A stretch of DNA of 64,000 nucleotides, taken from Nitrospirota bacterium (GTDB lineage: Bacteria > Nitrospirota > Thermodesulfovibrionia > Thermodesulfovibrionales > SM23-35). Each line of letters starts with the position of its first letter. The stretch's first letter is position 1. Positions 1-64,000 of the stretch are shown piece after piece. The notes under the pieces were generated by a model. That model was not told where the DNA came from and ran no database searches. It saw nothing but the letters and a program-made list of their open reading frames with translations. Made by a program: the position numbers and the translations under genes. The stretch lies in the NCBI GenBank assembly GCA_013388455.1, contig JACAFF010000030.1, forward strand, positions 1 through 64,000. The letters are read 5' to 3'.

Positions 1-248
1 ATCAGATCCTGATTCTTTAAGGTTTTAATCTCAGAGTATGGCATGATTGTAGAAAGCTCTAAGAACTGCACCTTGTTGTTTTTGTATCCGAGGGCAAGCA
101 TGATTTCACGATACAATGCCTCATCCGGTTCGGCAATTTCTAGGAGATTTGCCATTCTGATTTTCTTGCGTGTAAGACATTTCTCACCCCAAGAATTTAG
201 GTCTACAACTCTAAATTGGTTAACTTCTTGTTGTTTCAGCATAGCCAT
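1..248 (-). CDS. DUF2851-family protein, 5' part only (runs off left edge)
   Basis: An open frame of about 82 codons reads off the left edge of the window. It starts at an ATG at 248 with a good AAGGAGG eight bases upstream. The segment containing DEALYREIMLALGYKNN followed by FLEL and a proline resembles the conserved middle of DUF2851 proteins, where an ALGY-x-N stretch is typical; that family has no established function. In longer family members this motif lies well inside the protein, so this copy may have a shortened N terminus. The start lies inside the end of a restriction-enzyme tail remnant, so the ribosome binding site itself is part of that scar. Family assignment is by motif memory and is moderate. 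Confidence 0.55.
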   Translation of the reverse strand, partial: MAMLKQQEVNQFRVVDLNSWGEKCLTRKKIRMANLLEIAEPDEALYREIMLALGYKNNKVQFLELSTIMPYSEIKTLKNQDL

Positions 249-434
249 GGGATTAACCTCCTTGCCTTCACAATGCGGTTCTTGACAGGTTCACATACAG
301 CCCAATAGACTTCGTTTCTTTCGTCTTCTGTCACTGTCAAGCCAAGGATGCCAAAGACAATATCGTCAAGGGCTTTGCGGTCTGGAAACGGATTAGGCTT
401 CTGCTCACGGATGGGATAGTTGGGTTGATGCCGT
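236..434 (-). pseudogene. Orphan 3'-end copy of a class IIG restriction-modification gene (tail copy 3)
   Basis: This stretch encodes PIREQKPNP, PDRKALDDIVF and DERNEVYWAVCE, the same C-terminal tail that ends the full-length restriction-modification gene at 1216. Similarity begins abruptly at the minus-strand bases CGGCATCAA (about 434) and a one-base length difference just after this puts the upstream side out of frame. The ORF that can be drawn from 451 borrows its ATG from the end of the RelE toxin, so it is probably not a real start. Many silent differences from the intact copy suggest an older paralogue rather than a fresh duplication. Read as the scar of a lost neighbouring methylase/endonuclease gene. 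Confidence 0.75.
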
Positions 435-447
435 AAAAGTTTGAGAG

Positions 448-711
448 TCATATTTTATAGACTTCACTGCGACGCCTAACGGCGTATATAGTAATAATAT
501 GGGAAGCATGTTCAATAGAGTAAATAACCCTCCAATCGCCAACTCTGAGTTTATACTTGTCTTTAAACTTTCCTCTAAGTGGGGCTGGATTAATATTTTC
601 TATATTTTGAGAAAGCCAGTCTATTTTGTTTGCGATATTTTGGGCGATGGTTTTATCAAGACGTGATATGTCTTCTTCTGCCTGAGTTGTAAACTCAACT
701 TTATAACTCAT
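448..711 (-). CDS. Type II toxin of the RelE/ParE superfamily
   Basis: An 87-residue protein with the compact alpha-beta layout of RelE/ParE toxins: an N-terminal strand (YKVEFTTQAEEDI), a helix containing LDKTIAQNIANKIDWL, then LRVGDWRVIY and the C-terminal RRRSEVYK stretch. These late basic residues are where RelE-type mRNA interferases keep catalytic or RNA-contacting side chains; ParE members instead poison gyrase, and the sequence alone does not decide which. It begins 4 bases after the stop of the upstream small antitoxin, as expected for a translationally coupled toxin-antitoxin operon. All regions are intact, unlike the second, broken pair near 5.6 kb. Confidence 0.85.
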   Translation of the reverse strand: MSYKVEFTTQAEEDISRLDKTIAQNIANKIDWLSQNIENINPAPLRGKFKDKYKLRVGDWRVIYSIEHASHIITIYAVRRRSEVYKI

Positions 712-715
712 GACA

Positions 716-913
716 TCAGATCAATCCGAGCTTCTTTTTTACTTCTTCAAAAGGTATCCTCTCTTTTGACGCAGATGAAGCTTCAAGGTGCTGAACAAAA
801 TCCTCTCTTAACTCAAGTCCATAATCAGGATCGAAAAGTTCCCTGAACTTCTCGTCAATTATTTTGCTTATCAATTCCTTAAGCTCATCTATGCTTAAAT
901 CAGCCACTTTCAT
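716..913 (-). CDS. Antitoxin partner of the RelE/ParE toxin
   Basis: A 65-residue acidic protein starting MKVADLSIDEL. The ATG at 913 is preferred because AAAGGAGGTGCTGCC lies directly before it; a longer reading that adds about 20 residues has no comparable ribosome binding site. The protein is largely predicted helix, with ELKELISKIIDEKFRELF followed by a DPDYGLELRE segment and a C-terminal IPFEEVKKKLGL. This matches small helical antitoxins commonly paired with RelE/ParE toxins, which bind their operator and wrap the toxin. No clear ribbon-helix-helix N terminus is visible, so DNA binding is inferred only from the pairing with the toxin 4 bases downstream. Confidence 0.75.
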   Translation of the reverse strand: MKVADLSIDELKELISKIIDEKFRELFDPDYGLELREDFVQHLEASSASKERIPFEEVKKKLGLI

Positions 914-969
914 GGCAGCACCTCCTTTAATTTCTGTTAGTTCGTTAAAAAAATTATAACATTTTTCTC

Positions 970-1071
970 TCACACACTCCTTGCCTTCTCAAGGCGGTTC
1001 TTGACCAGCTCGCAGACTGCCCAGTAGACCTCGTTCCGCTCGTCTTCTGTCAGACCGAGGATGTCAAAAAA
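970..1071 (-). pseudogene. Orphan 3'-end copy of the class IIG gene (tail copy 2)
   Basis: The last 33 codons and stop of the class IIG gene are present again here: FFDILGLTEDERNEV, then YWAVCELVKNRLEKARSV and TGA. The protein ending is practically identical to that of the full gene at 1216, while the DNA differs at many third positions and looks more GC-rich. Its upstream side is joined, at a run of eight T on the minus strand, to a broken DUF559 gene in another reading frame, so it cannot be expressed as part of a methylase. It lies between the intact restriction gene and the toxin-antitoxin pair. Confidence 0.8.
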
Positions 1072-1190
1072 AATTCCCCTCTATATTATTCAAAACATCC
1101 TCATCAGAAAATCTTAAGACAGTTATTCCCAATTCATTTAAAAACTATGCGTGTAGCCGTCTATTTCAATTACCAGCATTAACACACCCA
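1066..1190 (-). pseudogene. Remnant of a DUF559-family (very-short-patch-repair-like) endonuclease gene
   Basis: On the minus strand one frame gives LVIEIDGYTHSF then a stop, and a shifted frame resumes FLNELGITVLRFSDEDVLNN and IEG. Both halves are hallmarks of DUF559 proteins, which end with a V-L-R-F-x-(D/E)-V-L-N-N-(I/L)-E-G motif and are related to Vsr-type nucleases. The central part linking the two is missing, so this is an internal deletion plus frameshift. The end is fused to tail copy 2 of the class IIG gene. DUF559 genes often accompany restriction-modification islands, which fits this place. Confidence 0.7.
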
Positions 1191-1211
1191 CAACCCTCTT
1201 GATAGAGGGGA
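1190..1211. repeat. Short palindrome of the CCCTCTT/AAGAGGG type
   Basis: The bases CCCTCT-TGAT-AGAGGG form a small perfect inverted repeat between the DUF559 remnant and the restriction gene. The same architecture (a C-rich arm, an AT loop, a G-rich arm) appears twice inside the restriction gene at about 1990 and 2410, so it is probably one interspersed repeat family. It could also act as a weak terminator for the gene at 1216. Confidence 0.5.
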
Positions 1212-1215
1212 GATT

Positions 1216-4200
1216 TCACACACTCCTTGCCTTCTCAAGCCTGTTCTTCACCAGCTCACATACAGCCCAATACACCTCATTCCTTTCATCTTCTGTCAGG
1301 CCGAGGATGTCGAAGACGATGTCGTCAAGGGCTTTGCGGTCAGGTAGAGGATTGGGCTTCTGCTCACGGATGGGAAGGGAGGGATTGATGCCGAGTTCTT
1401 CATATATGTTTAATGTTTCTCGCGTAAGCAATTTTTCTGATACTTTTGATAACATTTCTCTCTGCATTGGACTGATAGCAATTGGTGATATAATTGGTAT
1501 GTTATCAAAATTGTATACCGCAACAAATAAAGCACCTTCACCCAATCCATAGGTACCATATATTTCGATAAACATTGCTATAAAAGTAGTATTTAAAAGC
1601 ATTGAGATTAGTTCAGCATTGCCTCTTGCAAAAATTCCATACATCACTTTATCGAGTAAAAACCGTTTAGGGTTGAAGAAAAAATCGAATTTATCGTTAA
1701 ATGTTGAACGAACAATAATTGGTGCGTTATTCTCTCCCAAATCCCACCATCTCTGCCGTCCTCTGCATGTTGGTCTTTTATGAAATCCCTGTTTCTCTCC
1801 CCATTCAATATACTTCAGGGCATTTGTGCCTTTTAGTCCCTTTTTGTCTTTATGGCACATAAAGACTTTATACTTTAAATCTTTCGGATTTATGAGAATC
1901 GTTTTGCACTCCCTTGGACTTTTTATTACAGGTTTTAGAAATTCTTCTTCAATTTCTCCTTCCCAGCCTGCTTCATTACGAACCTTTAACACCCCCTTTT
2001 GTCCCTCCTTAATAAGGGGGGAAGTAAGAGGGGTGAGATAGAAAAACTCGTTCGCTCCTGTTTTTATTCCAAACCTCACCTCTGCAATATCCCCGAGCCT
2101 GACAAGTTTTCCTTTGCCTTTTTCAAGGATTGTAAAAAAGATATCTGGTGCACGTAGATATTTTCCGCCCCATTTGTTGCCAGAATATGGAAGATGCATT
2201 GGGTCTTTCTCTATAAGCCTTTTTTCTTCTTCCTCATGAATTTCGATCCCTTCTAAAAGAAGTTCCTCCATGTCTTTAGGGGATATTCGATAATCATCAG
2301 TTACAGTTCGTTCATTTGTCTGTTCAATTTCGAGAATTGTCTCAGGTTTGACAACCTCTTCAAAAGGCTTCTTAAAGGCAATGAATTTCAGGGGAGATTG
2401 CTTTCTTTCAAATCCCCCCTTGCCCTCCTTTTTTAAAGGGGAGATGGGGTGATTAATGACATCATTAGTAGAAGGTCTTTTTATGAGAACTATGACTGTA
2501 TTAACATCTGCCTCAAATGAACGCTTTGCAATGTTGTCAATAACATACATAGGCTCCATTCTCTTTAAAAGAAACTCCTGTAGCCCTACACCATAGCCAA
2601 CATCAAGCCATGAGTTAGAATTAATGAAGCAGAAAGTGCCCTTCGGCTTTAAAAGAGCAAGTCCATGGTAGTAGAAATAAACATAAAGGTCGCTTTTTTT
2701 ATCAATCTTCAAGGTGTCACCCCATAACAGCTTCGCAGAGTTTACAAGCTTGTCTTTATATTCTCTCTTTCTTTCACGCCATTCATCAGCATCAAAATCT
2801 TCTTCCCTTTCAAGAGGGAATGCTATCTGCTCCTGTCTTACATAGGGCGGATTCCCGAGCACTATATCAAAACCACCTTTCTCTGCAAAGACCTCTGCAA
2901 AATCAATCTCCCAGAGGAAGTAGTCTTTCTTTTTACCTGCACCCATCAAGATTTCTTGAAGCCTCTTCTTTTCCACTTCCAGCTTTTCAATATCTGCCTC
3001 TAATTCCTTCGTTTTCTTTCTGCTTGCCTCCTCTCTTTCCTCTTTTGTCTTTAGCAGGCCCATCTGTTCTTTAGGTCTGGATTCCAGTTCATTCTTTCTT
3101 GCTTTTACCCTCTTATCAATTTTTTTAATATCATCTGACAGAATGTCCTTTAGCAACGCATGCTCCATTTCCTCAATCTCTTTTTCCCATTCATGCCTTG
3201 AGTCATTAAAGTATGCAGTCTTTTTTCCTTTTATTTCTTCAATCCTGTGCCTTAAGGTTTCAGGAATATGCCCATATTCACCTCTGAGAAACAACTGTTT
3301 CCCTGCAACTTCTTCCACAAGGCTATCTCCCTGCCTCATTTTAAAGGTGAAACTGGGAAGCAATGCCTTGCTATAAATATCAAAATATTTTTCTTCTGTT
3401 TCAATTATCAGAGATAGCCAGAGCCTGAGCTCTCCCACCATAACAGCCCAATCTTTTACATCTACTCCATAAAGGTTTTCAGAAATGATTTGCTTTTTCA
3501 ATCCAAAGAGATTTATTTCCTCTAATTTCTTCCTTTCAGCCATCTGATATAAATACTTATATAACTCCACAAGGACATTCATCATACCCACAAGGAAAGA
3601 TGCCGAGCCTACAGCAGGGTCAACAATCCTCACTTTATGGAGGGCTATCATTACTTTTCTTATGTCATCGCTGGAAAAACCTTCATGGATTCCCGCCTTC
3701 GCGGGAATGACAGAAGGTGGGGCGGGAATGACAGAGGAAGGGAGGATTGTCTGTGGCTCAAAGACCAGAGGGATAAGTTCTACTTTTGATAAACCAGTTT
3801 CTTCTGTAAGATATTCAATGAGAGATAGCTTGCACATAAAATCTATCTCTACTCTTGGAGTGTAGAATATCCCTGCTTTACCTCTTTCCTCTTCTGAGAT
3901 AAGGGATTCATAAACCTTACCGAGCATTTCGGGGTCAACTGCAACCTCGACTTCTAAAGTGGTGTCTTCTCGAATAGTAAAGTTGAATCTCTCAAGAAAA
4001 CCCTTTTTTGAATCAAAAGGGTCTAAATCAAAAAGATGTTGAAATATCTCGTCTGGTAACTGAAATCCAATCTTATCAAGCCTGTTTTCTATAAACAACC
4101 CACCATTTAAGAAGGGCATTATCACAAAAGACTCTTTTATATCTTTTGGCAGATAAGGATCTTTATGGATGTCTGCATGTTTGTTAGGTCCCTGAAATGC

Positions 4201-4971
4201 GTTGAAAAACAGTTTGCTGAGCCACTGAGAGTAGAAGTTACTCCCTTTGGTTTTATATCCCTTATATCTTTCCCATAGATTCTTTATATACCTTTTATCC
4301 TGGACATAATCCTTCCATTTAAGCCAGCCTTTTTTCTGAACAAAATATAGGAACATAATCCGTGAAAGTAACTGCTGGGCAAAGGAATGCACCTCCTGAG
4401 GTGTTGCCTTCTCTTGGTAAGAAAGAATATCTTTTATGCTCTCGAGGGCAAACTTATATGCATTGAAAAATTCCTTTGTGACTCGTTCAACATTGAAAGC
4501 ATTTTTATGTTTTTCATAGATAATATCTGGAGTTTGTTCATGTGGTGTTATCCTGATGTTTTCAATAACTTCCTGGTCTGTATGGTATATATGTTCTCTA
4601 TCAACTACCAATGTTTTGAGCTTTAATTTAGGCTTACCCACACCCAAGGCAATACGTTCAGGATTGATAAATACTATTTCTTCCCAGTCCTTGGTAAAAA
4701 TGAAGAGAGTATTTATCTGAGGGAATCTGCTATTAAATGATTCGATTATATTTCGATAATTTGTGCGGGTTAAGGCAGGAATTTTTGCAAGGTAGATTTG
4801 AAACCTCTTTTCATAATCAGAAAGGAGATATAATTCTCCGAGGATTTTCTTAACGCTGTCAGGGAAACCAAAATCAGGAATGTACAGAGGTTCAGCCTTT
4901 ACTTTGTATCCAAGACCATTCAGGAATGTTATGAGATGACTGACTGAGTCTATATCTTTTAATCCGGTCAT
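1216..4971 (-). CDS. Class IIG / Eco57I-like restriction-modification enzyme (N6-adenine methyltransferase with fused endonuclease region)
   Basis: A 1251-residue protein. The S-adenosylmethionine motif I reads VDPAVGSASFLVGMM (about residues 450-465) and the catalytic motif IV is NPPYVRQEQ, the NPPY form used by N6-adenine methylases. DPEMLGKVYESLISEEERG and GIFYTPR before motif I are typical of the Eco57I methylase domain. The roughly 350 residues before it are the expected place for a nuclease or helical domain; I could not fix a PD-(D/E)xK site. The region after motif IV should hold target recognition. Three low-complexity stretches (SVIPAKAGIH; NHPISPLKKEGKGGF; PLTSPLIKEGQKG) are translations of palindromic repeats inserted in frame. 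A truncated SNF2-like helicase gene lies just upstream in the same direction, hinting at a once larger system. No clear ribosome binding site precedes the ATG at 4971. Confidence 0.85.
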   Translation of the reverse strand: MTGLKDIDSVSHLITFLNGLGYKVKAEPLYIPDFGFPDSVKKILGELYLLSDYEKRFQIYLAKIPALTRTNYRNIIESFNSRFPQINTLFIFTKDWEEIVFINPERIALGVGKPKLKLKTLVVDREHIYHTDQEVIENIRITPHEQTPDIIYEKHKNAFNVERVTKEFFNAYKFALESIKDILSYQEKATPQEVHSFAQQLLSRIMFLYFVQKKGWLKWKDYVQDKRYIKNLWERYKGYKTKGSNFYSQWLSKLFFNAFQGPNKHADIHKDPYLPKDIKESFVIMPFLNGGLFIENRLDKIGFQLPDEIFQHLFDLDPFDSKKGFLERFNFTIREDTTLEVEVAVDPEMLGKVYESLISEEERGKAGIFYTPRVEIDFMCKLSLIEYLTEETGLSKVELIPLVFEPQTILPSSVIPAPPSVIPAKAGIHEGFSSDDIRKVMIALHKVRIVDPAVGSASFLVGMMNVLVELYKYLYQMAERKKLEEINLFGLKKQIISENLYGVDVKDWAVMVGELRLWLSLIIETEEKYFDIYSKALLPSFTFKMRQGDSLVEEVAGKQLFLRGEYGHIPETLRHRIEEIKGKKTAYFNDSRHEWEKEIEEMEHALLKDILSDDIKKIDKRVKARKNELESRPKEQMGLLKTKEEREEASRKKTKELEADIEKLEVEKKRLQEILMGAGKKKDYFLWEIDFAEVFAEKGGFDIVLGNPPYVRQEQIAFPLEREEDFDADEWRERKREYKDKLVNSAKLLWGDTLKIDKKSDLYVYFYYHGLALLKPKGTFCFINSNSWLDVGYGVGLQEFLLKRMEPMYVIDNIAKRSFEADVNTVIVLIKRPSTNDVINHPISPLKKEGKGGFERKQSPLKFIAFKKPFEEVVKPETILEIEQTNERTVTDDYRISPKDMEELLLEGIEIHEEEEKRLIEKDPMHLPYSGNKWGGKYLRAPDIFFTILEKGKGKLVRLGDIAEVRFGIKTGANEFFYLTPLTSPLIKEGQKGVLKVRNEAGWEGEIEEEFLKPVIKSPRECKTILINPKDLKYKVFMCHKDKKGLKGTNALKYIEWGEKQGFHKRPTCRGRQRWWDLGENNAPIIVRSTFNDKFDFFFNPKRFLLDKVMYGIFARGNAELISMLLNTTFIAMFIEIYGTYGLGEGALFVAVYNFDNIPIISPIAISPMQREMLSKVSEKLLTRETLNIYEELGINPSLPIREQKPNPLPDRKALDDIVFDILGLTEDERNEVYWAVCELVKNRLEKARSV
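1990..2036. repeat. Palindromic repeat inserted in frame in the restriction gene (A)
   Basis: A near-perfect inverted repeat with C-rich left arm (CACCCCCTTTTGTCCCTCCTT) and G-rich right arm around TTAATAA. Read on the minus strand it adds the peptide PLTSPLIKEGQKGV to the C-terminal half of the methylase without breaking the frame. Confidence 0.7.
2410..2455. repeat. Palindromic repeat inserted in frame in the restriction gene (B)
   Basis: Same type as the element at 1990: ATCCCCCCTTGCCCTCCTT, an AT centre, then AAAGGGGAGATGGGGTGAT. Translated on the minus strand as NHPISPLKKEGKGGF, in frame with the methylase. The two elements share the CCTCCTT core and length. Confidence 0.7.
3684..3745. 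repeat. REP-like palindromic repeat inserted in frame in the restriction gene (C)
   Basis: Contains TTCCCGCC-TTC-GCGGGAA, the core of the widespread interspersed repeat whose translation is VIPAKAGIH, followed by a partial second unit (GGCGGGAATGACAG). On the minus strand it gives PPSVIPAPPSVIPAKAGIH just before methyltransferase motif I. A different family from repeats A and B. Confidence 0.8.
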
Positions 4972-5030
4972 GTCCTAAATAGCTGTCCCATTAAAATTAT
5001 GTAATACCCTATCAAACGGATTATATCATA

Positions 5031-5423
5031 TCAATCTATACTTGACCTTGCAATCGTTTTGCCAAGACCCACATCATCAGCAAGAAGAATCCTATGCTTA
5101 TAACTGTTAAGAGTCTTATAAACGGCTTCAACCTGATAAGGCTCTAAGTTTGTTCTCGTAAACGAGAGTGAGAGGAGATGGTCATAAGCATAGGCAAGAG
5201 ACAGATGGGGTGCCTCATAATTGAGATCAAAAAGAATAGGTGGATCAAAATTATTATTCTGGATTTTTTCTATTTTAGTAGGCGGGCAAACAAAATCTTT
5301 TGATGGTCCTTCTTCAAAGGCGACTTTAACAATAGTGGAACTGCCCCTATAATCAAGACGTATAATTTCACCTACTTTATCTCCAACTTTGACTTTATCG
5401 CATATTTTAAAGAGACTTTCCAT
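5031..5423 (-). pseudogene. Truncated N terminus of a SNF2/DrmD-like helicase
   Basis: The 130-residue frame ends soon after a Walker A-like LLADDVGLGKTI, with the unrelated tail ARSSID and a stop. Before it come LSLAYAYDHLLSLSFTRTNL and EPYQVEAVYKTL, the layout seen in SNF2-family helicases of defence islands (for example DrmD of DISARM, which has a PHQIEAVY-like motif before the P-loop). Family members are around a thousand residues, so roughly nine tenths of the protein is missing. The remnant ends 60 bases before the class IIG gene, in the same orientation, consistent with a deletion inside a helicase-methylase operon. That it was DISARM specifically is a guess. Confidence 0.65.
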
Positions 5424-5514
5424 ATAAGGCTTTTTTATTTTAAAACGAGACTGCTCTATTTTCCAGCAATATATATCAGGTTTGGGGTTAATTAGGAATT
5501 ATTCAAATTTGTTG
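5424..5514. other. Intergenic stretch between helicase fragment and broken toxin gene
   Basis: AT-rich sequence with no recognisable gene or strong signal; probably debris of the island. Confidence 0.4.
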
Positions 5515-5691
5515 TTACCCCATATTTAATCTTCGTTTTAAATAGCCTTTAAGTTCTTTATAATAATTTTCATGCTGACCTATCATAATTAATTCAAAGT
5601 CCGATTTAGTCATTCTGTATAAAAGAAGATACTGAAGACTTGATAACTTTTTGACTTTGTTTTCAAAAGTTCTCGATTGAAAGATTCTCAT
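5515..5691 (-). pseudogene. RelE-type toxin gene with an internal deletion
   Basis: A 58-codon frame begins MRIFQSRTFENKVKKLSS and ends LLYRMTKSDFELIMIG, QHENYYKELKGYLKR. Intact RelE/HigB-like toxins of about 90 residues share this start and this end (the family usually reads G-P-H-E-N-Y-Y near the C terminus), but the middle third containing the central helices and first strands is absent. The reading frame is kept across the deletion. Without the core sheet it should be inactive. The overlap ATGA links it to an upstream antitoxin remnant, so this was a second toxin-antitoxin pair. Confidence 0.7.
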
Positions 5692-5756
5692 TGTTTATCC
5701 GAATATTTTTTTATTATATCCATAATTTCTTTAACTCGATAGGTATCGAAAAATAA
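5688..5756 (-). pseudogene. Antitoxin remnant of the broken pair
   Basis: The frame DTYRVKEIMDIIKKYSDKQ ends in a TGA overlapping the toxin ATG, the usual antitoxin-toxin junction. Upstream the frame is closed by a stop without a start codon, so only the tail survives. Confidence 0.4.
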
Positions 5757-5863
5757 ATTTTTTCACAACATCTGCATTATTCAATTGGAGGAATTGTATA
5801 ATGTTTAAAATATTAATTGAAAAGTTAAGACATATATGCGACATTAAGGGATGATGGTTCATT

Positions 5864-6034
5864 ATGCACAGTGTATATCCTTTTGAGATAAAGTCATGGC
5901 AGAGTGATAATGGTTCAGAGAATCTTGTGGATAGAACTATACAAGAAGAATTTATTGATAATAATTTAGATGTAATTCATGATAAGATAATTTTCAATCG
6001 CATATTTAGGAGAAGAACCTTAATTATTAAATAA
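5864..6034 (+). pseudogene. Fragment of an rve-type integrase/transposase (IS481-like)
   Basis: A 56-codon frame contains PFEIKSWQSDNGSENL and VDRTIQEEFIDNNLD, then FNRIF. In integrase-core transposases the segment (T/S)DNGSE holds a catalytic Asp, and a following ER-x(2)-TIQEEFID with a later F-N-(K/R) helix is typical. The normal link between these parts is shortened and the C terminus after FNRIF is unrelated, so this is a scrap of an insertion sequence. It marks the right limit of the decaying island; housekeeping genes begin 22 bases later. A short ATG frame at 5802 with a good GGAGG may be another scrap of it. Confidence 0.55.
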
Positions 6035-6055
6035 CAAATATAGGAGAAAATTATT

Positions 6056-6382
6056 ATGAGTAAAATGCCTGCATTCAAATTGATTTTTCTTTGGTTGTTA
6101 ATAATGGTTTTACTAGGAGCTTACGATACCGCGTCATCTCAATCAACTCAGAATCAGTCGATACTGACTGGGCTCCTGGCGGAGAAGTCTACAATCGATG
6201 GTGCAACATTGTTAGAGACACGTTGCTCGCTCTGCCATAGTGCAGACAGGGCTAAGCAAGCCAAAAAAACACGCGAACAGTGGGATAAGACAGTGACTCG
6301 TATGATTAGCAAAGGAGCACAGTTAACTGAGGCTGAGAAAACATTGCTGTTAGATTATTTGGCTAAGACTTATGGGCAATAA
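6056..6382 (+). CDS. Small secreted c-type cytochrome
   Basis: A 108-residue protein with a clear export signal: basic start (MSKMPAFK), a hydrophobic stretch LIFLWLLIMVLLGAY, and a Ser/Gln-rich mature start. One haem attachment motif, CSLCH, lies at about residues 57-61; the Met in the later TRMISKGAQL region is the likely distal ligand. The helix after it (LTEAEKTLLLDYLAKTYG) is typical of single-haem cytochromes of the quinohaemoprotein amine dehydrogenase haem-binding type. It should carry electrons in the periplasm; its partners are not visible. The ribosome binding site is ATAGGAG. Its end overlaps the start of murI by 11 bases, so the two may be co-transcribed although unrelated in function. 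Confidence 0.8.
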   Translation: MSKMPAFKLIFLWLLIMVLLGAYDTASSQSTQNQSILTGLLAEKSTIDGATLLETRCSLCHSADRAKQAKKTREQWDKTVTRMISKGAQLTEAEKTLLLDYLAKTYGQ

Positions 6383-7205
6383 GGAATATAGGTTGAATAT
6401 AAAGGAAAAGGCCATAGGGGTTTTCGACTCTGGAATAGGTGGGCTAACGGTTCTAAAAGAGATCATTAATGAATTACCTCATGAAAACACAATTTATCTT
6501 GGAGATACAGCAAGAGTTCCTTATGGAATAAGATCACCTGAAACAGTCACAAGATATTCATTCGAAAACACAAAATTTCTCTTCTCAAAGGATGTCAAAT
6601 TACTTGTGATTGCCTGTAATACTGCCTCGTCTATAAGTCTCGATGCTATTCAAAAAAATACATCCATTCCTGTAATTGGTGTAATTGAGCCAGGGGCAAA
6701 AACTGCTGTTAAAACAACAAAAAATAAAAAGATAGGGGTTATAGGAACCGAGGCAACTATCCGAAGTCAGGCATACACTAAGGCCATCAAACATCTCGAT
6801 AGTACTATAGATGTTTTCAATCTCGCATGTCCGCTTTTTGTCCCTCTGGCAGAGGAGGGATGGACAGAGGGGAAAATTGCTCTTTTGATTGCCCAAAAAT
6901 ACCTTGGTGGCTTAAAAGACAAAGGGATAGATACCCTTGTCCTTGGGTGCACACATTATCCCTTGCTGAAGAATGTCATAGCAGATGTGATGGGTAAGGG
7001 TGTAACACTGATAGATTCTGCTATCGAAACATCACATGAGGTACATAATATCCTTGAAAGACTAAATTTAAAAAAAGAACCTCAAAACGCTGCCATAAGA
7101 GAGTTTTATGTGACTGATTCACCAGAGAAGTTCTTAAAATTAGGAGAGCAGTTCCTCGGGCAAACTATAGAGCATATTCAGAAAGTTGAAGTTAGTTCCT
7201 ATTAA
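6372..7205 (+). CDS. murI: Glutamate racemase
   Basis: Converts L-glutamate to D-glutamate for peptidoglycan in the cytoplasm. The 277-residue length and motifs fit: GVFDSGIGGLTVLKEI near the start, ACNTASS containing the first catalytic Cys, and LGCTHYPLL containing the second. The ATG at 6372 lies inside the end of the cytochrome gene; a shorter start would remove only residues before the IGVFDSG strand, so the exact start is uncertain by a few codons. Together with the Mur-ligase-like gene at 18.8 kb it is the only wall-synthesis gene here; the main mur cluster must lie elsewhere. Confidence 0.95.
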   Translation: MGNKEYRLNIKEKAIGVFDSGIGGLTVLKEIINELPHENTIYLGDTARVPYGIRSPETVTRYSFENTKFLFSKDVKLLVIACNTASSISLDAIQKNTSIPVIGVIEPGAKTAVKTTKNKKIGVIGTEATIRSQAYTKAIKHLDSTIDVFNLACPLFVPLAEEGWTEGKIALLIAQKYLGGLKDKGIDTLVLGCTHYPLLKNVIADVMGKGVTLIDSAIETSHEVHNILERLNLKKEPQNAAIREFYVTDSPEKFLKLGEQFLGQTIEHIQKVEVSSY

Positions 7206-7274
7206 CCTAAAAATGCATTATTCACGTTAATATAAAAATTACGGTATTACTTTAAAAATAAATATGGAGGTTGC

Positions 7275-8006
7275 ATGAGAGTAGATGGGAGAAAGAATAA
7301 CGAGATACGGAAAGTAAAGATTACACGAAATTTTATAAGCACAGCAGAAGGTTCAGTGCTTATTTCAATGGGAAATACAAGGGTAATCTGTACAGCTTCT
7401 ATTGAAGAAAAGGTGCCAATTTTTTTAAAGGATCAGAAGAAAGGATGGATAACAGCCGAGTATTCAATGCTTCCGAGGGCTACAAAAACAAGAACGCTTA
7501 GAGAATCTACCTCAGGTAGAATCAGTGGCAGGACTCACGAGATACAGAGACTTATTGGAAGGGCGCTCAGGTCAGTAGTTGATCTTTCATCCATGGGCGA
7601 GAGAACCATATGGATAGACTGTGATGTTCTCGAGGCAGATGGTGGGACAAGAACAGCAGCAATAACAGGTTCTTATATCTGCCTGATAGACGCTATACAA
7701 TATGCTCTCAGGAATGGTCTCATAGACAAATCACCTGTTAAAGATTATCTTGCTGCTGTAAGTGCCGGCATTGTAAAAGGAGAGCCCATCCTCGACCTAT
7801 GTTATGAAGAAGACTCTATTGCAGAAGTAGATATGAATATAGTAATGACTGGAAGTGGAGAATTTGTTGAGATACAGGGGACTGCTGAAGGCAGGCCATT
7901 TTCAAAAAACATGCTCGACAGTTTAATTAAACTTGCCAGAGAAGGAATTCATAACCTTATTGATATTCAAAAACATTTGGTTGAAAAAGACCTTCTTAGT
8001 TTCTGA
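7275..8006 (+). CDS. rph: Ribonuclease PH
   Basis: A phosphorolytic 3'-5' exoribonuclease that trims tRNA precursors. The 243 residues begin [16 protein letters not shown] and carry the family signatures [46 protein letters not shown] and [18 protein letters not shown], which includes the acidic catalytic residues, followed by [16 protein letters not shown]. It is full length. The start has TATGGAGGTTGC before the ATG. In many bacteria rph sits next to rdgB; here rdgB is 32 kb away at 39.7 kb. Confidence 0.96.
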
Positions 8007-8108
8007 AAAATTCACAATATGCTAAAATAAGTTAAGTGAAATTCCATATGACGCATAATGTCAATGGGGAGGTTATTTTATTCTTTAACTATCATAAGGA
8101 GTTATTAA

Positions 8109-9917
8109 TTGAACGCATATAGAAGTTTATTTGTATGGTTATTCATAGGAGTTCTGATAATACTCCTGTTCAATATAATAAGCTATCCGAAAAAAACTCA
8201 AGATGAGATGATATTTTCTGAATTCCTGAGCAAACTTGAGGCAGGACAGATTGCAGAAGTAACAATAAAAGGTTCTCTAATTAATGGTCAGATGAAGGAT
8301 GGTAAGAAATTCAGGACTTTTGCTATAAATGACCCAGATTTTGTAAAAACATTAAGGGCACAAAACGTAAAGATAACTGTCAAACCTGAAGAACAAAACC
8401 CCTGGTACTGGAATCTGTTCTTTTCATGGGGTCCGATAATTTTTCTTGTTGTTATATGGATATTTTTCATGCGACAGATGCAGACAGGCGGTAATAAGGC
8501 ATTATCTTTTGGAAAAGCAAGAGCAAAACTGGTTTCTGAAAAATCAGTTAAGATAACATTTGCTGATGTTGCAGGAATAGAAGAGGCAAAATTAGAGGTT
8601 CAGGAGATTATAGATTTTCTAAAAGATCCTAATAAGTTCCAAAAACTTGGTGGAAAGATACCCAAGGGAGTTCTGCTTGTGGGGGCACCAGGCACAGGCA
8701 AAACACTTCTTGCAAGGGCAATTGCAGGAGAAGCTGGGGTCCCGTTCTTTTCGATATCAGGTTCTGATTTTGTAGAAATGTTTGTAGGAGTTGGAGCTTC
8801 TCGAGTCAGAGACCTTTTTGATCAGGCTAAGAAAAATGCACCCTGTATTATTTTCATTGATGAGATAGATGCTGTTGGACGGCATAGAGGTGCGGGTTTA
8901 GGAGGAGGACATGATGAGCGCGAGCAGACACTCAACCAGCTTCTTGTTGAGATGGATGGCTTTGAGTCCAATCAGGGAGTAATTATCATTGCAGCAACAA
9001 ACAGACCGGATGTGCTCGACCCTGCTCTTCTCAGGCCTGGAAGATTTGACAGACAGGTTGTTGTGCCACAGCCTGATGTTAAGGGAAGGTTTGAGATACT
9101 AAAAGTGCACACGAGAAATATACCTATTGATGAAAATGTAAACCTCGAAGAAATAGCAAGAGGCACTCCTGGGTTTTCTGGCGCTGACCTCCAGAATCTT
9201 GTTAATGAGGCTGCATTACTTGCTGCAAGGAAGGCAAAGCTGAAAGTGGAGAAGTCTGATTTTGAATCTGCTAAAGATAAGGTTCTTATGGGTGTTGAAA
9301 GAAAGAGCATGATCATTAGTGATACAGAAAAGAAAAATACTGCTTATCATGAGGCAGGGCATGCTCTGGTTGCAAAGCTCACTCCAGGAACAGATCCGTT
9401 ACATAAAGTGAGCATTATTCCAAGAGGCAGGGCTCTTGGGGTAACTCAGCAGCTTCCAATTGATGATAAATACACGTATTCAAAAGATTATCTCCTAAAT
9501 GCCCTTACTGTGCTTCTTGGAGGTAGAGCTGCTGAGGAGATAGCCTTAAACCATATGACAACAGGTGCAGGGAATGACCTCGAGCGGGCAACTGAATTAG
9601 CCAGGAAAATGGTTACCGAATGGGGGATGTCAGAGAAACTTGGACCGCTTACATTCGGCAAAAAAGAAGAGCAGATATTTTTAGGAAGAGAAATTGCAAG
9701 ACATAAAGATTATAGTGAAAAAACAGCTATTGATATAGATGAAGAGACAAAGAAAATCGTAATTTATGCTTACAAAAGGGCAAAAAACCTTCTTTCTGAA
9801 AATAAAGACCTGCTTGATGCTCTGGCACAGGCGCTTCTCGAACAAGAGACAATGGATGCTGCTGAGATAGACGCACTAATCAAAGAAGTTGAATCCAGGA
9901 GAACCATAAAGGTTTAA
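8109..9917 (+). CDS. ftsH: ATP-dependent membrane zinc protease FtsH
   Basis: A 602-residue inner-membrane AAA+ protease that degrades unassembled membrane proteins and short-lived regulators. Two membrane helices flank a periplasmic domain (about residues 5-24 and 101-121). Walker A is GAPGTGKT (192-199), Walker [12 protein letters not shown], the second region of homology reads [20 protein letters not shown], and the zinc site is HEAGH at about residue 415 with a downstream Glu/Asp-containing helix. The start is TTG at 8109, preceded by AAGGAG at good spacing; no ATG fits the conserved N terminus. It stands alone as a plus-strand gene after rph. Confidence 0.97.
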
Positions 9918-10070
9918 GGATCAAAATTGATACTATAAAATATTAAGATTAATCATTTTAACAACAATTAGAATAATGCGGATGTTGTAAGAAAATTTTA
10001 AAGAAATTTCGAGCAATGTCTGCATTATTTGGGGTAGAGGCAAGATTTTGATTAAATAAGGAGGTCTTGG
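9918..10070. other. Intergenic region upstream of the thioredoxin-reductase-like gene
   Basis: About 150 AT-rich bases with a clear ribosome binding site (AAGGAGG) at the end. I see no convincing promoter or structured RNA. Confidence 0.4.
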
Positions 10071-11018
10071 ATGCAGGGATCTGATCATATTTACGATGTT
10101 GTCATTATTGGTGGAGGTCCAGCAGGACTCACAGCAGGACAATATGCATCAAGGGCTCAATTAAAAACGGTTATACTTGACAAATCACCGACTGCAGGGG
10201 CTTTAGCATATTCCAGCAGGATCGAAAATTATCCAGGGCTTACTCACCCGATAGCCGGGAAGGAACTTCTTGATATCATGAGAATACAGGCAATAAATTT
10301 TGGTGCTGAATACATAGAGACACAGGTAGTAGGAGTTAACTTTGCAGATGAAATAAAAGAAGTGATTACCATGAATAATGTATATATGTCTAAGACCGTT
10401 ATTATTGCTACCGGCTCAATGGGGAGAAAGCCAAGCATAGAAGGTGAGGGAGAATTCCTCGGCAGAGGAGTTAGCTATTGTGCTATCTGTGATGCAGCTT
10501 TTTACAGAGGATTAAAAGTATGTGTCATTGGTAATTCAGAAGAAGCTGTTAAAGAGGCGAAAGTTCTTACGAGATTTGCGGAAACTGTATATCTTATCTC
10601 TCCTTCACAGCAGATACACGGTGAGGATAAATCATTGTCAGAGATACCAAATTTAAAAGTAATGCTGGGTTATACAGTAACCTCGATTGAAGGAAAGGAA
10701 CTCGTTGAGAGAATAAAAATGTTTGATCCTAACAAAAATGAGGTTGATCTGGAATTGGCAGGTGTGTTTGTTTATCTCCACGGAAACAAACCTATAGTGG
10801 ATTTTCTATTCGGAGCTATCGAGACCAAAGAGGATGGCTGTATACCAGTAAGTCCCATGATGGAGACCTCGACCCCAGGAGTTTTTGCTGCAGGGGATGT
10901 TACCTGTACTGAAATCAGGCAAGTCGTTGTTGCAGCATCACAGGGGTGTCTTGCTGCACTGTCGGCAGAGAAATATATTTCTAAGAGAAAAAGATATAAA
11001 ATGGACTGGGCAAAATAG
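10071..11018 (+). CDS. Thioredoxin-reductase-like flavoprotein with unusual second nucleotide site
   Basis: A 315-residue FAD protein. The N-terminal dinucleotide motif GGGPAGLTAGQYASRA, the redox pair in YCAICDAAFY (about residue 140) and the final FAAGDVTCTEIRQVVVAASQG are those of low-molecular-weight thioredoxin reductases. The NADPH domain is different: where the family has a glycine-rich GGGDSAVEEA loop and a later HRR motif that binds the NADPH phosphate, this protein has GNSEEAVKEA and SPS. It may therefore use another donor, as known for ferredoxin-dependent flavin thioredoxin reductases, or may have another substrate. No thioredoxin gene is adjacent. Fold and FAD binding are confident; the electron donor is not. 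Confidence 0.85.
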   Translation: MQGSDHIYDVVIIGGGPAGLTAGQYASRAQLKTVILDKSPTAGALAYSSRIENYPGLTHPIAGKELLDIMRIQAINFGAEYIETQVVGVNFADEIKEVITMNNVYMSKTVIIATGSMGRKPSIEGEGEFLGRGVSYCAICDAAFYRGLKVCVIGNSEEAVKEAKVLTRFAETVYLISPSQQIHGEDKSLSEIPNLKVMLGYTVTSIEGKELVERIKMFDPNKNEVDLELAGVFVYLHGNKPIVDFLFGAIETKEDGCIPVSPMMETSTPGVFAAGDVTCTEIRQVVVAASQGCLAALSAEKYISKRKRYKMDWAK

Positions 11019-11753
11019 CTATCTTTTTTTGTTTAAGAGACTGATGAGTTCCAGAGCATTTTTAGGTGCATAGCCGAATTCATCATTATTAAAATAAATA
11101 AAAACATCTTTTTTATTTTTTAATTGTGACCTTATAAATCGAGCATCCTGCTTTAATGCTTCTAAACTATAAGAACCTGAATATGTTCCGTTCATGCCGT
11201 GTCTTCTGATATATATAAAATTGGATGATAAAGGTAATTTTTTCAGAAATTCTGGATGATCAGCCATGCAGAAAGCAGCATTTCCTTTATCAAGAATAGA
11301 GGCGACTTTTTTGTTTATCCATGTCTTATTTCTGAATTCAAATACGTTTCTTATCTTATATGGCTTTAATATTTCAAGAAATTCTTTTAACCGTTCAAGA
11401 TCTGCGTTGAAGTTTGGGGGGAGTTGCCATAAAACAGCACCGATTTTTTCCTTTAACAGAGATGCTCTTGAAAAAAAAGCCTCTAAAGGTTCAGCACAAT
11501 CCTTCAATTTTTTCACATGGGTGATAAATCTGCTGCCCTTGAGTGAAAATATAAATTTTTCTGGAGTTGAAAAATACCATTTAGCAAAGGCTTCACGCTC
11601 TGGCAGATGGTAAAAGGTAACATTCAGTTCAACAGTCGATAGATGTTTACTGTAATAATCAAGCCAGTGATTTTTAGAGAGGCCCTCCGGATAAAAAATT
11701 CCCCTCCAGTGTTCATACATAAAACCACTACAGCCTATTTTTAGATCAGTCAC
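11019..11753 (-). CDS. DUF72 family protein (YecE-like TIM barrel)
   Basis: A 244-residue protein with the DUF72 pattern: KIGCSGFMYEHWRG.FYP at the start, the YYSKHLSTVELNVTFYHLP segment, FSLKGSRFITHVKKL, LWQLPPNF, and VFEFRNKTW. The family forms a TIM barrel and is widespread, but its reaction is not established. The C-terminal YIYFNNDEFGYAPKNALEL completes the domain, so the gene is intact. It starts at ATG 11753 and its stop abuts the stop of the convergent thioredoxin-reductase-like gene, with no space for a separate terminator between them. Confidence 0.9.
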   Translation of the reverse strand: MTDLKIGCSGFMYEHWRGIFYPEGLSKNHWLDYYSKHLSTVELNVTFYHLPEREAFAKWYFSTPEKFIFSLKGSRFITHVKKLKDCAEPLEAFFSRASLLKEKIGAVLWQLPPNFNADLERLKEFLEILKPYKIRNVFEFRNKTWINKKVASILDKGNAAFCMADHPEFLKKLPLSSNFIYIRRHGMNGTYSGSYSLEALKQDARFIRSQLKNKKDVFIYFNNDEFGYAPKNALELISLLNKKR

Positions 11754-11782
11754 TTATATATTATAGCATACTATCAGACATA

Positions 11783-13915
11783 CTATCTGCTTACTTTCAA
11801 AACTCCTTCGATCTGGACAATCTTTTGAATAAGTGTTAGAAGTTGGTTCTTATCTTTAACATCAAGTATGAAAATAATGTGCGCTTTTTTATCTTCTGTT
11901 GAACTTGCTTCGAGATGGCTTATATTTACATCAACAGAAGATATGACTGCACTGAGGTTTGCTAACATACCTGGCTTGTCAACAGTTTCAACAATTAATC
12001 GTGCTGATGATGTTGCATTCCCATCAGCTTTCCAATCAACCTCTACCAGTCTCGCATCGTCGAGAGCAAGTCTGTCAAGATTTGCACAGTCTTTTCTGTG
12101 AATTGTTACCCCTCTGCCTCTTGTTACAAATCCTATAAGTTTGTCTCCTGCCACAGGGTAACAGCATTTCGCTGTATGATACAGAACATTATCAACACCC
12201 TTTATTGTTATGCCTTTTTGTTCCTTTGGAATTTTTGTGACTTTTGTGACAAGAGGCTCCTCTGGAGGTTTTTCGGGTATTAGTTTATTGACAACCTGAT
12301 GAGCAGATAATTTCCCATAACCAATAAAGGCGTAAAGATCTTCTATCGACTGGATATTGAAAAAATTTAAAATTTTCTGCATCTCTTCAGACTTTACAAT
12401 AGAAAGGCTGAGATCATGCCTTCTGACTTCATTTTCGAAAAGCTTACTGCCCAACTCTATGCTCTGCTTCCGGTCCTCAGCCTTAATCCATTGTTTTATC
12501 TTGCTTTTAGCGCGTTGTGTTACAACAAATTTCAACCAATCTCGACTTGGATTTTGTGTTGGAGAGGTAATAATCTCAACAGTATCACCACTTCTAAGGG
12601 TATACTTCAAAGGAACAATTCTGTCATTTACTTTGGCTCCTACGCATCTATTACCAACTTCAGTATGAATACTGTATGCAAAATCTACAGGACTGGAACC
12701 TATTGGCATCTCTTTTATTTCTCCCTTTGGAGTGAATACATATATGACCTCAGGTTCAACTTCGCCTTTCACTGCTTCAAGGAAGTCACTTGCATCTACA
12801 AGGTCTCTCTGAGCCTGTATAATATCCCTGAGCCAGGATATATATTTATCACTTTTTTCATCAATCCTGCCCTTTTCCTTGTATCTCCAATGAGATGCTA
12901 TACCATGTTCTGCTACCATATGCATTTCCATTGTCCTTATCTGAAATTCAACTCTTTCACCTTTTGGCCCGAAAACAGTTGTATGAAGAGATTGATACAT
13001 ATTTGATTTAGGGACGCCAATATAGTCTTTAAATCTTCCAGGTATAGGGGTCCATAAAGAATGAATAAGGCCGAGTATTGCATAGCAGTTTGCTTTGGTA
13101 TCTGTAATGATTCTCAATCCGAGCACGTCGTGAACCTGCTCAAAGGTTATTTCCTGTTTTAGCATTTTTTGATAGATGCCGTAATAATGTTTTATTCTCC
13201 ATGATACAGTGCCAGGTATCCCTTCTTCCTTAAGCTTTTTTACAATGAGCTCCGAAACCTCTTTCAGATATTGTTCCTGTTCCTCTTTTCTTTTTGCGAC
13301 CTTTTTAACGAGGTCATTGTAAAGTTCGGGTACCAGATGCTTGAAACTGAGGTCTTCGAATTCTGTCTTCAACCAGCCGATACCAAGTCTATTTGCAAGG
13401 GGAGCATATATTTCAAGAGTCTCTGATGCAATCCTCTGTTGCTTATTTTCTGGAAGATGCTTAAGTGTTTGCATATTATGCAATCTATCAGCGAACTTTA
13501 TCAGTATAACCCTTATATCTTCTGACATTGCGAGGAGCATCTTTCTGAAGTTTTCAGCCTGTTCTTTTTCTCTTGTTGCGAATTCAATCTTGGAAAGTTT
13601 CGTTAGTGATTGAACGAGAAAAGCAATCTCTTTTCCGAAAAGATCTTTTATATCTTTCACTGTTGTATCAGTATCTTCGATGGTATCATGAAGGAGACCT
13701 GCTGCAATGGTTGCAACATCCATCTTCATATCAGCAAGTATTGAAGCAACTGAAAGAGGATGCTCTATATAAGGTGAACCCTCTATTCGCCTCTGGCTAC
13801 AGTGAGCTTCACTTGAAAAAAAATATGCGCGCTTTAAAATCTCGATATCTGCGTCAGGATTGTAGGAAGTGACTTTTTTGATAAGGTTGTCAATAGTTAT
13901 GGGTTTATCTTCCAT
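11783..13915 (-). CDS. relA: Bifunctional (p)ppGpp synthetase/hydrolase (Rel/SpoT family)
   Basis: A 710-residue stringent-response enzyme. The HD hydrolase domain is intact (YIEHPLSVA, then GLLHDTIEDT with the metal-binding HD, residues about 40-90). The synthetase domain follows (about 230-340) with RFKDYIGVPKSNMYQSLHTT and QIRTMEMHMVAEHGIASHW. A TGS domain (IYVFTPKGEIKEMPIGSSPVDFAY) and a C-terminal ACT domain (about 635-710) complete the long Rel layout. The presence of both active sites and single copy in the window fits the bifunctional Rel type of most bacteria outside gamma-proteobacteria. It lies 26 bases downstream of recJ, in the same direction, so may belong to a secD-secF-recJ-rel transcript. 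Confidence 0.95.
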   Translation of the reverse strand: MEDKPITIDNLIKKVTSYNPDADIEILKRAYFFSSEAHCSQRRIEGSPYIEHPLSVASILADMKMDVATIAAGLLHDTIEDTDTTVKDIKDLFGKEIAFLVQSLTKLSKIEFATREKEQAENFRKMLLAMSEDIRVILIKFADRLHNMQTLKHLPENKQQRIASETLEIYAPLANRLGIGWLKTEFEDLSFKHLVPELYNDLVKKVAKRKEEQEQYLKEVSELIVKKLKEEGIPGTVSWRIKHYYGIYQKMLKQEITFEQVHDVLGLRIITDTKANCYAILGLIHSLWTPIPGRFKDYIGVPKSNMYQSLHTTVFGPKGERVEFQIRTMEMHMVAEHGIASHWRYKEKGRIDEKSDKYISWLRDIIQAQRDLVDASDFLEAVKGEVEPEVIYVFTPKGEIKEMPIGSSPVDFAYSIHTEVGNRCVGAKVNDRIVPLKYTLRSGDTVEIITSPTQNPSRDWLKFVVTQRAKSKIKQWIKAEDRKQSIELGSKLFENEVRRHDLSLSIVKSEEMQKILNFFNIQSIEDLYAFIGYGKLSAHQVVNKLIPEKPPEEPLVTKVTKIPKEQKGITIKGVDNVLYHTAKCCYPVAGDKLIGFVTRGRGVTIHRKDCANLDRLALDDARLVEVDWKADGNATSSARLIVETVDKPGMLANLSAVISSVDVNISHLEASSTEDKKAHIIFILDVKDKNQLLTLIQKIVQIEGVLKVSR

Positions 13916-13941
13916 AACATATTATACAATTTTATATTTAA

Positions 13942-15663
13942 TTACTGGCTTGGTCTGATAGCCTTTAAATGTAATTGAAGGCTCCTGTTTCCCTCCCACT
14001 CGTTAATATGAGGTGTGAATACAGCATCAACAATATTGGAACCTGTCAACTGCTCACAGTATGAACCCATATCGAAACCTATTGCATCAAGAGACTGATT
14101 TTTCTGTTTAAGTTTCATTTTTAGGTGATTATTCCCGACTATTCTGGGGTATATTATCTCGAGTCTTTTCGAGCCGAGTAATGGCTCAGAATTTCCAGTA
14201 CCGAATGGCTCGAGCATTGTTAATTCTTTCATTAATTGCGAACTGATATCAGAAAGATTTACATCCGCGTCTATTTCGAGAAGCGGGATAAGGTCTTTTT
14301 CTGTAAGGATTTCTTTTGCAATTTTATTAATATGTTCTTCAAAATCTGGAATTTTTTCAGCCTTTATTTCAAGACCAGCAGCTTGTTTGTGTCCACCAAA
14401 TGCTGTAAGATAATCATTGCATCTGGTGAGAGCTTTGTGAATATCAAAAGAGGGTATGCTCCTTGCTGAACCTCTGGCATAAGAACCTTCAATAGAAAAA
14501 AGAATAGCAGGCCGAAAAAAAGCCTCTGTAATTTTTGACGCAACGATTCCTATAACCCCTCTATGCCATCCTTCTGAAGACAGAACGATAACTGGATTTA
14601 TCCCTTTTTTGTTTAGTAAGTGCATTGCTTCTGTATAAATGGCTTCTTCAATCTGCTGCCTTTCTTTATTAAGCTTTTCGAGCCATAGAGCTATATTCAT
14701 TGCCTCTTCATCAGAATCAGTCAGAAAAAGCTTTATTGCATCATTCGCATCAGATATTCTTCCGCATGCGTTAATTCTTGGAATCAAGGTGAACAAAAGA
14801 AGGCTAGCTTTTAAATCTCTCTTATCAATCCCTGAGACCTGTTTCAGTGCATGTAATCCCGGGGTGCCATTTTCTATAAGCTTTAATCCTTCTTTTACAA
14901 TGACTCTGTTTTCCCCGGTAAGTGGGACGACATCAGCAATTGTGCCGAGTGCTGCAAGAGCTAAAAAATCATAAATACTGAAAGATGAATTTTTAATATT
15001 TGCAAAAGCCTGGGCGAGCTTAAATGCGATGCCTGCACCTGAGAGATTGAAGACGGGAGATTGAGAATTTGAGATTTTGGGATTGATAATAGTTAACGCA
15101 TCTGGAAGTAAAAAGTCATCATTCGTTATCTTATCATCTTTATTCTGGCTTCTGAATGGTTCATGATGGTCTGTTATAATTACATCGATGCCTTCTTCCC
15201 TGCATAAGGATACTGTTTCCACTGAAGTGATTCCGCAATCAACAGTGATTATCAAAGATGCCCCTACTTGATTGGCATATTGTATTGAATATGGTTTAAA
15301 GCCGTAGCCATTAATCATCCTATGAGGAATTATGTAATGAGTATTTATACCAAGAGCTTTGAGTAATTTAAGAACAATCGCTGTTGCGGTTATTCCATCA
15401 GCATCATAATCACCATGAACAAGGACTGTCTCATTCTGGTCAGCAGCTTTTAAAATCCTGGTAACTGCTGTTTCCATGCCATTGATAGTAAAGGGATCAG
15501 AAAGTTGTGCAAGATTGGGATTTAGAAAAGAGATTATCTGCTCCGGAGTTTTTATTGATCTGTTTATTAAGATTTGTGCAAGGACAGGAGATACAGAAGA
15601 TGACCTCGAGAGATACTTTATATATTCTGGGTTTGTTCTATTTACAAACCATTGCCTGTGCAT
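13942..15663 (-). CDS. recJ: Single-stranded-DNA-specific exonuclease RecJ
   Basis: A 573-residue 5'-3' exonuclease for recombination and mismatch repair. DHH-family metal motifs are present: VHGDYDADGITAT, ITVDCGITS and ITDHHEP, followed by ALGTIADVVPLTGENR, and the DHHA1-type motif SEGWHRGVIGIVASKI then GSARSIPSFDIH and FGGHKQAAGL. The C-terminal OB-like domain carries LEPFGTGNSEP. All motifs are in frame, and the length is normal. It is between secF and rel on the minus strand, with a perfect hairpin just upstream of the start at 15676-15694. Confidence 0.95.
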   Translation of the reverse strand: MHRQWFVNRTNPEYIKYLSRSSSVSPVLAQILINRSIKTPEQIISFLNPNLAQLSDPFTINGMETAVTRILKAADQNETVLVHGDYDADGITATAIVLKLLKALGINTHYIIPHRMINGYGFKPYSIQYANQVGASLIITVDCGITSVETVSLCREEGIDVIITDHHEPFRSQNKDDKITNDDFLLPDALTIINPKISNSQSPVFNLSGAGIAFKLAQAFANIKNSSFSIYDFLALAALGTIADVVPLTGENRVIVKEGLKLIENGTPGLHALKQVSGIDKRDLKASLLLFTLIPRINACGRISDANDAIKLFLTDSDEEAMNIALWLEKLNKERQQIEEAIYTEAMHLLNKKGINPVIVLSSEGWHRGVIGIVASKITEAFFRPAILFSIEGSYARGSARSIPSFDIHKALTRCNDYLTAFGGHKQAAGLEIKAEKIPDFEEHINKIAKEILTEKDLIPLLEIDADVNLSDISSQLMKELTMLEPFGTGNSEPLLGSKRLEIIYPRIVGNNHLKMKLKQKNQSLDAIGFDMGSYCEQLTGSNIVDAVFTPHINEWEGNRSLQLHLKAIRPSQ

Positions 15664-15675
15664 TTAATCCTTAAT

Positions 15676-15694
15676 CGTAAAACGTGGTTTTACG
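15676..15694. other. Perfect hairpin between secF and recJ
   Basis: CGTAAAAC-GTG-GTTTTACG forms an 8-bp stem with a 3-base loop. In the direction of transcription it is followed by ATTAAGG and the recJ start, not by a T run, so it is not a classical terminator; it may affect recJ translation or stabilise the secF transcript end. Confidence 0.45.
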
Positions 15695-15701
15695 CTTTAA
15701 G

Positions 15702-16613
15702 CTATTTTTTAGCAAAAGGCCTTTTTCCTCCCCATAGCAGGACAATCGGACTAGAAATGAAAATTGAAGAATATGTCCCTACCATAATACCAATAATAAT
15801 AGCGAGGGCAAAATCATGTATAACTTCTCCTCCAAAGATGAAAAGGGCAAATGCAGTGAATAAGGTTGTCAGGCTCGTAATAATAGTTCTTGAAAGTACT
15901 TCATTAATACTCTGGTTTATAACAACGTTTACAGGGTCCCGATACCTGATTTTTAAATTCTCCCTGATCCTATCAAATACAACAACTGTATCAGTAAGAG
16001 AATAACCTGCAATAGCAAGAAGTGCTGAAACAATAACAAGATTTATTTCACGATTTAGGATGAAGAAGAAAGCAAGTACTGCAAATACATCGTGAAGTGT
16101 GGCAATCGTAGCTCCAATCCCGAATCTGAACTGAAACCTCCAAGCAATATAAATTAAAAGACCGATGGCTGCAGCCAAGATAGCCCAGAGGGCATCTTTC
16201 CTGAGCCTTTTCCCAACTTTAGGCCCTATCTCTGTTGTGGATTCAACAAAAATTTTTTGATCTGAATAACGCTGAGAAAGTATTGAGACTATTTTTTCAG
16301 AAGAACTGCCGAGGGTTTTCTCTTCCTTCTTGACTCTTATAAGAATTTTCTTTTCAACTGGCATATCCTGAAGGTCAAAGTCCTTAAGTCCACCTTCTTC
16401 AAGTGATTTCCTCACATCGTTTAAAAGAAAGGGTTTTTCAAACTTTATCTGTACAGCAGTGCCACCTGTAAAATCTATTCCCAGATTAGCCCTGCCTCTT
16501 GCAATCTGAACAATTGCAACAATTCCTATTAGAAAAATTATTCCAGAAAGTATAAAGGCATAGTATTTTTTGCCCATGAAATCAATATTTGTTTTCTTTA
16601 TAAGTTCTATCAT
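15702..16613 (-). CDS. secF: Protein translocase subunit SecF
   Basis: A 303-residue inner-membrane protein that with SecD uses the proton motive force to finish protein export. It has the first helix ([18 protein letters not shown]), the [16 protein letters not shown] motif, a periplasmic domain, and five C-terminal membrane helices with [10 protein letters not shown], the conserved cytoplasmic loop motif. The start overlaps secD by 4 bases, showing coupled translation of the pair. Length is normal for the separate-subunit form. Confidence 0.96.
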
Positions 16614-18232
16614 ATGCTCAGAGTCCTAAACTTTACCTTGCTGATTATAATATCAAAAATAGTTTTTGTTCCCACGAGTGCTGTAAAAAGATTTATGGCA
16701 ACGCCGAGACTTAAAGTAACAGCAAAACCCTTTATAGGGCCTGTGCCAAACTGGAACAATACTGCTGCTGTTATTAATGTAGTTACATGAGAATCGAATA
16801 TAGTCCAGAATGCCTTATGGTAGCCGGAATCAACTGCAGATGCAGGAGTTTTACCTGCACGTAGTTCCTCTCTCATCCTTTCGAACATCAATACATTTGA
16901 GTCAACTGCCATACCAATAGCCAGAATTATACCTGCAATACCTGGAAGAGTAAGGGTGGCATTAAGTGAAGCCATAGCTCCGAGAAGAAGAATTATATTG
17001 AGAACTAATGCAAAGTCAGCAATGAGACCGGACAATCTGTAATAAAAGATCATGAAGACTACAACTGCTATTGTGCCAATAATTCCTGCTATTTTGCCTG
17101 CATTTATCGAATCTCTTCCGAGTGAAGGACCGACAGTAACATTTTGAAGCATATTCAGAGGAGCAGGAAGAGCTCCAGCCCTCAAGACTATACTGAGGTC
17201 TTTAGCTTCATCTATTGTAAAGCTACCTGTTATCTGTGCATTACCTCCAGGAATTCTTTCCTGGATAACTGGAGCAGAGTAAACAGTATTATCAAGAATA
17301 ATTGCAAGCCTTTTTTTCACATTCGCAGCCGTTATCTCTTCGAAAAGTTTTGCACCTGCATTATTGAATGAAATTGAAACATATGGTTCATTGAACCGCG
17401 AGTCAATATTAACTTTAGCATCACTGAGTAAATCCCCTGTTAGGACAGCTTGCTTTTTAAGGAGGATTGGTATCTTCCTTATTTCCCCTGTTTCTCTATT
17501 TATCCTTTTCTCAAAAAGTATCTCATCACCTTCAGGAATTTTTCCGGCAAATTGCTGTAAAAATAATTCCTCTTCGCCAGGTATGATTGATTGAGGAAGT
17601 TCGGCTGCTATAGGAGATTCGTCGTCAACAATCTTGAATTCGAGTTGGGCAGTTTTACCAATTAGATCAATGGCACGTTTTGGATCTTTGATGCCAGGTA
17701 GTTGAATGACAATTTCGTTTTCGCTCTGTCTCATGATAGTTGGTTCTGCTACTCCGAATTGATCAATCCTATTGCGGATTGTCTCAAGAGCCTGATCAGC
17801 AGCATTATCCTTTATCCTTTTTACCTCTTTATCTGATATTTTGTAAACAAGGGTTCCCCCTTCCCCGATAAATGTTAGAGCAGGATAGTTCTCTTCAATC
17901 GTTTTCCTTATCTCAGGGGTTGACGGATTTATTTTGATTGTTAATCCGCTTACAGTTACATCCGCAGAAAGTTTTTTCTTTGTAAAAAGGTCTTTAAGTC
18001 CTGAAGCATATCTTTCAGTAGTTATCTCAACAGCCTTATCGCCCTCAACTTCAAATACAAGATGAAGCCCACCCTGAAGGTCAAGCCCGAGGATAATACC
18101 TTTATGTGGCATATTATTCTTCCACCATTCTGGCATGTATTTAAACAAAGGTGTATTAGGAAGGAAAAAGATGAAAGCAAGGATAATAGTTATGATTATG
18201 AGTATCAATCGCCACAGAATCTTTTTTTTCAT
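16610..18232 (-). CDS. secD: Protein translocase subunit SecD
   Basis: A 540-residue partner of SecF. After an N-terminal membrane helix ([17 protein letters not shown]) comes the [15 protein letters not shown] motif, a large periplasmic P1 domain with [13 protein letters not shown] and [11 protein letters not shown], and six C-terminal helices with [21 protein letters not shown] and FERMREELR. Order yajC-secD-secF on one strand is the standard arrangement. The gap to yajC is 12 bases. Confidence 0.96.
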
Positions 18233-18244
18233 TCATCCTCCACT

Positions 18245-18589
18245 TCAATCTTCATCTGAAGCTGCCCTTAAGGATGCAACATATGGTTTGCCAATTTTGA
18301 TCCTGGTGTTTTCAGCAATTTTGATTGTAATGGTGTTTGTTCCAACTGACTCAATAACACCATAAATGCCACCAGATGTGATAATTTTATCTCCCTTTTT
18401 GAGATTATCTATCATACTCTTATGTTCCTTTGCCCTTTTCTGCTGGGGTCTTATAAGAAGAAAATAGAAAATGACAAATATGAGAATAAGCGGGATAAGG
18501 CTTGCAAAAAGTCCTCCGGTACCCCCCTGTCCACCTCCTTGGGGAGTTGGTCCCATTGCATATGCTATATCAATGAAGTTGAATGACAT
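18245..18589 (-). CDS. yajC: Preprotein translocase accessory subunit YajC
   Basis: A 114-residue protein with one membrane helix (LFASLIPLILIFVIFYFLLI) followed by RPQQKRAKEHKSMIDNLKKG and GDKIITSGGIYGVIESV, the family core. It belongs to the SecDF-YajC complex. It has a Gly-rich N-terminal stretch (TPQGGGQGGTGG). It is the first gene of the minus-strand block; the ribosome binding site is GGTGAGGAA. Confidence 0.93.
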   Translation of the reverse strand: MSFNFIDIAYAMGPTPQGGGQGGTGGLFASLIPLILIFVIFYFLLIRPQQKRAKEHKSMIDNLKKGDKIITSGGIYGVIESVGTNTITIKIAENTRIKIGKPYVASLRAASDED

Positions 18590-18796
18590 TTCCTCACCTC
18601 CAAAAAATTTTAACTGATAATATACCTTCTTTATGCTTTTTTTATCAATATGAACTCATAGCCCTAAATATGCCAGCAGAATTTAATAAAAATAAATCCT
18701 ACCTGAGTAAGGATAAAGTTTTTGGCCTGACTCATTATGTCTTAGTAAAATTGATCCCAAAGAACAGTCCAATTTAAGTTAGAATAAAGATTAATT

Positions 18797-20140
18797 ATGG
18801 CTAAAATATTCTTTTCAGGTATCGGTGGTAGCGGTATGTCTGCAATAGCCAGTTTTATGGCAGATAAAGATAATATTATCGTTGGTTCTGACCGTTCATT
18901 TGACCTTAATCCTGATAATCGTATCTACAAAATTCTAAGAGAAAAGGGAATAACTATTGTTCCGCAGGATGGCTCTGGAATCGATAGGTCTTTTGATTTT
19001 GCTGTTTTCAGTACTGCAGTGGAAGATAATCAACCAGAGGCGGTCAAAGCAAAACAACTGAATATTAAAATAAAAACCCGGCCGCAGTATCTTAATGAAA
19101 TTACGTTGGAGTACAAGACGATTGCAGTTGCAGGCACTAGCGGCAAGTCAACAACAGCAGGATTACTCGCATTTTTGATGAATCGTCTCGGAATGAATCC
19201 GAATTTCATCGGAGGAGGTAGAGTAAAACAATTCAAGACATCCGTTAGCTTAGGAAATTATCTATCCGGGAATTCAGATACTTTAGTAATAGAAGCTTGT
19301 GAATCAGATGGATCAATTGTTTATTATCACCCCTTGCATTCAATTATCTCCAACCTGAGTCTTGACCATAATTTTGTCGAAAAGACTGCGGTGATGTTCG
19401 AGACACTTGGAAGTCAAACAGAGGAGATTTTAGTTATTGGTGGTGATGACGAAAATTTGTGCAGATGCCGATTCGATAAACCTGTAAGGTTTTCGATTGA
19501 AACTGACTCAGAATATCAAGCAAAGGGGATAGAATACTATCCATTTAGCACGAACTTTAACTTACACGGTGTTCCTTTTAAAGTTTCCCTGCCAGGCAGA
19601 TACAACCTGTATAATGCTTTGGCTTGTATATCATTACTTTCAGAGATGGGAGTTTCACTAAGACAAATATCAGAAATACTTTCTGATTTTTCAGGCATCG
19701 ACCGCCGTTTTGATATTTGTTTGAATGACGAAAGACATATGGTAATAGATGATTATGCACATAATCCCCATAAGATTGCTTGCCTCATGGAGTCTCTGAA
19801 AAGGATAAATAAAGATATTTGTTATATCTTTCAGCCTCATGGATATGGACCTACACGATTGATGAAAGAGGAATACATTAAAGTGTTCAAAGAAAACCTT
19901 CGCGACAGAGACAAACTAATACTCCTTCCTATTTACTATGCAGGAGGCACATCAATAAAAGATATATCGAGTGAAGACTTATGCATAGAAATAAAGAAAG
20001 CAGGAAAATTAGTAGAGGTTATAAATGAAAGAGATTCAATATTCAGGAGATTAAGTGAATGGAATAATTATGTAGTCTTCGGAGCGCGTGATGAAACACT
20101 TGCTGATTTTGCGAGGGAAATTGCGATGAGGTTGAAATGA
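18797..20140 (+). CDS. Mur ligase family protein (MurC/Mpl-like, specificity unknown)
   Basis: A 447-residue ATP-dependent amide ligase with three domains: an N-terminal Rossmann-like part starting IFFSGIGGSGMSAIA (as in MurC), a central ATP domain with the P-loop TSGKSTT where MurC normally has THGKTTT, and a C-terminal domain with IDDYAHNPHKI and FQPHGYGPTRLM. LSLDHNFVEKT replaces the usual Asp-His motif of the metal site. MurC adds L-alanine to UDP-MurNAc and Mpl recycles a tripeptide; the closeness to MurC is clear but the changed P-loop and isolation from other mur genes leave a paralogue possible. It overlaps the helicase gene by 4 bases. Confidence 0.8.
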   Translation: MAKIFFSGIGGSGMSAIASFMADKDNIIVGSDRSFDLNPDNRIYKILREKGITIVPQDGSGIDRSFDFAVFSTAVEDNQPEAVKAKQLNIKIKTRPQYLNEITLEYKTIAVAGTSGKSTTAGLLAFLMNRLGMNPNFIGGGRVKQFKTSVSLGNYLSGNSDTLVIEACESDGSIVYYHPLHSIISNLSLDHNFVEKTAVMFETLGSQTEEILVIGGDDENLCRCRFDKPVRFSIETDSEYQAKGIEYYPFSTNFNLHGVPFKVSLPGRYNLYNALACISLLSEMGVSLRQISEILSDFSGIDRRFDICLNDERHMVIDDYAHNPHKIACLMESLKRINKDICYIFQPHGYGPTRLMKEEYIKVFKENLRDRDKLILLPIYYAGGTSIKDISSEDLCIEIKKAGKLVEVINERDSIFRRLSEWNNYVVFGARDETLADFAREIAMRLK

Positions 20141-22110
20141 AAAAATATTATCTGCACAGAGAAGTCTCAAATTTCAAGATAAATTACGAAAAAGAGCTTA
20201 ATCAGGAGCAGTTTTCTGTTGTAATGCACCCTAATAATCCCATGCTTGTACTTGCAGGTGCAGGGACAGGAAAAACAAGAACAGTTACCTATCGAGTTGC
20301 ACGTCTTATTGAAACAGGCCTCAAGCCTGAACATATTTTACTTCTTACATTTACCAATAAGGCAGCGAAGGAGATGATGCGTAGAGTTGAAAATTTAGGA
20401 AGGAATATCCATGGACTCTGGGGAGGCACATTTCATCATATAGGCAATATGATTTTAAGACGGCATTGCAGTTTAATAGGATATAAACAAGGTTTTTCAA
20501 TCCTTGATAGAGAGGATGCTAAAGACCTTTTTGATATATGCCTTTCAGAAATTGGCAAGATAAAGACTATGATTCCAAAAGGCTCTGTTCTTTGTGAAAT
20601 ATCAAGTCTTATGAGAAACAAAGAAAAAAATCTTGAAGAGATCATTCTTTTCAGATTCCCGCATTTTGCGAATGTTATTGATGAAATACATGAATTAATC
20701 GATCTTTATGAAAAAAAGAAGCATTCTCTCAATCTGATGGACTTTGATGACCTTCTAACAAATTGGAAGAGATTATTGCTTGAATACGAGAATATAAAAG
20801 AATATTATTCATCAAAATTTGTACATATACTTGTTGATGAATACCAGGATACAAATAAACTTCAGGCAGAGATTGTTGATTTACTGTCTATTACAAACAG
20901 GAATATTATGGCAGTGGGAGATGATGCACAGTCAATATATTCATTCAGAGGAGCAGACTTCGAAAATATCCTCAAGTTTTCAGAACGATACCCTGATGTC
21001 ACTATCTTCAATCTAACAATTAACTATAGATCAACACCGGAAATTCTCGATCTCGCTAATAAGAGTATCAAGCATAATGTAAGACAATTCAGTAAGGAAC
21101 TCTATTCAGTAAAAAAAGAAGGTAATCTGCCAAATCTTGTTCCTCTGAGGGATGTTTTTCAGCAGGCAGATTTTGTAGCGCAGAAGATAATTGACATGAA
21201 CGTTGAAGGAATGCCTCTGAATGAGATTGCAGTTCTCTATCGTTCACATTATCAGTCTATGGAACTCCAGATGGAGCTTCAAAGAAGGGGTATACCTTTT
21301 GAGGTGAGATCAGGACTGAAATTTTTCGAGCAGGCACATATAAAGGATATCCTTTCATTTCTCAGGGTGGTAGTTAATCCATATGATGAACTGAGCTGGA
21401 AAAGGATACTGAAGTTAATCCCCGGGATAGGAAAGATAACTGCAACAAAACTATGGAATTCAATATTTCAATCTGAAGTCCCTCTTGATAAACTCTGTGA
21501 TATGAGAGAACTTATTCCAAAAAAATCCCTGAACGGATTTTATCTCTTTATAGAGATGTTGAAAAAATTAAAGGGTGATAATAATACACATATGCCCCTC
21601 AAGCCATCTGAGGCAATCGATTATATACTCACAAACGGATATGAAGACTATTTGTACAGTCATTATCCTAATGCAGAGGAACGAATTGAAGATATTGAGC
21701 AAATGACAAGATTTGCAGTAAAATACCCCTCTCTTGAGACTTTTATAAGTGAAATGAGTCTCCAGAGTGTATCTGGAGGAGAAGTAGAGGAAGGGGATGA
21801 AGACAAGGAGTGTGTTATACTCTCTACTGTGCACCAGGCAAAGGGTCTTGAATGGGATACTGTTTTTTTGATTGGACTGAACGATGGAAAGTTCCCGTCA
21901 GTAAAATCTCTGAAAACAGAATTTGAAGAAGAAAGAAGACTTTTTTATGTTGCGGTTACCAGGGCAAAAAAGGCTCTATATCTTTGTTATCCATTATCTT
22001 CTGAAGAATGTCATGGGCTTGGATTTTTGAGACCTTCACGATTTATTAAAGAATTGCCCGTGGATGTCTATGAAGAACTGATTGTTGAAGACACAAATGA
22101 GATATATTGA
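20137..22110 (+). CDS. UvrD/Rep/PcrA-type 3'-5' DNA helicase
   Basis: A 657-residue superfamily 1A helicase. Motifs in order: Q-motif region LNQEQFSVV, Walker A AGAGTGKTRT (about 40-49), LLTFTNKAAKEM, Walker B LVDEYQDTN, GDDAQSIYSFRGAD, NYRSTPEIL, and the C-terminal VILSTVHQAKGLEWDTVFLIG and ERRLFYVAVTRAKKALYL. It is a little shorter than PcrA and lacks its C-terminal extension. Probably repair or replication restart. It is translationally coupled to the Mur-ligase-like gene upstream. Confidence 0.93.
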   Translation: MKKYYLHREVSNFKINYEKELNQEQFSVVMHPNNPMLVLAGAGTGKTRTVTYRVARLIETGLKPEHILLLTFTNKAAKEMMRRVENLGRNIHGLWGGTFHHIGNMILRRHCSLIGYKQGFSILDREDAKDLFDICLSEIGKIKTMIPKGSVLCEISSLMRNKEKNLEEIILFRFPHFANVIDEIHELIDLYEKKKHSLNLMDFDDLLTNWKRLLLEYENIKEYYSSKFVHILVDEYQDTNKLQAEIVDLLSITNRNIMAVGDDAQSIYSFRGADFENILKFSERYPDVTIFNLTINYRSTPEILDLANKSIKHNVRQFSKELYSVKKEGNLPNLVPLRDVFQQADFVAQKIIDMNVEGMPLNEIAVLYRSHYQSMELQMELQRRGIPFEVRSGLKFFEQAHIKDILSFLRVVVNPYDELSWKRILKLIPGIGKITATKLWNSIFQSEVPLDKLCDMRELIPKKSLNGFYLFIEMLKKLKGDNNTHMPLKPSEAIDYILTNGYEDYLYSHYPNAEERIEDIEQMTRFAVKYPSLETFISEMSLQSVSGGEVEEGDEDKECVILSTVHQAKGLEWDTVFLIGLNDGKFPSVKSLKTEFEEERRLFYVAVTRAKKALYLCYPLSSEECHGLGFLRPSRFIKELPVDVYEELIVEDTNEIY

Positions 22111-23086
22111 TGCTATTAAGGGTGGTTTCGGAATAATAAACAGGAACTGGCAACTTGTACTGATGCATGTTGTTATGGTTATCCTGAGTAGCATCGGTTT
22201 CATTATAATTGTGGGGATACCTCTCGCTATTGCTTTTATTGTATTCGGTATAGATTTTACGGAATTTGCTTCCCTTGAAGATATTCTCAGGGCATTGAAA
22301 TATCCTTCTGAAATTATTTCAAAATACTTCAGTTTATTCCTCATAGTTGTAATAAGTTTCTTTTTATATCTGCTTACTGTCGCAATACTTGGAATCTTTA
22401 TCTTTGCTGGATCAATTGGGATAATCTGCCTCTCTCTAACAGATCCTACCATGAAGTTCAGTATGAAATTGTTTTTTGAAAAGGCAAAAGGCATTTTTTT
22501 AAGATTACTCGGATTTACAACTTTGATCGGCATAATATTTATAATTACAGCTTTTTCACTCGGTATCTTAGGTGGTGGGATAGCATCACTTGTATCTTTT
22601 GCCCAGAGTCAGGATTCAACTCTTGCACTTTTTCTTGGTACATTTTTTTCTCTGATTTTAATAGTTATAGTGATCATTATTATTCTTGGAATTCTCTCAA
22701 TAACACTTTATGGAATTGCTTCACTTGGTTTTAATGAGACCGGTCCATTTGCTTCTGTCAAAGAGGCTTTTCACTATTTAATCGAAAATCCGAGTGCATT
22801 CTGGCTCTATACAATACTTTTTATAGGATATTTTATTGCCAGCTTTTTACTTATACTTCTCAGTTACCCTTTTACAATTCTACCGGTCATCGGGGCCATC
22901 CTTTCCTTTCCGTATCAACTTATATCTTATGCTTTCGAAACATATCTGGGGCTTACAATAATTGCAACAATTTTGATTTATTACTATGAAACCAGGATTC
23001 AGATAAAGTCATCTCGTGGGATAACTGAAACTCAAGAAGGTGCTGATAACTTTGCCAGTCGTTCTGATTTTGTCCATAGGTCATAA
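22097..23086 (+). CDS. Multi-pass membrane protein of unknown function
   Basis: About 329 residues with roughly six to seven hydrophobic helices (for example LVLMHVVMVILSSIGFIIIV, LFLIVVISFFLYLLTVAILG, LGFTTLIGIIFIITAFSLGI). It starts MRYIDAIKGGFGIINRNW at the ATG 22097, inside the end of the helicase gene; an upstream TTG at 22082 is possible. The amphipathic start followed by repeated two-helix units resembles DUF4013/glycerophosphodiesterase-type membrane domains that have no known reaction. The soluble tail ends at 23086 and overlaps the convergent PAP2 gene by 55 bases, an unusually long tail-to-tail overlap. Confidence 0.75.
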   Translation: MRYIDAIKGGFGIINRNWQLVLMHVVMVILSSIGFIIIVGIPLAIAFIVFGIDFTEFASLEDILRALKYPSEIISKYFSLFLIVVISFFLYLLTVAILGIFIFAGSIGIICLSLTDPTMKFSMKLFFEKAKGIFLRLLGFTTLIGIIFIITAFSLGILGGGIASLVSFAQSQDSTLALFLGTFFSLILIVIVIIIILGILSITLYGIASLGFNETGPFASVKEAFHYLIENPSAFWLYTILFIGYFIASFLLILLSYPFTILPVIGAILSFPYQLISYAFETYLGLTIIATILIYYYETRIQIKSSRGITETQEGADNFASRSDFVHRS

Positions 23087-23937
23087 AGAAACTCACCTGG
23101 CATTATAGTAATTACAGTCAGGCCAATGCCAGCAAATATATCCACTACATAATGATACCTACAATATACGGTAGAAAATATAAGTAAAGAGACAAAAGGG
23201 ATTAACAACCAGAATAATCTTCTTGAAAACTTAAAGGCGAGGTATGCAACTAAGAGGGCTATACCTGTATGCCCACTTGGAAAAGCATCTCTTTTTATTC
23301 CCTCGAGACGGTTTAATAGATTCTGGATTGGTTCTGCAACAATGAACCCCTCAAGTTCATAGTTCTGAAGATGGTCTATCGTGAATCTAGGGCCGAGTGC
23401 AGGGAAAAGAATGTAACCAAGATATGAGAGATAAAAACATAAGAGAATCAAAAACAACGATTTTTCAAATGCTTCTTTTTGTTTATTCTTCAGGAGAACT
23501 ATCCCCAGGCTTATCGGCATAAAATAATAAGTTGAATATGCTATCTGGAGAATGTCTGTCAGAACAGGATGCATAATATTTTCGAGTATAACAGTTGGGT
23601 GTGCATTGAATATAAGATAATCAAGATAAATCAGAAATGGATCAATATCATCAGGATTTACATAATGTACGACCCATTCAAGACTGTCAAAGATTGAAAG
23701 GACACAGACGACAGGAAAAATTATGTTATAAAAGAGTTGCGGAAATTTCCATTTGTCTTTTATCTTAATGAGAAAAATCTGGGCAAAGATAAGAGATGAA
23801 TAGAGGCTGATCAGAAATGGTGCTCTTGGTAAATTTTTATAGTAAATTAGACACAGGATGATAAGGAATAACAGGAATATGATTGTTAGAACATCTGCAG
23901 GACGATTTTTTATAAATATATCCGTTAGTCTCCTCAT
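23032..23937 (-). CDS. PAP2-family membrane phosphatase
   Basis: A 301-residue membrane protein with six or more helices. The acid-phosphatase signature is split in the usual way: KRDAFPSGHTGIALL (P-S-G-H motif) and YCRYHYVVDIFAGI (the late R-x(3)-H-x(3)-D motif). An N-terminal K-x(6)-RP-like motif is not obvious. Family members dephosphorylate lipid phosphates such as undecaprenyl pyrophosphate, phosphatidate or inositol lipids, with the active site on the outer face. It overlaps the NYN gene by one base upstream and the convergent membrane protein gene at its 3' end. Confidence 0.88.
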   Translation of the reverse strand: MRRLTDIFIKNRPADVLTIIFLLFLIILCLIYYKNLPRAPFLISLYSSLIFAQIFLIKIKDKWKFPQLFYNIIFPVVCVLSIFDSLEWVVHYVNPDDIDPFLIYLDYLIFNAHPTVILENIMHPVLTDILQIAYSTYYFMPISLGIVLLKNKQKEAFEKSLFLILLCFYLSYLGYILFPALGPRFTIDHLQNYELEGFIVAEPIQNLLNRLEGIKRDAFPSGHTGIALLVAYLAFKFSRRLFWLLIPFVSLLIFSTVYCRYHYVVDIFAGIGLTVITIMPGEFLYDLWTKSERLAKLSAPS

Positions 23938-24425
23938 TAAAGCTTGCTTAGTGCCTTGCTGATAGCCCTATCTTTTTTCGAAAGTCTTTTTGGATTACCC
24001 TTCCTTGAAATTTCAGGCCAATCTTCTTTATCTTCATCTTCTTCGGGATTAGAAAAAGATTTTCTTTGAAGAATATTCAGAAAATCTTCTGCACGCAGAG
24101 GAATAGAACCTGATGACCATGCATGATGCGCGATATCCCTGTCTGATGTTATGACGATCCACTGCCGTCTTTCTGAAGAAATAATTCTTTTTATAACAGA
24201 ATCAGCAGTGTCTCCAATCCTTGAATAGATAACCTTTATACCACCAATAATGGATTTCATTTCCTGTCCTTGTCCTGTCTTCCATCCATCAAAAACAATT
24301 GTAATATCATGCCCTTTTCTCTTCTTGTATTCTATGAGGGAATCTATGAATATTTCCCGCTGTTTTTTTAGGTCTTTATGGAAAATTCCAATTACATTGT
24401 AACCATCTATGATTATATGCGAAAT
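23937..24425 (-). CDS. NYN-domain (YacP-like) RNA nuclease, ATT start codon
   Basis: A PIN-like NYN domain protein of 162 residues. Acidic active-site motifs are spread over the whole frame: SHIIIDGYNVIG at the very start, ITIVFDGWKTG, and VITSDRDIAHHAW. The first ATG in this frame is at 24260 and would delete the first two of these motifs, so it cannot be the true start. The frame from 24425 begins with ATT placed seven bases after a perfect GGAGG; no ATG, GTG or TTG occurs in frame between the stop of TraB and this point. YacP-type proteins are ribosome-linked endoribonucleases in Bacillus. Basic tail (RKGNPKRLSKKDR). Follows the TraB gene by 17 bases. Confidence 0.85.
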   Translation of the reverse strand: MSHIIIDGYNVIGIFHKDLKKQREIFIDSLIEYKKRKGHDITIVFDGWKTGQGQEMKSIIGGIKVIYSRIGDTADSVIKRIISSERRQWIVITSDRDIAHHAWSSGSIPLRAEDFLNILQRKSFSNPEEDEDKEDWPEISRKGNPKRLSKKDRAISKALSKL

Positions 24426-24442
24426 GGTATAACCTCCACGAT

Positions 24443-25369
24443 TTATAACTGCAGTAAAGGGTATCCTTTTTCTCTGAGCATCTCGATAATTCCTTTTTTA
24501 CCTATGAGATGCCCGGCACCAACTACAACAAAATGAATTTCATTGGTTCTTAAAAATTCTTCTATTTTAGATGTGATGTTGCGGTTTCTTTCATAGATTA
24601 GTTTTTCATATATAGAAGACATTTTTCTGTCTTGCCACAGGGCTTTTGTAATAATAGTCTCTGTTGTTTTTATATCACCATTTGTCCATGCACTTAACAG
24701 CCTATCAGCATCCCTTTCAAGGAAATCTATATCTTTTAATGTATACAACAAGAATGTTTCCTGTTCCTGATCAGTAAAGTTAGACAGAAGATTTATTTGA
24801 TATTCTATACTTTCCAGTTCTTTTATCTTTTTATTGCCTTTAGCTTTTGAGAGAAAATGGATGTCGATACCTAAAGTTGGGTCGAAACCCAGTTGTATAA
24901 GTTTCAGGGAAGTTAATGTCAATGCCAGAAACCATGGTTTCTGTTTATTAACCAATAAGAGAGGAATACCCGAGAGTTCTAACTCCTTTCTGATGAGCTC
25001 ATAAGTCTCTTTTGATACATGATTTTCAAGTGTTTCATTCCCAGGATAGATAGCAGTTTCAATGACCTTTTGAAAGTCAATCTTAGTTAAATCATTAATA
25101 TTTGCCTCTACAGCTAATACATCAGATGATTCAAAGGCACGTTCAATTTTTTTGTTTAGAGGGTATGCCTCTTTTTTCATAAAGTGAATGGAACCGAGTA
25201 TGTAGACAGTATTTGTTTTTGATTGAACTTTCCATAAAAAGGTTTTCTGATTATCTGCAAAGGATTCTTTAATAATGACCGCTGTTGAGAAAAAAAGCAG
25301 GATGAAAAATATTGTAATATTTTTTTTAAGATATCTACTAATTATTCCTTTATGAATATTTACAGACAA
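24443..25369 (-). CDS. TraB/GumN family (Tiki-like) protein
   Basis: A 308-residue protein with an N-terminal membrane anchor or signal (ITIFFILLFFSTAVIIKESFA) and then the TraB/GumN fold: FLWKVQSKTNTVYILGSIHF, EANINDL near residue 100, and VVVGAGHLIGKKG at the end. The two G-x-x-H motifs (GSIH, GAGH) and the early Glu are the metal-site residues of the Tiki/TraB clan, some of which are metalloproteases. The mature part is probably outside the cytoplasmic membrane. It starts 49 bases after the peptidase-GNAT gene and could be co-transcribed with the RiPP-like operon, but a link in function is not shown. Confidence 0.85.
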   Translation of the reverse strand: MSVNIHKGIISRYLKKNITIFFILLFFSTAVIIKESFADNQKTFLWKVQSKTNTVYILGSIHFMKKEAYPLNKKIERAFESSDVLAVEANINDLTKIDFQKVIETAIYPGNETLENHVSKETYELIRKELELSGIPLLLVNKQKPWFLALTLTSLKLIQLGFDPTLGIDIHFLSKAKGNKKIKELESIEYQINLLSNFTDQEQETFLLYTLKDIDFLERDADRLLSAWTNGDIKTTETIITKALWQDRKMSSIYEKLIYERNRNITSKIEEFLRTNEIHFVVVGAGHLIGKKGIIEMLREKGYPLLQL

Positions 25370-25418
25370 TTCTATTTCTCTTTTATATCAAACAATATTA
25401 ACTTAATAAAATACATCT

Positions 25419-26417
25419 CTAATCTTCTATAAAACTTCTTGACATTATAATTCGGTGGCTATGTCCATGATGAGCTTCTTTTTCTAATTGTTCATCTAAT
25501 GCAGGAATCGAAATCTTTTTGAATCCCATTTTTTTATATAGGTTTATCGCAATATGATTTGTTTTAAAAACAAGAAGATTTACTTTATTTGCATTTACTT
25601 CAAACGCTTTATTGATAGCCATATGGAGAAGATTCTTTCCGATCCCTGCACCTCGATAGGGTATTCTTACCTCCATTCCAAAAAGCCACCAATCAGGATA
25701 AAGCAGGTTACCTTCATCAAACTTTAAAAGAGCTACAGAACCTACTTTTTTCTGTCCAATATATGCACAAATCTCGTAGTTGTAAATCATACTACTTTTA
25801 GATGCCATTTCAGATAAGCTGAAAGATTCTTTTAGCTTATTATCTAACAAAGCCAGGTCATCCACGATAACAAGATAATTAACTTTTTTACCTATCAATA
25901 TTTGTGCAAGTTTACGGTATAAACTAAAACTCTGAAAGAAACGAAAAATAAGAGATAAAAATTTTTTGAAAGTAAATACAAAATAAAGGCAGGAAGAACC
26001 TATTGGATATGTAATAAGCCATATGTGGGCTAAAAATTTGGAACCCCCTTTTTGTAAGTCTACAACATTCGAAGTCCGCCGTTGTTTGATAGCTTTTCCT
26101 ATGACCTGAGTGGTTGCGATATATTCTGGTGATCCAATTAGAGCATCTCCCCGTACTTTTAAGATTTCTGTATTACCGACTTTGGTTTTCCCGATAACAC
26201 GATGAACAACAACCCCATCATCGAGAGATTTGTAGAGGATAATGTCTCCTGATTTGAGTTCATTAGTACTGACAGGACCAACGGTAAGAATATCTCCATC
26301 ATGAATGAATGGATACATGCTCCAGCCATGGGCTTTAAAACTGAAAGAGCCACCCCGTCCTATAATTTCCTCAGTTAATACTCCCAGCTCATCTCTGTCA
26401 AGCCCTATTTCACGCAT
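25419..26417 (-). CDS. Signal-peptidase-like (S24/S26) domain fused to a GNAT acetyltransferase
   Basis: A 332-residue two-domain protein. Residues about 15-100 carry a serine peptidase core: FKAHGWSMYPFIHDGDIL with the nucleophile in the S-M-x-P motif, SGDIILYKS, and GVVVHRVIG, where His replaces the usual Lys as in SipW/ER-type signal peptidases. A hydrophobic stretch (about 130-160) may anchor it. Residues about 180-325 form a GNAT domain with the acetyl-CoA loop RGAGIGKNLL and INLYKKMGFKKI. The fusion sits last in a RiPP-like operon and overlaps the kinase-like gene by 13 bases. Leader removal followed by N-acetylation of the product is an attractive but untested role. Confidence 0.85.
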   Translation of the reverse strand: MREIGLDRDELGVLTEEIIGRGGSFSFKAHGWSMYPFIHDGDILTVGPVSTNELKSGDIILYKSLDDGVVVHRVIGKTKVGNTEILKVRGDALIGSPEYIATTQVIGKAIKQRRTSNVVDLQKGGSKFLAHIWLITYPIGSSCLYFVFTFKKFLSLIFRFFQSFSLYRKLAQILIGKKVNYLVIVDDLALLDNKLKESFSLSEMASKSSMIYNYEICAYIGQKKVGSVALLKFDEGNLLYPDWWLFGMEVRIPYRGAGIGKNLLHMAINKAFEVNANKVNLLVFKTNHIAINLYKKMGFKKISIPALDEQLEKEAHHGHSHRIIMSRSFIED

Positions 26418-27247
26418 CTTATGAAATCAATAATGCTTTTGTCTGGTATAAAACCTAATTCATAGCATCGTATAGTTTCAACAAGTTTAGCACAGAAATC
26501 AAGTGTAAATTGCATTCCATCAGATTCCCAATATGGAAGAAAACAGTGGGTTAAAAGCCTCAATGTAGCTGAAGAACCTTCCATCGGTGAAATATTATTT
26601 ATCTCTGCGTGATGTAAAAAAAAGATTTTATTTAGTGGCACACCATGAGGCGAAATTCCTTCATATTCTCCATGCCAGGGTGTCCCATATACCCATATAC
26701 GGCCTTCATTTTGCCGTAAAACAATGCGTTCGTCATTCAAAACAACCGCTTTATCTTCCCACAAACGTGCCATTGTAGTCTTTCCATTTGTTGAACTTCC
26801 AGGAAAAAGATATCCATTCCCATTATCATCAATACCACAGGCATGGACAAGAACTCCATAGCCCTGAGACAAAAGAGAAATCATTAATAAATGAAAGATG
26901 GGGAAAGCAAGTGGATGTGGTAAGATATCAGGAGATTCCCTCAGAACATAGACATCGCCATTTCGATAGTTAGGTTCAAAAACAGCTAAACAATATTGAC
27001 GATTATTATTAAAAGGTTCTTTTAATACAAAAACTTTTTTTATATCGCTCTTATAAACATCCCAAAATGTACCTGAATCAAAAACTTTGTTTTCAAGCTT
27101 AAGGTTTAAAAATTTATTTGAATAGTGTCCATATACTGTTATGTCTGGTTTATCATCAGATACAAATGGCTCATCAAATGCTTTAATTTTAAATCTATCT
27201 GAAGTTACAACTCCAAAAACAAAATCTGCAACTTTTAATCTATACAT
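26405..27247 (-). CDS. HPr-kinase-like protein of a RiPP-type operon
   Basis: A 280-residue protein whose second half has the HPr kinase/phosphorylase core: GVLVHACGI, the P-loop PGSSTNGKTTMARLW (about residues 150-165), VVLNDERIVLR, and a GTPWHGE segment. The first 130 residues are divergent. True HprK partners with the PTS, of which nothing is seen here. HprK-related proteins are known from lasso-peptide and other peptide-modification clusters, where PadeK-type members phosphorylate a C-terminal Ser of the precursor. Here the adjacent 60-residue precursor also ends in Ser. It could equally be a catalytically modified scaffold. The ATG has only a weak ribosome binding site. Confidence 0.8.
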   Translation of the reverse strand: MYRLKVADFVFGVVTSDRFKIKAFDEPFVSDDKPDITVYGHYSNKFLNLKLENKVFDSGTFWDVYKSDIKKVFVLKEPFNNNRQYCLAVFEPNYRNGDVYVLRESPDILPHPLAFPIFHLLMISLLSQGYGVLVHACGIDDNGNGYLFPGSSTNGKTTMARLWEDKAVVLNDERIVLRQNEGRIWVYGTPWHGEYEGISPHGVPLNKIFFLHHAEINNISPMEGSSATLRLLTHCFLPYWESDGMQFTLDFCAKLVETIRCYELGFIPDKSIIDFIRCVK

Positions 27248-27294
27248 AAATTTATTAACTTACAAAATTTTCTGAACCAGGAGATTTACCCCAA

Positions 27295-27477
27295 TTATGA
27301 GCGCCCTTTTTGATAGCAAGCCTGAAATCCTCTTTTACAGTTCTTTTCACCCGGGCCATTTTCTCCACCCCTCTTGCAAGTTTGTAACACTGCTTCATCT
27401 GACACTAATTTAACCTGTTCTATCTGTGGTTTTACATAATTCTTTCGTTCGAAATTAAATTCGGTTTTTCCTGACAT
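27295..27477 (-). CDS. Candidate RiPP precursor peptide
   Basis: A 60-residue peptide with the best ribosome binding site in the operon, AAAGGAGGTGAAAAAATT before the ATG. The N-terminal half reads as a leader: YVKPQIEQVKLVSDEAVLQ, the K-P-x-(I/V)-x-x-(V/I)-x-L-x-x-(E/D)-A-V-L pattern common in precursors recognised by PqqD-like domains. The core follows with three Cys (34, 47, 54) in two CKRG repeats separated by Gly- and Asn-rich sequence and a final CYQKGRS ending in Ser. It lies between the radical SAM and the kinase-like genes. No signal-peptide hydrophobic stretch. Precursor role is inferred from size, motif, expression signal and context. Confidence 0.8.
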   Translation of the reverse strand: MSGKTEFNFERKNYVKPQIEQVKLVSDEAVLQTCKRGGENGPGEKNCKRGFQACYQKGRS

Positions 27478-27494
27478 AATTTTTTCACCTCCTT

Positions 27495-28583
27495 TTAAAC
27501 ATTTATCAATCTAAATTTTTCTGCTCTTAAATGGGCGATATGGCATAAATAGTCAACTGGTCTTTCCGGGTCACTATTCTCAATTTGTGCCAACCCTGGA
27601 CACTGTCCGCACAATGCAATCAAGTTACAATTCCTACACAGAGTATCCTGAGAGAATTTTGTTGAAAGAACATCTGGAATAAAGCTATGCCATGCCTCTT
27701 TGAAAGAACCTCTTTGCAGGTCATAGCTTGGGACACGAGACATCATACACACACTCAATTGGCCATAAGGATCGATATGAAAGGTTTGAAGACCCGCTCC
27801 ACACTGATAAAGATAATCTGAATTAAAAGGTATCCCCAAAAACTTTCTGCAAAATTTTTGCCATTCCTCCATTCTCTTTTCGTCTGCAAAGTCAAGGGCA
27901 ACTATTTCATTAGGCGGTATGCGGAAATTGGCAGGCTTTTTATCACCATCTATCCTTAAATTTAAAACAGGGTCGAACCTGAAATCGATTCCTAAATCCT
28001 CAGCAAATTTTTTAATATCCCATATCTCATGCTTATTAATCGTCATCACCATTGTTTTAAGTTTTAAAGGTAATTTTCGTTCTATAAGCAAATCTATCCC
28101 ATCCATGCATCGTTTATGTGATCCGCTTATACCCGTAACATTTTCATAGGTCTCTTGTGTTAAACCATATAATGTAATTTCAATAGAATGAGGTGGCCAG
28201 TCTGAAAGATAGTCTGCAATATAAGGTGTTAAGAGGGTTCCATTAGTAAATAAAGTAATAAGTACCCCTTTCTTTTTTGCATATGTATAAATATCGAGAA
28301 AATCATGACGAATTAAGGGTTCACCACCTGTAATTAATAACCATAAGCAACCTTCATCCACAATCTGGTCTAAAATATTACAAATCTCTTTATAACTTAG
28401 TTCTTTATTTTTTGCTTTAATATCACTCGCGGGCAGATTAATATAACAATGAACGCATTTAAGATTACAGCGAGCAGTAATTTCTATGCTCCCATCAACG
28501 GGGATTCGTCGATTGGCTATTTTGTCAACAAGCCGATTACTGAATTCAGAGAGACTTCTTATGGGAATTACAGGACATTCCAT
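27495..28583 (-). CDS. Radical SAM/SPASM peptide-modifying enzyme
   Basis: A 362-residue protein with the radical SAM cluster motif ARCNLKCVHCYINLP (C-x3-C-x2-C, about residues 34-41), LLITGGEPLIR and LFTNGTLL, and a C-terminal SPASM domain (about 260-345) with CGAGLQTFHIDPYG, VCMMSRVP, LCRNCNLIALCGQCPG and a late Cys. SPASM domains bind extra 4Fe-4S clusters and occur in enzymes that install thioether or carbon-carbon links in peptides (PqqE, AlbA, SCIFF maturases). It begins 2 bases after the PqqD-like gene, and the candidate precursor starts 17 bases after it. The reaction on the Cys-rich core is not predictable in detail from the sequence. Confidence 0.93.
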   Translation of the reverse strand: MECPVIPIRSLSEFSNRLVDKIANRRIPVDGSIEITARCNLKCVHCYINLPASDIKAKNKELSYKEICNILDQIVDEGCLWLLITGGEPLIRHDFLDIYTYAKKKGVLITLFTNGTLLTPYIADYLSDWPPHSIEITLYGLTQETYENVTGISGSHKRCMDGIDLLIERKLPLKLKTMVMTINKHEIWDIKKFAEDLGIDFRFDPVLNLRIDGDKKPANFRIPPNEIVALDFADEKRMEEWQKFCRKFLGIPFNSDYLYQCGAGLQTFHIDPYGQLSVCMMSRVPSYDLQRGSFKEAWHSFIPDVLSTKFSQDTLCRNCNLIALCGQCPGLAQIENSDPERPVDYLCHIAHLRAEKFRLINV

Positions 28584-28585
28584 AC

Positions 28586-28894
28586 TTATAATGCCCTAAT
28601 AGCACCTATATGTTCTAATTGATTGATAAACTCGATGATATCTTTTTCCGCTACCTCAGGACTTACTTCAAATTCATTTAATATTATATCTATTATTTCT
28701 GAAAGGCTTTTTTCTCCATCAACAAGTTCCCATATACGGCTACCAACTTCGTTCATAGTATAAATGCTATCTACTTCATCAGCTCTCTTTTTTATTGGCA
28801 CTAAAATGAACTCTTCAGCGACCTTTCTGAAAACAACTGAAGAGTCTTTTGTGTAAAGTCTGTCGAGATTCGGGCCTGTATTCAATGTATTCAA
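28586..28894 (-). CDS. PqqD-like RiPP recognition element protein
   Basis: A small protein of up to 102 residues with the PqqD winged-helix fold: VVFRKVAEEFILVPI strand pair, YTMNEVGSRIWELVDG, SLSEIIDIILNEFEV and DIIEFINQLEHIGAI. PqqD proteins bind the precursor leader and present it to the radical SAM enzyme. There is no ATG; two TTG codons in a tandem nine-base repeat (28894 and 28885) are candidate starts, and an AGGA lies a few bases upstream. First gene of the RiPP-like operon behind its own promoter. Confidence 0.88.
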   Translation of the reverse strand: MNTLNTGPNLDRLYTKDSSVVFRKVAEEFILVPIKKRADEVDSIYTMNEVGSRIWELVDGEKSLSEIIDIILNEFEVSPEVAEKDIIEFINQLEHIGAIRAL

Positions 28895-28924
28895 TATTCC
28901 TGCCTTTTTAAAACTTATAAATAG

Positions 28925-28952
28925 ATTATAATTTAAAAGAGAAATTTTGCAA
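28925..28952 (-). promoter_or_regulatory. Sigma-70-type promoter for the RiPP-like operon
   Basis: On the minus strand TTGCAA is followed after 16 bases by a perfect TATAAT, ending about 30 bases before the first TTG start. It lies in the 62-base gap after the M48 gene, so the operon can be transcribed independently of it. Confidence 0.6.
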
Positions 28953-28956
28953 ATAT

Positions 28957-30219
28957 TTAACTGCTTAATTTCGGGAAATTCTCGATTTCTTTTATTCTTT
29001 GAATTACCGGTGGATGTGAATAGTAAAAAGCTGCATAGAAAGGGTGAGGATGTAGGTTTGAAAGGTTATCTATTGAAAGTTTTATAAGGGCGCTTTTAAA
29101 AGCCTCTTTGTCACCTGTGAGCTTGCATGCAAACCTGTCTGCCTCTTTTTCAAAGCGTCTTGAAAAGTAATTGCTGATTGGAAGAAAAGGAAGCGATATA
29201 ATGTTACCCATGAAACCGAGAAGAAGGACTTTTGTAAAGAAGGTCGCATTTTTAATCTGAAAAATATCTGTGAGAAAGTCAGCACTGAGAATTCTGAATG
29301 ATAGATAGATAGCTATAAATGCTAATGTCTCTGATGCAACGATCATTTTCAGAACATGTTTTTTCTTCCAGTGACCTGCTTCATGTGCCAGGATAGCAAG
29401 AATTTCATCGTGATTCATCTTTTCGAGAAGTGTATCGTAAAGTATTATTCTTTTAACTTTCCCTATACCTGTAAAATATGCATTGGTGTGACGGCTTCTT
29501 TTAGAAGCATCCATTTTAAATACGCTGCTGACCCTTATGTTTATTTTTTTCATCAAATCTTTAATTCTGTCTTCAAGCACTTTCTCTTCTATAGGAGAAA
29601 ATTTGTTGAAAAGTGGCTCTATGACATAAGGGGATATATACATAATGAATAGACTGTAAATGAGGAAAAAAATCCATAACCAGAACCACCAGATAGTCGG
29701 GCTTAATTGTATCAGCAGAAATCCTATAAAAAGGAGTATGCCAGTAATAACTGTAGAAAGTAATATGGATTTTAGAAAATCGGCAAACCATAACTTGATC
29801 GTCATGGTATTAAATCCGTATTTATTCTCAATTCTGAAAATATTATAGAGACTGAAAGGTATAGTGAGAAGAGTATTAGCATAGCTCAAGAATAGAAAGA
29901 AAAAAACACCTGATAAAATAAAACTGAAATTAAATGATGAAATCCAATCGTCATATATATTTAAAAGACCACCGAAAATAAAGATAATTGTAACTGCATT
30001 GCCGAAGATTGAAGAAATAAAACTGAATTTTGTTTTTTCAATTTCATATGCACGCATCTTCTGAACATGAGATTCATTTATTTTCCCCTTGAATACATCA
30101 GGAATGATTGAACCAAATCTTTTCATATACCCGAGATTTAAAAATTGCAGAGTATATTCAAAAGTTTCCTTCAAGATATAGATTATGAGTATGAGGTAAA
30201 TATTTTCTATAGCTATCAT
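28957..30219 (-). CDS. M48-family membrane zinc peptidase (Ste24-like)
   Basis: A 420-residue membrane protease. The zinc motif is ILAHEAGHWKKKH (about residue 275) and the third ligand Glu is in RRFEKEADRFAC. Several hydrophobic helices surround it, and the segment RHTNAYFTGIGKVKRIILYDTLL is characteristic of Ste24/CAAX-prenyl-protease type M48 members, which in bacteria act as membrane quality-control peptidases. The gene is intact. It is directly upstream of the RiPP-like operon in the same direction, so a part in peptide processing is possible, but a promoter separates them. Confidence 0.92.
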   Translation of the reverse strand: MIAIENIYLILIIYILKETFEYTLQFLNLGYMKRFGSIIPDVFKGKINESHVQKMRAYEIEKTKFSFISSIFGNAVTIIFIFGGLLNIYDDWISSFNFSFILSGVFFFLFLSYANTLLTIPFSLYNIFRIENKYGFNTMTIKLWFADFLKSILLSTVITGILLFIGFLLIQLSPTIWWFWLWIFFLIYSLFIMYISPYVIEPLFNKFSPIEEKVLEDRIKDLMKKINIRVSSVFKMDASKRSRHTNAYFTGIGKVKRIILYDTLLEKMNHDEILAILAHEAGHWKKKHVLKMIVASETLAFIAIYLSFRILSADFLTDIFQIKNATFFTKVLLLGFMGNIISLPFLPISNYFSRRFEKEADRFACKLTGDKEAFKSALIKLSIDNLSNLHPHPFYAAFYYSHPPVIQRIKEIENFPKLSS

Positions 30220-30327
30220 TTATAATACCTTCTGGAGAATATATCATAATTTTTAAATTCGGGGGAATGCATTCATTGTTATAGAGACAGGAAGATGGGC
30301 AACCGAATTTTCTAAAAGGAGTATTTG
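30220..30327. other. Divergent intergenic region between M48 gene and nucleoside transporter
   Basis: About 108 bases that must contain promoters for both directions; I could not single out a convincing pair of boxes. AAAAGGAG near 30316-30321 serves the transporter. Confidence 0.4.
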
Positions 30328-31632
30328 TTGGCTAACCTTATAAGTTTCGGGGGAATATTTATTCTCCTTTTTGTAGCATGGCTTTTTTCTGCGAATAAGA
30401 AGATAATCAATTGGCGGGTTATAATATGGGGCATTATTCTACAACTCGTAATAGCCCTTTTTATCTTTGTTGTTCCGACAGGATCGAAATTATTTCTATT
30501 AGTTAATGATGTTGTAGTAAAAATCCTTGATAGCGCAACTGCAGGGACAAAATTTCTATTCGGGAGGCTTGCTCTTCCTCCGGGAACAAAGAATGAAGCA
30601 GGAGAAGAATCATTAGGTTTTTTCCTGGCGTTTCAGGCTTTACCTACAATTGTATTCTTCGCAAGTTTTATGGCACTTCTATATCATGTTGGAATTATGC
30701 CAAGATTGATAAAGCTTTTTTCGAGAATATTCACAAGACTTTTAAGGATTAGCGGGGCAGAATCACTTAGTGTTTCCAGTAATATATTTGTAGGGGTAGA
30801 GGCGAATATGACCATTCTTCCTTATTTAACAACTATGACGCGATCAGAGTTCTGTACTATCCTTGCTGCTGGAATGGCCACGACTGCATCGAATGTCCTT
30901 GCACTTTATGTCTTCTTACTTCATGAGCGGTTTCCGACTATAGCAGGGCATCTTGTCTCTGCCTCTTTCCTTTCGGCTATCGGGGCAATCGTTATGTCTA
31001 AGCTTATTATGCCAGAGACAGAAAAGCCTGAAACTCTGGGTTTAAAGGTCGAGCCTCATTTTGAAAAAAAATCATCACTGATAGAGGCTGTGATAGAGGG
31101 GGCAAATGATGGAGTTAAGATGGTAATCGGTATCATGGCTTTACTTCTTTCTTTTCTCGGATTGGTAGCACTTGCTGATTTTATACTTTCAGCGGTAGGA
31201 ATGAAATTAAATGCTTTTTTAGGAATAACAATAGACTGGTCATTAAAAGGATTACTCGGATATGTTTTTTATCCTTTTGTACTGATAATAGGTGTTCCTG
31301 TAGCAGATGCATTTGAGATAGCAAAATTGATAGGCGAAAGAGCTATCTTGACAGAAGTTAAGGCGTATCAGGACTTAGCATTGATGCTTTCAACTGATAC
31401 ACTGAAAGATCCTCGTTCATCAGTCCTTGCAGCATATGCCCTGAATGGGTTTGCTCATGTCGCCTCGCTTGCTATTTTTATAGGAGGCACTGCTGCATTA
31501 GCTCCTTCAAGGGTAAAAGATATTTCCAGTATTGGGTTCAGAGCGCTTGTAGCAGCAACGCTTGCTTCACTTATGACAGCATCAGTAGCAGGAACTTTCT
31601 ATACACAGAGTTCTATATTATTGGGTAAATGA
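30328..31632 (+). CDS. nupC: NupC-type concentrative nucleoside transporter
   Basis: A membrane protein of about 434 residues with the family pattern: three N-terminal helices, GRLALPPG loop, FLAFQALPTIVFFASFMALLYH, ESLSVSSNIFVGVEANM (the nucleoside-binding GQTEAP-like region is changed to GVEAN), TMTRSEF, GMATTASNVLALYV, and C-terminal LNGFAHVASLAIFIGG. CNT proteins import nucleosides with sodium or protons. Two TTG codons at 30325 and 30328 compete as start; 30328 has the better spacing to GGAG. It is single and ends 4 bases before the convergent phosphatase gene. Confidence 0.88.
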   Translation: MANLISFGGIFILLFVAWLFSANKKIINWRVIIWGIILQLVIALFIFVVPTGSKLFLLVNDVVVKILDSATAGTKFLFGRLALPPGTKNEAGEESLGFFLAFQALPTIVFFASFMALLYHVGIMPRLIKLFSRIFTRLLRISGAESLSVSSNIFVGVEANMTILPYLTTMTRSEFCTILAAGMATTASNVLALYVFLLHERFPTIAGHLVSASFLSAIGAIVMSKLIMPETEKPETLGLKVEPHFEKKSSLIEAVIEGANDGVKMVIGIMALLLSFLGLVALADFILSAVGMKLNAFLGITIDWSLKGLLGYVFYPFVLIIGVPVADAFEIAKLIGERAILTEVKAYQDLALMLSTDTLKDPRSSVLAAYALNGFAHVASLAIFIGGTAALAPSRVKDISSIGFRALVAATLASLMTASVAGTFYTQSSILLGK

Positions 31633-31636
31633 TTTT

Positions 31637-32419
31637 TCAGCCTTTTAAAATGTTCAATGCCCTGTTATGGAGATTACTATTTCCAGACACAAGAAGGGAT
31701 GTAGATTTTTTTAGGCTTATTTCTATCGAGTCGATGGGATTGCCTTTTACATCAGAATAAATGCCACCTGCCTCTTTTGCTATTAGCAGCCCTGCTGCAA
31801 AATCAAAACTCCTTGAAGGTGATGGAGTTAAAAAAACACTGATTGCCCCGCTTGCAAGGTATGATATGTCGAGAGCTGTTGCACCAAGGCATCTTGTTTT
31901 TCTTGATTTCCCAAGTAAAGGCATTATCTGAGGAATGTCCTTTTGAGGGTTCTGTGCTTCGTATGCTATTAAATAAAACTCATCATCTTGCTGAGATACT
32001 ATCCTCATCCCATTTAAAAAAGCTCCTTTATTCTTCTCTGCCCAGAACTCCTCACCATTTACGAGATTTATCACATATGCAAGTATGGTATTACCTATCG
32101 TATCGCCATCTGCTATAGCTATAGAAGTGCAATAAAATGGGATACCAGAGATTGCATTTTTACTGCCATCAATTGGATCTATTAAAACTTTCTTACCTCC
32201 ACCTCTTAAATATCTTATACCTATCTCTTCAGATACAATAGTAAGAGCCTCACCTGTCTCCTCAAGATATGAAACGATGATGTTCTCAGCAATCTTATCA
32301 ACGGCATAGGTCTTGTCACCTGATGCCCCAATCCCGATAGGTTTTTTGTTTTTCTGCCTTACTGAAGGTAGTTCTTTTAGAAGATTTTTCCCGATTGACC
32401 TCAGTATTTCAAGATTCAT
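31637..32419 (-). CDS. Inositol monophosphatase-family phosphatase (IMPase/FBPase-like)
   Basis: A 260-residue metal-dependent phosphatase. VSEEIGI carries the first metal-binding Glu pair, LIDPIDGSKNAISGIPFY the core motif (the usual DPxDGTxN with Ser in place of Thr, as in archaeal-type fructose-1,6-bisphosphatases), and SRSFDFAAGLLIAKEAGG the C-terminal Asp motif. Substrate could be inositol phosphate, fructose bisphosphate or PAP; the latter would be relevant only to assimilatory sulfur metabolism. The sequence alone does not decide. Intact, single gene. Confidence 0.88.
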   Translation of the reverse strand: MNLEILRSIGKNLLKELPSVRQKNKKPIGIGASGDKTYAVDKIAENIIVSYLEETGEALTIVSEEIGIRYLRGGGKKVLIDPIDGSKNAISGIPFYCTSIAIADGDTIGNTILAYVINLVNGEEFWAEKNKGAFLNGMRIVSQQDDEFYLIAYEAQNPQKDIPQIMPLLGKSRKTRCLGATALDISYLASGAISVFLTPSPSRSFDFAAGLLIAKEAGGIYSDVKGNPIDSIEISLKKSTSLLVSGNSNLHNRALNILKG

Positions 32420-32504
32420 TATGACTATTATTTTACTTCAAATGTGTAGTTCTTGTCGTAAAATTCGTCTCGTGAATATATTTCTACTTACAAAGGTGTT
32501 GCTG

Positions 32505-32600
32505 TTCGATCTTTTAACCTTGCTACAGGGTTATCAAATTAGTCCCGTCCCCTCAAGGGATGGGAGATTTAAGGATACCCTGCGGTCTCTGTCTGCAGCA
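32505..32600. other. Intergenic region rich in inverted repeats
   Basis: In the 238 bases between divergent genes lie TAACC...GGTTA, a TCCCGTCCC-CTCAA-GGGATGGGA hairpin, an outer GGGT...ACCC pairing and CTGC...GCAG. Some pairings exclude each other. I recognise no known riboswitch; on the minus strand this could be a leader of the phosphatase gene. Confidence 0.3.
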
Positions 32601-32611
32601 GGAAGGGTTAA

Positions 32612-32641
32612 TTGAGTTTTCAAACGAGTATGGTGTAATAT
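32612..32641 (+). promoter_or_regulatory. Possible promoter for the ORF58-ccsA-hemA-hemC block
   Basis: TTGAGT, an 18-base spacer and TAATAT, placed 16 bases before the ATG of the 58-codon gene. The leader would then be only about 10 bases with no ribosome binding site, which lowers confidence. Confidence 0.35.
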
Positions 32642-32657
32642 TTTATTTAATAATAAA

Positions 32658-32834
32658 ATGGAAATCAGGAAAAAGATAGAAGAAGAAATAAAAAGTTATG
32701 CTGTAAATGGAAGAATCGCTTGCCCTGTTGCACGAAAGATTGCTGAGAAATTATCAGTTTCTTACAGAGAAGTTGGAAGAGTAGCAGACGAGCTTAAGAT
32801 AAAAATTACGAGTTGTGATCTTGGTTGCTTCTGA
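32658..32834 (+). CDS. Small 58-residue protein with HTH-like core and C-terminal Cys pair
   Basis: Encodes MEIRKKIEEEIKSYAVNGRI, then ACPVARKIAEKLSVSYREVG, RVADELKIKI and TSCDLGCF. The spacing of helices (ARKIAEKLSVSYREVGRVADEL) looks like a small winged-helix or helix-turn-helix, and the three Cys suggest metal or redox sensing. I have the impression of similar small proteins ending in C-x-L-G-C-F in other anaerobes but cannot name a family. Its TGA overlaps the ATG of ccsA by one base (TGATG), which strongly supports it being translated and coupled to that gene. Confidence 0.7.
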   Translation: MEIRKKIEEEIKSYAVNGRIACPVARKIAEKLSVSYREVGRVADELKIKITSCDLGCF

Positions 32835-33649
32835 TGGAGGTAATTTTATTTGAGCTGGCACTGACCTTTTATTTTGCTGCAACTATTATAAGTATTACCG
32901 AGCTTTTCAAAAGCTCCAAAATTACCTCAAAGCTGATTATTTTATTAGCCGGAATCGGTTTTATTCTTCACACGATAAATATTATTTATCGTTATGGGAT
33001 TAGTGGTTATATTCCTATTACCAATCCTCATGAAGCGACATCATTTTTTACCTGGTGTATCGTTGTGCTTTTTTTTATTTTAGAATTCCGTTATAAAGTC
33101 GCTCTTTTGTCTTCGTTTATTATGCCTATTGTATTTCTTCTGATGATTTCATCATCTATGATGTCGCGTGAAATAAAACCATTAGCTCCTGTTTTGCAGA
33201 GTTATTGGCTCGGAATACATACTTTCTTAGCCTTTCTCGGGAATGCTGCTTTTGCTATGTCTTTTGGAATTGGTTTCATGTATCTTGTTCAGGAACATTA
33301 TGTCAAATCAAAGAGACTTGGGGGTTTATTCGAGAGACTCCCAAGTCTTCAAACACTCGATGAAATGAATTACCGTTTGATAACATTCGGATTTCCTCTC
33401 TTCTCACTTGCAATTATTACCGGTGCTCTATGGGCTGAAACTGCATGGGGAAGATACTGGAACTGGGATCCGCGAGAAGTCTGGTCATTAATCACCTGGT
33501 TTATTTATGCAATTGTTCTTCATGCAAGGCTTGTTGCTGGATGGAGAGGGAAAAGGGCTGCTGTGTTATCGATTATTGGATTTATAACTATTCTGATAGC
33601 CTTCTTTGGTATTAAATTGCTCAAGAGAGGTCTCCACGTTTTCCTATGA
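32834..33649 (+). CDS. ccsA: Cytochrome c assembly protein CcsA/CcmC-type (haem handling)
   Basis: A 271-residue membrane protein with eight or so helices and the tryptophan-rich haem motif WGRYWNWDPREVWSLITW in the last third. His residues at helix ends (GIHTFLAFLGNAAF; IVLHARLV) are the expected haem ligands. It moves haem to apocytochromes outside the membrane, as in system II. The start is taken at ATG 32834, overlapping the 58-residue gene; a TTG at 32825 is less likely. hemA follows with a 4-base overlap, linking haem synthesis and cytochrome assembly, as in several anaerobes. Confidence 0.92.
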   Translation: MEVILFELALTFYFAATIISITELFKSSKITSKLIILLAGIGFILHTINIIYRYGISGYIPITNPHEATSFFTWCIVVLFFILEFRYKVALLSSFIMPIVFLLMISSSMMSREIKPLAPVLQSYWLGIHTFLAFLGNAAFAMSFGIGFMYLVQEHYVKSKRLGGLFERLPSLQTLDEMNYRLITFGFPLFSLAIITGALWAETAWGRYWNWDPREVWSLITWFIYAIVLHARLVAGWRGKRAAVLSIIGFITILIAFFGIKLLKRGLHVFL

Positions 33650-34923
33650 AAGCGCTTGTTATAGGACTGAATCATAAGACTGCTGACGTTAATGTCAGAG
33701 AAAAGTTTGCTTTTAGCGGGCCAAAACTTGAACAAGGATTGTTAGCTCTAAAAGAATTGCCCGAGGTGCAGGAGGCTATTATATTATCTACATGTAACAG
33801 GGTGGAACTATATGCAAATGTAAAAGATACTCAGAAGGCTTCTGAATCTATAAAGACATTTCTTTCAAGATTCCATAATATTGAGAGGAATGCGCTGGAG
33901 AATGCTTTGTATATATATGAAGATATTAATGCCGCCAGACATGTTTTCAGGGTTGCATCAAGTCTTGATTCTATGGTAATTGGCGAACCACAAATACTCG
34001 GTCAATTGAAGGATGCATTCGAAATTGCGCTTGAAAAAAAGACCACAGGCATACTACTCAATAAACTAATGAAAAAGGCTATTTCAGTTGCCAAGAGGGT
34101 GCGGACAGAAACAAGAATTGCTGAAAATGCTGTATCAATCAGTTTTGCTGCCGTAGAACTTGCGAAGAAGATTTTTACTGATCTCTCAAAGAAGATTTTC
34201 ATGCTCTTAGGGGCAGGTGAAATGGCTGAGCTTGCAGCAAAGCATCTGATTACGACTGGTGTTAAAGAAGTTCTGGTTTCAAACAGGACTTATGAGCGTG
34301 CATGTGATCTTGCAAATGAATTAAAAGGAAGAGCAGTTAAATTTGAAGAATTTATTAATGAAATGCTACGAACAGATATTGTAATCTGTTCGACTGGTGC
34401 ACCAAATTACATATTAACCAAAAGTCAGATGCAGAAAGTGATGAAGGAAAGAAAGCAGAAGCAGGTATTTATTATTGATATTTCAGTCCCGAGAAATATA
34501 GACCCTGAGATAAATAAGATTGATAATGTTTACCTTTATAACATAGATGACCTGCAAGAGGTTGTTGATACAAATCTCTTTGAAAGAAAAAAAGAGGCAG
34601 AAAAAGCAGAGAGGATTGTAGATGAAGAAGTAGAGACATTTTTGAAGTGGCAGTTGTCACTTGATTCTGTTCCGACTATCAAAGCTTTACGTGAAAAGGC
34701 AGAAGAAATAAAGAAAGAAGAGTTAATCAAACTTTTAAATAAACTCCCTGGGATCGGGGAAAAAGAAAAAGAGGCTATTGAATACATGGCGAATGCAATT
34801 GTAAATAAGCTCATTCATCCACCTACTGCTGCTCTAAAAGAAAGTTTGGAGGATAAGGAGCTCCTATCAGCAGTAATAAAGAAACTCTATGGCATTAATG
34901 GTGAAATGAGTGAAAAGGAATAA
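33646..34923 (+). CDS. hemA: Glutamyl-tRNA reductase
   Basis: First committed enzyme of C5-pathway tetrapyrrole synthesis: reduces glutamyl-tRNA to glutamate-1-semialdehyde with NADPH. Over 425 residues it has GLNHKTADVNVREKFAF, the catalytic Cys in ILSTCNRVELY, SLDSMVIGEPQILGQLKDAF, the NADPH loop MLLGAGEMAELAAKHL, and VFIIDISVPRNIDPEI. The C-terminal dimerisation helix is complete. Overlaps ccsA by 4 bases and hemC by 14. Confidence 0.96.
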   Translation: MKALVIGLNHKTADVNVREKFAFSGPKLEQGLLALKELPEVQEAIILSTCNRVELYANVKDTQKASESIKTFLSRFHNIERNALENALYIYEDINAARHVFRVASSLDSMVIGEPQILGQLKDAFEIALEKKTTGILLNKLMKKAISVAKRVRTETRIAENAVSISFAAVELAKKIFTDLSKKIFMLLGAGEMAELAAKHLITTGVKEVLVSNRTYERACDLANELKGRAVKFEEFINEMLRTDIVICSTGAPNYILTKSQMQKVMKERKQKQVFIIDISVPRNIDPEINKIDNVYLYNIDDLQEVVDTNLFERKKEAEKAERIVDEEVETFLKWQLSLDSVPTIKALREKAEEIKKEELIKLLNKLPGIGEKEKEAIEYMANAIVNKLIHPPTAALKESLEDKELLSAVIKKLYGINGEMSEKE

Positions 34924-35929
34924 GATACGTATTGGCACACGAGGCAGTAAACTTGCTGTCTGGCAAGCTGAATGGGTTAAAACAAAGTTGAAAAGATTTT
35001 ATCCAGATCTGGATATTGAGCTCATTAAAATTAAAACAACAGGTGATAAGATTTTAGACGTTCCTCTTGCAAAAGTCGGAGGAAAAGGATTATTTGTCAA
35101 AGAGATTGAAGAATCACTTCTGCGAAACAGGGTTGATATCGCTGTGCACAGTATGAAAGATGTGCCTACAGATTTTCCTGATGGGCTTCATCTGCCAGTT
35201 ATTTGTAAAAGAGAAGACCCCAGGGATGCTTTAATAATAAGTCAGAGATTAAAAATAAAGAGCATAGAATTAAAGCCACAATTCCCCGCATCTCTAATTT
35301 TTAGCTTACCCGAAAATGCAAGAATAGGTACAAGTAGTCTCAGGAGATCATGCCAACTTCTCCATATCAGACCTGATTTCAGGATAGAACATTTGAGAGG
35401 AAATCTCGATACAAGACTTAGAAAACTGGATGAAGGTCAATATGATGCCATAATATTAGCAGCAGCAGGTGTTGTCAGACTTGGACTCAAACAAAGGATT
35501 TCTGAAGTCCTCCCATTTGAGATAAGCCTTCCAGCTATTGGTCAGGGAGCAATAGGGATAGAATGCAGAATTGAGGATGAATTTATTAATAATGTTATTC
35601 TGCCTCTTAATCATCAAGAGAGTTCCGCCTGTATAATGGCGGAGAGGGCTTTTTTAAAAAAATTAGAGGGAGGATGTCAAGTGCCCATAGCAGCATTTGC
35701 AAGAATCATAACACCACTTAATGATAATTATACAGCGGTAAAAAATGAAAGGGTTGAGTCAAGACTAATTGTTATGGATGGATTCGTCGGTAGTATTACA
35801 GGTGACACAATTATCAGAGAAAGTATAAATGGTGTAGTGGAGAATGCTGAAAAATTAGGAATTCAACTTGCAGAAAATATTATTTTGCATGGTGCAAAAA
35901 AAATCTTGGATGAAATTTACGGTAGATAA
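34910..35929 (+). CDS. hemC: Porphobilinogen deaminase (hydroxymethylbilane synthase)
   Basis: Joins four porphobilinogens into hydroxymethylbilane. Motifs: IRIGTRGSKLAVWQAEWVK, DVPLAKVGGKGLFVKEIEE, AVHSMKDVPTDFPDGL, RIGTSSLRRSCQL, LRGNLDTRLRKLD, and GGCQVPIAAFA with the Cys that holds the dipyrromethane cofactor. At 339 residues it is about 25-30 longer than most; an extra segment lies between DALII and ARIGTSS and another in the third domain. The start is GTG at 34910 inside hemA. Confidence 0.95.
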   Translation: MKRNKIRIGTRGSKLAVWQAEWVKTKLKRFYPDLDIELIKIKTTGDKILDVPLAKVGGKGLFVKEIEESLLRNRVDIAVHSMKDVPTDFPDGLHLPVICKREDPRDALIISQRLKIKSIELKPQFPASLIFSLPENARIGTSSLRRSCQLLHIRPDFRIEHLRGNLDTRLRKLDEGQYDAIILAAAGVVRLGLKQRISEVLPFEISLPAIGQGAIGIECRIEDEFINNVILPLNHQESSACIMAERAFLKKLEGGCQVPIAAFARIITPLNDNYTAVKNERVESRLIVMDGFVGSITGDTIIRESINGVVENAEKLGIQLAENIILHGAKKILDEIYGR

Positions 35930-35953
35930 AGAATCTCTGGTGAATACTGATAA

Positions 35954-36562
35954 CTATAGCCCTTCTTTTTTCATTAATTCTTCAAGTAGTTCTCTTTTTT
36001 CCTGACATTCTATACAATATATTGATAAAGGGAGAATTTTTAGTCTTTCTTCAGTAATTTCCTCACCACAATCCTCACAGATCCCATAGGTACCTTCCTT
36101 GAGTTTCCTTAGAGCTTCATCTATCCGTTGGAGGTTTTCTCTATGAACACTCAATTGTCTCAAGCTAATGTCCTCAGAGAGATCAACAACTGACCAATCA
36201 CCATCATCAAGTGCTGTATCAATTAATTGTTTTGTTTCCCCTTTGATGTATTTTGATATTTCAGACTTTGCTTCTTTGATTATTTCTTCTCGTTTTTTTA
36301 TAAGGAATTTTCTGAGTTCAGCGTTTCTATCCTCGTCAGACTTTAAGTGTGTTTTTTGTTCTATGATAGAGTATTTCTTAGGTTTCTTAAGTATTTTCTG
36401 TTTTGTTTTTTTTGTCTTTTCAACAGGCTTTTTTGGAACAGGTTTGCGCTTTTTTGTAATTTTTGGTTTTGTTTTTAACTGTTTTTTTAAAGAAGTTTTT
36501 TTTGACTGAACATTTTTCTTCATAGGTGTTTTCTTTATTTTTGAAGTCTTTTTATTAGCCAT
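35954..36562 (-). CDS. DksA/TraR-type zinc-finger protein with long Lys-rich N terminus
   Basis: A 202-residue protein. The C-terminal third carries the TraR/DksA finger GICEDCGEEITEERLK...YCIECQEKRE (C-x2-C, C-x2-C) preceded by a helical hairpin (LRQLSVHRENLQRIDEALRKL). The first 80 residues are almost only Lys, Pro and Thr (KKTSLKKQLKTKPKITKKRK), a disordered tail that could bind nucleic acid. DksA works with ppGpp at RNA polymerase, and a Rel enzyme is encoded in this window; whether this protein keeps that role is not certain. ATG 36562 is chosen because an upstream alternative runs through the 53-residue gene. Last gene of the rpsB operon. Confidence 0.85.
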   Translation of the reverse strand: MANKKTSKIKKTPMKKNVQSKKTSLKKQLKTKPKITKKRKPVPKKPVEKTKKTKQKILKKPKKYSIIEQKTHLKSDEDRNAELRKFLIKKREEIIKEAKSEISKYIKGETKQLIDTALDDGDWSVVDLSEDISLRQLSVHRENLQRIDEALRKLKEGTYGICEDCGEEITEERLKILPLSIYCIECQEKRELLEELMKKEGL

Positions 36563-36716
36563 TAATTGTTTGTTCCTTTTTGATTTCCTTAATCTCCAAC
36601 TCTTCTTTGAATATCTCAATAATGCTACGGACTTTGATACCAGCATCCTGTAAAGCTTTCTGGATATCAGTCAGCTTTGCATCCGTTACCTTTACAATGA
36701 AATTACTATTAGTAAT
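36555..36716 (-). CDS. Candidate 53-residue protein with ATT start between frr and the DksA-like gene
   Basis: An open frame fills the gap after frr: (M)TNSNFIVKVTDAKLTDIQ, KALQDAGIKVRSIIEIFKEE and a Lys/Glu-rich end. It looks like a small beta-alpha-beta unit, but I recognise no family. No ATG, GTG or TTG exists at its beginning; ATT at 36716 lies seven bases after GGAGG, exactly the arrangement of the NYN gene. The frame overlaps the start of the DksA-like gene by 8 bases and the frr stop is 3 bases before it. Existence is supported by open frame, spacing and composition, not by homology. Confidence 0.5.
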   Translation of the reverse strand: MTNSNFIVKVTDAKLTDIQKALQDAGIKVRSIIEIFKEELEIKEIKKEQTING

Positions 36717-36718
36717 TT

Positions 36719-38604
<1,886 letters not shown>

Positions 38605-38608
<4 letters not shown>

Positions 38609-39366
38609 GCTAATTTTTCTGCTTCCTCCTGTTGAATTTTTTGTTCAGCTTCAAGTTTTTCTGCATGTTCAGCCTGCATTTTTGATAGAGCCTCTTTACC
38701 CTCAATAACAGCATCTGCTATTTTTGAAGTTATAAGTTTTATAGCTCTTATGGCATCATCATTTCCGGGTATTACATAATCGATTTCGTCAGGGTCACAG
38801 TTTGTATCGACTATGGCGACTATTGGTATAGAAAGTTTTTTTGCTTCATGAACAGCAATTCTTTCCTTTTTGGGGTCTACAATAAACAAAGCTCCAGGAA
38901 GGCTCGGCATATCTTTTATCCCTGAAAGGTTTTTATCGAGTCGTTCCCTTTCTTTTTCGAATGCAGTCGCCTCTTTTTTAGTATGACGATTCAGTGTCCC
39001 ATCTTCTTTCATGGTTTCGAGTTTTTTCAGCTTCTCAATACTCTTCTTAATCGTGGAAAAATTCGTTAGCATTCCTCCAAGCCATCTTTGATTAATATAA
39101 AATGTTCCGCATCTTTTAGCTTCCTCCTGAATGGCGTCCTGTGATTGTTTCTTTGTTCCTACAAAAAGAATTGGTGCACCTGTCATCGCAACATTTTTTA
39201 TGAAATTGTAAGCATCTTCAAGCCCTTTTACTGTCTTCTGGAGATCAATAATGTAAATACCATTTCTCTCTCCAAAGATATATTTTTTCATCTTGGGATG
39301 CCATCTCTTTACCTGATGTCCAAAATGCACTCCAGCTTCAAGCAATTCTTTCATTGCTGCTACCAT
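38605..39366 (-). CDS. rpsB: 30S ribosomal protein S2
   Basis: A 253-residue protein of the small subunit: [73 protein letters not shown] and [22 protein letters not shown] are the family signatures. A Glu/Ala-rich coiled tail ([21 protein letters not shown] region) extends the C terminus. AGGAGG lies 11 bases before the ATG. First gene of the operon rpsB-tsf-pyrH-frr-ORF53-dksA-like. Confidence 0.97.
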
Positions 39367-39531
39367 TTTTTGTTTTTCCTCCTATCTTTGCCTCTGTTAA
39401 CTCGCAATTACGCTCTATAAGCGCACAGAGGCACAATATAAATTTCTGAAAGAAATGTAATCTTTCAGGAAAAAAAGGTTAACATAAATATATCTTTTTT
39501 GCAAGCAATGTCCTCTGGAGAGAGACTATTA
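39367..39531. other. Leader/promoter side of rpsB
   Basis: About 165 bases upstream of rpsB. A weak candidate on the minus strand is TTGCAA-17-TAACCT at about 39474-39502; I recognise no S2-type autoregulatory RNA. Confidence 0.3.
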
Positions 39532-39561
39532 TTGAGTTATTAAGCTTTTGTATGATATAAA
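39532..39561 (+). promoter_or_regulatory. Sigma-70-type promoter for rdgB
   Basis: TTGAGT, 18 bases, then TATAAA preceded by TGA (an extended -10). It points to rdgB, leaving a leader of about 100 bases that contains a REP-like hairpin. Confidence 0.55.
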
Positions 39562-39582
39562 AAAACCATCTTGCCTTTTTGC

Positions 39583-39615
39583 ATGAGATTGCCACGTCCC
39601 GAATGCTTTCGGGAA
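39583..39615. repeat. REP-like interspersed repeat fragment
   Basis: GAGATTGCCACGTCCCGAAT continues through GCTTTCGGGAAC, giving the stem CCCGAA-TGCT-TTCGGG. It resembles the common GATTGC...GCAATGA palindromic repeats found between genes in many delta-proteobacteria and Nitrospirota; only one half is kept here. Confidence 0.5.
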
Positions 39616-39670
39616 CAGGCTAAAGAGGGAATCAGCGCAGTTACCGCAGGCTTTGGGTTAATTAAAATTT

Positions 39671-40273
39671 ATGGAAATAGTATTAGCAACAAGAAATAAG
39701 AAGAAAATCGAGGAGATAAAAAGGATATTATACGATCTTCCAGTTACAATCCTTAGCCTTGAGGATTTTCAGGGTTGCCCAGAAATCCACGAAAACGGTG
39801 TCACATTTGAAGAAAATGCGGTTAATAAAGCTGTAGCTATAGCTCAATATGTTCAGAAGCCTGCACTTGCTGATGATTCTGGACTTGAAGTATATGCATT
39901 GAATAAAGCACCAGGAGTTCTGTCTGCACGTTATGCAGGAGAAGAGGCGAATGATAGAAAGAATATAGAAAAATTGCTTTATGAAATGCGTTCCTTTGAA
40001 GGAGAGAAAAGAAAGGCACGTTTTGTATGTTGTATAGCTATTGTTTTTCCTAATGAAAATATTCATACATTCTATGGATATACTGAAGGAATGATAGGTA
40101 AAGAGCCTAAAGGAAATAGGGGCTTTGGGTATGATCCTGTATTTTACCCTGAAGGTTCTGAAAGAACTTTCGCAGAGATGAGCAATGAAGAAAAAGATGC
40201 GATCAGTCACAGGGGGAGGGCTCTTGAGGAATTTAGAAAATATATTAAAGAAAAAATTCAAATTATTAAATGA
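39671..40273 (+). CDS. rdgB: XTP/dITP pyrophosphatase (RdgB/HAM1)
   Basis: A 200-residue house-cleaning enzyme that hydrolyses non-canonical purine nucleoside triphosphates to monophosphate and pyrophosphate. Motifs: VLATRNKKKIEEIKRIL, TFEENAVNKA, ALADDSGLEVYAL, GVLSARYAGEEA, GFGYDPVFYPEG and SHRGRALEEF. Complete and of normal length. It has no good ribosome binding site (AATTAAAATTT before ATG) and stands apart from adk. Confidence 0.95.
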   Translation: MEIVLATRNKKKIEEIKRILYDLPVTILSLEDFQGCPEIHENGVTFEENAVNKAVAIAQYVQKPALADDSGLEVYALNKAPGVLSARYAGEEANDRKNIEKLLYEMRSFEGEKRKARFVCCIAIVFPNENIHTFYGYTEGMIGKEPKGNRGFGYDPVFYPEGSERTFAEMSNEEKDAISHRGRALEEFRKYIKEKIQIIK

Positions 40274-40331
40274 CTTAATAATTCAAATTTTAGTAATAAG
40301 TAATTCTTATCTTTATATCAAAAATATGAAT

Positions 40332-40360
40332 TTGACTTAAACCCGCATCAATAATATATT
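40332..40360 (+). promoter_or_regulatory. Sigma-70-type promoter upstream of adk-sat-apr
   Basis: TTGACT, a 17-base spacer and TATATT, about 130 bases before adk. As there is no terminator between adk, sat, ORF100, aprB and aprA, it can drive the whole block. Confidence 0.6.
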
Positions 40361-40491
40361 TATATGTCTTTCTTTTTTTTATTTAAAGGCTCTACCACTT
40401 ATTTTTATTTATTATTATAGTAGCAGACGCAATTTTCCTTTTTACTGATTTTTTTAATAAAAATCGAGAAAAAAATGATGGGGGTAAGATT

Positions 40492-41139
40492 ATGAGAATA
40501 GTGTTGCTCGGTGCACCAGGTGCTGGGAAGGGGACGCAAGCAAAAATGCTTATCGATAAATATAAGATTCCTCAGATATCGACAGGCGATATTTTAAGAA
40601 AAGCAGTGGCTGATGGTACCCCTCTTGGAAAAGAAGCAAAAGCTATCATGGAGAAAGGTGAACTTGTACCAGACAAAATAGTTCTTGGTCTCGTGGAAGA
40701 AAGGCTTAAGCAGGATGACTGTAAAAAAGGTTTTATCCTTGACGGGTTTCCAAGAAATACTGCACAGGCAGAGGCTCTTGACAAGCTGTTAAATAACATT
40801 AAAATGCCTCTTGATTCTGCATTAAGTGTTGATGTCCCAAAAGAAGATTTAATGAAGAGATTGACTGGTAGAAGGACATGTAAGAGCTGTCAGCAGATGT
40901 ATAATGTTTACTATTCTCCGCCTAAAAAAGAAGGTGTTTGTGATAAATGTGGTGGTGAGCTTTTTCAAAGGGATGATGATAAAGAAGAGACGATTAGGAA
41001 AAGACTTGATGTATATGATGCTCAAACTGCACCACTGATAGATTATTACAAAAAGAAAGGCATTCTTAAATCAGTAACAGGTGTTGGAAATATAGACGAG
41101 ATTTTCAAAAAGGTTTGCACTGTATTAGAGGGCAAATAA
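40492..41139 (+). CDS. adk: Adenylate kinase
   Basis: A 215-residue enzyme converting AMP + ATP to two ADP. P-loop GAPGAGKGTQAKML at the start, ISTGDILRKAV, GFILDGFPRN and RLTGRRTCKSC. The lid domain has a zinc site CKSCQQMYNVYY...CDKCGGE (four Cys), the long bacterial form. Placed 35 bases before sat without a terminator. In sulfate reducers AMP released by APS reductase must be recycled with ATP, so co-expression with sat-apr makes sense. Ribosome binding site is GGGGGTAAGATT. Confidence 0.96.
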   Translation: MRIVLLGAPGAGKGTQAKMLIDKYKIPQISTGDILRKAVADGTPLGKEAKAIMEKGELVPDKIVLGLVEERLKQDDCKKGFILDGFPRNTAQAEALDKLLNNIKMPLDSALSVDVPKEDLMKRLTGRRTCKSCQQMYNVYYSPPKKEGVCDKCGGELFQRDDDKEETIRKRLDVYDAQTAPLIDYYKKKGILKSVTGVGNIDEIFKKVCTVLEGK

Positions 41140-41174
41140 AGATTTTTTATATTAATTAATTAAGGAGGAAAATT

Positions 41175-42449
41175 ATGGAAAACATTGGTCATGGTGGTAA
41201 AGAGATTGTTGAGCGCGTAATGCCAAAAGCTGCTGCAATTAAAAGAGTGGAAGAGTTAAAAGCAGCCAAGGCAAAAACTCTCGATGTTCGTCTGCAAATT
41301 GCAACAGAAATTATCGACATTGCTTATGGATTCTTCACTCCATTAGAAGGATTTATGACAAAGGCGGATGTTGAAGCTGTCTGTAATAATATGACCCTTG
41401 CAGATGGAAAGACTGTCTGGAGTATCCCTATAGTATTTGACATATCTGATGATGAATTAAAGAAAAGTGGAATCAAACAATACGAGGAAGTTCTACTTAC
41501 CTACACTGGAAATCCATTTGCTATTCTGGATGTGACAGATATATTTACATATGATAAAAAAGAAATAGCCATGAAAGTTTATGGCACCACTGAAGATAAA
41601 CATCCAGGGGTTAAAAGAACTTACAATTATAAAGAAAAGTTTCTTGGTGGTAAGATAACGCTCCTTAACCCCCCGAAGATAAATGAACCTTATAAGAAAT
41701 TCTGGTTAACCCCTTTACAGATGAGAGCAAGATTCAAGGAAAAAGGTTGGGTTCGAATTGTTAATCATCAGACAAGGAACGTGCCCCATACAGGACATGA
41801 ATGGCTTTGTAAAGGTGCATGGTTACAGACATATGGCGAGTTACCGATTGAAAAACCGATTGTCGGAGTTCTGGTAAATGCAATTATTGGAGAAAAGAGA
41901 CCTGGTGACTACATTGACGAGGCGATAATTCTTACTCATGACAGGCTCAGAACCGCTGGATATTTCGGAGAGCACAACCATATGACATCCTGTACGTTCT
42001 GGGATATGAGATATGCTGGACCGAGAGAGGCTGTATTCCATGCATGTCTGAGAACGAATCTTGGTTGTACACATCATATGTATGGAAGAGACCACGCAGG
42101 TGTTGGTTCATATTATGGTCCTTATGATGCCCATCATCTACTTGCTTCAGTGCAGGACAAGATAAACATAACTCCCACTTATTCCATGAACTGGCTCTAC
42201 TGCCCACATTGCGGAGAAATTACCAATGAGGGAATTTGCGACCATAAAAAAGAATGGCAGAAGTTTAGTGGTACAGTTGTCAGAAGTATAATTATTGATG
42301 GGGTTAAACCTCCGAGACTGATTTACAGACCTGAAGTTTTTGATGTTATCATGGAGACTGCAGAGAAATATGGATTCGGTTCAGCATTTGTTACTGAGGA
42401 TTATTTAAAGAGAAGAACCCCTGTATTTACCATAGAACCATTGAAATAG
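41175..42449 (+). CDS. sat: Sulfate adenylyltransferase (dissimilatory ATP sulfurylase)
   Basis: Makes APS and pyrophosphate from sulfate and ATP, the first step of sulfate reduction. The 424-residue homo-oligomeric type shows VNHQTRNVPHTGHEWLCK (catalytic Q-T-R-N and H-x-x-H), GRDHAGVGSYYGPYDAHHLL, and a C-terminal zinc-binding cluster with CPHCGEITNEGICDH. There is no APS-kinase domain, as expected for respiration. AAGGAGGAAAATT precedes the ATG. Adjacent ORF100, aprB and aprA are in the same direction. Confidence 0.97.
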   Translation: MENIGHGGKEIVERVMPKAAAIKRVEELKAAKAKTLDVRLQIATEIIDIAYGFFTPLEGFMTKADVEAVCNNMTLADGKTVWSIPIVFDISDDELKKSGIKQYEEVLLTYTGNPFAILDVTDIFTYDKKEIAMKVYGTTEDKHPGVKRTYNYKEKFLGGKITLLNPPKINEPYKKFWLTPLQMRARFKEKGWVRIVNHQTRNVPHTGHEWLCKGAWLQTYGELPIEKPIVGVLVNAIIGEKRPGDYIDEAIILTHDRLRTAGYFGEHNHMTSCTFWDMRYAGPREAVFHACLRTNLGCTHHMYGRDHAGVGSYYGPYDAHHLLASVQDKINITPTYSMNWLYCPHCGEITNEGICDHKKEWQKFSGTVVRSIIIDGVKPPRLIYRPEVFDVIMETAEKYGFGSAFVTEDYLKRRTPVFTIEPLK

Positions 42450-42460
42450 GAGGAAAAGAG

Positions 42461-42763
42461 ATGGCAGAAACATATCCAATTAACATCTGGATTAATGAAG
42501 AAAGATTAGCAAAGCTTCAGAAGGCAGGCCTTGATTCACTTACACAGGAAATGCTTGCTGGCTTAAAGGTTTTACGTGTTCCAACCAACGAAAAACAGAG
42601 AGATGAAATATTGAAGATTTATCCAATGGCAAAATATGATAGTGCTACAACAAAAACCATAGAGCTGCTTCCAAAAGATGTTAAAGACAAGATTTTCGAC
42701 ATGGTGATTGAAAAGAAAACCGTTGACATGATGGATGACTTTCTTAAATCTGTCAAGAAATAG
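42461..42763 (+). CDS. Conserved-looking 100-residue protein between sat and aprB
   Basis: A charged helical protein: MAETYPINIWINEERLAKLQ, KAGLDSLTQEMLAGLKVL, RVPTNEKQRDEILKIYPM, and a Lys-rich end. No Cys, no membrane segment, no signal peptide. It has its own good ribosome binding site (AGGAGGAAAAGAG) and lies 11 bases after sat, so it is surely made with Sat and AprBA. I do not recognise a family. Small uncharacterised ORFs are known in sat-apr operons of other sulfate reducers, but I cannot say this is one of them. A chaperone or regulatory subunit for Sat or Apr would be a guess. Confidence 0.85.
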   Translation: MAETYPINIWINEERLAKLQKAGLDSLTQEMLAGLKVLRVPTNEKQRDEILKIYPMAKYDSATTKTIELLPKDVKDKIFDMVIEKKTVDMMDDFLKSVKK

Positions 42764-42849
42764 AAAGGAGGTGGAAGGAGACTTAATATTTGGTGGTTTT
42801 TACAACCAAACTCTTAAACCTAATATTTAAATAAGGAGGTGTTAAGTAT

Positions 42850-43269
42850 ATGCCAAGTTTTGTAATCACTGAAAAGTGTGACGGTTGCAAAGCACAGGAT
42901 AAGACTGCATGTCAGTATATCTGTCCTCACGATCTTATGACTCTCGACAGAGAGAAGATGAAAGCTTACAATCAAGAGCCTGAGCAGTGCTGGGAATGTT
43001 ACAACTGTGTAAAGATCTGCCCGCAACAGGCTATTGAGGTAAGAGGCTATTCTGACTTTGTTCCCCTTGGAGCACAGACAATTCCTTTAAGAGGAACGGA
43101 CTCCATTATGTGGACAATCAAGTTCAGAAATGGTTTGACCAAGAGATTTAAATTCCCGATAAGGACTACTGCTGAAGGTTCAGTTGATCCATATGCAGGG
43201 AAACCAGAGCCTGATTTTTCAACAATTAAACAACCTGGGTTCTTTAATTACAAAGCAAGAACTGAATAA
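42850..43269 (+). CDS. aprB: APS reductase beta subunit (iron-sulfur)
   Basis: A 139-residue electron-carrying subunit with two 4Fe-4S clusters: CDGCKAQDKTACQYICPHDLM and CWECYNCVKICPQQAIEV. The insertion between the second and third Cys of the first motif is typical of AprB. The C-terminal tail (RTTAEGSVDPYAGKPEPDF) wraps AprA. It starts after AAGGAGGTGTTAAGTAT. A TTTGGT...ACCAAA inverted repeat in the 86 bases before it may tune expression. Confidence 0.97.
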   Translation: MPSFVITEKCDGCKAQDKTACQYICPHDLMTLDREKMKAYNQEPEQCWECYNCVKICPQQAIEVRGYSDFVPLGAQTIPLRGTDSIMWTIKFRNGLTKRFKFPIRTTAEGSVDPYAGKPEPDFSTIKQPGFFNYKARTE

Positions 43270-43289
43270 AAAAAGGAGGTGAATATATA

Positions 43290-45293
43290 ATGGAAAAAGA
43301 AACTTGTACATTTTCATATTGTAAGAAACCTGAAGTAACAGAAGTAGAATGCGACCTTCTTATCATTGGTGGTGGTATGGCAGGTTGTGGTGCAGCATTC
43401 GAAGGATGTGCCTGGGCTAACCCCAAGAAGCTTAAAGTCGTATTGGTTGATAAGGCTGCTACTGATAGAAGCGGTGCTGTAGCAATGGGTCTTTCTGCTA
43501 TCAATACCTATATAGGTGAGAATAAAGTTGTAGATTATGTCAAATATGTAAGAAATGACCTGATGGGAATAATCAGGGAAGATCTTGTATATGACCTTGG
43601 CAGGCATGTTGATGATTCAGTTCACCTTTTTGAAGAATGGGGTCTGCCAATCTGGAAAAAAGGCGATGATGGATTCTCAATAGATGGTCATGAGGCAAAA
43701 GAACAGGGCAAACCCATGCTCAAAGATGGAGGAACTCCTGTTAGATCAGGTAAATGGCAGATAATGATCAATGGTGAATCATACAAGGTTGTTGTTGCAG
43801 AGGCTGCAAAGAAGGCACTTGAGACCAACAGAGCTGCTACTGGTATGGCGCAGAACCATTTTGAAAGGGTATTCATTGTAAAACCAGTAATGGATGTAAA
43901 TGGGAAAAATGTAGCTGCAGCAATCGGATTTAGCACAAGAGAGAACAAGATTTATTCCTTTAAAGCAAAAGCAATGGTATGCGCATCTGCTGGAGCAGTC
44001 AATTGCTTTAGACCAAGGTCAGTTGGTGAAGGTATGGGAAGAACCTGGTATCCAGTATTTAGCTGTGGTTCTGGTTATGCCTTTGGCATGGAGGCAGGTG
44101 CAGAATTAACATTAATGGAGAATAGATTTGTTCCTGGAAGATTTAAGGACGGTTATGGTCCAGTTGGTGCATGGTTCCTGTTCTTTAAGGCAAAAGCAAC
44201 AGACAGCTATGGCGAAGATTATTGCGCAAATAAAGAATATTTCGATGATGCAGTTGCGAGATATGGCGACTATGCAAAAGGACTGGGCACTGCCATCAGA
44301 AACCATCTTATGATGAGAGCTATGAAAGATGGTAAAGGTCCTATTCTCATGAATACCCACACTGCTATGGCTGAGTTCTCTGCAAGAATTAAAGAGCAAC
44401 TTGGTGAGAAAGCAGGAGCAAAGAAACTGAAACACCTCGAGGCTGAGGCATGGGAAGACTTCCTCGATATGGCAATTGGACAGGCATCACTCTGGGCAGC
44501 AAACAATGTTGAACCAGAAAAAGTTCCTTCAGAGATTATGCCTACAGAGCCTTATCTGCTTGGTTCACATGCTGGATGCGCAGGTTTCTGGGTTAGCGGT
44601 CCCGGTGATATACCAGGAACTCCTGAACATTACACATGGGGATATAACAGAATGTCTACAGTCCCAGGTCTATTCATGGCTGGAGACGTTGTAGGTGCCT
44701 CAGGACATAAATTCTCATCTGGTTCACATGCAGAGGGAAGGCAGGCAGCAAAGGCTGCAATAGCATACATACTCGATAATCCAGATTACAAGCCAACACC
44801 TAAAAAATCCCTTGACGAGATAGCGGCTGAACTCTATCTGCCATTTGAGATCTATGAAAAATACAAAACTTATACAACAGCTCCTGAAGTTAATCCTCAC
44901 TATATTGGTCCAAAGGCACTTCAGGCAAGATTAATGAAGATAGCTGATGAGTATTTTGGTGGTGTAGCAACATGGTATATGACATCAAAGACAATGCTTG
45001 AAGAAGGACTAAAGAAGCTTGAACTGCTCAAAGAGGATGCAAGCAGAATGGCGGCAAAAGACCTCCATGAACTTCTCAGATGCTGGGAAAACTTCCACAG
45101 AATTCTGGCGGTCGAAGCACATGCAAGACACATCCTCTTTAGAGAGGAGTCCAGATATCCTGGTTACTATTATAGAGGCGACTTCAACAAGATCGACGAT
45201 GCTAACTGGAAGTGCTTTACAAATTCCAGATACAATGTTGAGACCAATACCTGGGAGTTTAAGAAAGTACCATACGTTCAGATGTTCCAGTAA
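43290..45293 (+). CDS. aprA: APS reductase alpha subunit (flavoprotein)
   Basis: A 667-residue FAD enzyme of the fumarate-reductase family that reduces APS to sulfite and AMP. The FAD loop is LLIIGGGMAGCGAAFEG, with DKAATDRSGAVAMGLSAINT, and the conserved active-site region around NCFRPRSVGEGMGRTW, and GDVVGASGHKFSSGSHAEG near the C terminus. The tail has CWENFHRILAVEAHARHI. Complete. It follows aprB by 20 bases and is closed by a strong terminator. Confidence 0.98.
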   Translation: MEKETCTFSYCKKPEVTEVECDLLIIGGGMAGCGAAFEGCAWANPKKLKVVLVDKAATDRSGAVAMGLSAINTYIGENKVVDYVKYVRNDLMGIIREDLVYDLGRHVDDSVHLFEEWGLPIWKKGDDGFSIDGHEAKEQGKPMLKDGGTPVRSGKWQIMINGESYKVVVAEAAKKALETNRAATGMAQNHFERVFIVKPVMDVNGKNVAAAIGFSTRENKIYSFKAKAMVCASAGAVNCFRPRSVGEGMGRTWYPVFSCGSGYAFGMEAGAELTLMENRFVPGRFKDGYGPVGAWFLFFKAKATDSYGEDYCANKEYFDDAVARYGDYAKGLGTAIRNHLMMRAMKDGKGPILMNTHTAMAEFSARIKEQLGEKAGAKKLKHLEAEAWEDFLDMAIGQASLWAANNVEPEKVPSEIMPTEPYLLGSHAGCAGFWVSGPGDIPGTPEHYTWGYNRMSTVPGLFMAGDVVGASGHKFSSGSHAEGRQAAKAAIAYILDNPDYKPTPKKSLDEIAAELYLPFEIYEKYKTYTTAPEVNPHYIGPKALQARLMKIADEYFGGVATWYMTSKTMLEEGLKKLELLKEDASRMAAKDLHELLRCWENFHRILAVEAHARHILFREESRYPGYYYRGDFNKIDDANWKCFTNSRYNVETNTWEFKKVPYVQMFQ

Positions 45294-45302
45294 AATTGAC
45301 AG

Positions 45303-45334
45303 AATGGGGGAGGGTACACCCTCCCCCATTTTTT
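45303..45334 (+). terminator. Rho-independent terminator after aprA
   Basis: A 13-base GC-rich inverted repeat, AATGGGGGAGGGT with ACCCTCCCCCATT, is followed by a run of T. It begins 10 bases after the aprA stop and should end the adk/sat-apr transcript. Confidence 0.9.
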
Positions 45335-45355
45335 ATGATCTCGCAGAGATTTTTA

Positions 45356-45374
45356 TTGACAAGTGTGATATAAT
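45356..45374 (+). promoter_or_regulatory. Extended -10 promoter for qmoABC
   Basis: A perfect TATAAT (45369-45374) preceded by TGA forms an extended -10. A TTGACA occurs only 7 bases upstream of it, too close to act as its -35. About 90 bases before qmoA and directly after the aprA terminator. Confidence 0.5.
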
Positions 45375-45464
45375 ACCCCCGTTTAAAAGTAGGTCAAAAA
45401 GAGTTGGTTATACAGTAAGTTATAAGCACCTCTTTATGACTTACTGCCTTTAAGGAGGGTTATT

Positions 45465-46724
45465 ATGGCAGAAAATAAAAAAGTTCTTGTTGTTGGAGGC
45501 GGTATGAGCGGGTTGACCGCTGCTATCGAGGTTGCAGAAGCGGGATACGAAGCTCATATTGTGGAGAGAAACCCATATCTGGGCGGGAGGGTTGCTCAGA
45601 TAAATAAGTACTTCTGGAAGCTTTGCCCACCGAACTGCGGACTTGAGATTCAGTTCAAGAGAATAAGAAACAATCCAAAGATCAAATTTTATACTCTTGC
45701 AGAGGTAGAGGATATCAAGGGCGAAGAAGGTAACTTTGAGGCTACGATAAAGTTGAACCCTCGATATGTAAATGACAAGTGTGTAGGATGTGATGCTTGT
45801 GCTCAAGCCTGCCCTGCATACAGGGATAATGAATTCAACTTTGGAATGAATAAGACAAAAGCAGCATATCTTCCTTCCTCACAGGTATTCCCATTTATGT
45901 ACATAATTGATGATAAGGCCTGTCCAAAAGACTGTAAGAAGCCATGCCTTGATGCATGCAAATACAATGCAATTGATTTTAACATGAAACCTGAAACAAT
46001 CAAACTTAATGTTGGAGCAGTCGTTTTAGCAACAGGCTGGAACCCATATGACATGACCAAACTGGATATTTTAGGTGCAGGTAAAATAAAAAATGTTATA
46101 TCAAATATGATGATGGAACGATTAGCATCACCAGATGGACCTACCAATGGCAAAATTGTTAGACCCTCTGATGGTAAAGAGATAAAAAACATAGCATTCG
46201 TTCAATGTGCAGGCTCAAGAGACGAAAACCATCTTCCTTTTTGTTCTTATATATGTTGTCTTGCTACATTAAAACATGCAATGTATATAAGAGAACAATA
46301 TCCTGAAGCAAAGATTCAGATTTTCTATATAGACATCAGAACTCCCGGGCTATATGAGCACAGGTTCTATGCAAAAATAAAAGATGATCCAAATGTTATA
46401 TTTACAAAAGGAAAAGTTGCACAAATCACAGAGGATGCTGTAACAAAAGATGTTACGGTTGTTGCAGAGGACATTTATGGAGGTGGAAAAATCAAGGCGA
46501 CTTTTGATATGGTCGTTTTAGCGACTGGGATGGAACCCTCAACAAAGAGTTCAAAAGTTGGCATAGATGTGCCTTATAATCCTGATGGGCTGGTTGATGA
46601 TGCGTTACTTAAAAAAGGAGTTTATGCAGTTGGAACACTAAAGAGCCCGGCAGATGTTGCAAGATCGGTTCAGGATGCCACAGGTGCAGCAATAAAGTGC
46701 ATCCAGAGTATAAAGAGGAGGTAG
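45465..46724 (+). CDS. qmoA: Quinone-interacting membrane-bound oxidoreductase subunit QmoA
   Basis: A 419-residue HdrA-related flavoprotein. FAD loop VLVVGGGMSGLTAAIEVAEA, WKLCPPNCGLEIQFKRI, one ferredoxin-like cluster CVGCDACAQACPAYRD, a further Cys group CPKDCKKPCLDACKYNAIDF, and AFVQCAGSRDENHLPFCSYI (HdrA-type Cys). Together with QmoB and QmoC it passes electrons from menaquinol to APS reductase. It begins after AAGGAGGGTTATT and is 3 bases from qmoB. Confidence 0.96.
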   Translation: MAENKKVLVVGGGMSGLTAAIEVAEAGYEAHIVERNPYLGGRVAQINKYFWKLCPPNCGLEIQFKRIRNNPKIKFYTLAEVEDIKGEEGNFEATIKLNPRYVNDKCVGCDACAQACPAYRDNEFNFGMNKTKAAYLPSSQVFPFMYIIDDKACPKDCKKPCLDACKYNAIDFNMKPETIKLNVGAVVLATGWNPYDMTKLDILGAGKIKNVISNMMMERLASPDGPTNGKIVRPSDGKEIKNIAFVQCAGSRDENHLPFCSYICCLATLKHAMYIREQYPEAKIQIFYIDIRTPGLYEHRFYAKIKDDPNVIFTKGKVAQITEDAVTKDVTVVAEDIYGGGKIKATFDMVVLATGMEPSTKSSKVGIDVPYNPDGLVDDALLKKGVYAVGTLKSPADVARSVQDATGAAIKCIQSIKRR

Positions 46725-46727
46725 AGC

Positions 46728-48962
46728 ATGGAGAAAAAATATGGTGTTTATATATGTAAAGGATGCGGTATCGGAGATTCCATTAATATAGAAAAACTTG
46801 CAAAAGCAGCAAAACGTGGTCCTATAAAAGAGGAGCAGATTAAGATACACGATATTCTTTGTAGCCCTGAAGCTTTGCAGATGATAAAAAATGACATAAA
46901 GAAGGATGGTGTTAACACTATTATTATAGCTGCATGCTCTCCGCGTGTAAAATTCGAAGAGTTCGACTTTCCAGGAACAATAACTGAAAGGGTAAATTTA
47001 CGTGAATTTGTTGCTTGGATGCAAGAACCAAATACAGAGGAAACCCAGAGCCTCGCAGAAGACTATATTGTTATGGGTATAGTCAAAGCACAGAAAGGTG
47101 ACCTTCCAGAACCTTCAATACTTGAAAACCTTAGTAATGATATTTTAGTCGTTGGTGGTGGAATAACAGGAATGACAGCAGCCCTCGATGCAGCCAAAGC
47201 AGGATATAAAGTTTTTCTGGTAGAAAAAGAACCTCAACTTGGAGGTTTCGCGAACAAACTATACAAAAAAATTCCAACGAGAGATTATAAAGAACCAGTT
47301 TTTGTTGATACAGATATTGATAAGATAATAAAAGAAGTTGAAAGTCATCCAAATATTAAAGTTTATAAATCATCAAAAATACAGAAGACTGCCGGACAAC
47401 CTGGTTTATTTGATGTTACAATTTCTACAAATGGAAGCTCTGAGACAGTAAAAATCGGTGCAATTGTTATGGCTACTGGCTGGGTTCCTTATGATGCAAC
47501 AAAACTTGATTATCTTGGATATGGAGTTTCCCCAAATGTTGTTACAAATGTTGAGTTTGAGGAAATTGCAAAGAAGGGAAATGGAAAAATCTTAAGACCT
47601 TCTGACGGAAAGGAAGCTAAAAAGGTTGCTTTTATTCAATGTGCTGGACAGCGAGATCCTGATCACCTTCCCTATTGTTCCTCCATGTGTTGTGCAACAT
47701 CTTTGAAACAGGCTCGCTATGTGCGACAGAATAAAGACGCAACAGCAATGATTTTTTATAAAGACATACGGACTCCAGGCAGGCTCGAGGCATTTTATAA
47801 AGAGGCACAGAATGACCCTGGAGTTATGCTCACAAAAGGAGATGTTAAAGGTGTTTCAGACGCTGGGAATGGGAATCTTTTTGTTGATATAGAAAATTCT
47901 TTACTTGGGGAAAAGGTAAAAGTTGAGGCTGACCTTGTTGTCCTTGCAACTGGTATGGTGCCAACCACACGTGCTCCTCAGGAGTATCTTGATGGTTTAA
48001 CGCAAATATCTACACAAGGTGATGAAGCTAAAAAGGCTTATTTAGAATCAACACCCAAACCAGAATACATACTTAATCTTGATTACAGGCAAGGGCCAGA
48101 AATACCTTCACTGGAAGGTGCTTATGGTTTTGCTGATTCTAATTTTATATGTTTCCAATATGAAACAAGAAGGACAGGAGTATATGCTGCAGGATGTGTG
48201 AGACAGCCTATGAATATGACAGAAGCACAGGAAGATGCTGCAGGGGCTGCTTTCAAGGCGATTCAATGTATAGATCATGTAGCAAAAGGTATGGCAGTCC
48301 ATCCGAGGGCCTGGGATTTGACATTCCCTGACCCACAGCTTATCCGGTGTACTGCTTGTAAGAGATGTACAGAGGAATGTCCTTTTGGAGCAATTGATGA
48401 AGACGAAAAAGGTATCCCTTATTATAAAGTGAATAGATGCAGGCGATGCGGAACCTGTATGGGAGCTTGTCCTGAAAGAATAGTATCATTTAAAGACTAT
48501 AGTGTTGATATAATAGGTTCCATGATAAAATCAGTTGACGTTCCTGAAGAGGAATTCAGGATAATATGTCTTGTTTGTGAGAATGACGCTTATCCTGCTC
48601 TTGATACAGCAGCATTGAATCGTAAAAAAATTGATTCATCTGTTCGGTTTATCCCTCTTAGGTGTCTTGGTGGTATGAACCTTGTATGGATTGCTGATGC
48701 TTTCTCAAAAGGTATCGACGGATTTCTTCTTTTGGGATGTAAGTTTGGTGAAAATTATCAATGTCATTTTGTTAAAGGGAGTGAGCTTGCGAATTATCGT
48801 TTCAGCAAGGTAGGTGAAACTCTGAATAAGTTACAGCTTGAGGCAGACCGTGTCAAACTTTTACAGGTTGCTATTGATGAATATCCAAAGCTTCCAGATT
48901 TAATAAATGAATTCGTTGAAAGGGTTAAAGAAATAGGACCTAATCCGTTCAAGGAATTTTAG
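46728..48962 (+). CDS. qmoB: QmoB (HdrA-like flavoprotein with MvhD-like tail)
   Basis: A 744-residue protein. Residues about 1-110 give a first cofactor-like domain (YICKGCGIGDSINI), then the FAD loop ILVVGGGITGMTAALDAAKA (about 145), FIQCAGQRDPDHLPYCSSM, two 4Fe-4S motifs CTACKRCTEECPFGAI and CRRCGTCMGACPERIV (about 545-590), and a C-terminal MvhD-type domain (IICLVCENDAYPALD, LRCLGGMNL, LLGCKFGENYQCH). This layout is diagnostic for QmoB. Confidence 0.96.
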   Translation: MEKKYGVYICKGCGIGDSINIEKLAKAAKRGPIKEEQIKIHDILCSPEALQMIKNDIKKDGVNTIIIAACSPRVKFEEFDFPGTITERVNLREFVAWMQEPNTEETQSLAEDYIVMGIVKAQKGDLPEPSILENLSNDILVVGGGITGMTAALDAAKAGYKVFLVEKEPQLGGFANKLYKKIPTRDYKEPVFVDTDIDKIIKEVESHPNIKVYKSSKIQKTAGQPGLFDVTISTNGSSETVKIGAIVMATGWVPYDATKLDYLGYGVSPNVVTNVEFEEIAKKGNGKILRPSDGKEAKKVAFIQCAGQRDPDHLPYCSSMCCATSLKQARYVRQNKDATAMIFYKDIRTPGRLEAFYKEAQNDPGVMLTKGDVKGVSDAGNGNLFVDIENSLLGEKVKVEADLVVLATGMVPTTRAPQEYLDGLTQISTQGDEAKKAYLESTPKPEYILNLDYRQGPEIPSLEGAYGFADSNFICFQYETRRTGVYAAGCVRQPMNMTEAQEDAAGAAFKAIQCIDHVAKGMAVHPRAWDLTFPDPQLIRCTACKRCTEECPFGAIDEDEKGIPYYKVNRCRRCGTCMGACPERIVSFKDYSVDIIGSMIKSVDVPEEEFRIICLVCENDAYPALDTAALNRKKIDSSVRFIPLRCLGGMNLVWIADAFSKGIDGFLLLGCKFGENYQCHFVKGSELANYRFSKVGETLNKLQLEADRVKLLQVAIDEYPKLPDLINEFVERVKEIGPNPFKEF

Positions 48963-48982
48963 AATAGGATTGGAGGATATAC

Positions 48983-50158
48983 ATGGCACAAGAAACCATT
49001 GCATCACCTGACGTAAAATTTGTAGATGAAATAATCAAAGGAGGAGGTGAATCGCTTAAGAAGTGTTACCAATGTGCTACCTGCTCTGTTGTATGCAATT
49101 TAACACCTGAAAATAAGCCCTTTCCAAGAAAGGAGATGTTATATGCTCAATGGGGTCTAAAAGATAAACTTCTACCCAACCCTGATATATGGCTCTGTCA
49201 TCAATGTAGTGATTGCACAGCGTATTGCCCAAGGGGAGCTAAGCCAGGTGAGGTCCTTAATGCAGTAAGAAAATTGTCCATCGAACATTATTCAGTCCCA
49301 CAATTCCTTGGAAAGGCTGTGGGTAGCAAACAGCATCTTGTTATTCTTCTTGCAATTCCAGTTGTAATTTTTTTGATAATACTTGCCTCTCTTGGACATT
49401 TAAACCTTACAAAAATACCTCTGAATGAAAAAGGTCAGATATCGTATCATGAGTTTTTACCTTCTCTATATATTGACAGTGTTTTTGTACCAGTAGCAAT
49501 CTTTGCTGTTGTTTGTCTTGCTATTGGCATTTCAAGATATTGGAAAGATATGTTACGTGCAGCAGGACCGGTAACTCCTAAAATGAGTATTTCTAATGCT
49601 ATTGTCTCAACAGTTAATGAAATCTTATCACATAGTCGCTTTGAAAAGTGTAATTTGACAAAAATACGAAAAATATCGCATTTCCTTGTTTTCTATAGTT
49701 TTATAGGGCTTGCAATCACAACAGCATGGGCAGTTGTATATCTTTACGGACCCCCTATTATGAAATTATTAGGATTAAAACCATTTAGCTGGATGCTTGG
49801 TCCTTCTCCTTATCCGTTGACCAATCCTGTAAAGTGGCTTGCCAATGCAAGTGCCTTAGGTCTTTTGGCAGGTATAAGCCTTGTTATTAGTAACAGGTTA
49901 AAAAATCAGGAAAAGGCTGGAAAGGGTGGTTATTATGATTGGCTCTTTATATATATAGTTTTTGCAATTATGGCTACAGGTATATTGTCTGAATTATTTA
50001 GATTAGCAAATATCGCGGTGCTTGCATATATAATATATTTTGCTCACCTTGTTGTGGTTTTTTTCCTGTTTGCATATGCTCCTTTTTCAAAAATGGCTCA
50101 TATGGTATACAGGGCAACAGCAATGGTCTTTGCAAAATATACACAACGGGAACCTTAA
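48983..50158 (+). CDS. qmoC: QmoC (HdrC-like iron-sulfur domain fused to cytochrome b-type membrane domain)
   Basis: A 391-residue membrane subunit. The first 100 residues hold two HdrC-type clusters, CYQCATCSVVC and CHQCSDCTAYCPRG. After about residue 110 come six hydrophobic helices (for example HLVILLAIPVVIFLIILASL, FVPVAIFAVVCLAIGI, FLVFYSFIGLAITTAWAVVY) with His residues (HSRF, KISHFLVFY, IYFAHLVVVFF) that would bind haem b and face the quinone pool. Starts 20 bases after qmoB. A 132-base gap follows before hppA. Confidence 0.96.
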   Translation: MAQETIASPDVKFVDEIIKGGGESLKKCYQCATCSVVCNLTPENKPFPRKEMLYAQWGLKDKLLPNPDIWLCHQCSDCTAYCPRGAKPGEVLNAVRKLSIEHYSVPQFLGKAVGSKQHLVILLAIPVVIFLIILASLGHLNLTKIPLNEKGQISYHEFLPSLYIDSVFVPVAIFAVVCLAIGISRYWKDMLRAAGPVTPKMSISNAIVSTVNEILSHSRFEKCNLTKIRKISHFLVFYSFIGLAITTAWAVVYLYGPPIMKLLGLKPFSWMLGPSPYPLTNPVKWLANASALGLLAGISLVISNRLKNQEKAGKGGYYDWLFIYIVFAIMATGILSELFRLANIAVLAYIIYFAHLVVVFFLFAYAPFSKMAHMVYRATAMVFAKYTQREP

Positions 50159-50228
50159 CCTGTAAAATATGGAAGAATATTTTATAGCGAAGGGGGTGAA
50201 AATAAATAGGATTTAGAAAAAATAGCTT

Positions 50229-50294
50229 ATGGCATTAATTACAATAGCCATGATTAGCGTGACAATTAATCCATACTGGAAGGAGGGTATATGA
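50229..50294 (+). CDS. Possible 21-residue leader peptide before hppA
   Basis: ATGGCATTAATTACAATAGC begins a 21-codon hydrophobic frame ([20 protein letters not shown]) whose TGA overlaps the hppA ATG (ATATGA). The hppA ribosome binding site lies in its last codons, so translation could be coupled. Its own ribosome binding site is poor; it may be chance. Confidence 0.3.
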
Positions 50295-52336
50295 ATCAAA
50301 TAATCTATTTTGCTTTACTTTGCGGTGTAGCAAGCGTTGTTTATGCACTTGCTACAACAGCTTGGGTCATGAAACAGGGCACTGGTAACGAGCGCATGGT
50401 TTTTATTTCTAATGCAGTGCGTGAAGGTGCACAGGCATTTTTGAGACGTGAATATACAACTGTTGCAGTCGTCGGTGTTATCATTCTCGGAATCCTATGG
50501 GTTACTCTGGGTTTCTGGACAGCAGCTGGATTCTTTCTCGGAGCATTTGGCTCTGCTGCAACTGGATATATTGGGATGATGGTTACAGTTAGATCTAATG
50601 TCCGCACAGCACAAGCTGCATTCGGTGGTCTGAATAATGCTCTGAAACTTGCTTTTAAAGGTGGTTCAGTTACCGGACTCATGGTAGTCGGCCTTGGACT
50701 TCTCAGCATTGCAGGATTTTATTTAATTGTCAGGTCTGCTGAGGCTGAAGTTGATAAGGCATTTCATGCACTCGTCGGACTTGGTTTTGGTTGTTCATTA
50801 ATGAGTGTCTTTGCACGTATTGCTGGTGGTATTTACACAAAGGCAGCAGACGTAGGGGCAGATCTTGTTGGTAAAGTTGAAGCAGGAATTCCTGAGGACG
50901 ACCCGAGAAATCCTGCTGTTATTGCAGACAACGTTGGTGACAATGTCGGTGACTGTGCAGGTATGGCTGCAGACCTATATGAAACCTATGTCGTTACTCT
51001 TGTAGCTGCGATGTTGCTTGCAAAAACAGTTTTTGGTCCAGATAGTCCATGGATTTTATTTCCGCTTTTAATTGGTGGGATATCAATCCTAGCATCAATA
51101 ATTGGGACTTATTTTGTTAGACTTGGCAAAAGTCAGTATATTATGGGAGCTCTATATAAGGGTCTTGCAGCCGCAGGTATACTTGCAGCCATAGCATTCT
51201 ATTTTGCTTCTCGATGGTTTTTAGGATTAGAAGGTGTTCAACAGACATATACAGCAACAGGAGTGTTTATGACGGCAGTGATCGGATTAGCTCTTACGGC
51301 TCTCATTGTTATGATTACTGAATATTTCACCTCAAAGAGTTTCAATCCAGTTAAACATATTGCAGCAGCAAGTCAAACAGGACATGCTACAAATATTATT
51401 GCAGGACTTGCTGTAAGCATGAAGTCATCAAGCCCTGTAGTTATTGTCATATGTGGTGCAATAATATGGGCATACTGGCTTGGAGGCGGTTTCTCAGGCA
51501 ATCCAGGCGGAGGACTTTTTGCGATTGCGCTCTCCGCAGTATCAATGCTTTCTATGACAGGAATTGTTGTTGCAATTGACTCATATGGTCCTATTACAGA
51601 CAATGCTGGTGGTATTGCAGAGATGGCTGAACTACCAAAGGAAATACGTGCAATTACAGATCCTCTTGATGCAGTTGGAAATACAACAAAGGCAGTTACT
51701 AAGGGCTATGCTATTGGTTCAGCGGGTCTTGCAGCACTTGTTCTGTTTGCAGAATATTCAAGATCATTTGGTGAGGCAATATTGTTTGACCTATCAAATC
51801 CTAAGGTTCTTGTTGGGCTCTTTATCGGAGGTTTATTGCCATTCCTTTTCGGTTCTTTACTCATGGAGGCTGTTGGTAAGGCAGCTGGTGGTGTTGTTGA
51901 GGAGGTTAGAAGACAGTTCAGATCGATACCTGGTATTATGGAAGGGAAGGCAAAACCTGAATACGGCACTTGCGTTGATATTGTTACAAAAGGAGCAATC
52001 AGGCAGATGATGATTCCTGCACTGATTCCAGTTGCAGCTCCAATAATCGTTGGTTTTCTAATAGGCAAAGAGGCACTCGGTGGGGTTCTTATTGGAAGTA
52101 TTGTCACTGGATTATTTATGGCAATTGCAATGACAAGCGGTGGTGGTGCATGGGACAATGCCAAAAAGTATATTGAAGATGGTGCATACGGTGGAAAGAA
52201 ATCTGATGCTCATAAAGCTGCTGTTACGGGTGATACCGTGGGTGACCCATATAAAGATACAGCCGGTCCTGCTATTAACCCGATGATTAAGGTTGTTAAC
52301 ATTGTTGCCTTACTTATTGTTCCGTTCATAGCATAA
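50291..52336 (+). CDS. hppA: Membrane-bound proton-pumping pyrophosphatase, K+-independent type
   Basis: A 681-residue pump with about 16 helices that uses pyrophosphate to move ions. Substrate motifs: [53 protein letters not shown], and [17 protein letters not shown]. In [17 protein letters not shown] the Lys and the Thr three residues later are those of the K+-independent H+ pumps; K+-dependent enzymes have Ala. It follows qmoC and would recover energy from the pyrophosphate released by Sat. AAGGAGGGTAT before the ATG. Confidence 0.97.
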
Positions 52337-52351
52337 TTATAGACATGATAG

Positions 52352-52387
52352 AAGGCCGACCTCCATTTATGGGGATCGGCCTTTTTT
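52352..52387 (+). terminator. Rho-independent terminator after hppA
   Basis: AAGGCCGA-CCTCC, loop ATTTAT, GGGG-A-TCGGCCTT and a T run, 16 bases after the hppA stop. Closes the sulfate-reduction block. Confidence 0.9.
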
Positions 52388-52555
52388 GTTATGATAGAAA
52401 TAGAAGAATACCTGGTTTTAAAGTGGTTTACATTTTTGCTACAACTCTCAGCAAATTCGAGAGAGAAATGATAAGAAACCCCATTATGACACAGTTTCAA
52501 AGTCAAGCAATGATAATATTTTAAGGCTCATGGTTTGTTTGAGTGGTAATATAAT
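52388..52555. other. Intergenic region after the sulfate-reduction block
   Basis: About 170 bases with no gene seen; must hold the promoter of the next plus-strand unit. Confidence 0.35.
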
Positions 52556-53239
52556 GTGATGATAACAAATAGTTGTATTCTTTTACCTCTTATAATTGGG
52601 TTTCTCGCAGGGATAGGCATTCTTTATTTCATGCTGAAAATGAGTGCTATTAGAGTTAATAGGATCGATGAAAAGACCTTATTGTTCCGTCTCCCTTTTC
52701 TGGGGACTGCAGAAGCTGAAGAACCAAAGACATATAATGGAATCTTTGTGAAAAATATTTCAGAAGACCTTGATAAGATAAATTTTTTTCAAAAATTTAT
52801 GAAATTTGATATCTTGCTACATTACGCAAGAGAATACAATATTAACTATATAGGTTTTGAAGGAGATACCAGTTCTGGATGGAGCAATGGAAAACTTGCT
52901 TACAATACTCTGTCGAAAGGACATAACGGCGGGTATAATATTTACCTGAATCCAGATTTAGATAGAAAGGCTGTAAGCGCCCGTATAAGTAAAGATATCG
53001 GTACGGAAATATTACCTGATGAGCTTTATACATTTCTCTTTTTACATGAAATTGGACACACCAAAAAGGCAGGTAATGAATGTTATATAACTGCACTGGT
53101 AAATCATTCATTATCTGGTGGGAGAAGGGCTGCTCGAAGGAGGCGAGAATTAAAAGAACTTCATTTAAGATCGGAAAAACTCGCTGATGAGTTTGCTATC
53201 AAAGAACTTTTGAAGATAAAACAGAAAGGATTAAACTAA
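52556..53239 (+). CDS. Membrane-anchored protein with HExxH zincin motif
   Basis: A 227-residue protein: one N-terminal membrane helix (CILLPLIIGFLAGIGILYFML), a soluble domain, and LFLHEIGHTKKAG (about residue 165) followed by KLADEFAIKELL, in which the Glu would be the third zinc ligand. This H-E-x-x-H plus later Glu is the gluzincin/M48-type layout. An RRAARRRRELKEL stretch separates the two halves of the site. I do not recognise a named family. GTG 52556 or ATG 52559 starts it. The YkgJ-type gene follows after 1 base. Confidence 0.65.
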   Translation: MMITNSCILLPLIIGFLAGIGILYFMLKMSAIRVNRIDEKTLLFRLPFLGTAEAEEPKTYNGIFVKNISEDLDKINFFQKFMKFDILLHYAREYNINYIGFEGDTSSGWSNGKLAYNTLSKGHNGGYNIYLNPDLDRKAVSARISKDIGTEILPDELYTFLFLHEIGHTKKAGNECYITALVNHSLSGGRRAARRRRELKELHLRSEKLADEFAIKELLKIKQKGLN

Positions 53240-53240
53240 A

Positions 53241-54026
53241 ATGCCATTGCCAAGCATGAAGGATGTAGAGCCATCAAAGCTCTCAATGAACTCAGGATTT
53301 AAATTTAGATGCCACAAAGGTATTAAGTGTTTTACAAAATGCTGTAGTAAGATCAATATACTTCTTACCCCATACGATATTGTGAGAATGAAAAAGAGAC
53401 TCGGTATGAGCTCTGAAGAATTTCTCGAAAAATATACAGTTATGGAGATTGATGAGAAATCTACACTTCCTTTGGTAAGATTGAAGATGTTAAATGACGA
53501 TGAAAAAAAATGTCCATTTGTTACACCAGAAGGGTGTACTATTTATACAGACCGTCCAGCTAACTGTCGCTATTATCCGATTGGTCAGGGAACCCTCAGA
53601 AAGGGAACGGATAAGGGACCTGTTAATGAAGAGTTTTATTTTTTTATTAAAGAACCACATTGTTTTGGATACCAGGAAAATACTAAATGGACAATACAGA
53701 CCTGGAGATCTGACCAGGGAGTTGATATATATGATGAGATGAACAGAGAGTGGAAAGAGATCCAATTAAGGAGAAATCCCTTAATGGAAGCCCTTGATTC
53801 TAATAAACAGGCACAGATTTATACTGCATGCTATGATATGGAGCGGTTCAGGAGATTTATTTTTGAGAGCAGGTTCCTTGACATTTTTGAGATTGAACCG
53901 ACCGAAGTAGAAAATATAAAGACTGACGATATTGCTCTAATGAAACTCGGTTTCAGATATTCAAAATATATTCTCCTGCTTGAAGAAACGATGAAGGTGA
54001 GGGAGGATTACAAGAAACAAAAATAA
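53241..54026 (+). CDS. YkgJ-family cysteine-cluster protein
   Basis: A 261-residue protein with the Fe/Zn-binding pattern FKFRCHKGIKCFTKCCSKIN, LTPYDIVRMKKRLGMSSEEF, KKCPFVTPEGCTIYTDRPANC (split here as CPFVTPEGC and DRPANCRYYP), PHCFG. The Cys spacing and the P-Y-D-I-x-R helix are those of YkgJ/PF03692 proteins, thought to bind a metal cluster, function unknown. The C-terminal 100 residues are helical and specific. In an operon with the membrane zincin before it and the AICAR transformylase after it. Confidence 0.88.
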   Translation: MPLPSMKDVEPSKLSMNSGFKFRCHKGIKCFTKCCSKINILLTPYDIVRMKKRLGMSSEEFLEKYTVMEIDEKSTLPLVRLKMLNDDEKKCPFVTPEGCTIYTDRPANCRYYPIGQGTLRKGTDKGPVNEEFYFFIKEPHCFGYQENTKWTIQTWRSDQGVDIYDEMNREWKEIQLRRNPLMEALDSNKQAQIYTACYDMERFRRFIFESRFLDIFEIEPTEVENIKTDDIALMKLGFRYSKYILLLEETMKVREDYKKQK

Positions 54027-54043
54027 CTAAAGAAGGAGGTTTC

Positions 54044-55336
54044 ATGTCTGATATTAAAAAAATGTATCGCACAATAATGTCTGATCATTTTCCTGATGAG
54101 ATGATTATTCGATTTGGAGAGCAGACTTTAATATATAAAAAAAGAACATGGAAAATATTAGATGAGAAAACAGGAGAACTGATCGAAAAGGGTCTTCGGT
54201 ATGGTGAAAATCCTGGGCAGGAAGCCGCGCTTTATGAATTAATAAATGGTAATCTTGTCCTTGGAGGATGCCAGTTTATAGAACCGGCTAATGGACTTGT
54301 TAGCAGTATTACTGAAGAAGATATGATACAAGCAGGAAAGCATCCTGGAAAAACTAATCTTACTGATCTTGACAATGGATTGAATATCCTCAAATTTCTT
54401 ATGGACAGACCTGCAGCGGTTATCCTAAAACATAACAATCCATGTGGTGCTGCATATGGAAATTCACTATCTGATGCATATGAGAAAGCAAATATGGCTG
54501 ATAGAATTGCTGCATTTGGTGGGTGTCTGGTTTTAAACAGAACAATGGATAAAGCAACAGCCGAACTTGTTGCAAGAAATTATCTGGAAGTGGTTGCTGC
54601 ACCTGATTTTGAAGAAGGAACTGTGAATATTCTCTCGAAGAGGAAAAATCTGAGGATTATACGTATTAGTAAAATTTATGAATTAGCGAAATACAGAACC
54701 CTTAGGTATATTGATTTTAAATCGCTAATTGATGGGGGAGTTATTGTCCAGCAATCCCCGTTGAATAAAATTCAGTCAAAGGATGACTTTCTGCCTGCAA
54801 AGACAACTTATCAGGGGAAAGAATATATTATCGAAAGAATGCCAACAGAAAAAGAATATTCTGATATGATTTTTGGTTGGAGCGTGGAACAGGGTATAAC
54901 CTCGAACTCGGTTATTTATGTAAAAGATGGTGTGACTGTAGGTATCGGGACCGGTGAACAGGACAGAGTAGGTGTTGCTGAAATTGCAATTTTTAAAGCA
55001 TATACAAAATATGCTGATGCATTATGCTATAAACGATATGGAATACCATATAAAGCTTTTGAACTTGATGTGAGAAATGGAAAAAGGAGAAAAGATTTAC
55101 TCCTTGAGATAGATGAGGAAACGCAGAAGAAAAAAGGCGGTCTGATTGGTTCAATAATGGTCTCAGATGCGTTTTTTCCTTTCAGGGATGGAGTTGATGT
55201 TGCGATTAAGGAGGGTATTTCAGGAATTGTTCAGCCAGGTGGCTCTGAAAGGGATTTTGAATCAATTACAGCCTGTAATGAAGCAAATCCAAAGGTTACA
55301 ATGGTATTTACAGGTCAGAGGGCATTTAAACACTAA
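54044..55336 (+). CDS. AICAR transformylase domain protein (PurH C-terminal domain alone)
   Basis: A 430-residue protein matching the formyltransferase part of PurH: LRYGENPGQEAALYEL, VILKHNNPCGAAYG with the catalytic Lys-His, AFGGCLVLNRTMDKATAEL, SNSVIYVKDGVTVGIGTGEQDRV and VQPGGSERDFESITACNEAN. The N-terminal IMP cyclohydrolase (MGS-like) domain is missing; only about 50 unrelated residues precede. It should formylate AICAR to FAICAR, leaving cyclisation to another enzyme (a separate PurO or MGS domain protein). AAGGAGGTTTC precedes the ATG. Convergent with the ABC permease gene (4-base overlap). Confidence 0.88.
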   Translation: MSDIKKMYRTIMSDHFPDEMIIRFGEQTLIYKKRTWKILDEKTGELIEKGLRYGENPGQEAALYELINGNLVLGGCQFIEPANGLVSSITEEDMIQAGKHPGKTNLTDLDNGLNILKFLMDRPAAVILKHNNPCGAAYGNSLSDAYEKANMADRIAAFGGCLVLNRTMDKATAELVARNYLEVVAAPDFEEGTVNILSKRKNLRIIRISKIYELAKYRTLRYIDFKSLIDGGVIVQQSPLNKIQSKDDFLPAKTTYQGKEYIIERMPTEKEYSDMIFGWSVEQGITSNSVIYVKDGVTVGIGTGEQDRVGVAEIAIFKAYTKYADALCYKRYGIPYKAFELDVRNGKRRKDLLLEIDEETQKKKGGLIGSIMVSDAFFPFRDGVDVAIKEGISGIVQPGGSERDFESITACNEANPKVTMVFTGQRAFKH

Positions 55337-56979
55337 TATATATCTCCCTCAAGATGCTTTCTCCCCATTCTCATCGGAAGGAAAAAGGTGATGGCGTTAA
55401 GTATGAGAATCCCCGCGCCTGAAAAAACAAACAGGACTTTTTCTTTAAGCCCTATGGGTATATCAAATAAAGCAACTCTTTTGTAAATATAAAAAGCCCA
55501 TGCTTCTATAGAGATTGTAATAAGAACTACAAGAAAAGAAAAAATCATAAAGAGTAACCCACCAAGGCTCATTGATATAGAAGCTACGTTGTCATATTTA
55601 AATTTAGGGAGAAGAGCACCCATACCGATGCCGAGGCCGCTAATAGAAATACAGAGTATAATTGTTGTAATTATGGAAATGATCAGTAGATTTTGGTCAG
55701 TATTCATCAAGATATTTGAAATGAGGACAATAGTTAACAGGATGACCATTACAGGAATAAGTCCATAAAAAAATTTTGACCAGAGCAGCTTTTTCATAGT
55801 TATTGGAGCAGTTTTCAGTACCCAGAATGCCATGCCTTCGAGGCTAATAGAAGAATATAAAAATCGTGCTGCAACTGCAGAAAGAATGAGCCCAGCCATT
55901 AGCATATTGATAAGGACCATCAATTCTTTTATGAAAGGGAATATCACGGCGATCGAGGTGATGGGAAGTGTTTTAAAATTATAGAGATAGATGAACATGA
56001 GCGCAACGATGATCAGTAACTGTGACCACTGTCCAGTATCTCTTAAAAAGATTTTCACATCTTTCCATATAATTGTGAAACCATATCCTGGATAGAATCT
56101 GTTTTTATTTGTCTTTATTTTCCAGTGTCTAGATGGCTGAATTTTCTCAATATTGGATACATATAAATTTTTTCCTATGGCATCTGACAATAGAATAATG
56201 AAAGGCCAAATGCTAAGAATAAGCATTAAGTACCTTATATCAGGTTTTTCTTTAATCAATAATGGGAAAACAGATTCTGTTATCCAGTAACTTGGTAACA
56301 AGGGTAAGTCAATTCTGATATTAAAGAATAATTGTATAAATCTGTCATAACTTTGAAGGTCAATTTGCCATTGAGATCTAAACCATGTATAGAAAGTTAC
56401 GAAAAGCAGGAGACCCATGCCAAGTAATGTTAGGCGGATTTTTTTTGCAGAAAAAATCCTTGTGAGAAGATGAGCGATTATTATCCCTATTCCACATGAT
56501 AAAAATAGAAAAGAAATAAAAGTAATAATGAGAATTATATAAAACATAAGGGTAGCCTGATAATTGATGCCATACGCAATAAAAATCGGGGGTATGAATG
56601 ATATGACCATCCATGAAGAATTTATAATTGTATCTATTGTTTTTGCTCTCAAGATTGCCTGTGTCCTGATAGGCATTTGAATAAGAAACGGGATATCCTT
56701 TGATAGATAAAAAGAAGACAGGGCAGTAATTATATTGCTCAGAATTAAAAAGATGCCGAGACTGAAGAGTATGATTGAGAGAAATTTTTTGGAAAGAATT
56801 TCGCCAAAGAAATGAACATTTCGAATAAAACTTATAACTTCATATGAACCTATGTAAAACAATATCCAGAATGCAATGCCAATTAATAGAAAAGGAAGCC
56901 TTTTTAGAAAAGCTTTTAAGGTTATAGAATTTTTTAGAGATATAATTTTTGGTATAAGGAGCAAGAGTTCAGTTTTCAA
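55333..56979 (-). CDS. ABC-type exporter permease, large multi-pass
   Basis: A 548-residue protein with about 12 hydrophobic helices (for example FLLIGIAFWILFYIGSY, TFISFLFLSCGIGIIIAHLL, SMSLGGLLFMIFSFLVVLI). Two halves of similar layout are visible. No signature of a named exporter is evident, but the gene directly follows an ABC ATPase gene (12 bases) in the same direction, so it is its membrane partner. The substrate is unknown. The last residues overlap the convergent transformylase gene. Confidence 0.85.
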   Translation of the reverse strand: MKTELLLLIPKIISLKNSITLKAFLKRLPFLLIGIAFWILFYIGSYEVISFIRNVHFFGEILSKKFLSIILFSLGIFLILSNIITALSSFYLSKDIPFLIQMPIRTQAILRAKTIDTIINSSWMVISFIPPIFIAYGINYQATLMFYIILIITFISFLFLSCGIGIIIAHLLTRIFSAKKIRLTLLGMGLLLFVTFYTWFRSQWQIDLQSYDRFIQLFFNIRIDLPLLPSYWITESVFPLLIKEKPDIRYLMLILSIWPFIILLSDAIGKNLYVSNIEKIQPSRHWKIKTNKNRFYPGYGFTIIWKDVKIFLRDTGQWSQLLIIVALMFIYLYNFKTLPITSIAVIFPFIKELMVLINMLMAGLILSAVAARFLYSSISLEGMAFWVLKTAPITMKKLLWSKFFYGLIPVMVILLTIVLISNILMNTDQNLLIISIITTIILCISISGLGIGMGALLPKFKYDNVASISMSLGGLLFMIFSFLVVLITISIEAWAFYIYKRVALFDIPIGLKEKVLFVFSGAGILILNAITFFLPMRMGRKHLEGDIY

Positions 56980-56991
56980 TAGAAATTACCT

Positions 56992-57702
56992 TTACCTTTT
57001 TTCAGTCATTTCCAAAAATAATTTTTGCAGGTCACCTTTAGTTTTAAAATTTTCCTTATTTATTATGCTGATTAAAGAGCCATTGCTAATAAGTCCTACT
57101 CTATCACATAAGTCTTCAGCAATATGAAGGCTATGAGTTGCAAGAAAAATTGATACACCTTCTGAACGCAATTTATGTATAACTTCCTTAATCATAATAA
57201 CGCCGAATGGATCAAGACCAACAAAAGGTTCATCAATCAGTAGCACCTTTGGATTGTGTATCAGGGCAGATGAGAAGAGCAATCTCTGCCGCATACCCTG
57301 CGAATAGCTTTCTATTATCTCATCTCCAACATCCTTTATGCCGAATATCTCGAGAAGTTTATCAATCTTCTGAGTTGCTGAGAATTTTTCTATTCTGTGA
57401 ATGGATGCAACAAATGTAAGAAATTCACGTCCTTTTAACTTCTCATATAGAAATGCCTTATCAGGCACATATCCAAGAATTGATTTGACCTGAAGATGCT
57501 CTTTTACAATATCAAAGCCATTAATCAATATCCTGCCTTCAGTTGGTTTCAAAAGCCCTGTCATCATCTTAATTGTAGTCGTTTTCCCTGCACCATTTGG
57601 TCCGAGCAGTCCAAAAATTTCTCCTTTTTCAGTCCGAAGATTAAGATCTTTTACTGCCCATTTTTTATTAAATACCTTGCTAACATTTTCAATGATTATC
57701 AT
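56992..57702 (-). CDS. ABC transporter ATP-binding protein
   Basis: A 236-residue ATPase. Walker A GLLGPNGAGKTTTIKMMTGL, Q-loop near ILGYVPDKAFLYEKL, signature ESYSQGMRQRLLFSSAL (SQGM in place of SGGQ, common in ABC-2 exporters), Walker B VLLIDEPFVGLDP, and H-loop ATHSLHIAEDL. Belongs to the ABC-2-type family of drug, polysaccharide or peptide exporters. Confidence 0.94.
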   Translation of the reverse strand: MIIIENVSKVFNKKWAVKDLNLRTEKGEIFGLLGPNGAGKTTTIKMMTGLLKPTEGRILINGFDIVKEHLQVKSILGYVPDKAFLYEKLKGREFLTFVASIHRIEKFSATQKIDKLLEIFGIKDVGDEIIESYSQGMRQRLLFSSALIHNPKVLLIDEPFVGLDPFGVIMIKEVIHKLRSEGVSIFLATHSLHIAEDLCDRVGLISNGSLISIINKENFKTKGDLQKLFLEMTEKR

Positions 57703-57767
57703 AAGATTTATTCTACATCATTTCCTCAGCCATTTCTTTTGACCGTTTTTAATGGTATTATTTAACT

Positions 57768-57902
57768 ATGGGGTATATGACAAAAGGATTTAATATTCTT
57801 AAGAAATGTATCATGTTTTCTGGTGCTATTGCACGTGTCCTGACAGGTATAGGTGCTTCTGCGATTCTTGTTCTCTCAATGAAAAAGAAAAAGGCAAAAT
57901 AG
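57768..57902 (+). CDS. Possible small membrane protein (44 residues)
   Basis: MGYMTKGFNILKKCIMFSGA, IARVLTGIGASAILVLSM and a KKKKAK end: one hydrophobic helix with a basic tail. It ends 6 bases before the nitroreductase-like gene. A weak ribosome binding site lowers confidence; TTGACC and a poor -10 lie just before it, so the ATG at 57777 may be the real start. Confidence 0.4.
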   Translation: MGYMTKGFNILKKCIMFSGAIARVLTGIGASAILVLSMKKKKAK

Positions 57903-57908
57903 TATTAA

Positions 57909-58706
57909 ATGGATATCCCATATTCAAGGTGGTATGATGCTATAGCAGTCAGGAGATCACGGCGGCTTTTTGATTCAAAGCCTATCCCCCCAGATTTACT
58001 CTTAAGAATTAATGCCATTTGTGAGGAATTCAGACCTTTCGAAGGAGTAAGGGCTGTTTTAATAAACCAATCTGCAGATAAGGTTTTTAAGGGAGCTATC
58101 GGTCATTATGGCAAAATAAAAGGTGCAACTGCCATAGTGGCCTTTATTGGAGATAGATCGGATTATCATATGCCGGAAAAAGTAGGATATACAGGTGAGG
58201 GCATTATACTTGAGGCTACTTCATTAAGAATCGGCACGTGTTGGGTAGGTGGATTCTTTAGACCTGAGGTAGCGGCCTCTCTTGCTGAAATCAAAGATAA
58301 TGAAAAGGTTTTTGCTGTAACACCGGTTGGTTTTGCAGCAGAAAAAGTTTCTCTTGAAGAGAAAATAATGACAGGATTCGGAATGACTCACCAGAGGAAA
58401 CCACTGAGTGAATTAGTAAAAGGACTGGAAGAATCTAAATGGCCTTTTTGGATGAAGAAAGCCCTTGAATCAGCAAAAATTGCTCCTTCAGCAGTTAACC
58501 GCCAACCCTGGAGATTCTTTGTTGATAGTAACAGCATTACAATTTCTGTTGATAATATGAAAGATACATATAATATTCCGAAACGTCTTGATTGTGGTAT
58601 TGCTATGCTTCACATTGAAGTTGCATCCTTCCAATGTGGAGTGAAAGGTGAGTGGGAATTTTTACAGCCTCCACAGGTTGCAAGATTTAAGACCTCAAAT
58701 CAATAA
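57909..58706 (+). CDS. Nitroreductase-family flavoprotein
   Basis: A 265-residue FMN-type protein. AVRRSRRLFDSKPI is the first FMN-contact motif; GATAIVAFIGDRSDY, GYTGEGIILEATSLRIGTCWVGGFF and ALESAKIAPSAVNRQPWRFF give the rest. Family members move hydride from NAD(P)H to nitro, quinone or other acceptors. The substrate is unknown. The fold is of the single-chain TM-nitroreductase kind, in which both half motifs are in one chain. No good ribosome binding site precedes the ATG. Confidence 0.85.
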   Translation: MDIPYSRWYDAIAVRRSRRLFDSKPIPPDLLLRINAICEEFRPFEGVRAVLINQSADKVFKGAIGHYGKIKGATAIVAFIGDRSDYHMPEKVGYTGEGIILEATSLRIGTCWVGGFFRPEVAASLAEIKDNEKVFAVTPVGFAAEKVSLEEKIMTGFGMTHQRKPLSELVKGLEESKWPFWMKKALESAKIAPSAVNRQPWRFFVDSNSITISVDNMKDTYNIPKRLDCGIAMLHIEVASFQCGVKGEWEFLQPPQVARFKTSNQ

Positions 58707-58749
58707 ATTTATATTGACTTAATGGTAAAAGCTTTTTAAAATTTAGCAA

Positions 58750-59328
58750 ATGAGAAACAAAATATTGCTTGTAGAGGACTCAAAAGTCATACAACAGATG
58801 TATAAAAATAAACTGATACTGGATCAGTTTATTGTGATCACAGCTGATAATGGAATGGAAGCAATAAAAAAGCTTGCTGAGGATAAGCCCGATATAATTT
58901 TACTTGATTTAATGATGCCCATCATGGATGGCTATAAAGTTCTCCAGATTATCAAAACTGATCCAAAACTATCCAACATTCCTGTACTTGTTTTTTCAGC
59001 AAAGGGACAGCCTGAAGAGGTTGAGAAAGCTCTAAATCTTGGAGCATCAGGCTACGTTGTTAAAGCTACTACAAAGCCAAATGAAGTAATTGAACAGATA
59101 AAAAAGATACTGAGCCATAAACCTAAAGCTCAAGATGTTATTCAATATATTTTAGATATTAAACAAGATGCTTATGACGCTAAGAAACTTGCATTAGACT
59201 ACAAACTTAACGACTTTATCTGCCAGAAATGCCATTCATCAATGCTTCTTAAATTAATACCTGATTTTTCACACGAAGAAGAGTGGTTTACCGGAAGGTT
59301 TTTCTGCCCAAAGTGCCAGAGTTTATGA
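58750..59328 (+). CDS. Response regulator with C-terminal zinc-ribbon-like tail
   Basis: A 192-residue protein. Residues 1-120 are a receiver domain: LLVEDSKVIQQMY, LLDLMMPIMDGYKVLQ with the phospho-accepting Asp, VLVFSAKGQPEEVEKALNLG and VVKATTKPNEV. The Lys of the last strand is present. After a helical linker, FICQKCHSSM and RFFCPKCQSL form two C-x-x-C pairs about 30 residues apart, a possible zinc ribbon. No DNA-binding domain is seen. Its 3' end overlaps the convergent CheY-like gene by 6 bases. Confidence 0.88.
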   Translation: MRNKILLVEDSKVIQQMYKNKLILDQFIVITADNGMEAIKKLAEDKPDIILLDLMMPIMDGYKVLQIIKTDPKLSNIPVLVFSAKGQPEEVEKALNLGASGYVVKATTKPNEVIEQIKKILSHKPKAQDVIQYILDIKQDAYDAKKLALDYKLNDFICQKCHSSMLLKLIPDFSHEEEWFTGRFFCPKCQSL

Positions 59329-59691
59329 TGTGATGAAACTGCTTACGAGTTTCATTAGATCCTGCGTTTGAATAGGTTTTGTAAGATAAGCATTTGCTCC
59401 CATAGCGAGAGCTCTGTTTTTATCTTCCTCTGCGCCCTCAGTTGTGATCATGATTATCGGTATATGTTTATAAGAGGGATTGCTTCTAACAAGGTTTACT
59501 AATTTTAGTCCATCCATTATTGGCATGTTAATATCAGCAAGAATAATATCAATCTTTTCGGTTGACAGTTTCTTTAATGCATCAACCCCATCAGAGGCTT
59601 CAATAATTCTGGAATCAGGAATTCTTTTTATAGCGAAAGAGATTAGTTGTCTCATTGTTGGTGAATCTTCAACGACAAGAATGTTCGGCAT
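59323..59691 (-). CDS. CheY-like single-domain response regulator
   Basis: A 122-residue receiver: ILVVEDSPTMRQLI, IILADINMPIMDGLKLV (phospho-Asp), IIMITTEGAEEDKNRAL and GANAYLTKPIQTQDL. All conserved receiver residues are present. It is close to CheB and CheR and could signal to a motor or to the GAF protein upstream. Ribosome binding site AGGAGGTCTT. Confidence 0.93.
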   Translation of the reverse strand: MPNILVVEDSPTMRQLISFAIKRIPDSRIIEASDGVDALKKLSTEKIDIILADINMPIMDGLKLVNLVRSNPSYKHIPIIMITTEGAEEDKNRALAMGANAYLTKPIQTQDLMKLVSSFITS

Positions 59692-59711
59692 AAGACCTCC
59701 TTTTCCCTATC

Positions 59712-60533
59712 CTATTTTTTGGGTTTTTCCTTCAGCAGGTCGAGAAAACCCTGAATTGTAGAAAGCTTTCTTTCAGACTGAGTATATAATTTTGAGGAAA
59801 AAATAGCAGTAGCTGCATGACCGGCAAGCAAGTTGAAAAGTTCATAATCAATATTCGAAAAAGAATTTTTTTGGATAAGAAGTAAATATATTACAATTAC
59901 ACCAATTACATGTTCTTTAATCTTGAGTGGAATACAGACAATAGGTTTTTCCAGGTCTATAGATTTTACATTCGGTATGTTTTCCGAAAAATAACTCTCA
60001 CCTTCTTTTGCTACTTTGCCTATGATGCCTTCATTGATCTTAACCTTGGGAATTTCTGCGAGTGATATACCTTCTGCTGCAACTGGAATCATCTCATTCG
60101 TTTTTTCATCCATGAGCATGATTGCAAATTTTTCAGCACCAATGAGATTTATAATGATTTCAATTACAATCCTTAGAACTTCATTGAAATCCAGAGTTGA
60201 GTGTAGCTGATAACTTGCGACATAGAGATTTGCAAGATTGTTATTTTCTGTTTCTACCTCTACATATTTCGATGCAAAATCCTTATTCTCTTCCTCTGTC
60301 TTTCTATATCTTTCAAGGAGAGAATTTAATTCCTGTTCGAGCATCTTTATTCTATCTTCATATATCTTTATTCGTTCCTCATTTCCTGTATTCACGAGAG
60401 ACTCTTCGAGCTGTGCAATCCTGAATCTCAATCGCTCATTTTCTTTTATTAATTCTTTAGTGAATTCTTCGCCTCTCCTGAAAATCTGGAGAAATTCATC
60501 TGCTTTTTTCGTGTAAAAAGGTTCTTTTTCCAT
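59712..60533 (-). CDS. Coiled-coil GAF-domain sensor protein
   Basis: A 273-residue cytoplasmic protein. Residues about 20-100 are a long coiled coil (ENERLRFRIAQLEESLVN; RIKMLEQELNSLLERYRK), followed by a GAF domain (SYQLHSTLDFNEVLRIVIEI; AEKFAIMLMDEKTNEMIPVA; IIGKVAKEGESYF; IVCIPLKIKEHVIGVIVIYL). There is no kinase or cyclase output. It may sense a small ligand and interact with the chemotaxis proteins in this cluster. Start ATG 60533 with GAGGG upstream. Confidence 0.85.
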   Translation of the reverse strand: MEKEPFYTKKADEFLQIFRRGEEFTKELIKENERLRFRIAQLEESLVNTGNEERIKIYEDRIKMLEQELNSLLERYRKTEEENKDFASKYVEVETENNNLANLYVASYQLHSTLDFNEVLRIVIEIIINLIGAEKFAIMLMDEKTNEMIPVAAEGISLAEIPKVKINEGIIGKVAKEGESYFSENIPNVKSIDLEKPIVCIPLKIKEHVIGVIVIYLLLIQKNSFSNIDYELFNLLAGHAATAIFSSKLYTQSERKLSTIQGFLDLLKEKPKK

Positions 60534-60547
60534 CAAGCCCTCAAGTG

Positions 60548-61597
60548 CTAATTTTTTGTAACCAATTTTGTAAGTTCTTCAGGTATTTCCTGCAAAGGTA
60601 ACACCCTGCTTGCAGCGCCTGATTTAATAACCTCATTGGGCATACCAAAAACAACAGCAGTATCTTCTGATTCTACTATAGTATACCCTCCTTTCTTCTT
60701 AATTTCCAGCATACCACCTTTACCGTCATTTCCCATACCTGTCAGGACTATACCCATTGTTTTATTCCCGTAGATATCTGCAAGCGAAGACATCATCATA
60801 TCAACAGAAGGGACATATTTATCTGTAGTCTTTGACTCCTTCAGAGATGTAACAACTCTGCGCCCCCTTTTTTTGAAGAGCATATGGAATCCGCCAGGAC
60901 AGATTAGCACCTTCCCTGTTGTTATTTCTTCCCCATCTTTAGCTTCCCTTACTGATAGCTTAGAAATCCCATTCAGCCTCTCAGCAAAAGAGGCTGTAAA
61001 ACCTTTTGGCATATGCTGACTTATAACAATTCCTGCTGGAAAATCTTCTGGGAGGCGTGAAAGTATTATTTTCAAAGCGGCTGGACCACCTGTAGATGAC
61101 CCTATACCAATTGCTTCTATTTCACATGATAATTTTTCAGGTGGCGAGATTCCTGAAGTGCGTTCTTCAAGAAGATTAAGATTTTTACTCAATCTATCTA
61201 TTCGAAAATTTTTTATTCCCTTTACCTTTCTAAGCAAATCTTGTTGTAAATTCTGTAAATTTGCGGATACTATTCTTGATGGTTTTGCTATGAAGTCAGC
61301 AGCCCCGAGTTCGAGTGCCTTGAAAACGGTTTTTGAATCAGAGTATGAACTGACAATGATTACCGGAATAGGATGCTTTTTCATCAGCCATCTGAGAAAA
61401 CTAAAACCATCCATTTCAGGCATTTCGAGGTCGAGTGTTATAATGTCGGGCTTGATTTTAATAGTCTTTGCCATAGCATCTATACCATCAGATGAAACAC
61501 CTACCACTTCAATGCCTTTATCTGATTCAAGGGTTCTCCTGATTATCTGCCTGCTATATGCAGAGTCATCAACAATGAGAACTCGGGTCTTAGACAT
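60548..61597 (-). CDS. cheB: Chemotaxis methylesterase CheB
   Basis: A 349-residue two-domain protein that demethylates receptors. The receiver is at residues 5-120 (VLIVDDSAYSRQII; IITLDLEMPEMDGFSFL). The esterase domain (about 165-345) has the catalytic Ser in GIGSSTGGPAALKIIL, the His in VISQHMPKGFTASFAERL, and the Asp in VLTGMGNDGKGG. Overlaps the 3' end of cheR by 8 bases. Confidence 0.95.
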   Translation of the reverse strand: MSKTRVLIVDDSAYSRQIIRRTLESDKGIEVVGVSSDGIDAMAKTIKIKPDIITLDLEMPEMDGFSFLRWLMKKHPIPVIIVSSYSDSKTVFKALELGAADFIAKPSRIVSANLQNLQQDLLRKVKGIKNFRIDRLSKNLNLLEERTSGISPPEKLSCEIEAIGIGSSTGGPAALKIILSRLPEDFPAGIVISQHMPKGFTASFAERLNGISKLSVREAKDGEEITTGKVLICPGGFHMLFKKRGRRVVTSLKESKTTDKYVPSVDMMMSSLADIYGNKTMGIVLTGMGNDGKGGMLEIKKKGGYTIVESEDTAVVFGMPNEVIKSGAASRVLPLQEIPEELTKLVTKN

Positions 61598-62459
61598 CAA
61601 TATGAACTCCTTTTTTTATAGGTTTCTGATATACCATATCATATTTCAAATGTTTTAGTGTAAATGCGGTTGTTATATTTATCAAAGACTCAGCATGTCC
61701 AAGTAGTAAATAGCCCCCTTCTGAGAGTCTTTCGAAAAACATATCTACTACTTTTTTCCTTGAAGGATGATCGAAATAGATTAATACGTTTCTACAGAAA
61801 ATAACATCCATGATTCCAACTAATTTAACTTTAAAGGGGTCAAGTAGATTTAGATGTGTAAAATTTACGTATTGTTTAATAGAATCAGAAATTTTGAAAA
61901 AACTTTCTTCTTCCCTGAAATACTTTTTTATATAATATGGTTCAGTTGTTCGAAAAGAGTTTTTTCTATATGCACCACTCCTTGCAATCTGTAACACCCT
62001 TTGATTGATGTCGCTTCCAAATATCTCTAAATCCCAATTATTGAAAAGTCCTTTCTCGAGAACGAGCATTGCAATTGTGTAAGGTTCTTCTCCCGTTGAA
62101 CAACCGGCTGACCATATCCTGAGTTTTTTTTGACTTTTTTTGTTTTCCTTGATTTCTGGAAGTATCTCTTCACTAAACGCCTTAAGCTGATTTTGTTCCC
62201 TGAAAAAATATGTCTCATTCACAGTCAGTATATCAATAATCGCTGAAAGTTCCTCGTCCCGGTTTTTATCGTATAAAAGATATCTGAAATAATCTCTGAA
62301 ATTCGAAAACTGGTGAATTTTTAGCCTTCTTGAAAGTCTCTTTTCAAGCAGATATTGTGAATTATCATCAAAAAAAATCCCACAATAATCTCGTATAAAA
62401 TCTCTAATAAGTCTGAAAACATCAACAGATAATGGAAAAACATCTTCTTTTTCAAACAT
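61590..62459 (-). CDS. cheR: Chemotaxis methyltransferase CheR
   Basis: A 289-residue SAM-dependent receptor methylase: N-terminal helical domain (LIRDFIRDYCGIFFDDN; LLEKRLSRRLK), TVNETYFFREQNQL, and SAM motifs IWSAGCSTGEEPYTIAML, NWDLEIFGSDINQRVLQIA, VIFCRNVLIYFDHPSRKKVV and LLLGHAESL. Complete. Together with CheB and CheY here, but without CheA, CheW or receptors in the window. Confidence 0.95.
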   Translation of the reverse strand: MFEKEDVFPLSVDVFRLIRDFIRDYCGIFFDDNSQYLLEKRLSRRLKIHQFSNFRDYFRYLLYDKNRDEELSAIIDILTVNETYFFREQNQLKAFSEEILPEIKENKKSQKKLRIWSAGCSTGEEPYTIAMLVLEKGLFNNWDLEIFGSDINQRVLQIARSGAYRKNSFRTTEPYYIKKYFREEESFFKISDSIKQYVNFTHLNLLDPFKVKLVGIMDVIFCRNVLIYFDHPSRKKVVDMFFERLSEGGYLLLGHAESLINITTAFTLKHLKYDMVYQKPIKKGVHIDV

Positions 62460-62482
62460 ATAACCCTTTCATCCTATCCTGA

Positions 62483-64000
62483 CTATTGACTTTTTGTCTT
62501 TTCAAGACTATCCTGAATCATCCTTTTTACTATAGGGTCTTCTTCTGCATCAAGAATTTTTTCTAATTCTTTACGTATATAATCTTTTCCACTCTGCCCA
62601 AGTACTTCTACTGCGGCCATTCTTGTAGCCCAGTCATGATCTTTGAGAAAGGGAAATAATTTTTCTTCGATACCTTCAAAAGAGGCAAGAGCCTTTATCG
62701 CAGTTCTTTTTATCTCTTTATCCGGAGATTCTATCATCTTCAATAAAGCTAATTTTGCTTCATTCCCTCCTATCTTGCTCAGAGATTCTATTGTTGTTGT
62801 TACAACAAATCCATTTTTATCTGATAGAAGTTTGATTAGATTTTGAACAGCTCTTTTATCTGCAAGCATACCGAAAGCTTTTGATACAGCTACTCTAATT
62901 GCATCAACTGGATCAGATATAAGAAAAGACAAGGCTTCTAAAATGCCTTCACCGCCAATACTTCCGAGATTTAGAGCAGATGAGATCCTTATCTGAGGGT
63001 CCTCATCAGTTAGTGCAAGAATCAGTGATTTTACCGAGTCTTTGGTCTTCAAAAGCGAGAATGCCTCAACACATGCTTTTCTAACACGCACATCACTGTC
63101 TTTAAGAGCGAATTCCAGAGCAGGTATTGCTTCTTTAGCATCAATTTTCCCTAAAATTAGAGCAGCATTTTTTCTAAGAGTAGGATTCCTATCACGTAAC
63201 AAATTAATGTAATCTATAACAGATAGCCATGTCCTGAAACGTGAGAGAGCTTCAACTGCAGCTTCCTGCACATCCTCATAAGGGTCATTAAGAAGTTTTT
63301 TAATTGGTTCCATGGCTTTAGGGTCTCCGATTTTTGAAAGTCCTGTGGCAGCAATAGAGCGTATATGTCCATCTTCATTTTTCAGTAATTCTTCTAAGAT
63401 AGGATAATAAACTGGTGATGCTATGCAACTCGCTATTTCGCACATGATGCGCTTCTGATAAATATTATCTGTTTCGAATAGTTTTAGGAGAGATTCAGGG
63501 CTCTCCTTTCCTATAAAGACAAAAGCTCTCTTTACATCATCAACAAAATTTTCCTCCTGGGATATCTCAAGGAGCGCATTATAAGCCCTATTATCCTTCA
63601 TTAATCCTAAGAGGAGTATAGCGGAAGCCTTTACCTCATATTTGTTAGATTTCGTATGAGGTATTATGTAATCTATTGCATTTTCTCCGATTATTCTTCT
63701 GATTTCACCTGTAATAAAATCCTCACTCACGCCTTTGTGATAATATCGCACAATCCCGAGCAGAACTTCTTCTTGAACAGTTTTTACATTGTCTTTTAGA
63801 TAAGGGATGATGTCCTGAAGTGTGGTATTGTCTGCTATAAGGCTGAGAGATTTTATTGCAGGTGCTCTTAGTGTTTTTTTCTCAAGTGCCTTTCTCAAGG
63901 CTGGGATTGCTTTCCTGTCTCCTATTCTTCCTAATGCATCTGTAGCAGGATAAGATGTCCAAATGTCATCACTCTCGATTATTTCTATTAGTGCATTAAT
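62483..64000 (-). CDS. HEAT-repeat protein (5' end beyond the right edge)
   Basis: The frame is open from the right edge to a stop at 62483, at least 505 codons; an internal TTG at 63898 is not the true start, since HEAT-like sequence (PATDALGRIGDRKAIPALRK) continues before it. Tandem 31-33-residue units such as VQEAAVEALSRF, LRKNAALILGKIDAKEAIPALE, VRKACVEAFSLLKTKD and IRVAVSKAFGMLADKRAVQN repeat through the whole visible part, the phycocyanobilin-lyase/HEAT-PBS type. A protein-interaction scaffold; its position next to cheR suggests a chemosensory partner. Confidence 0.88.
   Translation of the reverse strand: MNALIEIIESDDIWTSYPATDALGRIGDRKAIPALRKALEKKTLRAPAIKSLSLIADNTTLQDIIPYLKDNVKTVQEEVLLGIVRYYHKGVSEDFITGEIRRIIGENAIDYIIPHTKSNKYEVKASAILLLGLMKDNRAYNALLEISQEENFVDDVKRAFVFIGKESPESLLKLFETDNIYQKRIMCEIASCIASPVYYPILEELLKNEDGHIRSIAATGLSKIGDPKAMEPIKKLLNDPYEDVQEAAVEALSRFRTWLSVIDYINLLRDRNPTLRKNAALILGKIDAKEAIPALEFALKDSDVRVRKACVEAFSLLKTKDSVKSLILALTDEDPQIRISSALNLGSIGGEGILEALSFLISDPVDAIRVAVSKAFGMLADKRAVQNLIKLLSDKNGFVVTTTIESLSKIGGNEAKLALLKMIESPDKEIKRTAIKALASFEGIEEKLFPFLKDHDWATRMAAVEVLGQSGKDYIRKELEKILDAEEDPIVKRMIQDSLEKTKSQ

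Follow-up and report, generated by a model that had tools for sequence, protein, structure and literature searches.

The described systems closest to the locus analyzed here are LPP, the paeninodin-type lasso peptides, SynChlorMet and the sactipeptides, and each of them shares only some of its parts. The maturation of linear polyphosphorylated peptides (LPP) in Bacillota (Popov et al. 2026, PMC13381572) employs a discrete RRE, an HprK-like kinase and LppS, an RRE-dependent leader peptidase with the triad S29/H68/D93 that its authors regard as the first enzyme of signal-peptidase type described in RiPP maturation. In paeninodin-type lasso peptides, a lasso-type RRE and an HprK-like kinase accompany precursors with a YxxPxL leader and a C-terminal Ser, and all lasso phosphorylations reported before BsfK were at the precursor's C-terminal Ser (PMC10368454). 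SynChlorMet (TIGR04248 to TIGR04251) combines a PqqD-like protein and the HprK-like protein ScmC with two SPASM radical SAM enzymes, and sactipeptides are made with SPASM enzymes such as SkfB and AlbA from Cys-bearing cores. Kinases of the HprK-like type can also act on Ser3, as BsfK and LppK do, and thus the phosphosite is not given by the kinase family. In the open literature searched, no paper joined HprK, RiPP and SPASM, none was retrieved under "SynChlorMet," and no name was found for the class of cassette described below.

The window, a 64,000-nucleotide stretch of a Nitrospirota contig, comes from a 2.1-Mb genome that is 99.4% complete. It holds five minus-strand genes with intergenic gaps of 2, 17 and 47 bases, the last two genes sharing 13 bases, just as the original prediction had described them, and the PqqD, radical SAM/SPASM, signal-peptidase-type and GNAT family calls were confirmed by Pfam and NCBIfam (Table 1). 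The promoter-like box said to precede the operon is also present, but sites of this type numbered 9 here against 14.5 ± 4.9 expected from shuffles and, being no commoner than in shuffled sequence, provide no evidence on their own. The host had been called a sulfate reducer, and a dsrA match of 584.9 bits (cut-off, 392.85) in its genome makes this description, or at least that of a dissimilatory sulfur metabolizer, reasonable. As the genome also shares its order with a Nitrospirae MAG (L030), a Thermodesulfovibrio-like Nitrospirota with a sulfur or sulfate metabolism is likely. A reading of the locus as a defense system was rejected, since PADLOC yielded just generic viperin-type radical SAM matches.

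Table 1. Features of the five-gene cassette and its flanks (positions in the window)
Feature	Positions	Strand	Details
TraB/GumN-family protein	24443..25369	-	Flank on other side of insertion slot; outside cassette
Peptidase-GNAT fusion gene	25419..26417	-	
C-terminal GNAT acetyltransferase domain (fused)	25509..25805	-	PF00583, 6.1e-14; neighbors of low-confidence model are GNAT
Signal-peptidase-I-like N-terminal domain (archaeal type)	26004..26417	-	TIGR02228, 59.5 bits, above cut-off; Ser33/His72/Asp91
HprK/PEPCK-fold kinase, 280 aa	26405..27247	-	His135; P-loop Gly150-Thr158; Asp172/Glu173/Arg174
Precursor, 60 aa, MSGKTEFNFERKNYVKPQIEQVKLVSDEAVLQTCKRGGENGPGEKNCKRGFQACYQKGRS	27295..27477	-	Homologues at 70/75 loci
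Presumed core from Cys34, CKRGGENGPGEKNCKRGFQACYQKGRS	27298..27378	-	Cys34, Cys47, Cys54; C-terminal Ser60 (27298-27300)
YVKPQI, RRE-binding motif YxxPx[ILV] of leader	27421..27438	-	Kept in family
Strong Shine-Dalgarno sequence of precursor, AAGGAGGTGA	27485..27494	-	Sequence
SPASM radical SAM enzyme, 362 aa	27495..28583	-	Radical_SAM, 1.1e-19; SPASM, 3.7e-4
Discrete RRE, PqqD family, 102 aa, leader-binding	28586..28894	-	PF05402, 2.5e-18
Promoter-like TTGCAA-16-TATAAT	28925..28952	-	Upstream of operon; not above chance count
M48 protease (CAAX-type)	28957..30219	-	Flank on one side of insertion slot; outside cassette

Relatives of the locus were gathered with the radical SAM protein alone. 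At E ≤ 1e-40 this gave 21 of 101 near genomes, a species collection gave seven full-length relatives, and a family profile (A1) was then run on samples of four phyla. Within Nitrospirota, 22 genomes scored at least 380 bits with the radical SAM profile and one contig-edge fragment scored 323; of the Nitrospiraceae scoring under 300 bits, a single locus (L106) was read, and its matches belong to a related three-enzyme cassette, so that a heme-gene reading of the three tandem radical SAM matches in this family was rejected. Matches at E ≤ 1e-100 were obtained in 12/251 (Chloroflexota seed), 22/247 (Acidobacteria seed) and 6/247 (Desulfobacteraceae seed) of the phylum samples, and a further relative was present in a Myxococcales MAG. 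The resulting 75 loci span Nitrospirota, Desulfobacterota, Acidobacteriota, Chloroflexota and Myxococcota (two handles, L030 and G051, denote the same contig of a Nitrospirae MAG). When all were scanned with family profiles, PqqD was found in 72, the precursor and the kinase in 70 each, the peptidase in 62 and all five genes in 56, with many of the missing genes accounted for by contig ends. Neighboring cassette genes mostly lie next to each other on one strand, with short gaps or overlaps, and the recurrence of the five-gene set is far beyond chance. The proposal of a RiPP operon is thus strongly supported, and the search for radical SAM homologues lacking the Cys peptide and the partner genes failed to overturn it.

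The small open reading frame is a real precursor gene rather than a chance one, since its homologues occupy the same place in 70 of the 75 loci. The family is coherent across phyla and shares the motif YxxPx[ILV]...EEAVLxxC[KR], the first part of which is also the motif of lasso leaders (PMC10368454) and LPP leaders (PMC13381572). All 72 complete precursors, 44 of them less than 60% identical, have Y/WxxP, a hydrophobic leader residue, EEAVL-like residues and C[KR]; from this last point onward, 65 contain exactly three Cys, and aromatic residues are scarce (4 to 5%). NCBIfam precursor models matched none of 27 precursors, and Pfam matched only one member, at an E value of 0.13. The lipobox-like VLxxC was considered as a lipoprotein signal and rejected, as the charged leader lacks any hydrophobic stretch. 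A small precursor with a conserved leader and a variable core, encoded beside a leader-binding domain and a modifying enzyme as found here, is the arrangement that defines a RiPP; the core is presumed to start at Cys34.

The last residue of the precursors was Ser or Thr in 70 of 72 (Ser in 63, Thr in 7) and in 42 of the 44 that were less than 60% identical. Ser and Thr together made up 17 to 19% of the rest of the core and just 1 to 2% of the penultimate position, so the preference is confined to the C-terminal residue. Most of the members from which the precursor search profile was built ended in Ser, a small bias that cannot yield a figure of 97%.

The enzymes encoded around the precursor suggest an ordered pathway. 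The RRE family profile (A4) found lasso RREs as its top solved matches (TbiB1, 5v1u, at 4.2e-14, and 9x90/9x8z), ahead of PqqD, and in the first step this lasso-type RRE would bind the YxxPx[ILV] leader and present the precursor. The SPASM enzyme, which would act next on the Cys-bearing core, has a complete set of cluster Cys residues: a CxxxCxxC motif (C39/C43/C46) and the SPASM residues C261, C279, C316, C319, C325, C328 and C347. In the family alignment, C39/43/46 and six SPASM Cys were invariant, and C347 was kept in at least 90%. The nearest solved structures to the radical SAM profile were SkfB (6efn, 2.5e-29) and then PqqE (6c8v, 3.9e-22), a similarity that lies mostly within the radical SAM core and does not fix the product. 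The three-Cys peptide is very probably cross-linked by the radical enzyme, and the three core Cys together with the few aromatic residues make Cys thioether bridges of the sactionine or ranthionine type the likeliest product; epimerization, C-C bonds or other bonds are alternatives. No ring pattern can be named because the acceptor residues of the core are variable.

The third step would be carried out by the HprK-like protein. By sequence, it gave only weak matches, to ScmC (2e-7) and to HprK_rel_A/B, but its AlphaFold model (pLDDT, 95) adopts the PEPCK/HprK fold, with Foldseek E values of about 3e-6 to 1e-5 and a VIA-align Z score of 13 over 232 aligned residues at 5.0 Å, which bears out the original call. 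His135, the P-loop Gly and Lys, and Thr158 were kept in 70/70 kinases and Asp172 was kept in 67/70, and the His, P-loop and Asp-(Asp,Glu)-Arg residues are of the same kinds as those listed for lasso kinases (PMC10368454). Only three kinases, L034, L126 and L128, had Glu in place of Asp172 and no Arg174, and they form one Chloroflexota clade (support, 100/99). The only two precursors without a C-terminal Ser/Thr, ending in Phe (L034) and Met (L126), belong to this same clade, while the precursor of L128 still ends in Thr. The match between the loss of Asp and the loss of Ser is confined to one clade and thus represents a single evolutionary event, yet it suggests that the kinase acts on the C-terminal hydroxyl. 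Overall, the kinase probably phosphorylates the last residue of the peptide, as paeninodin-type lasso kinases do.

In the fourth step, the signal-peptidase-I-like enzyme would remove the leader near ...EEAVLxx|CK, relying on the RRE in the way that LppS does. Its Ser33, His72 and Asp91 were invariant in 21 aligned peptidases (alignment A5) and match S29/H68/D93 of LppS, with a Ser-His spacing of 39 in both (PMC13381572). The structure model of the fusion was good in the peptidase half and poor in the GNAT part. A fused GNAT domain was found in the window and in L030, which matches the window's GNAT, and in the window the freed N terminus may be acetylated as a fifth step. Most relatives have a peptidase without GNAT, and other C-terminal fusions were methyltransferase-like (L037) or NTP_transf_5 (L104); this variation suggests exchangeable tailoring at the cleavage site.

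Overall, we consider it likely that the cassette makes a RiPP through RRE leader binding, radical chemistry on the Cys core, phosphorylation of the C-terminal Ser/Thr, RRE-guided leader removal by the signal-peptidase-like enzyme and, in the window, possibly GNAT acetylation. By analogy, it would follow the scheme of LPP and paeninodin maturation and add a radical SAM step. The gene set and its order, the conserved motifs, the catalytic residues of kinase and peptidase and the C-terminal Ser/Thr rule are read directly from the sequences; the chemical steps, their sequence and the cleavage site are predictions. The roles that the original prediction had given to four of the proteins fit the evidence: leader binding with an RRE profile nearest to lasso RREs, action on the core with a full Cys set and Cys-bearing cores, a kinase-type step in which the catalytic residues are retained and precursors end in Ser/Thr, and, for the S24/S26-type peptidase, leader removal with LppS as experimental precedent (PMC13381572). 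In contrast, N-acetylation as a general feature was not borne out: only a few members would have it, the GNAT fusion being mostly absent outside the window and L030. The statement that no described class has this exact set holds within the literature searched, but it had missed the LPP/paeninodin and SynChlorMet relatives, and neither the C-terminal Ser signature nor the C25 link described below was visible to it.

How far the cassette departs from these relatives bears on several other explanations. With LPP it has in common the discrete RRE, the HprK-like kinase, the archaeal-type signal peptidase with a Ser/His/Asp triad, in LPP an RRE-dependent leader peptidase, and the YxxPx leader motif (PMC13381572); one or both of NTP_transf_5 and an MsbA-like exporter, which complete the LPP core set, occur in L050, L101, L102 and other relatives, although neither is in the window's cassette, and exopolysaccharide-type genes lie beside a few loci (L030, L042 and L043). 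The product could on these grounds be an LPP-type linear phosphopeptide, with phosphorylation primary and the radical SAM enzyme recruited and secondary. We regard this as unlikely because the radical SAM gene and the three core Cys, which LPP lacks, are fixed features here, the radical SAM enzyme arguing against a plain linear product; moreover, only YxxPx[ILV] of the LPP leader consensus YxxPxVLxHQxIxFETxxS recurs, with no HQxIxFET, and the conserved hydroxyl is C-terminal rather than at core Ser3. None of the loci found are in Bacillota. Since every locus was gathered through its radical SAM gene, LPP-like clusters without this gene lie outside the sample. The likeness to paeninodin extends to the lasso-type RRE, the leader, the kinase and the C-terminal Ser, which is the phosphosite in lasso peptides (PMC10368454). 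However, in the cassette a radical SAM enzyme and a signal-peptidase-like enzyme take the place of B2 and macrolactam synthetase: the B2 peptidase (Transglut_core3, PF13471) had no match in the whole genome, and a scan of nine genes from the cassette and its surroundings showed no asparagine synthetase homologue. The SPASM enzyme with its full Cys set and the Cys-bearing core are those of a sactipeptide or ranthipeptide, the thioether itself being predicted, but the kinase, the signal-peptidase-type peptidase and the C-terminal Ser are not sactipeptide features.

It is still less probable that the cassette is a distant SynChlorMet (ScmC/D/E/F), already named by NCBI models. The kinds of parts are the same, the window's kinase-like protein has ScmC as its best match, and the genuine SynChlorMet cassette of L102 also has a signal-peptidase-like gene beside it; nevertheless, all scores fell far below the cut-offs (30.6 against 125 bits for ScmC, 34.3 against 100 for ScmD, 85 against 400 for ScmE and 75.5 against 400 for ScmF), there is one radical SAM enzyme instead of two, and the two systems adjoin as separate cassettes in L102. 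The cut-offs refute membership, and kinship as sister systems stands. Least probable of all is conversion of the peptide into a small cofactor. PqqA and MftA give rise to PQQ and mycofactocin, and a PqqD-like protein with a SPASM enzyme is the arrangement in both; the patchy distribution of the cassette is compatible with such a role. Against it, the loci show no further recurrent genes for cofactor maturation, the RRE resembles lasso RREs more closely than PqqD, and the core, in contrast to cofactor precursors, is variable between the conserved Cys and the last Ser. The HprK-like protein could also be a regulator or phosphorylate a protein other than the precursor, given that HPr is the substrate of HprK proper and that similarity to the curated HprK-related models is weak. 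This too is improbable, as the kinase gene lies directly 3' of the precursor gene and exceptions to the C-terminal Ser/Thr rule are limited to the clade with the altered kinase motif.

The cassette has probably been exchanged horizontally at one slot. In the window's family it adjoins the M48 gene; in G002, G007 and G011 (and G018), a cassette with a C25 gene lies between M48 and TraB in the orientation opposite to that of the window; in G006, M48 is followed after a 33-base gap by a YacP-like gene, an empty site; and in G014 just an orphan PqqD is left. The window's radical SAM enzyme shares 63% identity with that of L030 and about 41% with those of its own family, and in the tree it falls in a five-row clade (100/99) with other families and phyla. 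This grouping outside its own family, together with the occupied, empty and orphan states of the slot in relatives, is the basis for suggesting exchange.

A giant secreted Peptidase C25 (gingipain-type) gene was found in 32 of the 75 loci, and in 13 of them it either ends within 30 bases of the PqqD gene on its upstream side or slightly overlaps that gene; in others it lies downstream of the cassette. Among the 101 related genomes, strong C25 matches occurred in 14/21 cassette carriers and in 0/80 others, with one weak match among the 80 (G021); the association gives a Fisher p of 2e-12, with kinship left uncorrected. The gene adjoins the cassette in 13 of the 14 C25-positive carriers. On the radical SAM tree the C25 labels cluster, yet at least eight changes are needed, and the catalytic His and Cys were invariant in 33 domains. 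NTP_transf_5 marks 18 of the 75 loci and occurs together with C25 in only 2. Both are absent from the window, and C25 was not found in the window's own genome. An NTP_transf_5 gene elsewhere in that genome (contig C32) was considered as the absent partner and rejected, since its neighbors are exopolysaccharide-type glycosyltransferase genes and an RRE, a kinase and a precursor are all missing from its surroundings.

More tentatively, these loci may constitute a widespread, undescribed RiPP class of at least five phyla, in which radical-SAM-bridged three-Cys peptides would carry a phosphate on the C-terminal Ser/Thr and be freed by a signal-peptidase-like enzyme. A large branch would work together with the C25 protease encoded in its operon, for which the peptide could serve as inhibitor, regulator, substrate or cargo. 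The cassette joins radical SAM/SPASM chemistry with the kinase and signal-peptidase route, two RiPP logics that have so far been separate, and it does so in organisms with few known natural products. The C-terminal Ser/Thr rule and its natural kinase exception offer a sharp and cheap test. The LPP authors state that the role of such phosphorylated RiPPs is unknown (PMC13381572), and the link between C25 and the cassette is a first lead to it.

Among the relatives of the cassette (loci, L; genomes, G), one Chloroflexota clade (L034, L126, and L128) carried a changed kinase motif, with [LS]DDR replaced by GED[QT], and two of its three precursors had lost the C-terminal Ser/Thr, the proposed phosphosite of the HprK-like kinase. 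At four other loci (L165, L170, L172, and L173), the radical SAM enzyme and the HprK-like kinase were joined in a single protein of approximately 650 to 680 amino acids, with additional radical SAM genes adjoining the fusion gene; the precursors found at L165 and L173 ended in Ser, as in most of the cassette family.

A related cassette in Nitrospiraceae (L106, genome G211) contained three radical SAM enzymes, in the order PqqD, rSAM, rSAM, precursor, HprK, rSAM, NTP_transf_5, and S26. The remaining positive Nitrospiraceae genomes showed the same three-match radical SAM pattern by profile matches, the gene order being taken from L106 only. Giant Peptidase C25 (gingipain-type) proteins, apparently secreted, were encoded at the start or end of the cassette at L029, L040, L042, L043, L044, L045, L046, L049, L051-L054, L056, L129-L133, and other loci. 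Some contained LTD or G8 domains, and such giant proteins were nearly absent from cassette-free related genomes.

The cassette slot beside the M48 gene was an empty site in G006 (L196), and the orphan PqqD-like gene of G014 is probably the remnant of a decayed cassette. The match of the window's YacP-like protein to the Pfam model was confined to the model's second half (65 to 157 of 166 positions); relatives in G006 and G014 were longer.

Coordinates of features in the window and in related loci
Feature	Location	Observation
SynChlorMet cassette, genuine	L102:556-4646	ScmC, D, E, and F above cut-offs
Orphan PqqD-like gene	L192:3954-4256 (G014)	Adjoins M48 gene at cassette slot
YacP-like NYN-domain protein, 107 aa	window:23937-24260	Pfam model match

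At L102, the cassette of the sister system SynChlorMet immediately adjoined one of the present class and had a signal-peptidase-like gene of its own, which suggests that SynChlorMet, too, uses a leader peptidase of this type.

Follow-up and report, generated by a model that had tools for sequence, protein, structure and literature searches.

In the accessible text of the papers cited here, a phosphorylated last residue of a RiPP is documented for lasso peptides (PMC9266682), whose precursor kinases carry a His-Lys-Asp-Asp motif (PMC9266682, PMC10368454). The target of PadeK is the Ser at the C terminus of its precursor (PMC9266682), and the related kinases LppK and BsfK modify Ser3 of the core, not the C terminus (PMC13381572, PMC10368454). 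A [Y/W]xxP leader motif is bound by discrete lasso and LPP RREs, and LppS, an SpI-like Ser-His-Asp peptidase, cleaves the YxxP leader with the assistance of the RRE (PMC13381572). The authors of RRE-Finder report radical SAM genes in the neighborhood of discrete RREs of a lasso-like type (PMC7470986); the word 'kinase' is absent from the accessible portion of PMC12710340, and no description of a radical SAM enzyme joined with a RiPP kinase was found in the accessible text of the open-licence literature.

The window analyzed here, a 64,000-nucleotide stretch of Nitrospirota DNA (GCA_013388455.1, contig JACAFF010000030.1, positions 1 to 64,000), contains what is probably a RiPP cassette making a radical-SAM-modified, C-terminally phosphorylated peptide. 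The sequences establish the precursor family, the conservation of its leader, Cys residues and terminal Ser, the association of the genes and the catalytic residues, and from these every chemical step and the role of the product are predicted.

The cassette and its precursor peptide

On the minus strand, the cassette genes follow one another in the order PqqD-like RRE protein (28586..28894, 102 aa; PF05402, 2.5e-18), radical SAM/SPASM enzyme (27495..28583, 362 aa; PF04055, 1.1e-19; SPASM, 3.7e-4), 60-residue peptide (27295..27477, stop codon counted in the coordinates), HprK-like kinase (26405..27247, 280 aa) and an archaeal-type, S26/SpI-like signal peptidase fused to a GNAT acetyltransferase (25419..26417, 332 aa; TIGR02228, 3.4e-16, above its cut-off; Acetyltransf_1, 6.1e-14). 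Directly downstream lies a gene for a protein of the TraB/PrgY/GumN family (24443-25369), a family involved in peptide-pheromone control. The general features of a RiPP system, namely a small precursor, a conserved leader and an adjoining modifying enzyme and RRE, are all present.

The peptide reads MSGKTEFNFERKNYVKPQIEQVKLVSDEAVLQTCKRGGENGPGEKNCKRGFQACYQKGRS and is the sole copy detected in the window genome. Its gene is preceded by the ribosome-binding site AAAGGAGGTGA (27485..27495, minus strand), an 11-base match to the extended consensus, compared with at most 5 bases at eight neighboring genes, the four other cassette genes among them, in agreement with the strong site described in the earlier note. 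The leader motif Y14-V-K-P17-Q-I19 (27421..27438) is of the [Y/W]xxPx[L/V/I] type that, in the accessible text of PMC13381572, is bound by discrete RREs. The probable core runs from Cys34 to Ser60 (27298..27378), its predicted cut point perhaps lying up to four residues earlier, and includes the conserved Cys34, Cys47 and Cys54; Ser60 (27298..27300), the C-terminal residue and proposed phosphorylation site, is the only Ser or Thr of this core.

Using the radical SAM protein as query, we retrieved 37 loci (L031-L067) from other genomes of the order and seven further public contigs, with two further matches (L068 and L069) excluded for matching the radical SAM core only. A homologous short ORF is found in 35 of the 37, the exceptions being L047, in which the contig ends just past the radical SAM gene, and L060, which has a divergent enzyme. 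In an alignment of 37 precursors, Pro17, Leu24 and Cys47 are invariant, Glu28, Cys34, Lys35 and Cys54 are nearly so, and the leader conforms to a Y/W-x-x-P motif followed by EE-A/V-V/L-L. The earlier note had read the peptide as a RiPP precursor with a leader, tied to the SPASM enzyme, and had named as grounds for refutation the lack of homologous ORFs in relatives or the loss of the Cys residues; since homologous ORFs exist and the Cys residues are conserved in the alignment, this reading holds. All of the sequence features that it listed (Cys34, Cys47 and Cys54, CKRG at 34 and 47, KPQIEQVKL, EAVLQ and the GRS end) are present. The idea that the CKRG repeat and Cys-x-x-Gly spacing reflect a crosslinking logic is not supported, because conservation is limited to the C-K at Cys34. 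The homologues have neither the second CKRG nor the spacing, and the repeats were therefore rejected as a functional motif.

A profile of the 37 peptides matched 39 of 176 genomes of the order, 63 of 395 sampled genomes of the phylum and 30 of 297 genomes of the phylum of the Acidobacteria locus and, in the sets around the Myxococcales, Desulfobacteraceae and Chloroflexota loci, 2 of 235, 8 of 247 and 10 of 251 genomes, where each count contains its own center genome and part of the matches were opened and read. Pfam and NCBIfam scans of the precursor and its relatives returned no family.

The C-terminal residue and the HprK-like kinase

To keep the reading of the tail free of circularity, we restricted the model to the leader (window residues 12-35) and then read off the tails of the matching ORFs. 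With identical tails merged, 81 distinct ORFs (E<=1e-4) terminate in Ser (70), Thr (9) or Phe (2), such that 79 of 81 precursors, which are not independent because of shared ancestry, end in Ser or Thr. For comparison, the terminal residue of 21,039 further short ORFs from these loci is Ser in 10.3% and Thr in 4.5% (together 15%), and Ser makes up 11.4% of the remaining positions in the precursor cores. Many loci had entered the set through precursor searches; in the subset retrieved by the radical SAM protein, a choice blind to the precursor, the 36 distinct precursors end in Ser (33), Thr (2) or Phe (1). Nine loci that we label Nitrospira-type, by resemblance, encode a diverged precursor whose last residues are RPS, RAS or RLS, with Ser in 12 of 12.

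Only in L067 (3997-4170) does a precursor that looks intact lack a hydroxyl residue at its end (WGPF). L147 holds an orphan ORF that ends in Phe, with no cassette within 14 kb; this ORF is entry L131 of the leader-model set and is counted there as one of the two Phe rows. Both L147 and L098, the latter with a precursor-like ORF ending in WGAG and its radical SAM gene in pieces, look degenerate.

The kinase is encoded in 54 of the 56 loci that hold both the radical SAM and PqqD genes, duplicates (L152, L155 and L158) having been removed beforehand, and the two loci without it, L061 and L084, are truncated by contig ends. Its catalytic residues are strongly conserved among 57 relatives, with His in 57, the P-loop Lys in 57 and Asp in 56. 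The sole kinase with Glu at this otherwise invariant Asp is that of L067, whose precursor ends without a hydroxyl residue; the paired change is fitting, though seen once. In the window kinase the motif closes with Asp-Glu, Glu standing in for the second Asp as it does in many relatives. No Pfam family matched the kinase at E 0.1, its NCBIfam matches (ScmC, 2.1e-7, and HprK-related models) are all below cut-off, and a sequence search of the PDB gave no meaningful match. The predicted structure (mean pLDDT 89.1) has fold matches to PEPCK, ranked first, and next to HPr kinase/phosphatase (1knx); in one fold search, HPr kinase was not among the 50 matches listed.

The nearly universal terminal Ser fits the neighboring HprK-like kinase, as judged from the sequences. 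Given that Ser60 is the sole Ser or Thr of the window core, it would be the target if the kinase acts on a core Ser/Thr. The terminal Ser could have another use, for example as an export or protease signal.

Radical SAM enzyme, presumed leader peptidase and variation between loci

The CxxxCxxC motif is present in 79 of 79 radical SAM relatives, and the seven SPASM Cys residues are invariant in all eight sequences compared. The modeled enzyme (mean pLDDT 76.0) has SkfB as its top Foldseek match and also matches SuiB, PqqE, anSME and others; these fold neighbors are a mixture of sactipeptide, C-C crosslink and cofactor enzymes, and the fold does not distinguish between their chemistries. Cores contain three Cys in 75 of the 81 leader-model ORFs and two in the other 6, and no conserved acceptor residue is evident in them. 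From the presence of Cys, a thioether may be guessed as the bond made.

An aromatic-x-x-P motif is found in 80 of 81 homologues (Tyr in 66, Trp in 14), and the precursor leader is, by its motif, of the lasso/LPP RRE-binding type. The best NCBIfam model for the PqqD-like RRE is the lasso-peptide PqqD chaperone, with a score below its cut-off. The S26 peptidase is encoded in 47 of the 56 loci with radical SAM and PqqD genes, and its relatives (n=52) retain Ser in 52, His in 50 and Asp in 51. From a by-eye alignment with the LPP leader, we infer that the leader would be cut after DEA29, an alternative being just before Cys34. In L063 the S26 domain is fused to GNAT, as in the window, and in L140 to NTP_transf_5 instead.

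Of the 56 loci, 23 encode a peptidase of the C25 (gingipain) family. Its ORFs reach 2,888 residues and are always on the strand of the cassette, mostly directly upstream of PqqD; Pfam agrees with the identification in five of five tested. The C25 gene as a general part of the system was ruled out, as it occurs in these 23 loci and not in the window operon. A C25 search of the window genome found none, an absence that is weak because the same search was silent in control genomes too. In L079 the cassette contains a giant C25-family ORF (8393-17095, 2,888 aa as called), beyond which, at 17285, lies another copy of the precursor. Each of the nine Nitrospira-type loci has three radical SAM ORFs, and NTP_transf_5 is found in 9/9 (Pfam-tested in L134 only). 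In L134 (3850-10224) PqqD, three radical SAM ORFs, precursor, kinase, NTP_transf_5 and S26 occur together, none reaching an NCBIfam cut-off. Some loci adjoin a BBP2_2 porin and genes that by eye look like polysaccharide chain-length genes, recalling the capsule-locus setting reported for LPP in the accessible text of PMC13381572.

The window cassette site (24443-30219) lies between M48 and TraB/NYN/PAP2 genes. Four relatives of the same family (L080, L085, L091 and L094) have a cassette between the same M48 and TraB genes, inverted and bearing C25. In L209 M48 adjoins NYN and the cassette is absent, and in L211 the site holds only a 69%-identical PqqD. A radical SAM tree, computed without L097, L098 and short pieces, places the window with L061 and L063 (support 0.909), apart from these four loci. 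It looks as if the site was filled on more than one occasion, which suggests repeated replacement.

Proposed pathway and relation to described systems

By analogy, the best reading of the pathway is a paeninodin/LPP-like phosphopeptide route to which a radical SAM enzyme is added. The PqqD-like RRE would bind the leader via YxxPxI and pass the precursor to the enzymes, among which the radical SAM/SPASM enzyme would alter the core, most likely at the conserved Cys residues, with a thioether as the first guess. The HprK-like kinase would phosphorylate the C-terminal Ser60 on its hydroxyl, and the leader would be cut off near DEA-VLQT-C by the SpI-like Ser-His-Asp peptidase, whose fused GNAT domain may acetylate the peptide once it is released.

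Other readings explain parts of the same evidence. That the ORF is a chance reading frame, to which its short length and lack of a Pfam or NCBIfam family might point, is hardly conceivable, as it is kept in the same position in dozens of loci and its ribosome-binding site is strong. The excision from the core of a small peptide-derived redox cofactor would draw on the pairing of PqqD with a SPASM enzyme, which is the plan of PQQ and mycofactocin, and on PqqE as one of the fold matches of the radical SAM enzyme; we regard it as very improbable, since what is kept is not one short motif but several Cys spread along the entire core, together with a fixed C terminus, and NCBIfam cofactor models score far below cut-off. 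The complete SPASM Cys set, the two or three Cys of every core (three in 75/81, two in 6) and the top rank of SkfB would all be expected of a plain sactipeptide- or ranthipeptide-like system, the chemistry suggested in the earlier note, in which thioethers are made from Cys and the kinase is regulatory or acts elsewhere. Such a system is unlikely here, however, given that the kinase accompanies the cassette in 54/56 loci, a hydroxyl residue ends 79/81 precursors, no conserved acceptor residue is evident and the RRE is a separate protein.

Another reading takes the cassette as a radical-SAM-bearing branch of LPP/paeninodin, in which phosphorylation, perhaps followed by nucleotidylation or glycosylation, would matter most and the radical SAM enzyme would only decorate the product. 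The RRE, YxxP leader, HprK-like kinase and SpI-like peptidase are common to both, as is NTP_transf_5 in some loci, and by eye a Glu stands two residues ahead of the presumed cut in each. We nevertheless hold this branch to be quite unlikely: the loci were retrieved by their radical SAM gene or precursor, the nine Nitrospira-type loci carry three radical SAM ORFs, the remainder of the LPP leader consensus is missing, and 'radical SAM', 'rSAM' and 'SPASM' are absent from the main text of the LPP paper as accessible (PMC13381572). A bolder extension, which we offer as doubtful, is a new RiPP class, spread over several phyla, of radical-SAM-modified peptides in which the C-terminal Ser would be (poly)phosphorylated and then serve as a handle for NTP_transf_5 or a similar enzyme joining it to, or capping, a surface polymer, and in one large branch of which the peptide would be paired specifically with the giant, secreted, operon-encoded C25 peptidase, as its inhibitor, pro-piece or substrate.

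The kinase plan of the phosphorylated lasso peptides recurs here alongside radical SAM enzymes, in relatives that belong to Nitrospirota, Acidobacteria, Desulfobacteraceae, Chloroflexota and Myxococcales. If radical SAM modification joined to C-terminal phosphorylation is correct, it would link two RiPP tool-kits and define a precursor family where Pfam and NCBIfam had no model. The core, with one Ser/Thr and three Cys, would make a minimal test substrate, and why C25 peptidases travel with these peptides would become a question. The parts of the cassette are known; the accessible text of the open-licence literature searched contains no description of their combination, of the precursor family or of the link to C25.

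Filing the cassette under LPP, lasso, Scm or sactipeptides was considered and none was accepted, LPP, lasso and Scm each failing on a defining feature. Like sactipeptides and ranthipeptides, the cassette has a SPASM radical SAM maturase that would act on a Cys-containing core, but it differs from them in its discrete RRE, its kinase, its fixed terminal Ser and a core without an acceptor pattern. With SynChlorMet (Scm; TIGR04248-04251) it shares PqqD, a ScmC-like kinase and a radical SAM/SPASM enzyme in one cassette; the Scm models score far below their curated cut-offs (30.6/125, 34.3/100, 85/400 and 75.5/400 bits), in L134 they stay below them too, and no publication under the SynChlorMet name was found in the open-licence literature. 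The likeness to paeninodin-type lasso systems (PadeK, ThcoK) extends to the discrete RRE, the W/YxxP leader and, in the accessible text of PMC9266682, the His-Lys-Asp kinase and highly conserved C-terminal precursor Ser, and a C-terminal precursor Ser beside a cognate kinase gene is what the window holds; among the nine window proteins scanned there is no lasso cyclase or B2 cysteine peptidase, and a radical SAM enzyme is found instead.

The scan of nine window proteins showed neither the NTP transferase nor the MsbA-like exporter of LPP; genes of the NTP_transf_5 type, which occur in paeninodin and LPP clusters, are seen here in L140 and in the nine Nitrospira-type loci. The homologues share only the YxxP part of the LPP leader consensus YxxPxVLxHQxIxFETxxS. 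The window nonetheless unites an RRE, an HprK-like kinase and an SpI-like peptidase in one cluster, and in the accessible text of PMC13381572 the LPP systems of Bacillota resemble it in their discrete RRE, [Y/W]xxP leader, HprK-like kinase and SpI-like Ser-His-Asp peptidase. Unlike LPP as described there, the cassette has a radical SAM/SPASM enzyme, fixed core Cys residues and another leader consensus, and it occurs in other phyla; and where LPP is phosphorylated at Ser3 of the core, the present cassette instead has its C-terminal hydroxyl fixed.
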